Shown in pieces: positions 1 to 64,000 of a stretch of 64,000 nt of DNA. Source of the stretch: Branchiostoma floridae (taxonomy: Eukaryota; Chordata; Leptocardii; Amphioxiformes; Branchiostomatidae). The stretch's first letter is position 1, and every line of letters begins with the position of its first letter. Under the pieces are notes generated by a model that was not told the DNA's origin, did not search any database, and worked only from the letters and a program-made list of their open reading frames with translations. Both the position numbers and the translations under genes were made by a program. The stretch lies in NCBI RefSeq assembly GCF_000003815.2, contig NC_049983.1:1477999-1541998 (forward strand), read 5' to 3'.

Positions 1-1498
1 GCTGAGAAGAAACTGACCCTGTGCAGTAACATGGCCACATTTGGTGTTAATCGAAATCTGTCTGATTAAGTGGCAAAAATAATGACTGTGCCTGTCAATT
101 ATTCCTTACAGGTTTTTGTGCATATAAAGCCCATTGTTACAAATCACACAATGTTCCTACACGTGTTATGTACCCATATGAACGTTACAGAATCTAATTT
201 CTAAGAATCTAAGTTCAACCATGCCTTTTATATTAGAACATTAATTACTTCACACATATACAGATGACATTGTTCTTAAAACATGTAAATTACACACTAA
301 AAGAATGCTTTTCATTCAAGCTCATTATAATAAGCAAACAATGATCTGACCATATGGCATGTAAAGATGGGATCAATAAAACTAAAATGTTTCTAAAACG
401 TGCAAAGCATATCTTTGTTACATGTTTCTTGGTCAATATTCAATTCTTCATATTAAGTCTTACTTACACTGATTATGTTACGACACTGCATTTTAGACTT
501 GATATACTATGTAGCGTCACTATGTAACAGATATGTAGGTATAACTTTGTTAAAGACAAGAACGTGGCCACCCTTAATCATGTGCAAGACCTCTCCTCCT
601 CAAATCCCCGCAGACGTCTGGTTTTCTGGAAATTACCATCATATGGTCTTAATAAAGTATGACGCACTTTTCTCCCATCAGGTATACTGGAAACCCCTTA
701 ACAGTGTTGGGGCAAATACTTATCAGGAGCAAAATTCGGCAGCATACCGGACAGCAGGGTCATCCACTACAGTTCCTACCTCCTTCAGACGGAAGCCGTG
801 TTTTTTACTTACACAATCAATTAATTCTATACCAGCCATATGTTAAGCTGCAGGATAATTACTTTAATTTACATGCCAATAAAAGACAAACATACAAAAC
901 TCATATAACATTCAGAATGCTATACCTACCCCTTGAGAAGACTTACTAAGATAACTTGCACCATACAGTTACATGCTTTATCATTGCTTAATTCATTACT
1001 CAGGGGAATCTCCATCCACGAGTGAAAGCCTTGGGCTGGTTAACAGATAAAAAGATTTTAACTTCTCAAACGATATAAATGAATTATACAATCTTCTACG
1101 ATAATCACATCCACAAAGGCGTTTTTGCTCACTATGAGAATCTGGCTCAATCAAACGTCGCTTGCTAAACGCGTACGAGAAAAGAATTGAGCCAGCGGTT
1201 ACTACGCACAATCTAAACATCACATCTTTTAATTTTTCACCATTTTCACCGTGAAGCGTGAAAGGTCATAAATAATGATTTCCTTACGAGTCGAAAATGG
1301 CACCTATTTTCAAAAGCACTTGTTTAAAGTCAGAGCGAATCCAAAAATCCGTACCATTTCCGTACCAAGGGACTACATAACATTGTTTTTGAGTTGGACT
1401 GAAGTAATCAAGCAACGTTAACAGGACGGATTTTATAAGATTTGACAAAAATGCTGCCCCTGGCAAATAACAGGATAGATCCGCTTAAATCCTCTAAA
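1..1498. other. AT-rich non-coding stretch, no gene recognised
   Basis: No reading frame here resembles a known protein and no RNA gene was recognised. Short open frames occur on both strands but have no domain pattern, no splice context and A/T-rich composition typical of intergenic amphioxus-like DNA. Confidence 0.5.
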
Positions 1499-1955
1499 TA
1501 ATTACTAAAGTTTTTCTCTTACTGAACTGCTTCAAAAAGCTTAGGTGGTGGGAATTCTCTTTCATAACTTATTCTGTGCTAGATTATCACCAGACAAGGA
1601 GTTCTGCAGAGAACTCGTGATAACATCGGTAGAACCGCCTCCTGGCGCCCGCTGACGAAATTGCAGCTGCCCAGTTGTAGCTGTGATGGTTTACAGTGGT
1701 TGGCAGAGAAATGATTTACAGTGCTGGTGGTAACCCGGCATGCCGCTTATTCTCGTGCTGAAAAGAGAAACGCTATCCTTAACTCACGAAGCATGTGATA
1801 TATCCGTTTTTAGAATAGTTTTCATGCATAGTTAGGGTATAAAAGACCTGTCTCTTCCAGATGACTTCAGTATCACTAACGAAAGATAGTGGATGCTATC
1901 TGAAACGTCTGACCGTTTTCAAAATCATATCCAGTTGCTTGAGTAACTTTTGCAT
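1499..1955 (+). repeat. Dispersed repeat family R1, copy 1
   Basis: The stretch from roughly 1612 (ctcgtgataacatc) to about 1950 (ccagttgcttgagtaa) is matched by 10745-11050 followed by 13850-13965, in the same orientation. Shared blocks include ctcgtgataacatc, gcttattctcgtgct, and a distal block with aaacgtctg and ccatatccagttgctt. The distal block resembles ends of dispersed elements common in lancelet DNA, but no coding capacity is visible. Family assignment is unknown; a Penelope-like or other retroelement end is possible. Confidence 0.6.
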
Positions 1956-2118
1956 AAACTGACCGCGTTTAGGTTGGAAAATGTAAGAGTGATAACTCAC
2001 AGTCAGTACTTTGTAATACGATAATTAACACTGACGGCGAATTACATGCATAAGGTGTTATCTTACAGTAAACAATAGCTAGCTACCGTTGTGACATCGC
2101 AAACGTATTTGCGCTTGT

Positions 2119-5100
2119 TTATGGTACACTTTTCGATAAGATATTTTGACTCGAAAATAATAAGGTTGTGTTAAGGGTTGTGTGGGTATTATTCATAAGG
2201 CCGGTTTTGTTGATATGGAAACATCGTGTCATAAACATGTAAACTAAATGTAGTACAGGCCAACCAGTAAATACTAGGACTTCGCATAGGGTCAGGATTC
2301 TTGTTCCAGGAAGACGGACGGCCACATAGCGTCCCCGCATCCCGGGACATGAGACGGAAATGGACGGCTGGTTCAGGGCGATGTGATGGTCACCTCCACA
2401 CTTGGGGTTCGTGCTGACCTGGTCGGAATTCCCGATGTGGATGTTGAAGGGGTTCAGTCGTTCAGAGCAACAGTCCTGGCGGTTAACGATGAACAATCTG
2501 TTGATATTGAAAATATAACTGTGACACTTAAAATTGTATACGCAACGTACGTTCAGATGAACGTACCTATGACTTAACATAAGATGTGTTTACATTTTGA
2601 TGGATCCACAAGCACTATCCTTACCAACGTCATTGGGACTTGTATCTTGAGCTTTTCCTTTGTAAAGTATTGATTGACTTGATTGAGCATGCTGATTTAC
2701 GCACACACACAAACATTTAGTCAAATCCGTCTATAGGCAGGTCTATAGTGAACAATCAATGTTGGCTACTACAGACATGATTCTTCATGATTTGCTCGAT
2801 AGCTATAGGTAAAAATAACAGAAAAGAGGCCACGATGACCATGCGATGCTTTTGCAGAGGTACTACATGTCTGTGTTGTTTTTGTGCGTTAATCAGTACA
2901 CTGAGATCGTATGGTGCATCAGCAGCGTGCTTGTCTCGCGACTGAGTGTCTCGAGCTCGAACCCTGCCGTGTTACCGATCTTGTGCCCTTGGGAAAGGCA
3001 ATTAATTTATTTACACGGCTTTCTTCACCTTACTCAGGTAAAAATGAGTACCTAGCTTCTGCTAGGGCCGTCCCTCGGATAGGACGTTAAATGGAGGTCC
3101 CGTGTTTGGGAAGAGCCACACCCAAGCATATTAAAGAAACCCCACACGTGCGACGGTGCGGTGTGCGATGGTGCAAATCCTTCCGTCTAGAATTGGTGAT
3201 TCTCTATAAATCACCCGAACTCCAGGAGGAATAGTGACATATCAGTAATAGTCACTAATTGAGATCTGCATCAAACCAAACCAAACCAAACTTCGTTTTG
3301 CATATATACCGTAAATATGTGTGATCACGTCGACCGTCGATGTTTGTTCGTCTGCATATCTGTGGGTCTGCCGCTACCAGCATAAAAGCTGCCTAGGCAG
3401 ACCCGTGTAATGAGTTGTATCATTGTCATAAAGAAAGAATAACCATGCTGTACACGGATATCTACTTACCTATTAACTACATACGACTGTCCGAGATCCA
3501 CCCACCAGGTGGGGCCAGCCTCTCCATGGGCATCGGTGTGTGAACAGGAACCATCGTGCCAGTCGGTATCGGTTCTCCCGTCTACGGCATGTCTGGCAGG
3601 CCCGCTCTTATGTGTGCTGGTTTGGAACGCTGGCTTCCCCAGGGCGACATTGGCACCTACCACAGGCGAAAAGATCATTTTACATCGTGTGTTGCAGTCT
3701 AATGTTATTGCATGAAAAACTGTTATCTCACTTTTGTCCTAAATCATTATTTTTTTTACTTATCTTTAAATACACATAAAAAAGAGACGACTGTATACAG
3801 CAAGCATACCACAAGATGTCAGAGAAATTAAAGGTAAGAAGAATCACAAAGCAGCTTTCAACACGTGCTGGAATGAGTATCTCACATGCATATTCAGCCC
3901 GTCCGGCAGGGCTTGGAGACTGCAGCATCCCTATTGGACCGGGAGGCTCGACGGGTTCCTTCAGCCCCCCGGGCCCGACTGGACCGGGCGGCCCGTCCTT
4001 TCCCACAGGACGAGCTGGCCCCATGGCTCCCTTTTCTCCTGGAGGTCCGGGTTGCCCAGCAGACATAGGGCCAGCTAGCCCCATGGCTCCCTTTTCTCCC
4101 GGATGTCCAGCTGGGCCCATGTATCCCTTTACTCCAGGATGTCCAGATGACACACGAAGCTCGAGATCCAGAGTTTTGTCTTATGAAAGACAGAATAAAC
4201 CTCCCAAGAAGACCCAGACATACCATATGCATCTGTGCCTCCTTTTGCATCCACCAAAGAGTCTATCACATTAACTCAATAAACTCAACTCAACGTATAC
4301 GTAGGACCCAGGCACATTTATAATGAGCATCTGCGGTCCTAAGCTTGGAAGGAATCTCCAAAATGCAGATTTTCTTAACGTGATGTTATAATATGTCTAG
4401 TCAAGATCAAATCACATTCCAAATGTTAGAACAATGCAATTATTGAGTTGCGATGCTCATAAACAAGTACCGTTACAAAGCCTACAAAGAATGAAATGCA
4501 TGGCAAAGAGCATAAAACATAACACAGAGTTTCAATTCACAAATTTTCCAGGTTTCCTGCTATTAAACCTATCCAGACTTGTTACTAAAAGTGCCTGCGC
4601 CAACTCTGACGTCGTATAACTCCTTAACGACTTGTGCTAACTATAGGACAACCAAACTTAGTGACTTTTCCTAGAATATTGTTGGCAGCAATTAACAAAT
4701 CACTCCCTGCAAATTTGGTGATCCGTTTTAAATAGTAAGCCGTTTTAAATTACAAAGGGGGAAGGGTGAAAGAGACCCCCCCACCAGAGTATGCAAAAAA
4801 AAAACAGTCTGGATAGGTTTAAGTTATATATCTTCTTATTTCAAACTGCATCACACTTACCTTCCAGCTCCTGCACACGTGCTTGCAACTTTCCCATCTC
4901 CTTGAAGGCAGTGGCTGTGTTCAGCAACAAAAGAGAAAATAGCGGTCGCGAAACTTTGCATGATGCTAGAGCATGATACTAGAGCAAAGATGCAAGATAC
5001 ATGTAATTTCAACAGCATGTTACAAGCTTTATTAAACCACATTCAAGAAATACAAAAACAAGAAACAACTGACCTGCAAAATAGGACAATAGTACAGCAT

Positions 5101-7429
5101 TGCACACGGCAACCAAAGGGCCCAAAATGTGCCAAACTTTCCTGCATCGGCTGACACATTTCGTCCGGTTTTTAGGGGCTGCTTTAAGACATCATAAGAC
5201 AGGGAAATCGTTCTTAAAGCATGAAGTGTATCATAGGTTAAAAAAAAGGTTCCTAATTGCAACAGTCAGCTTAAAATCAAAGCGAGAACAACAAAATTGA
5301 CAAGAACAGGGCGCCGTAAGAAGACTTTAATTAATAAGTTTTACCTAATGTAGAGGCGTACATAGGGTTGGGTATGCTCGCAGCGGCGTCAGCACGTGCC
5401 TGCCAATCAGTCTGAGGCTGCTGCGTGGATGTGGCGTCTGGCAAATATTACAAAATGATAAGGCGACTAAGTTTACCAAAAGATATCTTCGTTTCAAAGA
5501 AGACCACATAATTCATACAACTAAAACAAGCTGCATTTTATGCATGTCATTAAAGCCATTGTAAAAGCAAAAAAAATAAACATTTAAAAAAATGACGTAA
5601 TAACTTTGTCTTAGTGTTGCCTCTGACCTAGATAACCCAGGTCTTTCTAAACTTGTTTGACTGCGTGTTGTAATATCAGTTGGTGCCGACGATTTGAATG
5701 AAAAACAGCTTAACTGTATAACTTAAAACTATTGAATAAAATCAAATGCAGGACCCGGCACGTGCCTGCAAATCAGTCTAAGGCTGCTGCATGGGTGTGG
5801 TGTCTGGAGGAAAATTTACAGACTGAAATGTAACAGTCGTATACCAGGGCGATTACATTTAAATACAGGAGAAACACCGTTCCACGGCAAAATCCCTTCA
5901 ACGGTAAACCCCCTTCCATGACAAAATCCCTTTAACGGTAAACCCCCTTCCTCGGCAAACCCCCCTTCCGGCACAAGAGAACCAAGCCAACGATGAAAAT
6001 CGTGAACAATGCCCCCCCCCCCCCCCAATAAAAAACAACCTCGGTCGAAGACTGCAACGGAGGGTAGCGTACAAAACGTTCTCAATTTGGCCTCTTACAA
6101 GGACCAACAACAAGCCCCCCCCCCCCCCCCAAATTGGCAAAATAAATGGCTCCCTTTTCTCCTGGCCGTCCGGGTCGTCCTGACAAAGTACAACTACAAT
6201 TACAAAATTCGTTCAAACTCATGGTTCACAAGAATTTTACAGAAGTTTTGAAAAAAATAGGTCTTTCTTTTGAATTAAAGAAAAATGCCAAGACTTTGCA
6301 TGATGTACAAACAACCAGTCAAGTGGTTGACGTATTGACACATAAGAATCTAATGCCAGCTCAAAGAAAGAAACAGTCATGCTCTCAAGTAACAATGTTA
6401 GCAACCTACGATTGATCTGTTCAACAATGTCTTTTTCCAGAAATATCGTAGAGCGGAATTCGTTATCACCAAGCACACTAGGGGCATCTTATTTTGATAG
6501 TAAAAAAAAAACATATGTGAAAGTTAGGTGTGGCTGGTCGTTCATTGTAATATAACCACTTGCCAGCCTGTGACTGCTAAGCGGTTATACCAACCCCCTT
6601 GGTTATACCGGCTACATATAGATACAGATACAGAAAATCGTGTGTTACGCCGAAGGGAGGTTATACCGGCTACATATAGATACAGAAGATGGTGCGTTGC
6701 GGCGAAGGACTGTCTAACTCAGCACAAAATCGTAAGTTATATTCACGATAACGTCTTCGGTGTTTGCCAGTTGAAACGCGGAGGGTGAACGGTTCATGAA
6801 CTGTATAAATGCATTCCTTATCCAAGTATGTTCTTTAGATAAATGTCTTAAAAATTTATTGATCAAAATTTGACCCCTCTTTGGCAACTAGTGACGGAGC
6901 GCCGTGAGTTCGAGCGCGTAAAAAAGCGTAACATCTTAGGGCAGCCCCCGTTAGCTCGCTCTGTTTCTCTGTGCTCTAATTTCTGAGCAACCGTATAGGC
7001 TTACATGTCAGATCTTATTTATACTTTATTAACATTTATTTGGTAAATATTTGTCTGCCATCACCACATTTTTTTTCAGACGATAAGAAGCAAGTTGAAT
7101 AACAAACCTTAAATAAATTATATACCTTCCCTTCGGAAAACCTTCTTATTGCACAAACGAATTAGTGTTCGTAAAACTGAGAAGCAAACGGCAAAAAAGT
7201 CAGCTACCTGCAGACGTGTACGTGGCGGAACGTTTCACGGCTTCTTCGCACGTGTCTGTAGACGATTCTCGGTCTTCTTGCCATTTGTCAGCACCCTTAT
7301 CAAAACGGACACGTCTGTGGGAACCACCCTGATAGACAGGAGGGGGTTGGGCCGGCGGCCCGCTGGTTTGGCCGCTACCGGGGCCGGAGGAAGGGGTCCG
7401 GATAGGCATTGGTTGCTCGTATATGTCTA
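2119..7429 (-). CDS. Collagen-stalked type II transmembrane F-type lectin (fucolectin-like receptor)
   Basis: Seven exons are read on the minus strand: 7429-7208, 5437-5345, 5178-5074, 4914-4861, 4179-3886, 3656-3470 and 2497-2119 (stop). Exons 1-5 are phase 1-1 and 54-294 nt long. Exon 6 runs phase 1 to 2 and exon 7 enters at phase 2, so the frame stays open for about 444 codons. In order it encodes: a cytoplasmic tail starting DIYEQP; a stretch with SIPNPMYAS; a basic patch (KNRTKCVSRCRK) plus hydrophobic helix HILGPLVAVCNAVLLSYF; a neck (FKEMGKLQARVQELE); imperfect Gly-X-Y repeats; and an F5/8-like lectin domain. In the lectin domain a His is followed 24 residues later by RQD-CCSE-R, fitting the known HX24RXDX4(R/K) fucose motif. 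Inferred role: cell-surface glycan recognition, possibly innate immune. The initiator Met was not fixed: Met at 7409 is possible, or an exon further upstream. Borders are eye-called. Confidence 0.82.
2915..3292 (+). mobile_element. tRNA-headed SINE, family S1, copy in last lectin intron
   Basis: It lies in the intron between lectin exons 6 and 7. The body shares long blocks with 37032-37490 and 12945-13080: accgatcttg, gggaaaggca, actcaggtaaaaatgag, gctagggccgtccctcgg, ataggacgttaaatgga and cacacgtgcga. The head is worn, but ctcgagctcgaaccctg is a B-box-like remnant. The 3' end is a (CAAAC)n-type simple tail at about 3272-3292, typical of a SINE. Confidence 0.72.
5755..5815 (-). pseudogene. 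Dead duplicate of lectin exon 2
   Basis: On the minus strand this copies the start of lectin exon 2 (5437-5345), with shared CAGCAGCCT, GACTGAT and GCAGGCACGTGC blocks. The frame reads DTTPMQQP and then hits TAG where the live exon has Gln. The SIPNPMY part and the donor are missing. It lies in the intron between exons 1 and 2, so it is a relic of an internal exon duplication. Confidence 0.65.
6140..6185 (-). pseudogene. Collagen-exon-like fragment in lectin intron 1
   Basis: The minus strand reads RPGRPGEKGA after an acceptor-like ttgtcag, matching the GEKGAMG units of the live collagen exon (4179-3886). It then runs into a long G/C homopolymer. Its position upstream of the TM exon is wrong for the receptor, so it is probably part of the same duplication as the dead exon 2 copy. 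A short alternative exon cannot be excluded. Confidence 0.45.
6599..6715 (+). repeat. Two-copy tandem duplication of about 60 bp
   Basis: The block ggttataccggctacatata with following gatacag occurs twice head to tail, and the following segments (gtgtgttacgccgaagg versus gtgcgttgcggcgaagg) also align. It lies in intron 1 of the lectin gene. Homopolymers of C flank the region at about 6010-6027 and 6116-6130. Confidence 0.7.
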
Positions 7430-8302
7430 CTGAACTGTGACAAAGAGTACACAGTCTACGACAGCCAACGTCTAAGAATCATGAATAGAGAAGAAGATAC
7501 CACGATTAGTCTGGGTTAAGCCCTAAAGCGCTTGCCCTTATATGGAAGAATCAGCGGGATATGACGCAGGGCGAATGGCTGTTGTTTTTCTGCAAGTGGC
7601 AGACAAGTCTTGGGGTTCTGCCAACGCACTGCAAACTTTTTAACCAATGACGACGCCGTGGGCGCTATACGGCCTAGGAGTGTCGTCGTATGTGAATTCG
7701 AAACTAGTTCTATAGACGTAGGAGTGACGCTTGTGTGGTCGCCTCAAGTGTCTGCTGTTGAGCTGCCTCCCAGCGACTTTCACAGTCGGTATTCATGACC
7801 AGAGAAGGTGTGGTGCAATAGGGACAGACGAAGAGTATGAAATTACGTAATCACACCTTCAAAGAGTCTACAAACGGGTACAGGCCACATAGAGCAGCTT
7901 CGCAGGTTCGAAGATGACGATGAGGTCATACCTTAATGAATAGTTTCATCAGGCTGGTACATCAGTCATCACTATATGAAGAAACTTTTTTTTACACAGT
8001 CATTGCTTAACACAACTAACACCGAAACGTCGGTATGATTAAAGCAATGGTTGTGTAAAGAGAGTCTTTTTATTCAGAGGTTATACCTCCCCCCCCCCCC
8101 CCGAGAAACCTATAATGTCCCCCGGCTGCTGACCAGGGTCGGCCAGCAGCTGTCCATGGTGCTGATACTCCACAGGGAGGCAGTGATGAGGACGGATACG
8201 AGCCAGTAAAATATGACACTTGTTGATTTACTCGAATTGTCATAATATAATTTTAGATAATATTCAAAAGTTGGGACATAGATATTAAGTCTATAACAGT
8301 TA
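7430..8302. other. Non-coding stretch upstream of the lectin gene
   Basis: No coding exon was recognised. At about 7985-8060 the sequence acaccgaaacgtcggt next to gcaatggttgtg resembles, in inverted form, the block at 30838-30900 (accgacgtttcggt with caaccattggttt). These look like two ends of one dispersed element family, possibly Penelope-like. A C homopolymer lies at about 8090-8102. The 5' exon of the lectin gene, if separate, could be here or further right. Confidence 0.4.
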
Positions 8303-9050
8303 TTGATAAATTGTATTGGATGGGTGTTACAAATTGAAAGAGTTCCCACAGCCAAGTACCTTGGACTTACACTGCAGACCGACCTTTCCTGGGGCACACA
8401 TATTGAGAACACCTACTCAAAGACAAATAGAATGTTGGGCTTCCTAAGACGCAACTTACGAGTCTGCTCCAGCAAGACCAAGGAGCTGGCGTACAAAGCA
8501 CTGGTCCGTCCAGTTGTGGAGTACGCCAGCTCCGTCTGGGATCCCCACACCAGCCGTGACATTAGCAAGTTAGAAAAGATCCAGCGCAGGGCTGCGCGTT
8601 TTGTACAGACCCGACACAGAAACACCTCTAGTGTCTCTGACATGCTAAACCAACTTCAGTGGGCTTCTCTTCAAGATCGGCGCCGCCACACCAGACTGGC
8701 GATGATGTACAAGATTGTCCACAACCTAGCAAGTGTGCGATGCGTAGCCTTAAAGCCCCTGCCCTACAACAACGTGTACAGAAGCCGGAGAGGCCATAAC
8801 CAACAACTCCAACACATTCCCTGCCGTACTAACTACAGTCATTCTTCCCGCGGACTATCCGCGAATGGAACACTCTGCCCAAAGACATCATCGAATCCCC
8901 GTCCTTGACCACTTTTACCTCAAAGCTGACCCGTACTCCATCTTCTATCTAGCCTAATGAACAGTGGCGACCTTTGACCCGACTTGTCAATTATTGCCAA
9001 TCCCTTGGCAGTTGGACAATATCGGAAGAAGAAGAAGAAGAAGAAGAATT
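8303..9050 (+). mobile_element. CR1/jockey-like LINE fragment, reverse transcriptase C-terminal part and 3' end
   Basis: The frame from 8303 encodes the region after the catalytic RT motifs: VPTAKYLGLTLQTDLSW, then a helix-rich stretch with NRMLGFLRRNLR, then YKALVRPVVEYASSVWDPH, then LEKIQRRAARFV. This order is typical of CR1/jockey-type non-LTR elements. A frameshift at about 8840 moves the true C-terminus (REWNTLPKDIIESPSL) into another frame ending at the tag near 8952. The 3' tail is (GAA)n at about 9028-9050. The 5' part is absent, so it is a 5'-truncated dead copy. Confidence 0.85.
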
Positions 9051-10744
9051 TAGTTGCATTGGCATTGCGTGTATTTGGAATAGAAATGAGAAATTCCAAG
9101 ATATTAGATTGGCAAAACCCCAGTCAATCTTCAAGCTAGAATTTTCGCTAGTATATTTGAATGTTGGCATCAGTGTTATATCTATTATTCTGAAACATTT
9201 CCTATCATACTTCTCTCAATCAGTACATATAACAATATATTGTTGATTGTACAATGCCTATACTCTCTTTTCATGAGTCAGCTGAAGACTGGTGTTTGTC
9301 AGACAGTGGATGGTAGCATCAGGGACAGAGGTGTGTGTACCGTATTTACTATAATATACATGTATCTGAGCAGGATGTTATAATACATGAGTCACACGAA
9401 TTAACATCAAATACTGCATGTCATGCTTTGTGTAATAACATAGGCATTGTAGAACTCATCCATAACATGTGATTTTGTCCTGTTGTGTGAAATACAGAAC
9501 AAGTCAGACAAGTCAAGCCATACAGACATGTTTTATACTTCTTTCTATGTACAACACCATGCAAGTATTTGGCTGTAGAGAGAAGGGTCTTAGATGCATT
9601 AAAACTATTCAGATTGACAGTATCTGTGGCGTATTTGGCCGGTTTGCATGTTCATTGCTTACCATGACAGGGCCACGGATATTGCACCAGGATACGTCAT
9701 TTTTGCCATCACCATCTGCTGTGTTCTGCATCTGCAACTGACCGATGACTGATATACTTACCCCGTCCCCTCCGGGGGCCGACTAGTGACTAGCGATATA
9801 CCACAAGCAGATTGATCTGAGCTCGATCTATACAGCACATTGTAGCATTGACAAGCATTTATATTAAATGCAGTATATTGTCTAACTTATATTACATCTA
9901 CCAATAAGGTGAACGCTATTAAAGGATTAAAGAATGTTGTTATCTTGTAATTTGACAGAGTAGAATAAAGGAAATTTTATTTTGGCAACTTTATGTAAGA
10001 ATAGTACAGATAAATTTGATGCAAAATCTGGCTCCTGTTGTTTAATAGCATTTTATTTTATGCGAACGGCAGCCCGATGTCCAAGATGAAACATCAGCAT
10101 TGTAAACTTTTCTAATGGTACCGGAGTACCTTATCACATGTTATAACATAAGACAATGTTGATTTTATTATATTGTTGAACTTCGTGTGTGCATCAACGT
10201 CAAAGAAGGAGATGCAGATGCGAATGAGCATAATAGAAAATTCTATTATTTAGTATACCCTACTCTTTTTTATACTCATTTTTCAACCTCCCTGACTACA
10301 TAGATTTCATAGTGAATGCACCTTTTTGTCGAACATTTTTTGAAACCTTTTTATTCTTACGCTCGCATAAGATTTGGGGTTCGCGCAGAATGATACCTAT
10401 ATCATCATATCAACATGGCCTAAAGATATGGAAATGTAATTTTCAACGCGCACTGAAAGTGTTACCTTACATTTCGTTGTTTACATGAAAGAAATGACGA
10501 CGACTGTTTGTTCAATTGTCATTGTAAATTCAACAATTCTGACACAACATACATCTGACATAAAATACGTCTACTGGCCACTAATTTGAGTGGAGTTGGA
10601 ATTATTGCGTCTGCTAATTTATGTACCAATCACAAGTGCGTACATAACGCAGAGTTTTTAATTTCGACTGATGTCATTAGGCAACTTGACAAAAAGCTGT
10701 TCTTACCAAGCAAATAATAAGAGAAAACTAAGTTTCAATTCCTT
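9051..10744. other. AT-rich stretch, nothing recognised
   Basis: About 1.7 kb with no open frame resembling a protein family, no RNA gene and no clear repeat border. Several short frames are uninformative. Confidence 0.45.
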
Positions 10745-11050
10745 AAGTGATTACTGAAAGTTTAATTTATTTTTCTGCTACGGAACTATTTCATCAAGGT
10801 GATGGCTCACTTTCACTCGACAAGGATAAACTGGATACTCGTGATAACATCAATAGAACCGGCTCCTGGCGCCTGCTGACGGAACTGCAGCTGTTCAGTT
10901 GCAGCTGTAATGTTTTACAGCAGATGGCAGAGGACGGCTGGACAGCGGTGACGAGAATCCAGTCTGCTGCTTATTCTCGTGCTAAGAAAGAAAACGAAAC
11001 CTTAACAAGATACAAACGATGTGAATTTGCAATTTTCACAGATAAACAGG
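10745..11050 (+). repeat. Repeat family R1, copy 2, left half
   Basis: Aligns with 1499-1800: gattactgaaag, actcgtgataacatc, agaaccggctcctggcgcc, and cttattctcgtgct. The matching right half resumes at 13850-13965, after 2.8 kb of an L1-like relic on the minus strand. The simplest reading is one R1 copy split by insertion. Confidence 0.62.
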
Positions 11051-11186
11051 GATAATTATTTGACACACTGTATGTCAGATTGATCAGGCAGAGAGAGATC
11101 GATCAAGTAAAAGGATTAAATGAGTACTAAAGCTTTTCCATGCCTAGACGAGAGTCAAAATTTTGAGTCACAACATTTGGTTAAGT

Positions 11187-11640
11187 CTACAGAGATAAAA
11201 TACCTAATATCTCTATGCCACCGTCTACCCACGCATTAGGAAGGCCTGAGGGTAATACAAAATTTGCGTTTTTCAGAGTTCCTATCCTTAAATTCTTGCA
11301 TTTATCAAAATTTAATAAAAGGCTAGATATATGAGAATGGGAATCAAAATCTCCCAGAAGGGCATAAAAGGAAGATATATCAGGAGCAAATGGAAAATCG
11401 AAGTCATCAGCATACTGAAAATTTTTGTAGATTCTTCCGTCGACTCCGGATATATCATGATTCCTACGAATTTTAATGGCCAACATTTCAATTGCGATGG
11501 TAAATAAATTAGGGCATCCTTGTCTTACTCCACGGTGTAAGGTAAATGATCTAGATATCTAACCAATATTGATGTCTGAACTTATGTTACTATATAAAAC
11601 CCTACCCCAGGCAATGAATTGTTGTCCAAAATGATTAGGA
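11187..11640 (-). pseudogene. L1-like RT fragment, palm domain with YADD
   Basis: The minus strand reads FGQQFIAWGRVLYSN, a stop, then FTLHRGVRQGCPNLFTIAIE and, in the same region, NFQYADDFDF. RQGCP and YADD are RT motifs B' and C. The frame ends at 11187 with ILSL. It has no start of its own and is interpreted as one piece of the nested L1-like relic. Confidence 0.8.
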
Positions 11641-11917
11641 AATTTTTGTACAACATCATCTTTAATTCACTCACTAACATTTTAAAAAAGGACACGTTTA
11701 AAAACACGAATATACACAAGATGAAGGCTAAAAAATACACCTCGGACAACCCCTTAGTCAGATAGACAAGGATCTGCAGGGCGCAAGGTTAAAAAAGTGG
11801 TACTATGCTTTGGCCTTTCAACATTTCAATTGTATACGTCGCTTCTTAGTATTGCACAGATGTCATCATAAACTAGACATAAATTGCACAAGTGATCACG
11901 TGTAAAATATTATGATA

Positions 11918-12565
11918 TCATCGGCTGGAAAACAGCCCGGACGGTGACTCCCATACAGGGTTGTTCCTTGCACAGTATATTGCGTACGATGTGAAGAAGG
12001 CACAGTGTCCTAACCGGCGCTTTAACTCTCTCACCTCACTGTCTTTCTTACGTACAGGACATAAAGATTTCAGCTTTTTGACATTGTCACTGTTCACCCA
12101 CCCCCTGCTACCAACCTCTATCGTAACTACAGTAGCACTATAGTCGCTATGCGAGTTTAACTCTTCCCTAAGCTGTTCATATTTGGCAAGTGTTCTATCT
12201 TCAGCAGCCTGGGCATTTTGCTCAAATGGAACAGTCAGTTCGATAAGAGTTAACTTCTGTTCGGCTGTGTTTTGAACAGTAATGTCCGGCACGAGAGATG
12301 TAGGGAGGATGTCTTGGGGTACTGTTGTGTGTGTCCCGCCCTCTATGACATCAGGGCTAAGGTCGCATCTTATTGTAAATGCTGACGTCTCCAGTGCAGA
12401 ATGCCAGCGCTGCAGAGTAGTTACCAGTTCCTTCAGCACGCTATTGTGGCGCCAATTGTAACTTTTCGTCAGTGCCACAGGGCACGCATTCAGGACATGA
12501 CGCAAGGACTGGTGTCCTTTACACAACGGACACTTTGTAGACAGAAGTTTTCCCCACCTTATGGT
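11918..12565 (-). pseudogene. CCHC plus restriction-like endonuclease-type fragment (R2/NeSL-like)
   Basis: The minus strand reads KCPLCKGHQSLRHVLNAC (a CX2C...H...C knuckle), then WRHNSVLKEL, then PDITVQ, then LIELTVPFE followed by AEDRTLAKYEQL. A knuckle followed by PD, an acidic-LTV strand and a K..KY motif is the arrangement known for the C-terminal endonuclease of R2/NeSL-type elements. No RT of that type is attached. The fragment interrupts the L1-like RT between the AFD and RQGCP motifs. Family assignment is from motif order only and could be wrong. Confidence 0.5.
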
Positions 12566-12944
12566 ATCAAAAGCTTTTTCGTCATCTGAAATAAAAGTTA
12601 AGCCTGTTTTTCTTCTTTTTCATAATATTCAATTAAGTCTAATATCCGTCTTATATTGTCCCCAATAAATCTCGCCTTTACAAACCCTGTTTGGTCTTTA
12701 TCAACAATATCAGTTATAACTCTAATGGCTAAGCATTTTGAAAGGATTCTAACATCACAACACAACAATGTTAAAGGCCTCCAATTATCTAGATTGGTGG
12801 GATCTTTGTGTTGACCTTCTTTCCCTTCCTTCAACAATAAAGAGATAATGCCTTACTTTTGTGAATTGGACACATAACCTTGTGAAAGTTAGAAATTAAA
12901 ACAATGTGACATGGGGGTTTTGAATACAGAGTAGAAATGCGTGA

Positions 12945-13460
12945 GATCGCGTGGCGCAATCGGCAGCACATTGGTCCTGAGTTCAAATCCGGCTGCGGTG
13001 TCACCGATCTTGCGCCCTTGGGAAAGGCACTTTACACGACTTTCCTCACTTAACTCAAGTGTGAATGAGTAGCTGCGGCTAGTGGCAGTGGCAAGCCTTT
13101 GTGGCAGTGACAGTCCATAGGGGCATGTTCGGGCATGACGCACCCGCCATGACACGCGAGTCAGGGGTAGGAGGAACCCCTTGCTTCCTTGATCGGAAGT
13201 CCTCATAGGAGACGGAAACTCCAAACAACAAACCTGCATCTGCTGGGGCCGTCTTACATGTTGCATACAGTTGCCCCTTTAGGACTTGCGCCAGTGGACT
13301 AGAGGGTGGAGAAGGAAGTGCACACCCCTCCTTCACCTTAAAAACCTTAAAAGTGCAGGCCAAGCAGACGGGTCGCTTTAAACCCACCTTGTCTGCCTAC
13401 CATTGTCTTCCGAGACAGACGGATGCCACCAAAAATGTTTTTAAACTTCCACTGGGATAC
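12945..13460 (+). mobile_element. tRNA-headed SINE, family S1, long copy
   Basis: It begins gagatcgcgtggcgcaatcgg, with an A-box-like tggcgcaatcggcag and a B-box-like gagttcaaatccgg, giving a shortened tRNA-like head. This is followed by the S1 body shared with 2915 and 37032 (accgatcttg, gggaaaggcac, cgactttcctcac). It continues into a longer body ending near gacagacggatgccacc. It interrupts the L1-like relic, so it is younger than that element. Confidence 0.68.
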
Positions 13461-13849
13461 CATCTAGCCTAGGAGATTTAGAGTTTGAGAAAGTGTTGAT
13501 AGCTTTTTGCAGTTCTTCATCTGTCCTTCACAAGCCAGTTGCTATTCAGTGGATAGTTTTTTTTATCATATTGTGCAGGGAAAAAAGTGTTATGTTTCCT
13601 GAGGATAGGGGCATTGGGGGCTCTTCAAAGAAGTATAGAGAAGAGTAAAATTCATATTGTTTTTCTAAAATTTCTTGGGGATTACTGGTAAAGACATTTT
13701 CAGTTTCTGTATGTTTTAACGTAGTCTTAACTTGTCTTACCTTGGTAGCTTTTGGACCTTTAAAAATTGTCTTCCACACATTTTTGAATATTGATTCATA
13801 GTTAGGATAAACCTGTTCTCCAACTAGATCTCCTTTGCATATCAATTTA

Positions 13850-13965
13850 TAGCTAGGATATATAAAATCTCTAACAAGATCTCCTCAGTGTCGATGGCGA
13901 AAACTAGTGGATGGTAATTGAAACGTCTGCCCCTTTCCAGAACCATATCCAGTTGCTTGAGTAAT
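13850..13965 (+). repeat. Repeat family R1, copy 2, right half
   Basis: Aligns with about 1830-1950: agctaggatata against agttagggtata, then tagtggat, gaaacgtctg and ccatatccagttgcttgagtaa. Together with 10745-11050 it rebuilds one R1 copy around the L1-like insertion. Confidence 0.58.
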
Positions 13966-14595
13966 TATACTTTTTGGCGTATGTATGCTTTATCTGTGAA
14001 TTTCTTCAGAGTACATCGGACCATTAAACACAATAGCATTTCACAAAACGACGGCTCTTTCTTTCAACCAGTTAACATTTAAAGTTTTAAAAAAGGATAT
14101 TGCAGTTACATTTTTGCATGGAATATGTATATAAACTGGGCTGAATCTACTGTGAGTGAATCATGCAACCATAAATGTAAGGTGAGTAACAAATACAATG
14201 TTAAGCACGCCACACATAATAATGTAACATACACGTGGAATTACCTTTGCCTGTGTACCACCCTAGTTGCTTTAATAGGACTCACATACATGTACCAACC
14301 GTATCCTCACCAAATAGTACCATTGATGCCCAAGTTTACTAACTAGGAATACACTCAGAACAAATGTATCTGGTAACTACTGCTGCGAAGCTTTAAGGAC
14401 ACAGAGCATTAGTTCTGTCTTTACAGAAGCCAATTTGTCAATCTGTAAAGCTTTTTACTTCTACTAAAGTATAAAATCTGGTACATCTATCCCACTGTTG
14501 ACCATTTGGCAAAAACCTAAGATCTAAACTAAATTAATCAGTTAAACAACCATTCAACAACTAAACAAAGTCAATCAATCTTGCCCTGTCTTGTT
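13966..14595. other. Intergenic stretch downstream of KLHL unit 1
   Basis: No gene recognised. A weak match to the tail of the other KLHL units is visible near 14050-14090 (cggctctttctttcaaccagt against gatgctctttcttttaatcagt at 37559), suggesting this is the 3' end of the duplicated KLHL unit. Confidence 0.4.
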
Positions 14596-17500
14596 TTATG
14601 TCCCCTTGAGATATGGTAGGTATATACGTGCCACAGGGGAATAAGAACCACGCACTTCATAGGTCTTATCCGGTAAATTGGCATTCAAGTCTCTCCAGGC
14701 ATCAGTAGACCTGTCATACACAAAAACAAGATATATAATGCCTTCCTGAGAGTCGCTAGTACAGGTTAATAACACGTGCAGCTGGTTCTCCAGTACGAAA
14801 AAAATGGTCCGATAATCAACATAAAAGTTTTCTAGGTTCGGCAAGCCCTTCAGCTCCTGCCAGCGGTCTGACTCTGTATCGTACACCATAGCCTTAGTGA
14901 ATATAAAGTCCGAGCAGAAAATTTCCGTTCCTATAGCAACAGCTGTGCTGACATCCGTTATGAGTGTTGGTGGGGTCCTCTCGAACCAACGGTCCTGTTT
15001 CGGGTCGTAGCAATACACTTCCGTGTCCGTGAGGAAATACAGGTTTGGGCCACAGGACAATACTACAAACGACGCTAGAGTCGTGTTAAGTCTCAGCTGT
15101 GTACACTCCTGCCACTGGTTTGTGTGCGGGTTGTACTTTCTCATCTGCAGCAGTGGTCTGTCTTCTTCAGGATCAACAGCAGTGTAATACAGAATCCCAT
15201 CAACTTCATAAAGGCCTCTCTCATACATATTATCATCTTCTGGTCCCTTAGATATGGAGGACACACCTGCTTGTTCCCACACGTTTTGTTCATGGTTGTA
15301 CTTAAACAGAGACAACTGATTCTCCTCGTCTGATTCCTCAGTATCTAGGATATAGATGTCGTTATCACTGGTGACTGTCATGTCACGGACATAAGGGAGG
15401 TCGTAACTGCAGCTGATGTACTTCCCTTCCTGAGGGTTCATGAAGAGGAACTCCTTGATTACGGAACTGGAGAGGGTTAAAAAACACAGTCAGTAAACCT
15501 GGAGCGATAATTCATATCTTTTTATTGGGATGAGGCTAAAATCACATGCACTGTTCTATCTTATTTTGTAGCTCCTTGAGAAACATCCTTTAAAGCATTA
15601 GTAGGAATTAGATTAATAGTAGAACAAAATGACGGTACAATGGCCTAGTGGCTAGAGTGTTCGCATTCGGAAGGTCGTGAGTTCGATCCCGGCCAAGTCA
15701 TACCAAAGACTATAAAAATGGTACATGCTGCTTTCTCTGCTTAGCACTCAGCATTCGGGAAAGAGTATGGAAGTTGAACACACACCACTACCAGTGGACT
15801 AGCCCTCTGCTGTAGTGATTGCGTTGTGTGTGGTCCAGGGCTAATGAAACAGAGATGGGCACCGCCATATGCGCCACAAATGGGCACCGCCCTTGGCGCG
15901 GGAAGGGTTTAACTTTTTTAACTAACATTATGCAAGGATTAATCACGACTAACATTGTACAAAGTCAGAACAAATAAAAAAGTATATGTATAACTAACCT
16001 ACGGGGATAGTTCAACAGCACAGCCATCTCTGTAGTCATCCCAAGCCTCGGCTTCAGGTTGGGATTCCCTTTCTGTACCGCATTCCTGATGACCGCAGAA
16101 CTCCCAAGATCTTCTCTGGCCAGGGGGTGATCCAGGATGGCTGCCGTGTCGTCTGAGGTCAGCAGGTTGAAGCGGATGTGAGGGAGGATGGTGGGTAGGT
16201 GGTGCAGTCTGTAGGGTACAGGATAGTGGTACATAGTCTACAGCTGTATTTGCATCTTATAAGTTTTTCAACAATGCAAAGAAATCTAGGATGTTGGGAA
16301 TTGAACCCAAAATTAAGACATGTGTGAGTGTCATACAGAGAATCCGCACTCCAAATAATGATACCTACCTGTCCTCTCTACTGTGCTGCACCCATCTCAC
16401 CACAGCCTCCCACACTGTTGTCTCCTCTGTAACACACAGCTCATCGTGGCTGATGATCTCAATCAGCTGATTCACACTCAGGCTGCAGAATTCCTCTCTA
16501 AAGGAAAACTGTGGAGGTGCCGAGTACATGTTGGTTAAGCCTTAACATATAGCTCGTTAAAATTGAACACTTAACACAACAAATTACGGAATATTCCTTT
16601 CGAGTGGTCTTCTGATAGCCATACAAAAGTTACTTGAGTTAGTGCAAGACAAACTTCTTTTATTCAAGATTGATGATGATAAAAGTGATGGACTACCAAA
16701 ATATCAGTCCCACCTCAGCGAAGTTTATATCGATCCACTCCACACAACGCCTCAGGACAAAATCCACGGAAAAAACATCAGCAAAATTGTACAAGTCCAC
16801 ACAGGTGGAGTGCTCCACATTCATGGCCATGTAGCTGCTGCAGGTGTCTCTCACATATTCCAGTTGGAGGAGGTCGGCTGCCTGGTACAGGGGCTGCACT
16901 TTGTCCAGGGACACATGGAGGGTTCCCGAGTAGATGTAACTCAGGATCTCCCCAAACATGCCTGCATCCACACCCTGCAAAACAGGAAATCGTAACATGG
17001 CTCAAACGTTTAACACATAATGTGCAATTATCAGGGTGTATAAAGAAGAAAAAAATATATCACAAAATTGATTCATTACCTTATGAAGGTCAACTTTCCT
17101 CCAAATCCAATTGTTATTTTATCTACATAATCACTACTCTTTCTTACTAGTGGTACATCTGTTTCTAATAACTGTAAAGGATTCTTTTTTGTTAAAAAAA
17201 TACATACTCATTATAATGTGGTCACAAAGTTGAACTTTGACCCAGATTTTACAGAGGTCAGTAGGTGGGGAGGGGGGCATTGTGAGATCGAGGGACAAAG
17301 GAACGTTTAACATTTGTTCTTTTTTGGTAAACAATGGATTTCCCCTGTTTAATATGTTCTCTATTGTACGTAGCATCTTTGGAAGTTATCTGTTTCACTC
17401 TAATCTAACTCTACTCTACACCAACCCTACCTGTAAAACAACCGTCTTCTGACGACTTTCCGCCATGTCACTTGTAAACATGGCCCTGAAGTAGGGGCTG

Positions 17501-17685
17501 GCCGCGGACAGAACAAGCCGATGGCAAGGAAACCGCCGGCCCTCGACTTCAAGGACGATATCCTGCAGTACCCCAGCTTTCTGTAAGTCGCCCACAGTTC
17601 CAAGAAAGCCGTGCAGATAGCTCTCGTCTTGGTAGGAACAAGGACGAACTGCGCTGACGTGGGTTTCTTGGTCCGCGGCAGCCAT
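14596..17685 (-). CDS. BTB-BACK-Kelch protein (KLHL family), unit 1, intact
   Basis: Five exons: 17685-17431, 16974-16714, 16493-16369, 16208-15999 and 15466-14596. They join in frame to 573 codons plus stop, the usual KLHL size. Exon 1 begins MAAADQETH and holds most of the BTB fold ([19 protein letters not shown]). Exon 2 completes BTB ([18 protein letters not shown]) and starts BACK. Exons 3-4 complete BACK ([22 protein letters not shown]). Exon 5 holds the Kelch propeller, with repeats such as [14 protein letters not shown] and [11 protein letters not shown], ending [12 protein letters not shown] proteins are known mostly as substrate adaptors of Cullin-3 ubiquitin ligases; the substrate here is unknown. 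The exon 3 start was chosen by phase and by comparison with unit 4. It shares exon layout with units 2 and 4 and looks functional. I cannot assign a vertebrate ortholog. Confidence 0.88.
15630..15910 (+). mobile_element. tRNA-headed SINE, family S2, in KLHL unit 1 intron 4
   Basis: The head has tacaatggcctagtgg (A-box-like) and cgtgagttcgatcccgg (B box) at tRNA-like spacing, followed by a non-tRNA body. The anticodon arm does not fold into a credible tRNA and the acceptor side is absent, so it is read as a SINE and not a tRNA gene. It is unrelated to S1 beyond the head. Confidence 0.6.
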
Positions 17686-18649
17686 TTTGATGATGACGAC
17701 ATGACGCAGGGCTCAAAGGGTACATCGGCTAGAGATTCACTGATTACCCTCATAATGTCGATGTAATAGTTCGATGTCCATATACCCAGAATACGATGTT
17801 GATGATGATGATTAACCCAAGGGTCAAAGTGTGTGTTGACAGACACTGATAATCCAAATAATGTGGCAGTTAGAATGCTTACACCTTTCCTAGAGATGGA
17901 AGAATGACTACCATAAGATGTAAATCACTGACAAAGATATATGTACCACTTGCAAGGTTTTGTTTTACGTGCCGTTCTACCAAATTCCGTCAATACTTCT
18001 TAAAATTCACCGACAAAAAGGAAACAATTCTCCTTCTAATATCACAAAACCCACACATAATAGAAAAGGTGGCATCTTTCGTCTTCCACTGTCTTTGAAA
18101 AAGGACTTGAACCCAATAACCCAAGGATCTAGAGCTTTCAATAGTTTTAGACAAGACTAGACACCTGTGATATTGTTTTTACATTGTTGTAACCTCCCAT
18201 GTTTCCTGTAAATAGCCCACAGGCAAGAATATGCAATAAACTTTATTTATTATCAGCTTTGGTAGTAAAAAATATGCCCCATGCCTGTAATGTTTCTTCT
18301 CGATTTAGTATGCGGGCACGTGTCTGTATGTGAATACATCCAATTCCAATCAGATGTTGGGCCTGCTGATAGCTTGTATAAGAACCAATATTACACCAGT
18401 TTGTATCTTTCTTTTAAAACATGATTCAACTTTGTCATGATTCTACTTGGCACGTCTTTGCATTTCAATGTTTTTGAAAATAGATGTTTCACAATACATG
18501 TGATAATGTAGTGCGCCGGTAAAGGTTACACATCCAGGTAATAAGAAACACCCCAAATCAGATACTCATGCAGCTGGATATTATTTTGGAAACGTCAGAC
18601 GTCACAACGTTAGCATCCACTAGTAAATGTTATAATTCGGAGAACATGA
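17686..18649. other. 5' flank of KLHL unit 1 and intergenic spacer
   Basis: No gene. The spacer near 18230-18440 resembles 28360-28500 (gtatctttcttttaaaacatgattcaacttt against gatatctttctttgaagacatgatatcaacttt), so it belongs to the duplicated unit rather than being unique sequence. Confidence 0.45.
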
Positions 18650-19229
18650 TTGGATTGTCCACGTAAAAAATATCCTAAATTACCAAGGCTTTGGACACAT
18701 ATGGCTGAACCCGAGATCATACCACATAGATACAATCAACACTCAGTTACGACAACGTTTACAAGATATATACGTGCAAAATTGGCATTCCTCTATTCGA
18801 ACCAATTCTAAACTCTCCTCTCTTTCTACATTGAATAAGCACTACAAGCAAGAAAATTACATTTCAACCATAAAGAGCCTTGACATTCGTAGGGCAATCA
18901 CACAACTCAGAATTAGCTGTCACAAATTAAATATAGAAACCGGGAGATTAAAAAAAATCCCTATCGACCAGAGGGTTTGTCCATTCTGTCCAGAGTTAAT
19001 TGAAGACGAATATCACTTTATGATCGTATGTCCCAAATATTCTGAAATACGCAATTCTCTATACAGAAGGTTGTCATTTTATACACAAGGATTTATCTCA
19101 ATGGACCTGAAGTGTAAATTTAAATACATCATGACATGTGACAATCCCTGCATGGCAGATATAGGAAAATATATCAAAGAAGGTTTGGATATTCGAAACT
19201 CCTCAACTGATTGTAAAAGCTTCCAATGA
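18650..19229 (+). pseudogene. Non-LTR retrotransposon C-terminal zinc-binding fragment
   Basis: Open from about 18650 to the stop at 19229: WIVHVKNILNYQGFGHIW, then LDIRRAITQLRISCHKLNIE, then the zinc-binding CPFCPELIEDEYHFMIVC. This C-terminal CCHC region after RT is common in lancelet and cnidarian LINEs. The RT core is absent. A short 3' tail with aataaagttatata near 19335 may be the element end. It lies between KLHL units 1 and 2. Confidence 0.75.
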
Positions 19230-20060
19230 TTGTAAGAAGCTCATCCCATACTACAACTCCTGTATTAGTTAGTTAAGCTATAGAACTGTAGTTATGTAGA
19301 TGCCATACTTTGTACCTCGTACAATTGTTGTGCAATAAAGTTATATATTTATAATGTAGTGATTTTTCTGTGCTAAGAAGGCCTTCAACTTTGAGAAAAT
19401 TCCAAAAAAGTGTTTCATAAAAGTTATGATGACACGATTAGTTCATGTCCCCTTCAAAGTAAAAATGTTCGTCAGACAGAATAGAACAAAATAACGACTA
19501 TCTTTCCAGCAGTAAATATTTATTGTTAAAAATGATACAAAAAGCATTATTCTGGAATTATACATTATATCTGCGATGCATGTCTATAATCTGATGTGCC
19601 TAACTTTACAAATGGCTTAAAACAAACAAACGTTAACAGTAAATAACACACCTGTGACGCAATAAACCTAAACATTTTGTACAACGGTAATGGCATCACA
19701 GAAAAAAAAATATATGGAAAATGCCATTAGAATCACATAGGAATTAATGTAATGGTAAATGAATATCGCCTCAGTCTGCTACCATCCTATAGTTTGCTGG
19801 AACTACCCCCTCCCCCAATCGCCCCAACCAAATACAACGAGGGGAAATTAACTAAGATTTTAGCCAGTGTATTTATTTCTGCTGTTAGATTTAAGACCAA
19901 TACAAAGATGGAAACATGTCTATAAATCTACCACTACAATATAAATCCCATAGTTGAGACTTTCAGCAAAACCCGTGATCTGAACAAAATGTTATCGATC
20001 TGCCCTGCCGGGCACTCTATACATCCTTTACCTAACGACAAAAGCGTCAGGACTTATGTT
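19230..20060. other. 3' flank of KLHL unit 2
   Basis: No gene. The minus strand carries an AATAAA in caataaatatttactg (about 19507-19522), about 0.5 kb after the unit 2 stop. The same context recurs behind unit 3 (about 25880), unit 4 (about 28775) and at about 37570, so this is probably the shared poly(A) signal of the KLHL units. Confidence 0.55.
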
Positions 20061-23000
20061 TTATGCCCCCCTAAGATATGGTAGGTATATACGTGCCACA
20101 GGGCAATGAGAACCATACATAAAATACTCCGTATTAGGCAGGGTTGCCCTCATGTCTGTCCAGGTATCAGCAGACCTGTCATACACATATACTAGATTGA
20201 TGAATCCTTCTTGGGAGTCACTACAGCAGGTTAAGAAGATGTGCAGTTGGTTCCCCATTGCGAAGAGACTGGGAACATTATCAATATCAAAGTTTCCTGG
20301 ATTCAGCCAGCCTTGCAGTGTCTGCCAGCAGTCTAACTCTGTGTCGTACACCATGGTCTGAGTTAAGTTCATGTCTGTGCAGAAAATCTCTGTTCCAATG
20401 GCAACGGCAGTACAGACTTCAGGAATGTACCCTGGTGAGGTCCGCTTGCTCCAACGGTCCTGGCCCGGGTCGTAGCGATGCAGTTCCGAGCTCGTGAGGA
20501 AATAAAGGAATGAGCCACAGGACAATGCTACATAGTAGTCGTAGTATTCAGTAATGTCAATTTGCTGTGAACACTCCTGCCACTGGTCCATGCCCTGGTT
20601 GTACTTTATCATCCTTATATCGCCTTCGGATACATCAACAAAAAGACAGCATAAAATCCCATTAACTCCAATAAGGTACTTTCTGTTGTATCTCGAATAT
20701 TCCATAGATACTGAGGACATACCAGCATCTTCCCACACATTTCCCGCATGGTTGTACTTAAACATGGACAACTTATTGTTACTCTCTTGCACACGAGTCA
20801 GGACGTAGATGTTGTTATCGCTGGTGACTGTCATGGCTGTGGAACTTGGAAGGTCTTCATTCCTGTAACTACAGCTGATGTACTTCCTTTCCAGGGGGTT
20901 CATGAAGATGACGTCATTGGCACTAGAGAGGAAAAAGTATATCAGAAACTGTCAATAAAACTGGACTGGAAACTCATAACTCTCTTTAGGGATGAGGCTA
21001 GATCACAACTTGCACTGTTCTTTCAAATTCTGTAGTCTCTTCATTTATTACATGCAGGCCCTTAAACTGTGGAATGGTAGTGTACAAGGATTTTTTTCAG
21101 TTAAAAAAAAATCAAACAAATAAATATATACCGACCCACTGGCCTGATTGGGCAGCAGGGCCATTTCCGTGAACATCCCAAGCCTCGGTTTCAGATCGGG
21201 GTTTCCTTTCTGTACCACATTACTGATGACCTCAGAACTCCCAGGATCCTCCCTGACCAGAGGGTGTTCCAAGATAGCTGCAGTGTCGCCTAAGGTCAGC
21301 AGGTTGAAGCGGATGTGAGGGAGCATGCTGGGCAGGTTGGGCAGTCTGTAGGAACAAGGTAGTTGTGTGTTCAGCTGATTTCTTGGTATCAAAGCAGCTC
21401 CTTACTTTTTTTACTCAGTTTGTCTTGATATGCACCAATAGAGAATTAACACAAACCTGTTCTCTCTGCTGTGCTGCACCCATCTCACCACAGCCTCCCA
21501 CACTACTGTCTCCTCTTTAACATCCAGCTCATCATGGCTGATGATCTCAGTCAGCTGATTCACAGTCAGGCTGCAAAACTCGATGGTAAAGGAAAACTGT
21601 GGATGCAGATTACATGTACATGTACCAAGGCACTGCGGAAAAGCGTGTCTTTATATTGTGCTTTCATGCAATATGTATATGAATATGTCATATATTAATA
21701 TAATATGGTCTTTTTCAAAACGACCAGCACTTTTTTTCTATCTGTATCCACGTCGCCGGTATAACTACCGATCGGTGTAACACACTCCCTTAGCCCGGGA
21801 CCTCAACTTTATAGGGGTTGCTTCATGTAGATGTACTGTCACACCTAACCTTTAAACCAAAAATGCTTAAAAGATTTAGTTTAAATGCGCCCTTTCCCCA
21901 TAATATTTGATATGATGGGTTCATTTTATTCAAAATATTGCATACTTCATTGAAGGGTACATTTCCTTTCCCATATCATATAGTTTCTAAAGTTCTTTGA
22001 ACCATATTGCAGTGTATGCAACATAGATGCATAATTGAATTGCTATTTTGGACACTGGCCTTACACAATATGAAGACTAACCTCAGTAAATTGGCTCGCA
22101 ATCCCCAGCAGACAAGCTTTACGGACAATGTCTACAGAGTAGACATCAGCAAACTTGTACAGGTCCACACAGGTGGAGCGCTCCACGTTCATGGCCATGT
22201 AGTTGCTGCAGGTGTCTCTCACATAGTCCAATTGGAGGAGGTCGGCTGCCTGGTACAAGGGCTGCACTTTGTCCAGGGACACATGGAGGGTTCCTGAGTA
22301 AATATAACTCAGGATCTCCCCAAACATGCCTGCATCCAAACCATGTAAACAATATAACATAACAATGTTCAAACATTTACCACATATAACAATCTCATTA
22401 TCAGGGTATTATATACAGCAGGGAAATATATCAGTATCACAGCTTCTTTGATTTAGGACCAAATTCACATCCCATTCTCCAATTTAATCTACAACAGCTA
22501 TTTGCGTATTTAGTTATATGTTCCTGATAACTAAGCGCAACTGAATTTTCAACGACCCCATACCTTCGCCAAATGATTTGATCTTTTACAACTGCTTATC
22601 AATTGTGTTTGTCATTAATTATGCAAATAAGGCTCTCATTTGCATAAATTATATAACTTGATCATCTCCTTCACTAATTAAGAGACGTGCGCAATATATG
22701 TTAAGAAAGGAGGCTTATGTCACATTTTCTGATAATTTATGCAAATGAGGATCTCATTTGCATAATTGATGTTCAATGATGTTCACCCGTACATAGCTTC
22801 CAAATGCTACAAGGAAGAAGTTCCCGTCATTTACCACAATGACATTATAGCATTTTCTCATTAATTATGCAAATTAGGTAATTATTTTGCATAATATGTA
22901 TCTATCAATATTCTTCTGTTTCTCAGTTACAAATGTCACATGTTGCAATGGACCTATAATGGAACTGGGCGTGTTTACACGATTTCCTCATTAATTATGC

Positions 23001-24574
23001 AAATTAGATACCAATTTGCATAATCATTATGTCATTATATGAAGCATCACTTAAGCTATCTACATACCAAAAATCATAACAATCCGTTAACCCCTTCTTG
23101 AGTTATTCCCTTTCAAAGTCTGACACTAAACCTGCCCTGCAGTTCCAAAACAAGCCGCTAGGGGGCCCAATCCTATACCACTTACTCTCTGCATCAAGAC
23201 CTGTCTACCACTTAATAATTATAGCCACAGCATGTTCAGAACTCGAGATATCCAACCCGAAAGTTCTGCTGCAGTACCATAGCAAGCCGCTAGGAGGCCC
23301 AAAATCTAATCATTTCTAGGTCTCATCAATACCTACCCACATACCAAATATCAATACAATCCATTCATGCGTTCTTGAGTTATGGTGTTTTCCTACAAAC
23401 ATACACACACACACACACAAACGCTACCCAAAATATAACCTTCTTGGCGAAGGTAATTAAGGAATACATACTCATAAGGTCGCAGCCCACAGTATTTATC
23501 CGCGCCCCCCGTGGTCTATTACGTAGGGGTTAAAAAGTAGTGCGTCCGAAATCTGGACTCGCCTGTAAACACCGTAACGTGAAATACAGCGGGGGATGAG
23601 CTTTGATATATGGTAGTATAAGGAGTCGACTTTCAGGTGATATGAGTAAGGTTTTGATGTTTGTCCATTTGGTGTATAAATGCGCGTGACCTTTACAGCT
23701 GACTGCCTGGGTGAGTCGGCTGCAGTTCCGTATGGCCCCGCATGGCCCTATTTAAAAGTGGGCTTCATAATAAAAAAAAACGACAACTTTTTTTGCTTTT
23801 CAGTCATTTTGTAGATTCAACCCTCAACTTCAACATACTACTTGAAAACTGCACCCTACTATGATTTTATCGGCATTGATGTGAGTCACCTTGCGGTCCT
23901 TAACTATAGAAATCCCCATAGGCGAAAAACTGTGTTCTGCTACCATAACAATTTTGGCTCGCAAAGTTGACCTTTAACACCTAAATACAAAAAAAAAGGT
24001 CAGTAAGTGGGGAGGGGGGTATAACGGGGGATATGTCTAACATTTGCGTTTACAATTGATTTGGCCTGTTTTAGATGTACTCTGTGATACGTAGCATTTC
24101 CAAAAGTTACGTGGTTCACTCTATTCTAACCAAACGTTAGCCTCTACCAGGTTTCGTGGATCGGTGATCTAATTGTAGAAATTGGACAAATAGAGTCTAT
24201 AGTACGCTAGGGGAGTTAGCCGGCCAGAAGAGTACGTTTCCTCACCACGATGTGAGGATAATGATTCTACCGATCCACGGAGCCTGGTAGAGGCTAACCA
24301 AACAAAACGCCAACCATACTTGTATAACAACAGTCTTCTGACGACTTTCCGCCATGTCACTTGTAAACATGGCCCTGAAGTAGGGGCTGGCCGCGGACAG
24401 AACAAGCCGATGGCAGGGAAACCGCCGGCCCTCGACTTCAAGGACGACATCCTGCAGTACCCCAGCCTTCTGTAAGTCGCCTACAGTTCCTAGAAACCCG
24501 TACAGATAGCTCTCGTCTTGGTAGGAACGAGGACGAACTGTGCTGGCGTGGGGTTCTTGGTGTGCGGCAGCCAT
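20061..24574 (-). CDS. BTB-BACK-Kelch protein (KLHL family), unit 2, probable splice lesion
   Basis: Exons by homology to unit 1: 24574-24320, 22342-22082, 21578-21457, 21345-21136 and 20922-20061. Joined, they would give about 569 residues. BTB starts MAAAHQEPHAS; exon 2 has [22 protein letters not shown] has [15 protein letters not shown]; and the Kelch exon ends YLPYLRGA with repeats such as YDPGQDRWSKRTSPG. All coding blocks are open. However, where units 1 and 4 have gcag before exon 2, this copy has acat, so no AG precedes the exon. The nearest AG downstream (gatgcag) would shift the frame. The copy is therefore either dead or spliced in an unusual way. Intron 1 has also been enlarged by two inverted-repeat elements. 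Exon 4 ends at a weak GTCGGT donor. Confidence 0.75.
22561..23455. mobile_element. Inverted-repeat element with TACCTTCGCCAA termini
   Basis: Left end taccttcgccaa and right end ttggcgaaggta form a perfect 12-bp terminal inverted repeat over 895 bp. Inside are several copies of a near-palindromic block of the form attatgcaaat...atttgcataat, two copies of a gccgctaggggcccaa-like block, and a (CA)n run near 23405. There is no coding capacity, so it is a non-autonomous element. It sits in KLHL unit 2 intron 1. Confidence 0.68.
23478..23944 (-). mobile_element. MITE family M1, copy in KLHL unit 2 intron 1
   Basis: Its right end (actgtgttctgctacc) is the reverse complement of the left end of the M1 copy at 32871. 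Internal blocks (tgcaccctactatgattttat, caccttgcggtccttaact) also match that copy in reverse. A possible 4-bp duplication ATAA flanks it (23474-23477, 23945-23948). It is non-coding. Confidence 0.65.
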
Positions 24575-26254
24575 GTTGATGATGTGACATGACCCGAGGG
24601 TCAAAGGGTAGGTAGACAAGTTCTGATTACCCACAAATTGTAGCGGTAAGATTAATATCATTATCTGTCGAGATTTGATTTGATTTGATTTATTCGGCTG
24701 TATGATAAATACAGCCAGGGCTACCCAACTAGCCGCAGGCTATTATCAAGGGCTGCCCTGGTAACAATGCTGGTCTCATTACACAATTAGATCGTCCCAT
24801 ATATTGAATTCAATGCTTTAACACACAACTTCAATGTCCGCAAATCCAATTAAAACACGGCATATATGGAGATTTTTTGCTGTCTATTGTAAGCACACAC
24901 GTTTGTCACGCAAAAAAAAATCAACAAAATCTAGCCCACATAACAATTTCTATCACATTTCAAAATGCACCTAGCCGCTATCCGCTAGAGGTCGTCTTCA
25001 CTACCCAGAGCCTGACCGAAGCACTCAGGACAATTAAACGTAAACGTCCGAGGATCGATCGGGTCACGATACTTTCATGCATGATCGAGCCAGTAATACA
25101 CAAGCTTTCATCTAAATTCCTTTTCATATCAGTTATGGTTTATTAATGGGAATTTATGGTCCACCTAAAACCACGCTTTGCGGGCCAGATAATTTTTTCG
25201 CTCGGTTTCCTTTAGCTACATACTCGGAGTAATACAGGAATGGGACCAGATGGAGGGATGCCGGAACTTATACTGCAATTTATGTTGATGTGTCGTTAAC
25301 TAAAGTATAGGTTTTGTATTGAAAATAAACCTCACAAGACGGCAGTTTTACGACTGCCTGGCATGTTGGCAGTATCGTCCGGGTGTGAATCTATGTAACA
25401 TTGTGAAATAATAAAATGTTAGAACTGTTTGAATACTCCTTTGTAAGCATGATGCTAAACATTACTGATTTTGAAATATGGAGGCGGTGGTCGTTTTATG
25501 ACCCTGTAGGTTTGAAACTACAACTACTTGCTGTTTAGCTTATAACAGAATCAATTAATTTTTTTTATGTGGTATAACTTAGAGGCATGAGCATGAAACT
25601 GTCACGCAGTTTAACGTGTTGACTTGATAATAAAATATTGTATTCCTTTTGCATCAAAACGGCTTTTGTGACCTTTTATCCGGATTACAATCAACATGAA
25701 TACATTGTTGCATAAAAAAAAAGATTTTTCGCGTGTCAAAAGCACGACACGAAATTAAATCCAACATGTTGATATAAGATGTATCACGATAGAATGATAA
25801 TGTTTCATCTAGGGACTCTTTCAAAGTACAATAAGCTATCAGACAGAAAGAGCAATGGAACAAAGGATGACAAATTCCAGCAAATATTTATTGTTAAAAA
25901 AATTAAGAAAGGTAAACTACTTTCATTTTCTTGTAACTTTGCATTTGGCTTTGTAAGAAAATGTTGACAAGTTACATTACCTTTAAACGATCAGCACGTA
26001 CAATTTGATAGCACAAAGGCATGTGTCAAATATACCAGTAGAATCACACGTAGTTAACATTTTCAAACAAAAGACATTAATCAAGTTTTATGTACAAAGG
26101 TGTTCCTTTATATCACAAAGAACAAATCATTTCTGCAAATTTTCTCTAAGGTATAGACACTAGCACAAATGTTTCCATTATAGGTGCAAAAAGGATCAAG
26201 ACAGAAAGCTGTTGTACAGTCGTACCTTGTACTCCCTGTGTCTTTACATGCATA
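24575..26254. other. Spacer between KLHL units 2 and 3
   Basis: About 24665-24770 contains a gatttgattt run followed by aaatacagccagggctaccc, resembling 28050-28115 upstream of unit 3, so it is probably a repeat carried near the promoters. The remainder is AT-rich. A poly(A)-type block (minus strand caataaatatttgctgg) lies near 25880. No gene seen. Confidence 0.45.
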
Positions 26255-27951
26255 TTAGCACTGCAAAGCGTAAGAGTAAGACGTGATGTGTTTTTGCGCC
26301 CCCTTAAGATACGGCAGGTACATGCGTACCACAGGGCACATGGGACCTGGTGCATAATACGCCTTATTCGGTAGAATGGCCTTCAAGTCTCTCCAGGCAT
26401 CAGCAGACCTGTCATACACATAAACGAGGTAGTTGCGCGGCCCTTGTTTGCCATAGACTTGCAACAAAATGTGCAGCTGATTCTCCAGTGCGAAAAGACT
26501 GGGAAGATGACTGACACTAAGGTTTCTTGGGTTTGGCCAGGCTTGCAGTTTCTGCCAGCAGTCTGACTCCGTGTCGTACACCATAGTCTGAGTGAAGTGA
26601 AAATCTGTGCAGAAAATCTCTGTTCCTATGGCAACAGCTGTGAAATTTGAGTAACGAGCTATTCGGTGGGGCGCGACCACACCAACAGTCCTGGCTTGGG
26701 TCGAAGCGATGCATTAGTGACGGCAAGATGAAATAGAGATGAGGACCACAGGACAATACCAGGTTGTCATCTACTGCTCTTTCAACATGCAACTGTGAAC
26801 ACTCCTGCCACTGGTCCTCGGGTCGATTGTACTTTCTTATCCGCACCAATCCTCTGCCTTCTCCGCGCTCAGTTGTAACGTAATATAAAATCCGTTCAAC
26901 TTCAACAAGGAATTCTGAGCTTTCTCCGGGGAAAACAGATACCGAGGACATACCAGCATGTTCCCACACATTCTCGGCATGGTTGTACTTAAACAATATC
27001 AACTGATCGAAATCGCCCGTATCATTTTCCAGCTTGTAAATATCGTTATCAGTGGTGACTGCCATGGCCGTGGTATCGGGAAGATAGTCATAACTGCACG
27101 TGATGTACGTACCTTCCCGAGGGTTCATGTACAGCAGGTCATCTGAACTGGATTAAATACATAACAGACAGTCGATGAAACAGATTAAGATACGTATCAC
27201 AACATGCACTAATAACATCCATCAATTCACGTTTTGTGGACTCAGGGAAAGTTTCTTATGAAGTATAAGTCTGAAATAAATGCAGAGTTTGGCTACATAA
27301 CTGGCAATGTGACAATGAGTATTACAAGAAAACGAAGTATGGAACAACATTTTGCTAAGACTGTTCCAGGCATAGAAATTCAAGCGTACATTAGTACTAT
27401 TATTACTCTATCTCTATTACTAAAACAAAAACTTTAAGCAGTTCTTTTTACAGTTAAAAATAGAGATTCACTATACGCATAAATGGCCCGCAAAGTTGAC
27501 CTTCAACCCCTAACACAATAAAACATCACAATAAGTGAGTGGGAAGGGCTGCATTGGGACGGAGGATACATCAAGGGAACGTTGAACAGTTTGGGTTCGG
27601 TAAACAATGGATGCCCTTCCTTTTACATGTTATCTTTAATGGCTATCACACATAGTTTTAAAATTCCCAGTGTTTCACACGTCACGCCAACCATACCTGT
27701 AAAACAACCGTCTTCTGACGACTTTCCGCCATGTCACTTGTAAACATGGCCCTGAAGTAGGGGCTGGCCGCGGACAGAACAAGCCGATGGCAAGGAAACC
27801 GCCGGCCCTCGACTTCAAGGACGACATCCTGCAGTACCCCAGCCTTCTGTAAGTCGTCCACAGCTCCAAGAAACCCGCGCAGATAGCTCTCGTCTTGGTA
27901 GGAACGTGGACGAACTGCACGCGCGCTGGCGTGGGGTTCTGCGGCAGCCAT
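26255..27951 (-). pseudogene. KLHL unit 3: BTB exon and Kelch exon only, frameshifted
   Basis: Exon 1 (27951-27697, MAAAEPHASARAV) is intact and 255 nt like its paralogs. The Kelch exon begins at 27147. Exons 2, 3 and 4 (end of BTB and BACK) are absent from the 0.55 kb between them. That stretch starts like intron 1 of the other units and ends like intron 4, which points to an internal deletion. Joining exon 1 (phase 0) to exon 5 (entered at phase 2) would also break the frame. Within the Kelch exon, a one-base gain near 26650-26690 relative to unit 1 shifts the frame, so the propeller is split into a 203-codon part and a 141-codon part. It is judged a pseudogene. Confidence 0.85.
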
Positions 27952-28163
27952 GTTGGTGATGATGGCATGACCCCAGGGTCAAAAGGTAATAAGTCATTCA
28001 CTGATTACCCTGATATTGTAGCAGTCTGTCTTTTTCTCTCTCGAAGGAAGGGTTTGATTTTGATTTTATTTACTCGGCCGTGGAATCAGGAGAAATACAG
28101 TCAGGGCTACCCAAAGAAAGGTTAATACTATAAGATGTTGATTTGTGACTTATTTTGATTGAT

Positions 28164-28251
28164 GTTACAATTTTAAGACCATATATCCGTGCACAAAATA
28201 AAGCGCCTACCAACAAACCTTCGATCAGACCTCTGGTCTTAAAATTGTAAC
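28164..28251. repeat. Perfect 18-bp inverted repeat
   Basis: Left arm gttacaattttaagacca (28164-28181) and right arm tggtcttaaaattgtaac (28234-28251) are exact reverse complements around a 52-bp loop. It could be a short MITE. No coding frame. Confidence 0.75.
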
Positions 28252-28315
28252 ATAATGTAGACTACCGTCACAGATAAACGTACATTCTAGGTTTTGATTT
28301 ATTTACTGTTTTCAT

Positions 28316-28360
28316 TGAAAACTCGTTGTAAAAATATGCTTCAGTTACAACGAGTTTTCA
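28316..28360. repeat. Perfect 15-bp hairpin
   Basis: tgaaaactcgttgta (28316-28330) and tacaacgagttttca (28346-28360) are exact reverse complements with a 15-bp loop. It lies 65 bp after the previous inverted repeat. Confidence 0.72.
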
Positions 28361-29084
28361 CATTGCTTTGGTAATTTAGTACGTTTTGTATGTGAATGTT
28401 TGTACCATTATACAGTAGAGAGATTATAGGTCTGCGGATGACTTACATTGGAAATATGGTACGTCTCGGTTGATATCTTTCTTTGAAGACATGATATCAA
28501 CTTTATTTATCTAGGTGTAAGTTTTCTGTACGTGTTGGTTTGATGCCGAAGTAGCTTTGAAGGAACATGCAGATGATTTCATAAATACATTTACGCAATA
28601 AAAGGGATAATAGAGGGTTATTTTTTCTTATAGATATTTCTGGGGCAGTTAAAATGTGACAAGCTGTCAAAATGGGTATCACAACAAAAATTATAAATGC
28701 ATCATCTATCAATTTCTTCTAAGTACTATTGGCCTTGAAACCGAATAGCACTTCACTAAAGAACGAACCATGTTGATCAATGAATATTTATTGTCAAAAT
28801 GAGAAAAAGTATACATATATATTGTAAATGGAAATGCAGGTATATAAACTAGTTTTAATCTCATGGATATGCGCAACAGTGTAACAGGCTTCTGAAGAAA
28901 AACTAAGTGTAAACAAATATAACACAAAACAATACAACAAGTTATGCATAGTATATGCAAACGTCAAAGCTGAAAACGATTAAATTTACAGTCAGACTCT
29001 GTTCCACACAAGCTCTCACTGCCCTGGGCTCCGTGGAGACCTATAACGAAGGGCCTGGCCTAAACGGGTTGCTAGAATCAAACA

Positions 29085-29280
29085 TTAGGCTCACATAAAA
29101 AAAAACATAGCCAGGCTAACACACAAGGCTTAGTAAGAATCATACAAAACTTAGTCAGGCTCACATCCAAAACGTATAATGTAGGGTAACAAACAAAACT
29201 TAGTCAGACTAACATACAAAACTTAGTCAGGCTAAAATAGGAAACTTGGTCTAATATACAAAACCTACTCAGGATAGAAT
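29085..29280. repeat. Degenerate ~23-bp tandem repeat
   Basis: Repeated units on the theme acaaaacttagtcaggct(c/a)aca occur about seven times with drift. They lie between KLHL units 3 and 4, about 0.4 kb downstream of the unit 4 stop. Confidence 0.55.
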
Positions 29281-29701
29281 ACAAAGTGGGAGAAAAATAC
29301 AAAATTAAATACAGGAAAAACCATTCTACGACAGGAAAATGTAAGTACAATTGTAATATAAGTACAATTGTTTTGACACTTTATAAAGAGTGTATCTAGA
29401 AATTGCAACTGTTTGCATGCGTGGAAGACACATCAAGTCAGTCATGAGATGAGAATCTTCAAACTTCAGAAAAAAGAACCATAAACGTTAACATGCTCCT
29501 AGCAATGTGCATGGTACATATGGCGGCGTCGATCTCTGCTTTCAGGCCATTTGGCTACACTACTTTGTGAATGGGTTTCCGTCAAAATGCAACTTGTTTT
29601 AAATGTTCCAAAAGACCTATCTCATTTTTGGGTTCTCCTCAAAAGCCGAATTCTTAACACAAATATCATTTAACAATCCTACCCTGTAAGATTGTTACAT
29701 T

Positions 29702-32700
29702 CTATGTGTCCTTATCCTGCAGTTTCAGATACGGTAGGTATATACGCGCCGCAGGGCACAGGTGACCATACGAGAAATATTCCTTATTAGGCAAAGTGGC
29801 CTTCAAGTCTCTCCAGGAATCAGCAGACCTGTCATACACATAGACTAGGTGTTCTTCGTCATCCTCATCATGATCATAGCAACAGATGAACCATATGTGC
29901 AGCTGGTTCCCCAATACAAAAAGACTGGGAATACTACTAGTTTCACGGTTTCCAGGGTTCGGCCAGCCTTGCAGTTTCTGCAAGCAGTCTGACTCTGTGT
30001 CGTACACCATAGTCTGACTGAAGTCAAAATCGGTGCAGAAAATCTCTGTTCCCATGGCAACGGCTGTACGAAATTCAAAGTCGAGTTCTGGTGATGGGCT
30101 CCGCTTACACCAACGGTCCTGTCTCGGGTCGTAGCGATGCACTTCCGAGGTTGTGAGGAAATAGAGGTGTGAACTGCAGGACAATGCTGCACTGTAGCCG
30201 TATGTAGTATTGTCAAATTGCGGCTGTGAACACTCCTGCCACTGATCTGTGTGCCGGTTGTACTTTTTCATCCACACCAAACCTTCTGCATTTTCAGCAA
30301 GGTAGTATAAAGTCCGATCAACTGCAACAAGGTGCTCCTTGTAGCAAATCAAATCGTTTTCCAGTCTCAGCCACGTAGATACTGAGGACATACCGGCATG
30401 TTCCCACACATTTCCCGCATGGTTGTACTTAAGCACAGACGACTGATTGTTGCTCTCTCGATCATGAGTCAGAATGTAGATGTTGTTATCACTGGTCACT
30501 GTCAAATCTGTGGCTCCAGGTTTACGATCGTAACTGCAGGTGATGTACTTCCCTTCCCGAGGATTCATGAAGAGAAGATCATTGGAACTGATGAGGATAG
30601 AACACATACGCAACTGTCAATAACATGGACTTGAAACTCATATCTTTTCCTCAGGAACGAGGTCCACGTTACAGCATGCACTGATGTCATTTTTAAAATC
30701 TAATCTTAAAGCCTCAAAGAAATAAATTCAACATGTGTTGGAATTCTGAAGCATTAAAGTTACATTGAATGCTTCATAATTCCAACACATGCTGAACATG
30801 GTAAAACAAAACAATAACAAACTTACTTAAGTGTTAATCACGCAACCATTGGTTTATTTACACCGACGTTTCGGTGACCGTCTGTCACCTTCTTCAGGGC
30901 AATTCTGACTGGTTCACATTGTACTGCAGGACAGGTGTTGCTAATCACAGTTTAGATGCGGTCACAAAACGTTAAGTATTTACATATGTACAGGCAGATG
31001 TATGCAGAGGGATCACTTAAGTGATTTTTGCTAACAACATTTTGCGATAGAGTACCAAGTTTGGTAGCTCTAACGCTAGCCTTTCACGAGTTATGCGACA
31101 TAACAGTTGCTGAGGACCTAAAAATTCCCCTCCCTGGTCAGAACAGGTTTAGTGCAAAATGTTCTGATCTTTTGCATAGATTATAATAATGAGCAGATAT
31201 TAACAACATATTATTATATCAAACTTTTCAAAGTATTCCTCTCACAATGACTATGCAATGTATATGACGATATGTATCATCGAAAAGAATAGAACATAAG
31301 ATTTATCAAACAAAACACTTTGGAGCCCGTTTGGACCCCACTCGGTCATTTTAGTAGAAAAGGGTCGGGCGCTTGACGGTTAACATAAATGAGAAATTGA
31401 AAATGTGTATTGCAGGACCTTAAAATGTAGAATAATCTTCTACAAGGATTGTAGACTTAAAAATTGAAACGAAGAAAAAAAGAATATACTGACATTCCAT
31501 CGGACAGCAGAACCATTTCAGTAGTCCTTCCAAGTCTCGAGCTCGGTTTTCCATTCTGTACCACATTTCTGATGACCTCAGAGCTCCCAGGATCCTCCCT
31601 GACCAAGGGGTGTTCCAAGATGGCTGCCCTGTCATCTGAGGTCAGCAGGTTAAAGCGGATGTGAGGGAGCATGCTGGGTAGGTGGAGCAGTCTGTTGAGA
31701 GTACGAGAGGGTAGTAAACTTTTAGACATTGCAGGAGAGAATTCGGGGATCTTAATCTCTTGTAAAAACTGGTAAAAGTCACTTGTTAATATAGAACTTA
31801 GAAACCAAACACCCTAAACATTTCAATACATGCAATAAAGTATGTACACATCCATATTCATGGCAGGGCATTGTCACTCTCTCTAAAGAACCCCTTGAAC
31901 ATCCATATCTATAAGTAAAACGCCCACCTGTCCTCCCTGCTGTGCTGCACCCATCTCACCACAGCCTCCCACACTGTTGTCTCCTCTTTAACATCCAGCT
32001 CATCATGGCTGATGATCTTAGTCAGCTGATTCACACTCAGGCTGCCAAACTCCTCGCTGATGGAAAACTGTGGAGGTGCAGAGTACATGTTGGTTGATAA
32101 GGCTTAACATAAGGTTTGTTAAAAATGAACAGTTAACACAACAAATAAGGGAATTATTCCTTTAGAGTATTTTACTAATAGGCACCATAGAAAACCTACC
32201 ATCACTTGAGTTATGCAAGACAATTTAGTTAACTGCTTTTCAAAAGATTCATGGTCAGCAGAAGTTACCTACTATCAAAATATAAGTCCCACCTCAGCAA
32301 AGTTTATATCGATCCACTCCACACAGCGCCTCAGGACAATATCTGCAGAAAAAACATCAGCAAAATTGTACATGTCGACAAAGGTGGAGTGCTCCACGTT
32401 CATGGCCATGTAGCTGCTGCAGGTGTCTCTCACATAGTCCAGTTGGAGGAGGTCAGCTGCCTGGTACAGGGGCTGCACTTTGTCCAGTGACACATTGAGG
32501 GTTCCCGAGTAGATGTAACTCAGGATCTCCCCAAACATGCCTGCATCCAAACCCTGCAAAACAGTAAATCGTAACAATTTTCAAACATTTAACAAGTAAG
32601 ATATCACTGTCAGGGTGTATAAAGAAGGGAAATATATACAAATTTGCTTGATTACCTTATGAAATTCATTTATTTCTACCATTCTGTTATCTTATGTCCC

Positions 32701-33749
32701 TTTAATCTCTACTACTTCATACTAGTACTTCATCTGTTTCCGATAACTGTAAAGACTTTTTTGTTGAAGATATTTGCTCTTTATAATGTGGCCAAAAAAA
32801 TGAACTTTGACCCCAAAATACCGAAGAGGTCACTAGGTGGGGAGGGGGGCACAGTGAGGGATAAATTCAAGGTAGCAGAGTACAGTTTTCGGCCTATGGG
32901 GCCTCCTATAGTTAAGGACCGCAAGGTGACTGACATCGACGCGGATAAAATTATAGTAGGGTGCATTTGGGAAGCACGACAGACGAGTATGTTAAAGTCG
33001 AGGGAACAACGTACAAAATAACCAAAAACAAAAAAATATTGTGGTTTTTTAGCATTGTGACGCCCTCTTTGAAATAGGGTCATGCGGGGTCACCCGGAAC
33101 TGCAGCCGAGTCACATAGACAGCCAGCTGTAAAGGTCACGCGTATTTATACAACGACAGGCCAAACTGTAAAATCTCATTCGTGCCATCTGAAAGCCGGC
33201 ATATTATACTACCACACAGTAAAGTTCATCCCTCGCTTACATGTACTTTAAGGTATTTACGAACGATTGAAGATTTCGACCGCACTACTAGTATGTTTTT
33301 ACCCCTACATCATTGACTCCGGGGGTCGCGTAGAAATACTGTACTCTGCCGCCTTAAAGGAAAGTTCGACATTTGTTCGTTTTGGTAAACAATAGATTTT
33401 CCCTGTTTTTCATGTTTTCTATGGTACGCAGCATCTTTAAATGTTCTCTGTTTTACTCTAAGTCTTTTCTAACCCTATTCTACACCAAACCTACCTGTAA
33501 AACAACCGTCTTCTGACGACTTTCCGCCATGTCACTTGTAAACATGGCCCTGAAATAGGGGCTGGCCGCGGACAGAACAAGCCGATGGCAGGGAAACCGC
33601 CGGCCCTCGACTTCAAGGACGACATCCTGCAGTACCCCAGCCTTCTGTAAGTCGTCCACAGATCCAAGAAACCCATGCAGATAGCTCTCGTCTTGGTAGG
33701 AACGAGGACGAACTGCGCTGACGTGGGGTTCTTGGTGTGCAGCAGCCAT
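29702..33749 (-). CDS. BTB-BACK-Kelch protein (KLHL family), unit 4, intact
   Basis: Exons: 33749-33495, 32553-32293, 32052-31928, 31691-31494 and 30587-29702. They join in phase to about 574 codons. BTB begins MAAAHQEPHVS; exon 2 carries [18 protein letters not shown] behind a good gcag acceptor; BACK carries [16 protein letters not shown] and [15 protein letters not shown]; and the Kelch exon has YDPRQDRWCKRSPSP and YDRSADSWRDLKATLP, ending LQDKDT. Exon 4 is two codons shorter than in unit 1 (6-nt loss after VVQNGKP). Its donor was taken as GTCAGT because that restores phase 2 for exon 5. The likely role, as for the family, is a Cullin-3 adaptor, with unknown substrate. Intron 1 holds a MITE and intron 4 a 27-bp inverted repeat. 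Confidence 0.87.
30729..30794. repeat. Imperfect 27-bp inverted repeat in KLHL unit 4 intron 4
   Basis: caacatgtgttggaattc...gcatt and aatgc...aattccaacacatgctg are near reverse complements around a 12-bp loop. It may be a short fold-back element. Confidence 0.6.
30835..30960 (+). repeat. Dispersed element end with accgacgtttcggt block
   Basis: The block caaccattggtttatttaca, then ccgacgtttcggtgaccg, then caccttcttcagggc occurs here, and a reverse-oriented relative lies near 8000-8050. Such blocks are found at ends of Penelope-like and related elements in many animal genomes (recall). It lies in KLHL unit 4 intron 4. Confidence 0.4.
32871..33353 (+). mobile_element. MITE family M1, copy in KLHL unit 4 intron 1
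   Basis: It starts ggtagcagagtacagt and ends actgtactctgccgcc, i.e. near-identical terminal inverted repeats of about 16 bp, over 483 bp. Internal blocks match 23478-23944 in reverse and 61258-61440 in part. The flanks (tcaa and ttaa) are a possible 4-bp AT-rich target. Non-coding. Confidence 0.72.
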
Positions 33750-34317
33750 GTTGATGATGATGACATGACCCCAGGGTCAGGGGGTAGCTGGGTAACCCAG
33801 AGTAACAGACAAATGCTGATTACCGATATAGTATAGCAGTATGAGTCCTGTCGTCTCCGGAGATGGAAGGATGCCTGTCATAGGATTCAGAAAACCGATA
33901 CCGGTATTTGTACCGCTGACAGGAAATATTTGTTTATTACTCTGTGACACTGGAGGGTAACCTCCAGTATTAACAGAGTATTGTAATCACTTTGTGCGTT
34001 GGGTGTTCGCACCTATATCTCTATGTTCCGTATGCCGCAATCGCATGTTGATTGGCATGTCGTCTGTACTCGGTTAGGAAATGATGCACGTTGTTTTTTT
34101 GTCGCCGTAGCTGTTTTTATTATGGATGTAATAATTTCAGTTTTCACCCCTACGCCGTCCGGTATAGTGGTTCAGGTCTTCCTTATGATTGTGCCTTAAG
34201 CGTTGTAGTTATTTGATACCGTCAAGCAGATGTTGGCCTCGTCGGAATATGCCATCTCGTTTGGGCTTTGCGTTTCCAATATTGAGGTTGGCTTGACATA
34301 GCATACTGTTAACATTT
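33750..34317. other. 5' flank of KLHL unit 4
   Basis: The ATG context tcaacatggctgc is shared with units 2 and 3. A segment near 33850 (ggagatggaaggatg) resembles 17897 upstream of unit 1, so part of the promoter region was copied with the genes. No other gene is visible. Confidence 0.4.
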
Positions 34318-34640
34318 TCCGGTTCAATGTATGTAGGGGAAACTGAAAGATCGTTAGGTGAACGAACCGCAGAGCATCAGAAGTCCATAGACAACAAGGA
34401 TTGCAAATCCGCGCTCAGTCAGCACTTTACTCAAATCGCGCCACATTGTAACGACCAAACCCATCTCTGACAATATTATGATCATTGACCAAGAACCACG
34501 CAATGCACATCGGAAGGTTAAAGAAGCAGTCCACATTCAATTGGAAGGTGCAAAACTGAACCGGAACGATGGATGGGAGCTGCCCAAGTCTTACTTACCT
34601 CTACTCCGCAAGGAGGCGGGGGTGAGGGGCAGAAGATCCA
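34318..34640 (+). pseudogene. Penelope-like element fragment, GIY-YIG endonuclease part
   Basis: One frame reads SMYVGETERSLGERTAEHQ, then SALSQH, up to a stop near 34467. A second frame continues with IIDQEPRNAHRKVKEAVHIQ, then LNRNDGWELPKSYLPLL. The order Y-(V/I)-G-E-T, EH, ...DQEP..R..KEA..I....LNR..G is typical of the GIY-YIG domain at the C-terminus of Penelope-like elements. A frameshift lies between the halves and no RT is seen upstream. It is a dead remnant. Confidence 0.72.
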
Positions 34641-34978
34641 CGCAAGTCTCGACCTAGTTCTCGCAACTCTCGCGAAAACTAGGTTACTCCGTGAACATGA
34701 TGGACTGCCAGTCATCGAAAATTTGGAGGTATGTTTTCTTACCTTTGATAAGTCACTGATTGATGAAAACTTTTATTAACAGTTTTCGTTTGGTATTGAA
34801 AATATGCCTCACGAGACAGATGTTAGCACGTCTGTAAGCCGGTACACTTTAAATATATAATCGAAGTTTATTTGCAAGTTCATTCCCGTAGGATAATTGA
34901 AGGTACATGTTAAAAACAAGATAGGGAATATGAATAAATTGAAATGTTTTATTGCAAATTATCACATAGCCAGGCGCC

Positions 34979-35215
34979 GCGGACCAATCAGAAGGCCCCG
35001 TTTCACGTTGGTTATGACGCCGTAACACATAAAAGTCCAGCCAGGCCGGTGTGTATCGCTCCTCTGATTTGTCAAAATGAATCGACACCAGCACCATTGT
35101 CGACGCAAATCCACACCGATGCCGGTGTCGATTCATTTTGACCAATCAGATGAAGCGAAACACACAACAAAGTAGGGGATATGCAGGCATTGGCCAATCA
35201 AAAGGAGCGAAACAT
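34979..35215. repeat. Fold-back element with repeated CCAATCAGA motif
   Basis: tcaaaatgaatcgacacc (35072-35089) and ggtgtcgattcattttga (35123-35140) form an exact 18-bp stem, extended imperfectly to about 45 bp on each side (arms about 35049-35093 and 35121-35167). The motif ccaatcagaa/tg followed by agcgaaac-like sequence recurs near 34983, 35141 and 35192, and in reverse near 35058. Non-coding; probably a MITE-type element. Confidence 0.65.
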
Positions 35216-35726
35216 ATTTTCGAGCAGAGGGAATAAGTACTGACTGCAAGGGGGAATGGCTCCTTCTGTTAGCATTGATAATGAATTTTGTTATTCTAAA
35301 ATGCCAATGTTTCGAATATTTTCTGTGGAAATTTTGGTTTCGCTTCACTCACTCGGTAGTTTTATTCGGTGGTTATAGCAAAGGACCAGGCTATATGACA
35401 CCATGTACACCTCGGGGCGGGTCATTAACCCTTAATTCATCCCCATATTGGGCTTATTGCATGTGAACAAAATCAAATACATAAATAAATAATCTAAATG
35501 CACAGATTAAGTGCTTGTTGGTATATACAGAATGTCGAGTGCGATTCTAAAACTCACGTTATTATTGCGGGTTTTTACTTTTTTTTTTGAAAACAGTTGA
35601 AAAGGAAATGCCCCACATTTTTTATGATAGATTGATTTGATGATCTTAGCAGAAGGTGTGTCTTTTTTTAAATGAAAAGTTCGGTCTGATTTCGGACACT
35701 CAACTGCATTTGCTGTGTCTTAGACC

Positions 35727-35960
35727 TTAGACCTTAGACCCTCCCGCAACACTGTTGCATTGGTCGACTCGTCGAGCATACTTCCTCCAAAGGTTGCGGT
35801 CTTGCGCAGCTACTGCAATGGTTCCCATGCTGTTTAGCCCCATTTTCCTTCCATCATCTAAGATTGTCCGTCTTAGTGTAGTTTTTGGCCTGCCCCTGGG
35901 GTATATCAAACAAACAGGGCCCAGCTATCCGCTCCATCTGCGAGTAGCCCTGTAGGCCCC
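35727..35960 (-). pseudogene. LINE 3' end, C-terminal RGRPKTT fragment
   Basis: The minus strand reads RGRPKTTLRRTILDDGRKMG, then AQDRNLWRKYARRVD and a stop. The pattern RGRPK.TW...D...........AQDR..WR is the usual C-terminus of several LINE polyproteins (recall). The tail is a short ggtctaa tandem at about 35722-35738 on the plus strand as ttagacc. No other domain remains. Confidence 0.6.
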
Positions 35961-36939
35961 GGTGGGCGGAGAACGTACCAGGCGACCTGCTTAAGCACGG
36001 CTAATATGACAGCTTTGGGTCGACATCTGGAATGGCTTGGTTTCAGCAAACTGTAGGCTTCTAAAACCCTCCAAATCTTCGTGAATTACTACTCTCTGCC
36101 CCCCTCCCCTTGATGTTTACATCGCTATCGTCGAATTTCTAGCCAGAAATAACCTTCCAGACAAGGAAAAATTATAATAGCATCGTTGTTTTTATTTCTA
36201 CAGGAAATCAGACTCACATGGGTGTTGACATCCGACTTCATAGACATAAAAGCACGTATTATAGACAAAAAACATAACAATGTTTTCAGTATTCTGTGCA
36301 TTAACCTTACTCAGTCCACCATATTGAATCGCACAGAATTCTGGGGGAAACGCTTACTGTAACTAAGCAACAGAAAATTTCTAAATATTCTGTTGGTTAA
36401 ATTTACGTGACAGATGGGCGGAGCCAGAATCCTGGCTCCCGGACACTGACCCGGGGTGTCACTAGCCTGGCTGCTGGAGCTCCCTGAAGGACTTGCCTAA
36501 TTGGAAAAACACCCCGCTCCTACTCGGGGGTCTACTAGCAAAGCAGGGCTGCCTGAGTGGGTTAAAAATTGATATGTCGGAGTGCCCTTAGGCATTCGCT
36601 GTGCACTGCTTACAAATCCTTTCATCGCTTTACAGTGGATACGCTGAGCTTGTTGATAGCTTACATCTAAGATAATATTATGACAGCCTGCATCTTCGTG
36701 TTACAAAATGATGATGTCTTTTTATTTTGACTTTTGACATCTTAAAGTGTTCTATTCATCTGATGGCTTGATGCCCCAGTGGCCTTATTGAAAACTGAAC
36801 CTTGATAGATCACGCGGATAGATACACGTTTTGCAAATATTGGGTGATATTGTGATTTTATTATTGTGATATCAAAAAGGCTTGTAAGGGGCAAAAAAAG
36901 TTGCGAAACATAGATGCAAAAATAAATCTCTAATATCCT
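35961..36939. other. Non-coding spacer
   Basis: No open frame with family resemblance. A GC-richer patch near 36415-36550 (ggcggagccagaatcctggct and following) has internal short repeats and may be an old repeat, not identified. Confidence 0.4.
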
Positions 36940-37680
36940 ATATTCTACCTTCCTAGTGAAATTATTGTCGGAACTGACGAAGTGTGTTTTGAGGGAAAGC
37001 ATGATGACACAAGACTTCTTTAAAGTACAAAGTGGGACCGCGTAGCACAGTGGTTTTGTGTTCGGCCCGTGACCGAGAGGTTGCGGGTTCAAATCTGGCT
37101 GCGTGTCACCGATCTTGTACATGGGAAAGGCACTTTACACGACTTTCCTCACTTTAATCAGGTGGAAATGAGTACCTAGCTTCGGCTAGGGCCGTCCCTC
37201 GGATAGGACGTTAAATGGAGGCCCCATGTCTGGGGAAAGCCACACCCCAGGCACGTTAAAGAACCCTCCACACGTGCGATGGTGCGGTGTGAATGGTTGA
37301 AAACGTACAGTACCTTGGCCGCAAGTGGGGCAATTACTGTCGTATTGAGGTCACCTGAGTGGCGCCGAATGGCAGCTCACTCCAGACACTAGCGATAGTC
37401 GTATTAAGGTCACCTGAGTGGCGCCGAATGGCTCGCTCCAGACCCTTGCTATTTAGCCCCGCCTATTGTAAGCTCCTCGCAATTCAGCCCCTGGATGCAA
37501 AGAGTGAGTAGTCGGCCCATCCAATTACCAAACATAACAGTACTTTACAAACCCGATGCTCTTTCTTTTAATCAGTAAAAATTTATTGCTAAAATGGCAC
37601 AACTTATAGCTTGAATCTAATGTTCGTAATTTGGCTTTGTAAGCAAACTTGTAAGGTAAATAAGGTAAATAACGAATCAA
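36940..37680 (-). pseudogene. 3'-UTR-like relic of a fifth KLHL unit, split by a SINE
   Basis: Segments on both sides of a SINE match the 3' flanks of units 2 and 3. gcatgatgacacaagacttctttaaagtacaaa (about 36998-37031) resembles the unit 2 flank at about 19424. gctctttcttttaatcagtaaaaatttattgctaaaatgg (about 37559-37598) resembles the poly(A)-type blocks at 19507 and 25880. atttggctttgtaag (about 37629) equals the block at about 25945. No BTB or Kelch exons follow, so only the tail of a unit remains. Confidence 0.55.
37032..37490 (+). mobile_element. tRNA-headed SINE, family S1, best head
   Basis: The head gaccgcgtagcacagtgg (A-box-like) and gcgggttcaaatctgg (B box) are at tRNA-like spacing, followed by the S1 body (gggaaaggcactttacacg, gctagggccgtccctcgg, ataggacgttaaatgga, cacacgtgcgatgg). 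Near 37335-37445 a ~60-bp segment (aggtcacctgagtggcgccg) is present twice. It is inserted in the KLHL relic. Confidence 0.75.
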
Positions 37681-37765
37681 GGCTTTTCGTGCCTACCTGC
37701 ACCGGACAAATTTCGTGCCTACCTGCACCGGACAAATTTCGTGCCTACCAGCACCAGACAAATTT
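37681..37765 (+). repeat. 26-bp tandem repeat, three copies
   Basis: The unit tttcgtgcctacctgcaccg plus gacaaa is present three times head to tail, the last with two changes (cagcaccag). Confidence 0.75.
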
Positions 37766-39587
37766 AACATGCACCGTTCTGAATTTAGAAAGTATGGATC
37801 ATACTAAAATTGTTCAGGTCAGGTGTCGAATCTCTTTACTTTGTTTTTTGAACAGTATGTCTTACTCTGTTGCCTATCTATGTAGATTATGATATGAAGA
37901 GTTGGCGTACGTTAACGTTTGGCAAAAAGTAAAATCCTTGCACAATATGATAAGTAAAAGAACATGTAGATTACGTTAGCGGAAGTTTCGGTCGGGGGGG
38001 GGGGGTATATAGTAAGTATCAACCCTTCCCGCGGTCGGGCTTGCACCTCGGGTGATACGGAATACACCGTGCTGTATTCCATATTGATGCCATACTACTG
38101 GAATACTAGTGTTGACTATATCTAGAGTGAACTGTATATTATCATTGAATTTCTGGAAGAACTCTTCATCAACCTTTCTGTTTGGTATGTTTATGTATGT
38201 ATATTTATAAAACCTGTTTTTATTTATAGAAAGGTTACTTTTGTTTGTAAAGCTTGTACTGTTCTTGTTTAGATATGTGGATCTAAATGTGTAAAACGTG
38301 TAGAATATATAATGAGAAAAGAGAATTGTGTAAAACTTATCAAAGAAGCAAAAGAAAATAGGGGTATGAATAATAAGTCTTGAATAAAGGCATGATTGGA
38401 GTGAAGGGCTATGTTCGTGAAACTCTAGTACTAAGGCACGACATGCAACTACGTAAATAATTACAAAATTGTGCTATAATTTCTGTTACCTTTATTCCCA
38501 AGTTTTTCTACTGTAAAAAAATTAAAAGATGAAAATTATGTTTCCTACAATCAACCATTGTAATGCATTGTTGAACGGAACGCGCTTGTAATTTAAAAAA
38601 AAACAACTCATTCTTGGAGGACAAAAAATGCAACAGTGCTGACTGTTATATAATAATTGACGATGGCTATAGGCACAATGCTTCTACTTTGCTACAGGGA
38701 TACACTTCTATATATAATTTCCTTGCAACGAATTGTTGCGAAATGTACACACATTGCAATTGTGAGATCGCGTGGCGTTAGACTTTTCAATAACTAGCAC
38801 ATATATCTCGATGAACTTGCAACCATAGCATAGCCGATATCACATTCCCATTGTTTAACTTTTCTAAATTGTAATTAAGAGAGAAAACGTCATCTGGTTT
38901 ACAGATTGGACCAACACGTTGACATTTTACTAATTTTCTTAAAAAATCATAGATGAGCCAAAATTCCTAGGTGTTCTTAATAATTGTTGCGTTGAATTGG
39001 GGTCAATATTCTTGAAAAGCAAGTTAGAGATGTGTAATGATCAGTTCTTTGAATTTACTGTACCAAATTTCAGGCAACTACTCTAGCCGTCTTTTCAACG
39101 ATACAGCAGTCCATAAAAACATGCTGGCCAAAACAGACATATGTAAGACTTAGGTCCCATTTCCGAAACGCCCGGCTGGGATGTATGAGAAAACGAAAAA
39201 TAAAAGTACTTACCAAACAGTATACACAAATTATGCTCCGGACTAATTTCGATTCTTTTAGGTTCTGTATGTTTTGTTGCCTTTCTTATGATATTTTTCG
39301 TGAGAATTGGGACCTAGGCCCAAGGGGGACGCTTCTATTTGCATTTGTATATGAATTCTGAACTGAACTGTATGCATATTGTCTTCATACTGTCTACTGA
39401 CTAGCAAGAAAGACGCATGTACAACAATCTAAAAATCCTACGTGCAAAATTGGGAGATCAATGTTATTTTGGATGTCGGAATTTTGAAAACTCCTTGAAG
39501 TTAAGGATATCCAACTGGCTATCACTTAAAATCACAGTACAGAAAAAGTCCGACCACACATGCTTCTCTACAGCCAGGTGTAGTAGT
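37766..39587. other. Spacer between the KLHL cluster and the Rac gene
   Basis: AT-rich, no gene recognised. A G homopolymer lies at about 37996-38006. A short S1-like head start (gtgagatcgcgtggcg) occurs at about 38761, without the rest. Confidence 0.4.
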
Positions 39588-43862
<4,275 letters not shown>

Positions 43863-43989
43863 TGTCCTTGTTTCGGGGGAAACTGTGCGTTCGTCAACAG
43901 GAAGAAAAGTCCAAATGCCAGGCAGAACCAGAAAAACCCTATTCACCAGTTTCACAATTACCATAATCCTTTGCCATAGGGTTTTGGAA

Positions 43990-44012
43990 ACGGAGGATAT
44001 ATAAGTTGCTTT
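43990..44012 (-). promoter_or_regulatory. Possible TATA box of the Rac gene
   Basis: On the minus strand, acttatatatcctcc lies about 140 bp upstream of the Rac ATG. Spacing fits a short 5' UTR or an unspliced leader. No other promoter element is clear, and many Rac genes lack TATA, so this is tentative. Confidence 0.3.
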
Positions 44013-44029
44013 CACTAGTCTCATCGTAC

Positions 44030-45635
44030 GAAATAAAGGTGGAACAAACTTAACACATAAGAAATGCGTTGTTCGTGAAATATACTACCACTGTTATTAG
44101 TACTGAGAATTTTTCGTTATCAAAATCAAGTAGCTAACACGTCGCCACTGTGGTAGTTAGTTGGTTTCGCCCGATGACCCCACGGGTCACGCATTGTGTT
44201 CCGTCTGCAGCCTTTGTTTTGGGAAGTTTCAAAACGGTGAATAACCAGTTTTGCTAGTTTGATGACAATTGTCTATTCCACAGTGGACACAATAAGACAA
44301 GTAGCCTGGGGTGTTGTTGGTTCAAATTTCAATGTTTCTTTCAAACCTTCTTGTAATAGAGATTATCATAACTAATCTAAACCCACTGAAAAAGGATAGA
44401 GAAAAACGCCAACAACCAAGGGAGGCAGACAGAAAGGGGTAAAATATACTGGAACAACAACAAAAACTGTAGTACAATAGGGTTAAACGTAAGAGGTACT
44501 TAACAACAGCCTCCTAAGGTAAGTAGAGCAACTGCAATTTGAATAAAGTCTATAGCTTCATACAACATTTTGCGTAAGGCTAGTAAAAAATTTAAATGGT
44601 ATCGCTACGTTAACCGATGCAATACAAGTTGATATAAAATACAGGTCAAACGGTGTTGTAAGACACTACCACTAATTAACCAGTGGAATACAAGCTTATC
44701 TGCGTAACAAAAAGTGGTAACTCTGCTTATCTTACGGCTTCTGGGAGCAAACCATGATTAATATTCATAACGGTATGCTCTATGTTACATGGATTGAGTG
44801 CCAGAGGAGTGGTAGATGTGCTAATCTACACTATTTAAGAAAGATGTCTGCAACGCGTGCACAATACAAAAGAAAAATACTTGCTCAAGCAAAGTTTTCA
44901 CCTTTGATGTAAAAACGGCAATACATAGAAATTAGTAAGGTTCAAAACGTTTTAAAACAACTAAATATCTCAGTCAGCAATTGCCTTACACGTAAGGTAA
45001 CAAACACAGATGAGGATCATTTTACGATTGTAACTGGTTTAACCCTTTTCATCAAGACCTTTTTAGCCGTCCATTGTGGTTTGTCTAAGAGATAAAAATG
45101 CCGAACCTAAACAGAGTACATTCAGACGGAAATAAATTAAATGGACAGACTATAATTTCATACTACCAGGCATGATATCAATACATATCAGAAGTACATC
45201 AAACGAAGTTAGATGCTTCAGGGTACTTTGGACAAACTGTTGTTTGTTTGCAAACATCTATAAAGTTTGAGCTCCAAGCTGATCTTTGGTGGCAGGCAGA
45301 CAGTATCCATGTACACAAACAATCATCATTGACCAAGCAAGCTCAAATTTGCCACTAAGGGTCTGCATGGAGATTACATTATTCCTTAAACATACGTGGA
45401 GTAATTCTGTCCTAAAGAAAGGACTTTCATGCCCAAAGGAACTAAATGATACAGGCAATCTTAACATGCAGAATTACTTTTAAACTTCAGACGGCTTCTC
45501 TCATTAACCCCACACGTCCCTCGTCCAGCCTGCAGGTTCTTGCGTTCCGAACGCCGAAGTAGAGGCTCCGCCGACGGTGCAGTGCACCATTAAAACCCAT
45601 GTGTTTACATTATTATTATTATTATGTGTCACCTG
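44030..45635. other. Spacer between Rac and zinc-finger gene 1
   Basis: AT-rich with no recognised exon. The frames at 45258-45483 on both strands lack domain features. Confidence 0.4.
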
Positions 45636-45842
45636 TGTGTCTTGTTAATTGTAGAAACTTGATGTTGCAAAGGCTCACTGACCACACTTATAGCACACTT
45701 GTGGGTTCTCATATGCTTAACAAGTTCAGACTTTTGAATTGTCAGGCATCTCCATACCCACACATGTTGGGATTCTCGCATGTTTTGCTTCCACATGCTT
45801 GAGCAAATTACCTTTCTGCAAAATAGTCGCACTATTCATGAA
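45636..45842 (-). pseudogene. Degenerate zinc-finger repeats
   Basis: The minus strand preserves pieces of the finger consensus in shifting frames: NLLKHVEAKHA-like codons, an acatgtgtgggtatgg that equals the start of a MCGxCG finger, CAAAAGTCTGAACTTGTTAAG (QKSELVK), and CATATGAGAACCCAC (HMRTH). Stops and frameshifts break them. They are about 1.2 kb downstream of the last live finger of zinc-finger gene 1 and are read as its eroded tail. Confidence 0.6.
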
Positions 45843-45879
45843 TTCTATGTGAGACATTTATTGTAGCCCAGTATGGAAG

Positions 45880-46215
45880 ACAACGGAATTATATAGTTTC
45901 CTCATTAATTATGAAAATTAAACCCTCATTTGCATAACATGCATATCATTTGGTACATTTTTGACTAAGCTACGTGCATACCTAAAATAGTGGAAATCCG
46001 CCGTTCATTGCTTCGGTTATCCTCTTGGGAATCATGTTTTGCCAAAAATGTCCCTGCAGTTGGTAGGATCATATTTTAAGTCCACACGTTAAACTTCACA
46101 TGGCTTTTCTCTGCTACAAGTGCCTCGCAATAATCATCAGAAGAAGGGAAGCGTCGTTGATTTCCGGAAGGGCCGGACAGAGTCCATCTGTCACTTATTA
46201 GTTTATTTCCTGTAT
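45880..46215. repeat. Non-coding insert with octamer-type repeat block
   Basis: It contains cctcattaattatgaaaatt and ctcatttgcataac, the same block type as at 22600-23030 and 61820-62420, so it is probably a fragment of the same inverted-repeat element family. No gene. Confidence 0.45.
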
Positions 46216-46219
46216 CCAG

Positions 46220-46852
46220 ACTGTCGTAACTGTCGTGCTGTCGTGTAACTGTTGTGCTGCCGTGTAACTGTCGTGCTGCCCTGTAATTGTCGTGTTACCG
46301 TGTAACTGTCGTGCTACCGTGTAACTGTCGTGCTGTCGTGTAACTGTTGTGCTGCCGTGTAACTGTCGTGCTGCCCTGTAACTGTCGTGCTGCCCTATAA
46401 CTGTCGTGCTACCGTGTAACTGTTGTGCTGCCGTGTAACTGTCGTGCTGCCCTGTAACTGTCGTGCTGCCCTGTAACTGTCGTGCTACCGTGCAACTGTT
46501 GTGCTGCCGTGTAACTGTCGTGCTGCCGTGTAACTGTCGTGCTGCCCTGTAACTGTCGTGCTTCCGTGTAACTATCGTGCTGCCGTGTAACTGTCGTGCT
46601 ACCGTGTAACTGTCGTGCTACCGTGTAACTGTCGTGCTGTCGTGTAACTGTCGTGCTGCCGTGTAACTGTAGTGCTGTCGTGTAACTGTCGTGCTGTCGT
46701 GTAACTGTCGTGCTGTCGTGTAACTGTCGTGCTGTCAGGTAACTGTCATGCTGTCAGGTAACTGTCGTGCTGTCAGGTAACGGTCGTGCTGTCAGGTAAC
46801 TGTCATGCTGTCAGGTAACTGTCGTGCTGTCAGGTAACGGTCGTGCTGGCTG
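46220..46852. repeat. 19-bp minisatellite, about 33 copies
   Basis: Unit tgtcgtgctgccgtgtaac with substitutions (tgctaccg, tgctgtcg, tgctgccct) repeated head to tail over about 630 bp. The last units change to tgctgtcaggtaac, showing local higher-order spread. It lies between the live zinc-finger gene and its degenerate fingers. Confidence 0.92.
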
Positions 46853-46899
46853 CAATTGTTGTGTTACGTCATTTTCCCCGTACGAGTTTGCATGTGTCC

Positions 46900-47066
46900 A
46901 GATAGGTTAGACTTTCGAGCTGTCCTGAGCCCGCACCTCCCACACTGTGTATTCCTGATTTATGGATGTCCAAAGTGGATATCTGTGTTGCAGAATAGTC
47001 GCACTGGTCACACTAGTAGGGTTTTTCTCCTGTATGTGTTCGCATATGTCTGGATAACTTAGACTT
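46900..47066 (-). pseudogene. Decayed distal fingers of zinc-finger gene 1
   Basis: Directly after the TAA at 47067, the same frame continues KSKLSRHMRTYTGEKPY, then TAG, then CDQCDYSATQISTLDIHKS before breaking down. So the array was once at least two fingers longer and was cut by nonsense changes. Confidence 0.75.
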
Positions 47067-47928
47067 TTAAACAGTCCTATATCCACACTCTCCACACATG
47101 TAGGGTTTCACACCACTGTGTATTGCTGATTTATGGATGTCCAATGTGCATTTCTGTGCTGAAGAATACTCGCACTGGTCACACTTGTAGGGTTTTTCTC
47201 CGGTGTGGGTTCGCATATGTCTGGATAACTTACACTTTTGAACAGTCTTGTACCCGCACTCTTCACACATGTAGGATTTCTCCCCACTGTGTATTGCTAA
47301 TCTATGGATGTCCAAAGAGCATTTCTGCCCTGCAGAATACTCACACTGGTCACACTTGTAGGGTTTTTCTCCGGTATGAGTTCTCATATGTCTGGATAAG
47401 GTAGATTTTTTAACTGCCCTGTACCCACACTCACCACACATGTAGAGTTTCTCACCAGTGTGTTTTGCTGCTATATGTTCGTCAAGGTTGGGTTTCTTTG
47501 CTGCAGAATAGTTACAATGCTCACATTTGTAAGGTCTTTTTCCTGTATGATTTTTCATATGTTGATACACACTTGGCCTGTGGGCGGTTCTGAAACCACA
47601 CTCCCTACACATGTAGGGTTTCTCACCGTGTTTTTTTACCAGATGTGTAAACAAATCCTTTTTATGCATTGTAGAATAGTCACACTGGTCACAACGATAA
47701 GGTTTTTTTCCGATACGGGCTCCAATGCGTTCAGACAAAACAGTCTCCGCACACACCAAGTGTTTTTCATCAGCGTTAATCGATTTGACTTGTTCTGCTT
47801 CTATCTGGTCTTCTGCATGTCTTACTTTTCTGTGGCAGTCAACCTGGGAAACCCCTGTGAGAGGCCCACCATGGAAGTTGTTATCTACTTCGGTGTGATA
47901 CCTTTGTCTTGTCGTTTCCATTATGAAC
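47067..47928 (-). CDS. C2H2 zinc-finger protein 1, truncated array
   Basis: A coding exon begins after ttttctctcag (acceptor at 47929); Met lies 7 nt in (47921). The 284-residue protein has a ~80-residue N-terminal part without a recognised domain (no KRAB or BTB). Seven complete C2H2 fingers follow, alternating (Y/F)xC(D/E)xC(D/N/E)YS and YMC(G/E)ECGYRT types with TGEKPY linkers. It ends in an eighth finger cut at GYRTV by TAA. Two finger types in alternation suggest the array grew by duplication of finger pairs. Probable DNA-binding nuclear protein. Even-numbered fingers use HX3H, while fingers 1, 3, 5 and 7 have HX4H spacing (for example HRLAIH). A 5' non-coding exon upstream is expected but not identified. 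Loss of the tail may or may not abolish function. Confidence 0.78.
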
Positions 47929-48274
47929 CTGAGAGAAAATGAATGATTAAAAAAAAGTCATCGAATATTTATACAGAAGAAAGTACACTGGTATATATTG
48001 TTCTGATTTGATCAGGATATAAAAGTTCGATGTACTACAACTTATACAACAGCAATTCTGGCATGTTGCACAATAAGAAAAAACAATAGAATTATTAAAT
48101 TATGACCAGGTAAATTAGGCAGGTCCAAGCTAGGCTAGTAGGAGAATGCAAAGTTGGTTACTCAAATCCTTTGGTCTCTTTTAAAATTTTTATGAATATC
48201 GGAACATACGGTTTGGTGTTGTTTGTATCTGATAGAAATGAGGATCCCCTAAGCAGTAAATGGACTAGGACATT

Positions 48275-48286
48275 AACTACGGTCGT
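48275..48286 (+). repeat. 5' target site duplication of the Tx1/L1-like LINE
   Basis: aactacggtcgt here is repeated as (a)actacggtcgt at 55740-55751, directly after the poly(A) run. The 11-12 bp direct repeat brackets the LINE. Confidence 0.75.
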
Positions 48287-48627
48287 CTTTTTTGATTCGT
48301 ACGCGGATTTTGCACAGGTCAGACGTGTGTTCCTACGCTCCCGTCTTTGAGTCGATTTTGCTGTGATTTTTCCAAAATTTTTGCTACTTATTCCTAAATA
48401 CGCCCTGCAACTTGCTTCACCTCCGTCTTCTCATTTTTCATACAATTAATTCTCTGTTTATTCTCATTTCTTGTCCCCGTGTGGTCATACCGGCGAGTCG
48501 AGCCCATACAGCGGCGGTAGTCCCGAGGCGGAGCCCCGTCCAAGTCACCAACACAACGCCGAGGAAGGAAGGTAGGAAGGAAGGAAGGACGTAACAACGA
48601 TCGAGACCTGACTCCTGACTCCACGGT

Positions 48628-48636
48628 ATCCTGATC
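48628..48636. repeat. 9-bp target duplication, left
   Basis: ATCCTGATC is repeated exactly at 49993-50001, just outside the inverted ends of the hairpin-array element. Confidence 0.8.
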
Positions 48637-49992
48637 GCAAAAGTACCGAAGTCACGGGTTCCTCTCTCAGCACTCGGTGTCTAGTGCGGAAGGGGCCTTC
48701 CGCACTAGAAGTCTAGTGCCGAAGTTACGTCCGCACTAGGTGTCCAGTGGTGAGTCGACTTCAGCACTGAAAACCCCGATTCACCACTAGAAACCGAGTG
48801 CTGAGACTACCTTCCGCACTAGAAAACGAGTGACGACAAATATTCCGCACTAGAAAACGAGTGACGACAAACATTCCGCACAGGAAAACCAGTGACGACA
48901 AATATTCCGCACTTGAAACTGATTGCTGAAAGCCAGCCTCCGTTACGTTATTTACAGTTCCGGGCAGTTAAAGGTGGTACACATATATAAAAGAAGTGTA
49001 ACAAAACGTTCACCTTGAGCCTGAGAAAGCTGCGTATGGGAGGAAATATCCGTGTCGGGTTTTCAAAGAACAGTACATATCAATTATCTTTCTTATTTAG
49101 ACATTAATTTTTTTCGTGACCAAAGTAGAACTGTCTAAACTGTCTGTATCCGCCACGCAATGATGCATGCGAACGATTGATTGAAAGTAGTCTGCAACTC
49201 AAACACGACAAATGGAGCTGCAACGTTAATGTATTTTGGCATTTTATCTTCGTGAAATTTAGAAAAAGGGAACGAAGCTGACACACTGTTGACATGAGGT
49301 CATCATAAGTACATAACACTTATAATATACATGTAGGATGTAGCGTATGATACACACATGCTGTTTGAGTTCCGACAGAGACAAGACTAGGCCAAAATTG
49401 ATTTAAAATACTGAGTAAGTGACCGTCCGAAGGTGAGTAGGCGCTGCTGCATGTCAAGTATGTTTTTGAGTAACGATTTGGACGCGAGCACTGGAAACCC
49501 AGTGCTGACGGTCTTAAAATGATAGTAGCACTCGGCTTCTAGTGCCGAAGTGGTCTTAGCACTCGGCCTCTAGTGCCGAAAAGTCACCGAGCACTAGAAA
49601 TCCCAGTGCGGAACCCGTGACTTAGGTAGATCGGCACTGGCGGTTATCCAGTGCTCAATGACCTCCGCACTGGGTAACCAGTGCTGAACCACCCTTCAGC
49701 ACTAGAAACCGAGTGCTGAGCGGAGATCAGCACTAGAAACCGAGTGCTGAGCGGAGATCAGCACTAGAAACCGAGTGCTGGGCGGAGTTCGGCACTGGAA
49801 AACGAGTGCCGAGACAAGGTGTAGCTCTGGAATTCCAGTGCTGACGGGTCTCAGCACTCGAACAAAGCCGTTCCGCACTGGAATTCCTGTGCGGAAGTTT
49901 CTTCCGCACTGGGCCCCGAGTGCCGACGCCATTTTCTCCACGTATTCCGCACTGGGCGCCCTGTGCGGAACCCGTGACTTCGGTATACTTGC
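48637..49992. mobile_element. Inverted-repeat element built of short hairpin units, with 9-bp duplication
   Basis: Left end gcaaaagtaccgaag... and right end ...cttcggtatacttgc are inverted copies; taccgaagtcacgggttcc is matched over 19 bp exactly. The element is 1,356 bp. A perfect 9-bp direct repeat flanks it. Two arrays (48675-48925 and 49485-49975) consist of about 25 units of the form (t/c)c(a/c)gcact(a/g)gaaanc(g/c)agtgc(t/g)ga, each a small stem-loop pairing gcact with agtgc. The central 0.55 kb is non-repetitive and has no ORF. A 9-bp duplication is typical of Mutator-like DNA transposons (recall), but no transposase is present, so the class is inferred. It is inserted in the 5' UTR of the LINE. 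Confidence 0.8.
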
Positions 49993-50001
49993 ATCCTGAT
50001 C
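49993..50001. repeat. 9-bp target duplication, right
   Basis: ATCCTGATC, identical to 48628-48636. Removing one copy and the element joins ccacggt to agcgtttcc without a gap in the LINE leader. Confidence 0.8.
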
Positions 50002-50279
50002 AGCGTTTCCAGCGTTTTCTGAGCAGTGTTTCCTGTGGACCGGCGAGGAATTACGAACCCCAAACTCGGTGCAGACAACTAACGCCGGCGTCACTGGGGC
50101 CGAGAACAATAGAGACAGGTCATACGTTCTCCTGACTGTATTTTCATCTGTATTTACATCGTACTTTATTGCTGAAACAACGACCGAAGCCTGACAAACA
50201 CGGCATACCGGTCAGATTGAGAGAAAAGATCAATCAATAAAGCAACTTATCCCCAAGTAACTTTGAAGAAGAAACCAAC

Positions 50280-51488
50280 ATGGCGACAGGAATGGCGTCT
50301 GTTGACAACGCTTGGTGTCGGGTCAGGAACGACCAAACGTTACCGCCCGTGAGACCAGAGTCACAGCGTCGCTCTGTTATGCCAGTGTTCCTGAAGAACA
50401 GAGAAATTGTGGGAGAGGAAGATCGGGCCTTCACGACAAGGGAAATATGTGGTGCGTTGGAAAAGGTCGCCGGTTATAACTCCGTAGATGGTGCACAAAG
50501 GATCAGGGGCCTATGGCGGATCTACCCCCTGACGGAGAGCGCCCGTGTAACCATCCTGCTGCACGGAGTCACCCTGCGTAACCGACACTTTCAACCCTAC
50601 AGCGAGAATCCTTTTGTCGTCAAAGGAACAGCGGACATACCTACCACCAGAGTTTACGTAAGTGAGATCCCCTTGTCCTTCAGTAACAACGAGATCAAGG
50701 AGTGCTTCGTAAACCTTGGCTGTAAGTTCCATAGCAACATCATCGATGAGAGAGATCGTGATGAAAACAAACGGCTGACTAGGTGGAAGACGGGTAGAAG
50801 GTTCTTCCACATAGAAATCCGCAACCAGCCGCTACCACCCGTCCTTGCTATGGGACCGTTCAGAGCTAAGGTGTATCATAAAGAACAGAGAGATGCCGAA
50901 AGGAGACAGTCGACGATCTGTAAGAACTGCAAAGAGAATGGACACACGATGTCTAACTGCCCTGAGCCACAGAGGTGTTTCGACTGTGGTCTGCACGATC
51001 ACAAGAGAGGTGATCCCGCCTGCCTCCACATAGTGAGTGACACCGAAGCTCAGCAAGAACCTGCTCCCACAGTTGACACTGAAACCACACTGTCACCCTC
51101 TCCGGAACTGGTAATCGACCAGTTCTTCACAAAGTATGTCTCAAGAGAGAACATGTCCAGCCCTACGGAAGAGGACGACACGGTGTCAACAAACACTTCC
51201 GCAAACGTTGCCGTGGCAACAGAGTCTGATCCCAGCTGGGGTGAGGAATGCGGAAGTGCCGCCTCGGAACAGTCCAAACAAACCCGGGGCCCGCTTGATC
51301 GCTTTCTGCGTAAAGCGAGAGCCAGTGCGACAGAGAACTCAAGAAAGACATCGCAGAAGAAGAAGAAGCAACCTGCTAGCCAGAAGCGACCTCGAGACAG
51401 CCCGCCAGCCGTGGCGTCCGAACCCTCACGGAAGCAGCTGAGGAACGCCCCACCCCCACCTGAACATGGCTCCGGCGGCGCGACCTAG
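50280..51488 (+). CDS. LINE ORF1 protein with RRM-like region and zinc knuckles
   Basis: 402 residues. The context aaccaacATGGCG is a fair start. Residues about 125-205 (TTRVYVSEIPLSFSNNEIKE ... RRFFHIEI ... FRAKVYHK) look like an RNA-recognition-type fold. Residues 214-248 contain two CCHC knuckles: CKNCKENGHTMSNC and CFDCGLHDHKRGDPAC. The C-terminal third is Ser/Thr/Lys-rich and probably disordered. This architecture is typical of ORF1 in Tx1/L1-like elements, where it coats the LINE RNA. It is followed after 61 nt by ORF2 in another frame (50280 and 51550 differ by one frame). It overlaps only shadow frames on the other strand. Confidence 0.88.
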   Translation: MATGMASVDNAWCRVRNDQTLPPVRPESQRRSVMPVFLKNREIVGEEDRAFTTREICGALEKVAGYNSVDGAQRIRGLWRIYPLTESARVTILLHGVTLRNRHFQPYSENPFVVKGTADIPTTRVYVSEIPLSFSNNEIKECFVNLGCKFHSNIIDERDRDENKRLTRWKTGRRFFHIEIRNQPLPPVLAMGPFRAKVYHKEQRDAERRQSTICKNCKENGHTMSNCPEPQRCFDCGLHDHKRGDPACLHIVSDTEAQQEPAPTVDTETTLSPSPELVIDQFFTKYVSRENMSSPTEEDDTVSTNTSANVAVATESDPSWGEECGSAASEQSKQTRGPLDRFLRKARASATENSRKTSQKKKKQPASQKRPRDSPPAVASEPSRKQLRNAPPPPEHGSGGAT

Positions 51489-51549
51489 GCATTCCGGAAA
51501 TTCCACGAACTGACCCTAATGTTGACAAACTCGCTCGGTTACCGGACTT

Positions 51550-54500
51550 ATGGCTATGGACTTTATGAACGGCCGTGACGACGTTAGGCCAAAGTGCACT
51601 GCACATAAACAACAACAAAAGGTACAGAATTCTGATATTAGTTCCAACGATATGTCTTTACTATCACTAAATGTCCGCGGACTGCTTGAAAAAAACAAAA
51701 GAAGGTCATTATTATCATATGTAAAAAACCAAAAGGCTGACATAGTTTTCCTTCAAGAAACGCATTTCACTGCAGAGACAAGAGATGTTTTATCTAGAGA
51801 ATGGCAAGGCCCTTGTTTTCAAGCCTTCGGATCTAATTGTAGCAGGGGGGTAGCAATATTGATTAAGCCTTCAGCCAATTTTATGTTAGTAGACTGTAAG
51901 TACCTAGACAATAATGGAAGAACCCTTCTACTGAAATGCACCATTGATGATACAGAGTTTTGCTTAGTTAACATTTATGCCCCAAATAGAGTTAAAGAAA
52001 GAAATACCTTTATTATGAAACTGTCAGATTGGTTAAGTAGTTTAGACCCTACTAACCTAATTTGTGGTGGAGATATAAATTGTGTATTGAATCCTGAATT
52101 TGATAAAAAGGGAGGTAGACTAGATACTGCAGGAAGGTCTGCTAAAGTTGTGAAAAAGCTATGTTCTAGACTAGAAATATGTGATGCCTATAGGTTAGTT
52201 AACCCCACCACCCGACAGTTTACTTGGCGTAATCTTACAAAAAATGTAGCCTGTAGACTAGACTTTTGGCTAATTCACAAGACCCTTGTAGGAAAAATTG
52301 GCAAATGTGATATAAGACCTGCAATACTTACTGACCACCAGGCTATATTTCTAAAACTCAAATTCCATAACTGTGCCAGAGGCCCTGGAACTTTTAAACT
52401 AAATGTAGATTTATTAAGAGACAAAGAATACTTTGAGAAAATCTGTAACTTAATTCAACAAGAGAGTAATAAGACCACTACATCAAATAGAGATAAACTA
52501 GATTTATGTATGATTAAAGTAACTGAGTTTTCAAAACAATATGGAGCCAAGAAAGCCAGAGAAAGCAGAGAACAGATAGAGAGGTTAGAGAAAAAACTGT
52601 CTTCCCTTCAAAGTGAAATAGATAGTAATCCCACTAATGACCATATACTAGTACTTAGCTACAAGCAAGCACAATCTAGATTAGAAGACCTTTATATGAA
52701 AAAATCACATGGAGCATATGTAAGAGCTAGAGCCAAATGGAGAGAAGAGGGAGAAAAACCTACTAAGTACTTCTTAAACTTGGAAAAGAAAAGAGGAAGT
52801 GACAAGGATATTAACTTGTTATCCATTGATGGGAGAGAGATTAGTAGAGACTCAGATATTCTTAGTGAATGTAAGGAATACTATGAACAACTATACCAGG
52901 AAGACAATATAAGTGATATAGACATAGATCAGTACTTAGAAAGTGTACAGTTAGAAAATATCTTGAGCCAAACTGACAGAGAATTCTTAGATAAACCAAT
53001 TACTAAAGATGAATGTAAGGATGCCCTTTTCTCTATGAAAGAAAACAAAAGCCCTGGCCTTAATGGCATTCCCTCAGAATTTTTTAAGATGTTTTGGCCC
53101 TATATAGGAGACCTAGTTTATAATTCTATTCAGGAAACATTGATAGAAGGTAAAATGTCTGTTTTGCAAAGACGTGCAATGCTAAGGTTAATACACAAAA
53201 AAAATGAACGCCACAACCTAGACAATTGGAGACCAATTAGCCTTCTCAACACTGAATATAAAATATTTGCCTTTGTTCTTGCCAACAGACTTAAGAAAGT
53301 TTTACACAAGTTGATTAATAATGACCAAACAGCTTATATCAAGGGTAGATTCATTGGACAAAATGTAAGACTAATTAATGATGTTATTGAATATGCTAAA
53401 ACCCAAAATATCCCTGGAGCAGTAATATTCCTGGATTTTACTAAAGCTTTTGACACTTTGAATAGAAAATTTATGTGGAAGGTTCTAGAAAAATTTAACT
53501 TTGGCCCCTCGTTTATCAGTGCAATAAAATGCATGTATAATGACATTAGTAGCACCATCAGTAATAGAGGATGGTTATCTGACTTCTTTCCCTTAAAGAA
53601 AGGCATACGCCAAGGCTGTCCCATATCTGCTCTTTTATTCATCCTCACAGTAGAGATTATGGCTGTAAAGATCAGACAGGCACAAGACGTGGAAGGAATT
53701 AAAGTTAAAACCCATTCTAATGAAACTGTTGACATTAAAATCTCACAGGTAGCTGATGATACCACCTTGTTTGTATCTGACCTTACATCAATGGAAAATG
53801 CCTTCAAACTTATTCAAGATTTCTGTAGTGTTTCAAGCCTAAATCTAAATGTTAAAAAATGTGAAGGTTTATGGATTGGATCCTATGTTGACAGACAAGA
53901 CACCCCCTTGGGTATATCTTGGCCAAAGACACCTATAAAATCCCTAGGTATATACTTCTGTAACTCATCCCTACACCATGAATGTGAACTGCTAAACTGG
54001 GAGAAAAAGATAGAAAGACTGAAAACCACACTTCAAATCTGGAAAGGTAGAAACCTAACTCTATATGGAAAAGTTACTGTCTTAAAATCCCTTGCCCTTT
54101 CACAAATAATCTATAACATGTCTATGATTCTTACCCCACCTTGGGTGATAAACATTGTAAAGAAAGAAATATTTACTTTCCTGTGGAATGGTAAAAAAGA
54201 TAAGATTAAAAGAGATGTTGTTAGCCAACCTATTGAGCAGGGAGGATTAGGCCTGACAAACTTAGATCTCCAAAGACAAGCCCTACTTGCATCCTGGATA
54301 CCAATATTAGTGACAAATGACAACGCAAGATGGAAAGTTATTGCGTTAACATTTATAAACTCCCTTGGTCAAGACAATTTGCTATTGCATATGAACTTTA
54401 CTTCTGATAAAGATGGTCCTGACATGAGTAAATTCCCCACATTTTATAAACAGGTAATATCATCCTTCCACTCTGCTGGTGGAGGAGGTAAGAACAAACC

Positions 54501-55446
54501 CTCTAGTGTAAGTGAAATAATGGGTGAAACTATATGGTGCAAAAAATATATAAGGTCACAAGGTAAAACAATTTTCTTCCCAACCTGGATAAAAAATGAC
54601 ATAATATTCGTAAAAGACATTTTCCCCTTAGACAGGTTCATGTCTCTAGATCACTACCCTCAGCTTAACCTAAACACAAGACCTAATGGTATTATTGAAT
54701 ATATAACTCTGTTTCAAGCTATACCTCTTACATGGAAGAATGCAATAAGAAACCATAGAGGCCCAATTCCTTATCAAAGATTAGAGCTTAACACCCTTAC
54801 CCCATGTATATTTGATGGTAAAACAACAAAACAAATCAAAAGCAAAAACACCTGCAAATTGTTTTATAATGCATTAGTGCAGGCACAGGCCAAGGAACCA
54901 ACATGCTGTAAAAAATGGCAATCCATATTTCCTACTGAAACCCTGGCTTGGGAAAATATCTGGAGATGGTTAAGCACACAGACCTGTATAGACACTAAGT
55001 TAGCAGAGTTAAACTACAAACTATTACACCGAATATTACCATGTGCACACAATCTGCACAAATGGGGTATCAAAGATGAAACGGGACACATATATGATGC
55101 AACATGTACACTATGTAGCAGTGGAAGCATAGAAGATTATGAGCATATGTTCTTTAAATGTGAAAGACTGTGTAATTTCTGGGAATTAGTTAACACATTT
55201 GTACCCTTGCCCAACATAAAAATTACTTTGCAGGAGATTTTATTTGGAAAAATTGATCATTTGATAACTGCTAAAGACCAGAAAAATAGAACCTTTACTG
55301 TTACTGTGGCTAAATGGACAATCTTTAAAACTTGGATCTGGCTTAGAAAAGACCCACACCTGTGCATTACTAGCCTCTTTAATGTCTTTGAAAAGGACTT
55401 CGAAGAACGGATATTCCATGATAGACTGACAGCCAATGTAGATTGA
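51550..55446 (+). CDS. LINE ORF2: AP-type endonuclease, reverse transcriptase, CCHC
   Basis: 1,298 residues, uninterrupted. Endonuclease residues: LNVRG (N41), LQETH (E70), NIYAPN, GGDINC (about 173-178), CRLDFWLI and TDHQAI (about 261-266). RT motifs: LDNWRPISLL (about 556), NDQTAYIKGRFIGQNVR, FLDFTKAFDTL (about 627-637), IRQGCPIS (about 685) and VADDTTLF (about 734), where the usual F/Y-A-D-D has Val first, as in several L1/Tx1-type RTs. A C-terminal zinc-binding motif CTLCSSGSIEDYEHMFFKC lies near 1185. It performs nicking and target-primed reverse transcription. All catalytic residues that can be read are intact. The first ATG at 51550 is taken as start; the endonuclease begins 35 residues in (DMSLLSLNV), so a later Met is possible. 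Codon use is A/T-rich, unlike the neighbouring ORF1. Confidence 0.92.
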   Translation: MAMDFMNGRDDVRPKCTAHKQQQKVQNSDISSNDMSLLSLNVRGLLEKNKRRSLLSYVKNQKADIVFLQETHFTAETRDVLSREWQGPCFQAFGSNCSRGVAILIKPSANFMLVDCKYLDNNGRTLLLKCTIDDTEFCLVNIYAPNRVKERNTFIMKLSDWLSSLDPTNLICGGDINCVLNPEFDKKGGRLDTAGRSAKVVKKLCSRLEICDAYRLVNPTTRQFTWRNLTKNVACRLDFWLIHKTLVGKIGKCDIRPAILTDHQAIFLKLKFHNCARGPGTFKLNVDLLRDKEYFEKICNLIQQESNKTTTSNRDKLDLCMIKVTEFSKQYGAKKARESREQIERLEKKLSSLQSEIDSNPTNDHILVLSYKQAQSRLEDLYMKKSHGAYVRARAKWREEGEKPTKYFLNLEKKRGSDKDINLLSIDGREISRDSDILSECKEYYEQLYQEDNISDIDIDQYLESVQLENILSQTDREFLDKPITKDECKDALFSMKENKSPGLNGIPSEFFKMFWPYIGDLVYNSIQETLIEGKMSVLQRRAMLRLIHKKNERHNLDNWRPISLLNTEYKIFAFVLANRLKKVLHKLINNDQTAYIKGRFIGQNVRLINDVIEYAKTQNIPGAVIFLDFTKAFDTLNRKFMWKVLEKFNFGPSFISAIKCMYNDISSTISNRGWLSDFFPLKKGIRQGCPISALLFILTVEIMAVKIRQAQDVEGIKVKTHSNETVDIKISQVADDTTLFVSDLTSMENAFKLIQDFCSVSSLNLNVKKCEGLWIGSYVDRQDTPLGISWPKTPIKSLGIYFCNSSLHHECELLNWEKKIERLKTTLQIWKGRNLTLYGKVTVLKSLALSQIIYNMSMILTPPWVINIVKKEIFTFLWNGKKDKIKRDVVSQPIEQGGLGLTNLDLQRQALLASWIPILVTNDNARWKVIALTFINSLGQDNLLLHMNFTSDKDGPDMSKFPTFYKQVISSFHSAGGGGKNKPSSVSEIMGETIWCKKYIRSQGKTIFFPTWIKNDIIFVKDIFPLDRFMSLDHYPQLNLNTRPNGIIEYITLFQAIPLTWKNAIRNHRGPIPYQRLELNTLTPCIFDGKTTKQIKSKNTCKLFYNALVQAQAKEPTCCKKWQSIFPTETLAWENIWRWLSTQTCIDTKLAELNYKLLHRILPCAHNLHKWGIKDETGHIYDATCTLCSSGSIEDYEHMFFKCERLCNFWELVNTFVPLPNIKITLQEILFGKIDHLITAKDQKNRTFTVTVAKWTIFKTWIWLRKDPHLCITSLFNVFEKDFEERIFHDRLTANVD

Positions 55447-55722
55447 TTGTACAAATTTTCTATTGATAGTTTGGCATGAACTGCACCTACTGTTAGACTT
55501 CTCCATTTTTGATCATAGTGTAATATCAGACTGTACATATTCCTTAAGGTTCCCCAGATGTACTACATGTATCTGTCTCTTCTAACTGTTCCACTACCCA
55601 TGTACTGCATGTAATTCGTCCAGACACACCAGTATATGTTATCCCTCCATGTGCAATGGTACTCAACTGTACAAAATCTTGTCTTAGTTGTTGACAAATG
55701 TACTGTTGTTGTTGTTGTTTTT

Positions 55723-55740
55723 AAAAAAAAAAAAAAAAAA
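55723..55740 (+). other. LINE poly(A) tail
   Basis: A run of 18 A follows a (GTT)n stretch and ends exactly at the 3' copy of the target duplication. Confidence 0.85.
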
Positions 55741-55820
55741 ACTACGGTCGTGTGAAACACCCGATTCGAGTCCGGACAGTATTGGTTGGGAGACCACCAA
55801 GGAAGGCTGGATGCTGTAGC
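55741..55820 (+). pseudogene. 5S rRNA-like sequence (pseudogene or 5S-derived SINE head)
   Basis: actacggtcgtgtgaaa, cacccgattcgagtccgg, agtattggttgggagaccacc and ggctggatgctgtagc follow the order of 5S rRNA. The C-box-like ttggttgggagacc and the terminal gctgtag are best kept. It is 80 bp against about 120 for 5S, with an internal loss of roughly 35-40 bp, so it is not a working 5S gene. The sequence that follows could be a SINE body. Assigned from recalled 5S consensus. Confidence 0.68.
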
Positions 55821-57462
55821 CCGAAGAATCCAAGAATTCGTCTTTCGTAATTGTACGGAATCCCCAAATCCCGTGGGATGTGCAAAAAGGTGACTCTCTA
55901 CTGTATTACTAAATAAGTAAATGTATTACTATCATTAACGGACGGATTTTACCAACATTTAATTGTTGCTTTAAAAGATTACATCCGAATGTTCCTTACA
56001 CATCATTTAATACCCATTATATATGACTTACGGAGGTGATTACGGAGTCAGTTTCGTTTAGGCCCCCCTCCCACTTCATGTAATACCATATTCATATCTG
56101 GAATAAAACGATAAATTATCAACTTACTATACTTTTCCCTCCACAGAATGGAACGGACATTCGTAAGCTTGATAAGAAAACACTTGGGTGTTCACAGTTA
56201 TATGCCTTCCCTGTTTACTACAGCGATTTTTCTCCTCACGTTAACTGGGACCCGAGCTGCTTTCCTTCTCGGTCTTATCGGGGTCAGTGGTAAAGGTGAC
56301 CTAGTTTAAAGGTGAATATATGGTCCTGATGGTACAGATCATGTCCTTGCATTTTGCCGCCAGGTTAAGGTTTGACAGGGTCTGGTCGTTTGTACAGGTT
56401 AGCACACAAGTCATATCATCATTGTTCTTTGATATCGATTAGGGGGATTTGTAAAATTTATAATCACGTTATGAATAAAGACACGAAAATTTGCGATTTA
56501 CTCAGACCCTGATTCATTCTATCTAAGGAAATAACTGTCATCTAAAATAGAGAACTCGTACCTCTATGAAAAGTAGTCAGCATTTGTAGAAATGATTGAA
56601 ATGATAGTTTTATCTTATCTATAATCATTATTCTTTACCGTTAGTGATGAAAAGCTTGGATATGATTTAGACCTGTCAGCGATGTGACGTTGACATATTA
56701 TGACAGGGATAATTTCGGCGCATGGTCGGGCAGATTGCAAGAACGAATGTTATGACTTACAATATGTGTGTATTTCTAGATGTTCAGTTAGATTACAACT
56801 ACCTTACAGTACAAGAAGAAATCCCTAACATCATTAAGTGTTGCAATGTTATGGAAAAATCTTTTCCACCTAAACTAAAAAAAAGAACAACAGGCTAATT
56901 AGAACGGTTGTTTTATATCTGTGGCTGATTGAAACATCCCTACTGGTGATATGTTTGACCCTGGATAAGTAAATAAAAATTAAATTAAATATACAGTTCC
57001 TAAAAACATCCCGGCCGGGTGACGGTTTGAAAGTGTTACACTAGCACATAATGGTAACAACTGTTCTGTAAAATCATGAAGCACAGAGTTTCTCTTCATT
57101 CTACTTGAATGCTGCTGTTATATGGAGTCAATGGACACATTACGCTGTAACGTGTACAGTGTACAGTATACGGTCAAACTGGGGAACTTCGCATTATTGC
57201 ACATGTCAGATACTTGCACGAAATACGCTGTAAATGTTGTGTGCAATTAAACGGATGCAATTAAATCTACTGTAACTTCCTTGCTGTGGCACTGCTTCGA
57301 GTTTTAAAATAATGATAATATTTTGCGCGAATTATCCTGCCATTATTATCTTTCCTACCAGATTTCACCTCTTGCCTAAAATGTGCAACTTTTTGTTTTG
57401 TTTGCTACGCTCAAAACCACGTGTAAAGTGCTATGCGTCAATCGCTGGTTTGACCCAAAGTG
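55821..57462. other. Spacer between the LINE and zinc-finger gene 2
   Basis: About 55821-55935 may be the body of a 5S-headed SINE. The rest is AT-rich with no gene recognised. Confidence 0.4.
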
Positions 57463-57624
57463 AAGCGCGCATCAGGTTTGTGACCTCTCACCTTTGCCCC
57501 GAACGTGAGCAGACGTCCGCCATTTTATTTTACGTCTTTGTCTCCGGTATATCTCCGAAGAATTGTCGACATTTAACGTAGTCACCACGAGTCTTGGAGA
57601 CCACGAACCAACATAGCTCTACGG
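57463..57624 (+). promoter_or_regulatory. Promoter and non-coding first exon of zinc-finger gene 2
   Basis: aggtttgtgacctctcacc, then tccgccattttattttacg, then a donor ctacgg|gtaagac at 57624/57625. The same series recurs at 62970-63124. ccgccatttt is the known YY1-type core often found at transcription starts. It lies about 0.55 kb upstream of the zinc-finger coding exon. Confidence 0.6.
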
Positions 57625-58175
57625 GTAAGACATGTGTTTGTCGTTAATGCTTCCAGCTTGTTGCTAATTCAGCGGTAAAATGGAATTAGTAATATGTTTG
57701 TGATTGGTGTTTTGATGGGGAGGGGGGCAGTAGTACTGTAATGTGTGGGATGTATACGGGACCACATTACACGTGGATATCTATCACATAAGACTTTCTA
57801 CCAGTCTTCAAAACTTTGGTCCTAGTACTTAATAGACCCGGGGACGGGGTTTTGCTACTTGTATCCCAGGAAGAATTAATTGCTAAGGAAGGGTGAAGCC
57901 ATGTATAAAAAAAAATTTCTTCCTTTTCCTTGGTCTAACCAAAGCTCCTTGGTCTAACACGAAAAATGAGTACTAGTAGATCCTAACGCACGTATTCTGT
58001 GTATAACAAAATGGCTAGAGTACCATAGAATGTGGCAAGAGAAGTCTTGTGGGAGGCATATTGCATTCTTTTGCAAATTCCTTTATAATAGATATATGCT
58101 GTTCCAGGTAGCGGCGTCCCTCCCGTGCATCCAGACAGAAGCTAGCATCAGATACGGCGCCGCTGTCATTTACAG

Positions 58176-59213
58176 GTATATGGTTTCACAAGGTACCAGT
58201 GTGATAAGTGCGACTATTCTGCAGCCCAGAAATCTGCTTTGTTCAGACATCTAGCAAAACACAAGGATGATCGTTACGTGTGTGTCGAGTGTGGGTACAG
58301 GACACCTTATAGGCCAATGTTATCTCGACACATGCGAACCCATACAGGAGAAAGACCCTACAAGTGTGACCAGTGTGACTATTCTGCAGCACGGAAAACT
58401 GATTTGAAGAAGCATCTGGCAAAACACACTGGAGAGAAACCCTTCATGTGTGGGGAGTGCGGGTACAGGACATGTAATAGGTCTAACTTATCCGTACATA
58501 TGAGAAAGCATTCAGGGGAAAAACATTTTAAGTGTGACAAGTGTGACTATTCTGCTGCACAGAAATCCTGTTTGGACAAACATGTACTGAAACACACTGG
58601 TGAGACGCGCTTTATGTGTGACGAGTGTGGGTACAAAACAGCTTATAAAATAACCTTATTGCGACACACGAGAACCCATACAGGGGAGAAACCCTACAAG
58701 TGTGACCAGTGCGACTATTCTGCAGTACAGAAATACGACTTGGACAAACATCTAGCAACACACACTGATGAGAAACCCTACACGTGTGTAGAGTGCGGGT
58801 ACAGAACAGCTAAGATGTCTAACTTATTCAAACATATGAGAACGCATTCAGGGGAAAAACCCTACAAGTGTGACCAGTGCGACTATTCTGCTGCGCAGAA
58901 ATGTTCTTTGGACCGACATCTAATGACGCACACTGGTGAAAAACCCTACATGTGTGGAGAGTGTGGGCATAGGACAGCTGAAAAGTGTAACTTATCCCGA
59001 CATATGAAAACACATACAAGAGAAAAACCCTATAAATGTGACCAGTGCGACTTTTCCGCAGCAGAGAAGTCCACTTTGGACAGACATCTAACAAAGCACA
59101 CCGGTGAGAAACTCTACATGTGTGAAAAGTGTGGATTCAGGACATCTCGAAAGTTTTCCTTATCTGTACATATGAAGACTCATACAGGAGAAAAACCCTA
59201 CAAGTGCTTGTGA
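58176..59213 (+). CDS. C2H2 zinc-finger protein 2, twelve complete fingers
   Basis: The coding exon probably begins at the acceptor tcatttacag (58175) or cacaag (58190); the frame is closed upstream by TAG at 58143. No ATG precedes the first finger in frame, so the start must come from an upstream exon, not identified. The first in-frame ATG (about 58317) would lose the first finger. Twelve complete C2H2 fingers alternate KCDQCDYSA..K..L..H and MC.ECGYRT.....L..H types with THTGEKPY linkers. A thirteenth is cut at YKCL by TGA. Even spacing of pair types indicates growth by duplication of two-finger units. Expected DNA-binding nuclear factor; the target is unknown. It is closely related to zinc-finger gene 1 on the other strand. 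Confidence 0.85.
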   Translation, partial: VYGFTRYQCDKCDYSAAQKSALFRHLAKHKDDRYVCVECGYRTPYRPMLSRHMRTHTGERPYKCDQCDYSAARKTDLKKHLAKHTGEKPFMCGECGYRTCNRSNLSVHMRKHSGEKHFKCDKCDYSAAQKSCLDKHVLKHTGETRFMCDECGYKTAYKITLLRHTRTHTGEKPYKCDQCDYSAVQKYDLDKHLATHTDEKPYTCVECGYRTAKMSNLFKHMRTHSGEKPYKCDQCDYSAAQKCSLDRHLMTHTGEKPYMCGECGHRTAEKCNLSRHMKTHTREKPYKCDQCDFSAAEKSTLDRHLTKHTGEKLYMCEKCGFRTSRKFSLSVHMKTHTGEKPYKCL

Positions 59214-59300
59214 CTTTTTGCTGCACATCAATCAGCTCCACGGTCCAATTTATCCTGACAGATAAACACCCATACAGGGGAAAAAAAACATTTGTAATTC
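59214..59300 (+). pseudogene. Eroded finger after the zinc-finger gene 2 stop
   Basis: ctttttgctgcacatcaatc resembles the DYSAAQKS block, and gataaacacccatacagggg resembles the HTRTHTGE linker, in shifted frames. As in gene 1, the array once extended further. Confidence 0.6.
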
Positions 59301-61257
59301 ACCCGTAGAAACATTTGACAAGACATACCATGGAACCTACATTGTGTCTGTGTGGCAAAATGCACAGCATACGAAATGTACGCCTTAAAACGTGAATGGG
59401 CTCGTTCTCATTGAAATGTAAAAAAATGCTGTCGCCTGCATTTTCGACTTGATATGGAGCAAATTATAGACAACATCGTCATCACTAGTCCTATAATTTT
59501 CCACAACCCATGTAATACTTTACAAAAGATGTACCACAACATTCATATTGGTTGATGGCTTGGAAGGTTTCACCCGCTAAAACTGGCTGTCGCCTGAGAA
59601 GACACGAAGAATTCAAATAGTAGTCAAAAATGTAATAATTCAGTTCCCAGAATGATTGTTCGGCAGGTTAAACCAGCTACCCAGGTCATCTGACCGACCA
59701 CGTCAGATCGCTCCCATCACCGATCTTGGAGGCTGTGTGAGGTTTGTTTATGCCTGTCGCTAAATTCGGTAGCAAACGTTGCCACCACGAGTGCGATGGT
59801 TGATACGGTTATATCATCCATGTATACGTATAAGACTAGAAATGGCCGTTTTTGTGACGCATGACAGATTTTCTGGCTTTCTATAGAAACAAAAAAGGGT
59901 CAATGACTGCCATTTGTAGCCCAACTTGTTTAACGAAATGTTGTACAGAAATGACTGAAACAAACGTTACCATTGTGCTATGCTTTCTACGCTTTCTATT
60001 TGACCTTGTGTAAAAAAGATACCCACTTTTTAAATGTCTCTAGGGATGTCCACTTATATTTAAATGATAAAGCAAAAAATGTTAATCATTTTGAAGAAAA
60101 AATGGCAAAGTTTACTGTTGTGACACCCCGTAATACATAACCAAAGGGTAAGAAAATATTTGCAAAAGTTGCATTTTTTGGCAATCGTTAAAAGTGGAAT
60201 TTTCCTAAACAAATTTCAGTGAAAAATAAGCCGATTTATTTGCCATTATTTACATTTCAATGAGAACAAGTGAAATGGTCTTGTAGAACTAATAGCCTCC
60301 TAGGATTAAAATGTTATCTGTAGTCTTAGCCTTGACCTGGGTCCGATAACTACTCTTTAAAAAAGAAATTCATAATCATATTAGAGGTAGACATTTTCAG
60401 GTAGACTGTCGATCATTATAGCATATCTTTTAAGAGGTTGGCTTGAACTTATGCCTTAGTAAAATAACCACTATAGTTGTAGATTCTGTACAACTATATT
60501 TATATGTATAGCACTATACCTAATATTTCACGCCCTGATATTCTGAGTGCTTATTCTGTATTTTGTTAAGCTCATAGCAATACCTTTTACATGTCTGAGA
60601 ATGTAATGGAGTTTGGTGAAGGTCATTTAAAATAAAGAAAATTAATGTAAGTTATACGAAGCCATTGATACTGTGTTGATTTACATAGTGTAACGATTCT
60701 GACTACATTGTTACATATGAGGTTTATTGTTAATGTACAATCGTTGCTTTGTTTTGGCTTTATTTTTCATCGAAGGGGATTAAAAATTCTAAATGTGAAT
60801 TGAACAAAAAAACTCGTTTTTGTTGACTTGGCATGATTGGACATAGAAGTAAAAGCCTCACACAACCTTAGAAAAAGATGCTAAGGCCCTGCTGGTAACA
60901 TACGTGTTATATCATTTGAGACCTCTTAGACGCAATAGTTTAACATATAAAGTCACGTCATACACGCCGTACGTTAGTCAATCATGTAGATCGTAGATAT
61001 AAGTAGCCATGATGGGTCGCCATACTACGAAAAATAGAGCTGAAATGGATTTTGAACATGTATAAAGTTTCTCGTCGAACGATATTTATCGCCCCTATAA
61101 CAGGCTTCGCTACGGTCGTTTTTTTTTTAAATTGGAGTGATGACATAACAAAAACCAAAAGCGTTCATCCGGTTATCAAGAAGAGATAAATCGCACGACG
61201 CAAAAAAAAATGTATTTAAAAAAGTACTACAGCGCGATGGCTGATTTTACCAACGAT
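59301..61257. other. AT-rich spacer, no gene recognised
   Basis: No frame with domain resemblance. Low-complexity A and T runs are common. Confidence 0.45.
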
Positions 61258-61440
61258 TTACTTGAGATCATTGACGCGGATAATATTATAGTAGGGTGCA
61301 TTTACGAATCACGACAAGCGAATATGTTGGAGTTGGGGTATAGCGTACAAAAAAAGTAAAAATAAAAATAAAAAAAAGTTTCTTCTTAAATTTGACGGAA
61401 TGTTTTAAATGGGACCATGCTGGGTCAAGCGGATCTGGAG
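61258..61440 (+). mobile_element. MITE family M1, partial copy
   Basis: cattgacgcggataatattatagtagggtgcattta and acgacaagcgaatatgtt match the M1 copy at about 32935-33000. A later block gggaccatgctgggtca matches about 33075-33095. The terminal repeats are not clear, so the copy is worn or truncated. Confidence 0.6.
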
Positions 61441-61819
61441 TATCTTGTTCAGTCGTAATTTTAGTGTTTTTAGCCTAACCTTTAATAGCAATATAGGCAA
61501 CATTTAAATTTTGGCGACGACTCGGTGACAAGCCTAACAGTATAGAGTGCGTCAGTTTGGCGAGAAATTCGATAGGTATTTCTGGAATTGTCCCGCGTGT
61601 ATCCTTTGGAGGGGAATAACTCTATAAGGAATTGACGGACAATAATGATATTTGTGATGTAGATAGCTTTAGATGTCATCATCATCATCGCAGGCTGCTT
61701 GTCCGGACCAGGTCCACCCTCTCCTTCCAGACGTCTCTGTCCCCCGTAACGTTCTTTAAGTCCCGCAACCCCACATCACGAGCAAGCTGGTCTATACATG
61801 TTAGTCGATATATCTTACA

Positions 61820-62420
61820 TAATATATGCTAATCATGCAAATCAGGGGCTAATTTGCATAATCAATGAGAACAGTTTATAAATTCACAATATTTCATAAT
61901 AGGATACTCAACATATGGCATATGTTACTGAAAAAAAAAGTGTAGCCTAACTGTATCTGTCCGATTGGCAAATATTCCCAGAATTGCACAGCAATTCATC
62001 CGCGCGTGCGCAGTTGCATCATCTCTTTGAAGGAAAGTAACTTTGGAAAGGCTTGAAGGATTGTCGGGATTTTTAATATGTAGATAACTTTGAAGGCGCC
62101 TTCCATAATTAAGGACTATTAAAGCAAGCCAAGGGCTTATTTGCATAATAAATGAGGACATTTAATTAATCCACAGCATTTCATAAAGGCCACTCAAGCA
62201 TATAACATATGGCACGTGTAACTGAAAAAAGAGAGAAATATCAATAGACATCAGTTATGCAAATCGTTATTTATTAACTTATTTGCATAATTAATAAGGA
62301 ATCGATATAATAGCATAGTGTTAGATTACGATAATTTTATTCTTGTGACAATCATAGCCTTATCAGATCCAAGTTACGTAAATTAGGGTCTCATTTACAT
62401 AATTTATGAAAAATGCTACA
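61820..62420. repeat. Octamer-rich inverted blocks
   Basis: At least four short blocks of the form atgcaaat...atttgcat or taatttgcataat lie here (61835, 62130, 62260, 62380). The same block type occurs inside the 22561-23455 element and near 45900. They are probably fragments of one repeat family. Each block is a near-palindrome containing the POU octamer ATGCAAAT. Confidence 0.55.
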
Positions 62421-62954
62421 ATAACTTTCTTTGCTAAGACTTTCATATTTCGAACGCATTGTTATTTTGGTAGAGATTATGATCAGCTGACATCTACTTT
62501 TCCAAATGAGGTTCTCCTTTAAAAGTAATGAGAAACATTTACAATAGGTCAGTCGTCACAAGAGACCACCATTTTTGTTGACAGCAATGCTTCACAAACA
62601 GTCATCTTGTTTTGGACTCACACGTATGTTTACATAACATACATAAAATTTGTTACAAAGAGCACCGAATTGAGAAGGACCAGATCCCTGGTGGAAAGCA
62701 CTTTACGTGGTGTACTGAATTGGTGTGTGAATTTGTTACTATTGTCTGGTATATCTTACTCCATTGCCTAACCAGTGTATGATATAAAGAGGTATGCCCA
62801 ATCGTTTTCTACGACTGTGTTTCTTTTAGGAAGATCCAAGCCACTGCTATATATCGCCCCAACCGAAGCCTCTGCTTCAGGAATATGAATATGAGTATTT
62901 GATAGGCTCAAAACCACGAGAGCAGAGCGCTATGCGGCGGACTGCGATTTGTCC

Positions 62955-63124
62955 CATTTGGCAAGTTTACATTAGGTTTGTGACCTCTAACCTTTGCTCC
63001 GTTGATGACCTCCGTCCGCCATTTTGTTTTATGTCGTCGACATTGCAATCATCTCCTCCAAACTGACGCGGTATTTAAAGAATTTCAGAGGACGCGGAGA
63101 GCGCTTTCCACCATAGACCTACAG
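62955..63124 (+). promoter_or_regulatory. Paralogous promoter and first exon, probably of a further zinc-finger gene
   Basis: aggtttgtgacctctaacctttgctccg, then tccgccattttgttttatg, then donor ctacag|gtaagc at 63124/63125, followed by gtcgttaatgcttcc as in zinc-finger gene 2 (57640). The coding exon would lie beyond the right edge of the window. Confidence 0.58.
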
Positions 63125-64000
63125 GTAAGCAATGTGAGTGTCGTTAATGCTTCCTGGTTGGTGCTTGTTCATACTTTTTCGGAGGTAAATTAGAATTATA
63201 GAGGTATGTGTAGGGCTGACGTCAGAGTTGCGTTGCGCGGTAGAGGGCAAAAAATGGGAAGACGATTTGGGTGTGACTTAAAATCCTTGAAAATCCTTCT
63301 TTTCCTTGAAAATTTTTGCCCAATCTGGAGACTTTTTGAGTTAGAAGAGACAGGTAGGGTCTAAGCTTTCCTGTTTGGGTCAAAATTTGTTCAGTTCAAC
63401 AGTTCAGCTGGTGTAAGGACAGGTTTTAGTTACAGGGTGCTACTGGTTGTATCAGGAGGGAAAATGGGTCAAAGGTGAGGTTTCTTTCATAGAGCGAGCT
63501 TTTCTCCGAGAATGAGCCAAACAACCCTCTGTTTTCTTTGAATGCTTATAAACTAGACCCAAGTGACTTTCTGGTGGAGAAGAATTTTAAAGATTGAACT
63601 ATGGGTTAGTACTTTTTTGAAGCCTTCATTCAGTGTATTTCAACATGCTTGTCAATGGGCAGCCCTAACTTCGATGTCTGACCTGTACGATCGGTAGTTG
63701 GAGGGGGGGGGGGGGGGGGGCATGAAAACTAATGAGTGATGTACCGGCTGCCCAATATCGATTTGTACCTTCAGTTTACGGTTAGAAATCTTCTTCTTCG
63801 TCTTCTTCCGGTTACGTGTCAACTTCATTTTAAAAACTCTGACACGGTGGGGGGTAAGAGTAAGGGTACCCTTGGTGTACTTAAATCCTTAAAATCCACA
63901 TAGAGAAAAATTATAGGGACACCACAAGAATAAGGTGAAAACCCTTACCTGTCACGTGTGTGATATCCACCTCCAATATTCTAACATATCACCAGCTCAC
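63125..64000 (+). other. Probable first intron, right edge
   Basis: No coding sequence recognised. A G homopolymer lies at about 63703-63720 and a cttcttcttcgtcttcttc run near 63790. If the previous feature is a first exon, this is its intron. Confidence 0.4.

Follow-up and report, generated by a model that had tools for sequence, protein, structure and literature searches.

The window, a 64-kb stretch of lancelet DNA, contains a LINE on the plus strand, and in the 5′ part of this LINE, downstream of its start at 48287 and upstream of the first long frame (50241), sits a palindromic element of 1356 bp whose coordinates, 48637-49992, are exact. The features of the locus are listed below, where TIR stands for terminal inverted repeat and frames run from stop to stop.

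48275-48286 and 55740-55751, no strand: LINE target duplication, 12 bp, AACTACGGTCGT, an exact repeat flanking the LINE
48287-55739, plus strand: surrounding LINE, ~7.45 kb including the nested element, with 12-bp duplication, poly-A and coding frames
48628-48636, no strand: left target-site duplication, 9 bp, ATCCTGATC, directly abutting the element
48637-48662, plus strand: left TIR, 26 bp, its inner 19 bp (48644-48662) exact
48668-48928, no strand: left array, 9 units starting at 48668, 48700, 48731, 48762 (degenerate), 48782, 48814, 48845, 48876 and 48907
48936-49480, no strand: core without two-sided units, between left and right arrays
49486-49611, no strand: inner right array, 4 units starting at 49486, 49526, 49557 and 49589 (longer loop)
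49610-49628, minus strand: internal extra copy of the 19-bp TIR core, 18/19, in right-end orientation
49632-49968, no strand: outer right array, 11 units starting at 49632 (longer loop), 49665, 49697, 49728, 49759, 49790, 49822, 49852 (degenerate), 49873, 49904 and 49947
49967-49992, minus strand: right TIR, 26 bp, inverted match to the left end
49993-50001, no strand: right target-site duplication, 9 bp, ATCCTGATC, directly abutting the element
50241-51485, plus strand: LINE upstream frame, 415 codons, no Pfam match at E 0.001
51526-55443, plus strand: LINE long frame, 1306 codons, endonuclease and reverse transcriptase domains

The right copy of AACTACGGTCGT directly follows the poly-A tract of the LINE and shares its first two A with the tail. 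Because the long frame is open and the duplication exact, the LINE appears to be young, and it is possibly a recently active copy. The stretch at 55740-55822 is a degenerate 5S rRNA-like sequence (Rfam 5S, 19.4 bits against a cut-off of 38; E 0.12) whose first 12 nt are the 3′ duplication of the LINE, which may have inserted at the start of this 5S-derived sequence. In the cited part of PMC3747384, target-specific insertion is mentioned for LINEs of the Tx1 group. This group includes 5S-targeting LINEs, which would suit such a site.

Elsewhere in the window, a minisatellite (46226-46848; ~33 copies of the 19-bp unit GTAACTGTCGTGCTGCCGT) lies close to a C2H2 zinc-finger frame on the minus strand (47070-47957); two C2H2 zinc-finger frames are present in the window, with no shown link to the arrays. 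Between 14596 and 30616, on the minus strand, several frames that are similar when compared by eye (14596, 20061, 26255/26517 and 29702) look like a tandem gene family, and the only one of them that was Pfam-scanned, at 14599-15489, matches kelch models.

Inverted ends and target duplication

The two ends of the element, GCAAAAGTACCGAAGTCACGGGTTCC on the left and GCAAGTATACCGAAGTCACGGGTTCC on the right when read inward, are identical at 23/26 positions, with the inner 19 exact and the three differences confined to the outer 7 bp. When exact 9-bp direct repeats lying 100-5000 bp apart in the window were compared, the ATCCTGATC pair had the best inverted ends (23/26), followed by two pairs with 15/26, which lie among the zinc-finger repeats near 47 kb. 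The 19-bp TIR core, TACCGAAGTCACGGGTTCC, had 3 matches with at most 3 mismatches in the window, against a chance expectation of 0.00: both ends, exactly, and one internal copy, which is attached to its preceding unit in the same way as the right end. The 19-bp exact inverted ends and the mobile insertion with a perfect 9-bp duplication proposed in the initial annotation are thus borne out, the duplication standing directly at 26-bp inverted ends, and nesting in the LINE strengthens the case.

No frame of at least 150 codons lies inside the element, and one minus-strand frame (49702-50211) spans the right array and the right end. Of the 22 frames in the window that span at least 150 codons from stop to stop, 10 were Pfam-scanned, and none of these matches a transposase. 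The TIRs are directly bounded by the target-site duplication, as is expected of a non-autonomous DNA transposon; taken together, the exact 9-bp duplication, the 26-bp TIRs and the lack of an inside frame of at least 150 codons show a transposon-like insertion with no evident gene of its own. Either it inserted after the LINE or it arrived with the parent copy of the LINE, and its nesting there independently supports real, fairly recent mobility. Within the 64-kb window the element has no second copy, and no match longer than 18 bp was found outside it. Its CpG observed/expected ratio is 0.91-1.07 in three parts, compared to 0.71 for the whole window, which may reflect a young or unmethylated insertion.

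The location invites a reading in which the array serves the LINE 5′ region as a tandem-repeat promoter and the inverted ends are a coincidence. All of the element falls upstream of the first long frame and inside the LINE, and some rodent L1s carry 5′ monomer arrays. However, an exact 9-bp duplication at 26-bp inverted ends is unexpected in an internal part of a LINE, and we consider such a promoter very improbable.

Dyad-symmetric units of the terminal arrays

The element carries a left terminal array of 9 and a right one of 15 quasi-palindromic units, 24 in all, in good agreement with the "about 25" stem-loops in two arrays seen initially. Twenty of these match the unit consensus CNGCACTNGNNNNCNAGTGCNG with at most 3 mismatches, two have longer loops (49589 and 49632) and two are degenerate, with one good half each (48762 and 49852). 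The 20 pattern matches are the only ones in the window, while shuffled sequence gave a mean of 1.19 and a maximum of 4. Exact CACT-AGTG pairs with 4-13 bases between them numbered 17 in the element, 15 of them with exactly 8 between, as compared to 8 in the rest of the window, 2 of them with exactly 8 between. Likewise, half-sites with at most 1 mismatch were denser in the 1430 bases that begin at 48601 (34 per kb) than in the window beyond 48001-50400 (7.6 per kb), and two single half-sites at this threshold lie inside the core. The GC content is 39% in the core versus 51% and 56% in the arrays. The first unit of the left array lies 5 bp from the TIR core, and the last unit of the right array overlaps it by 2 bp.

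What is conserved among the units is a dyad site, TCNGCACTNG-N4-CNAGTGCNGA, composed of the half-site T-C-N-G-C-A-C-T-N-G and its mirror image, within which the variable positions vary independently. Mean pairwise identity among the 20 units was 90% at the 14 conserved mirrored columns, a value partly built in because the units were chosen by a palindromic pattern (at most 3 mismatches) and the columns from the alignment; it was 36% at the four N columns, 41% at the central four columns and 37% over the 9 nt after each unit. For the 13 units with the next unit at 30-33 bp, the corresponding values were 92.9, 35.6, 49.4 and 40.5%. The 9 nt after each unit still take in the A and T at the flanks of the extended half-site, and the columns that separate these hold 0.07-0.43 bits. 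Adjacent units are in part recent duplicates of one another. Since adjacent spacers have lost their similarity while the half-sites have not, the half-sites appear to have been kept by selection, which probably acted for mobility in earlier copies.

The spacing of the units is regular. Seventeen of the 22 within-array steps measure 30-33 bp, and the other five are 20, 21, 40, 43 and 43 bp; the typical step of ~31 bp corresponds to ~3 helical turns and the others lie near 2 or 4 turns. The mean distance of the steps from a multiple of 10.5 bp was 0.70, versus 2.63 for uniform steps. For the five non-31 steps alone it was 1.0 (p 0.009 under a uniform 16-46 null), a test of five steps of which all but one stand beside a degenerate, long-loop or reversed unit. 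In a period scan from 8 to 16 these five steps fitted best at 11.0 (resultant 0.80 versus 0.77 at 10.5). The 20- and 21-bp steps adjoin degenerate units, and dropping those units gives two 51-bp steps, 1.5 bp off five turns. With as few as five informative steps, the helical spacing suggests that bound proteins would line up along one side of the helix.

As the units fall short of perfect symmetry, their orientation could be read by comparing eight variable columns with the majority form. Among 20 units, 14 were forward (one by a single column), 3 were reversed (48668, 49526 and 49557) and 3 could not be told; the left array had 7 forward and 1 reversed, and the right array 7 forward, 2 reversed and 3 undecided. 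These counts bear on the idea of a true Foldback element, in which the arrays would have begun as long inverted repeats and decayed later. Tandem repeats do stand near both ends of the element, as in Foldback-type elements, along with a 9-bp duplication, and parts of the two arrays match in inverted orientation (77% over 60 nt). However, direct inter-array matches are as good (77% over 48 nt), forward units form the majority in both arrays, and the spacers match equally poorly between arrays in either sense (0.366 direct, 0.362 inverted). Because the arrays do not look like mutually inverted copies, we set the element apart from a strict Foldback element, and descent from long inverted repeats seems to us most doubtful. 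A site that is its own mirror image does not require arrays that are inverted copies of each other.

Stem pairing and proposed protein binding

The initial annotation held that the units vary in a coupled way, keeping the pairing while the sequence drifts, and proposed that the stems matter for transposase binding, replication or an RNA. As single strands, the arrays indeed fold far better than shuffles (z -6.8 for the left and -12.8 for the right), with no foldback signal in the core (48961-49479, z +2.2). This signal is not decisive, because inverted half-sites fold whatever their role, and the minimum-energy folds mostly pair different units together, with some single-unit hairpins. Among 20 aligned units, of which 17 are distinct, 81.0% of 153 cells were paired, compared to 79.9 ± 1.6% after shuffling of columns; 151/500 shuffles paired as well as the observed units, and the covariation score was 0.089 in both. 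The two variable half-site pairs, scored in 19 distinct 26-nt units, were paired in 9/19 (6.1 in shuffles, p 0.087) and 7/19 (5.7, p 0.33), so that one of the two leans weakly to pairing. Over the 20 units, the 14 conserved columns contained 15 departures, not all independent events since some are inherited by neighbouring duplicate units; 11 break a pair, 4 give G-U and none is compensated. The four units outside these counts behave similarly, with one further uncompensated departure in each longer-loop unit and, in the degenerate units, one half-site kept and the other mostly lost. Even the unit that had been cited as an example, gcactagaaaccgagtgc, places A opposite G in its stem.

Sliding the partners by 1-3 columns left 22.7-52.9% of cells paired and a covariation score of 0.000-0.068, lower than the observed 0.089; at face value this drop opposes a protein site, although the structure of a palindromic consensus yields it without selection on pairing. 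A covariation check run among the units of this one copy found variable positions pairing no more than shuffles and no compensatory stem changes. With three pairing counts as well as the longer-loop and degenerate units failing to support it, we rejected coupled stem variation.

Functional stems, acting as cruciforms, single-stranded hairpins or RNA in replication, cleavage or small-RNA production, would account for the strong folding of the arrays and for the lower pairing of slid partners, the latter being given anyway by a palindromic consensus. Against them stand the lack of covariation beyond shuffles and of any compensated change, the folds between different units, and the Rfam scans, in which no family reached the gathering score in the whole window and a relaxed scan of 48600-50020 returned three microRNA models, all far below cut-off. 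We therefore give functional stems very little credence. The conserved dyad, diverged spacers and helical steps agree better with a protein-binding array than with a hairpin or an RNA, and of the three roles first proposed it is protein binding that the data favour.

In another reading of the same transposon, an accessory factor encoded by the host or by the element (a dimeric zinc-finger, THAP or HTH protein), rather than the transposase, would bind the arrays, which would serve as promoter, enhancer, boundary or silencing target. The conserved pattern resembles protein sites and does not name the protein; moreover, the arrays are large relative to the 26-bp ends, as they likewise are in elements with enhancer or repressor sites, and the window has its two C2H2 zinc-finger frames. 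Yet two-sided units occur only terminally, flanking a unit-free core, and reach to within 5 bp of the TIR core on one side and overlap it by 2 bp on the other, as expected of end sites. An accessory factor is in our judgement a rather unlikely explanation, albeit one to be taken seriously.

The reading we favour, and consider moderately probable, is that of a non-autonomous DNA transposon that moves by cut-and-paste and carries at each end an array of many sites for a dimeric transposase. Its ends would work like those of Foldback-type elements (Muta1, Tm1, Galileo), from which it differs in that most units point the same way in both arrays. An autonomous relative would supply the transposase, and the dimer at each site would most likely be this protein, with one subunit per half-site and successive dimers on one face of the helix. 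The arrays might load many transposase dimers per end, which would give greater specificity for short sites, and once loaded they may help to join the ends and assemble a paired-end complex for cutting at GCAA. Hairpin potential would be a by-product of the inverted half-sites.

Relation to known transposons

Drosophila Foldback (FB) elements have 31-bp tandem repeats and 9-bp duplications. By description rather than by sequence, they share with the element tandem repeats near both ends, the 9-bp duplication and the 31-bp step, and they differ from it in that the element shows no sign of inverted arrays. Families with 8-bp duplications fit a 9-bp duplication less well, and Merlin, which makes 8-9 bp, stays among the candidates. 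Judging from the single 9-bp duplication available, the length is that of Mutator/Rehavkus, the cited part of PMC6446971 giving 8-11 bp for the Mutator superfamily (MULE) and 9 bp for Rehavkus. The Mutator-like placement put forward in the initial annotation is accordingly compatible in duplication length; structure alone cannot place the element, because Foldback-like structure arose in different superfamilies.

Several described systems resemble the element in part, as far as the cited parts of the reports go. Muta1 provides the precedent for a Mutator-like element that is active and has repeat-filled ends, with 9 subterminal repeats; Muta1 and other mosquito Mutator-like elements, with many non-autonomous derivatives of varied cores, share duplications of 8-9 bp and complex ends with a terminal motif (PMC5225508). 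They differ in that their repeats measure 9-15 bp and, in Muta1, lie within the inverted repeat (PMC5225508), whereas the element described here has 24 dyad-symmetric sites at a ~31-bp step, most of them sharing one direction across the two ends. In root-knot nematodes, the Tm1 Mutator/Foldback family likewise makes duplications of 8-10 bp, mostly 9 bp, has composite ends in which a short motif is repeated a variable number of times as well as non-autonomous forms, and shows an asymmetric outermost 7 bp outside the inverted core, of which 3/7 differ here; it is set apart by a ~14-bp repeat within inverted ends, another host and motif, and a known family transposase (PMC3169594). Plant Mutator-like elements with tandem or extra TIRs offer a parallel to the internal copy at 49610-49628, namely an extra TIR inside one end, and differ by long TIRs and plant families, with no palindromic array noted in the cited part of the report (PMC3310237). 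Our working model is taken from Galileo, of the P superfamily, where the THAP domain of the transposase binds sites in the tandem repeats of the long ends, such that several sites for a transposase DNA-binding domain lie inside repetitive ends; Galileo differs by its superfamily, its long true inverted repeats and the three sites located there (PMC3688188).

Searches outside the window covered viral, prokaryote and phage collections, which hold no animal genomes, so that absence of the element there says little. In viral contigs neither the exact 19-bp TIR core nor the two-unit pattern was found (0 matches each), and a distant blastn search of phages gave no match. Prokaryote genome contigs contained 11 stretches with the two-unit pattern, 5/11 from one Geodermatophilus strain; these have no TIR core (at most 4 substitutions) and at most 2 unit-like matches each, and we took them as unrelated palindromes. 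Among the papers listed in a literature search that did not extend to Repbase, the usual place for such families, none was seen to describe the element from its title or the start of its abstract.

It is possible, and we put it forward tentatively, that the element represents a chordate transposon lineage with helically phased, mutually non-inverted arrays of palindromic dimer sites, in which a regular row of transposase dimers would form at each end and only the 26-bp tips would define how the ends are oriented. The element could be a Mutator-type lineage in lancelets. In the cited part of a survey of Mutator-like elements, chordate evidence is limited and no transposases were detected in reported Florida lancelet sequences (PMC6446971), and in 2013 the role of Foldback and Phantom tandem repeats as binding sites was stated to be untested, in the cited part of PMC3688188. 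The element has an unusually clean pattern of 24 regularly spaced units built on a defined dyad half-site, which would make the question of tandem-repeat binding testable by short DNA probes once a partner transposase is found; it also provides a handle for finding a lancelet Mutator-like transposase.
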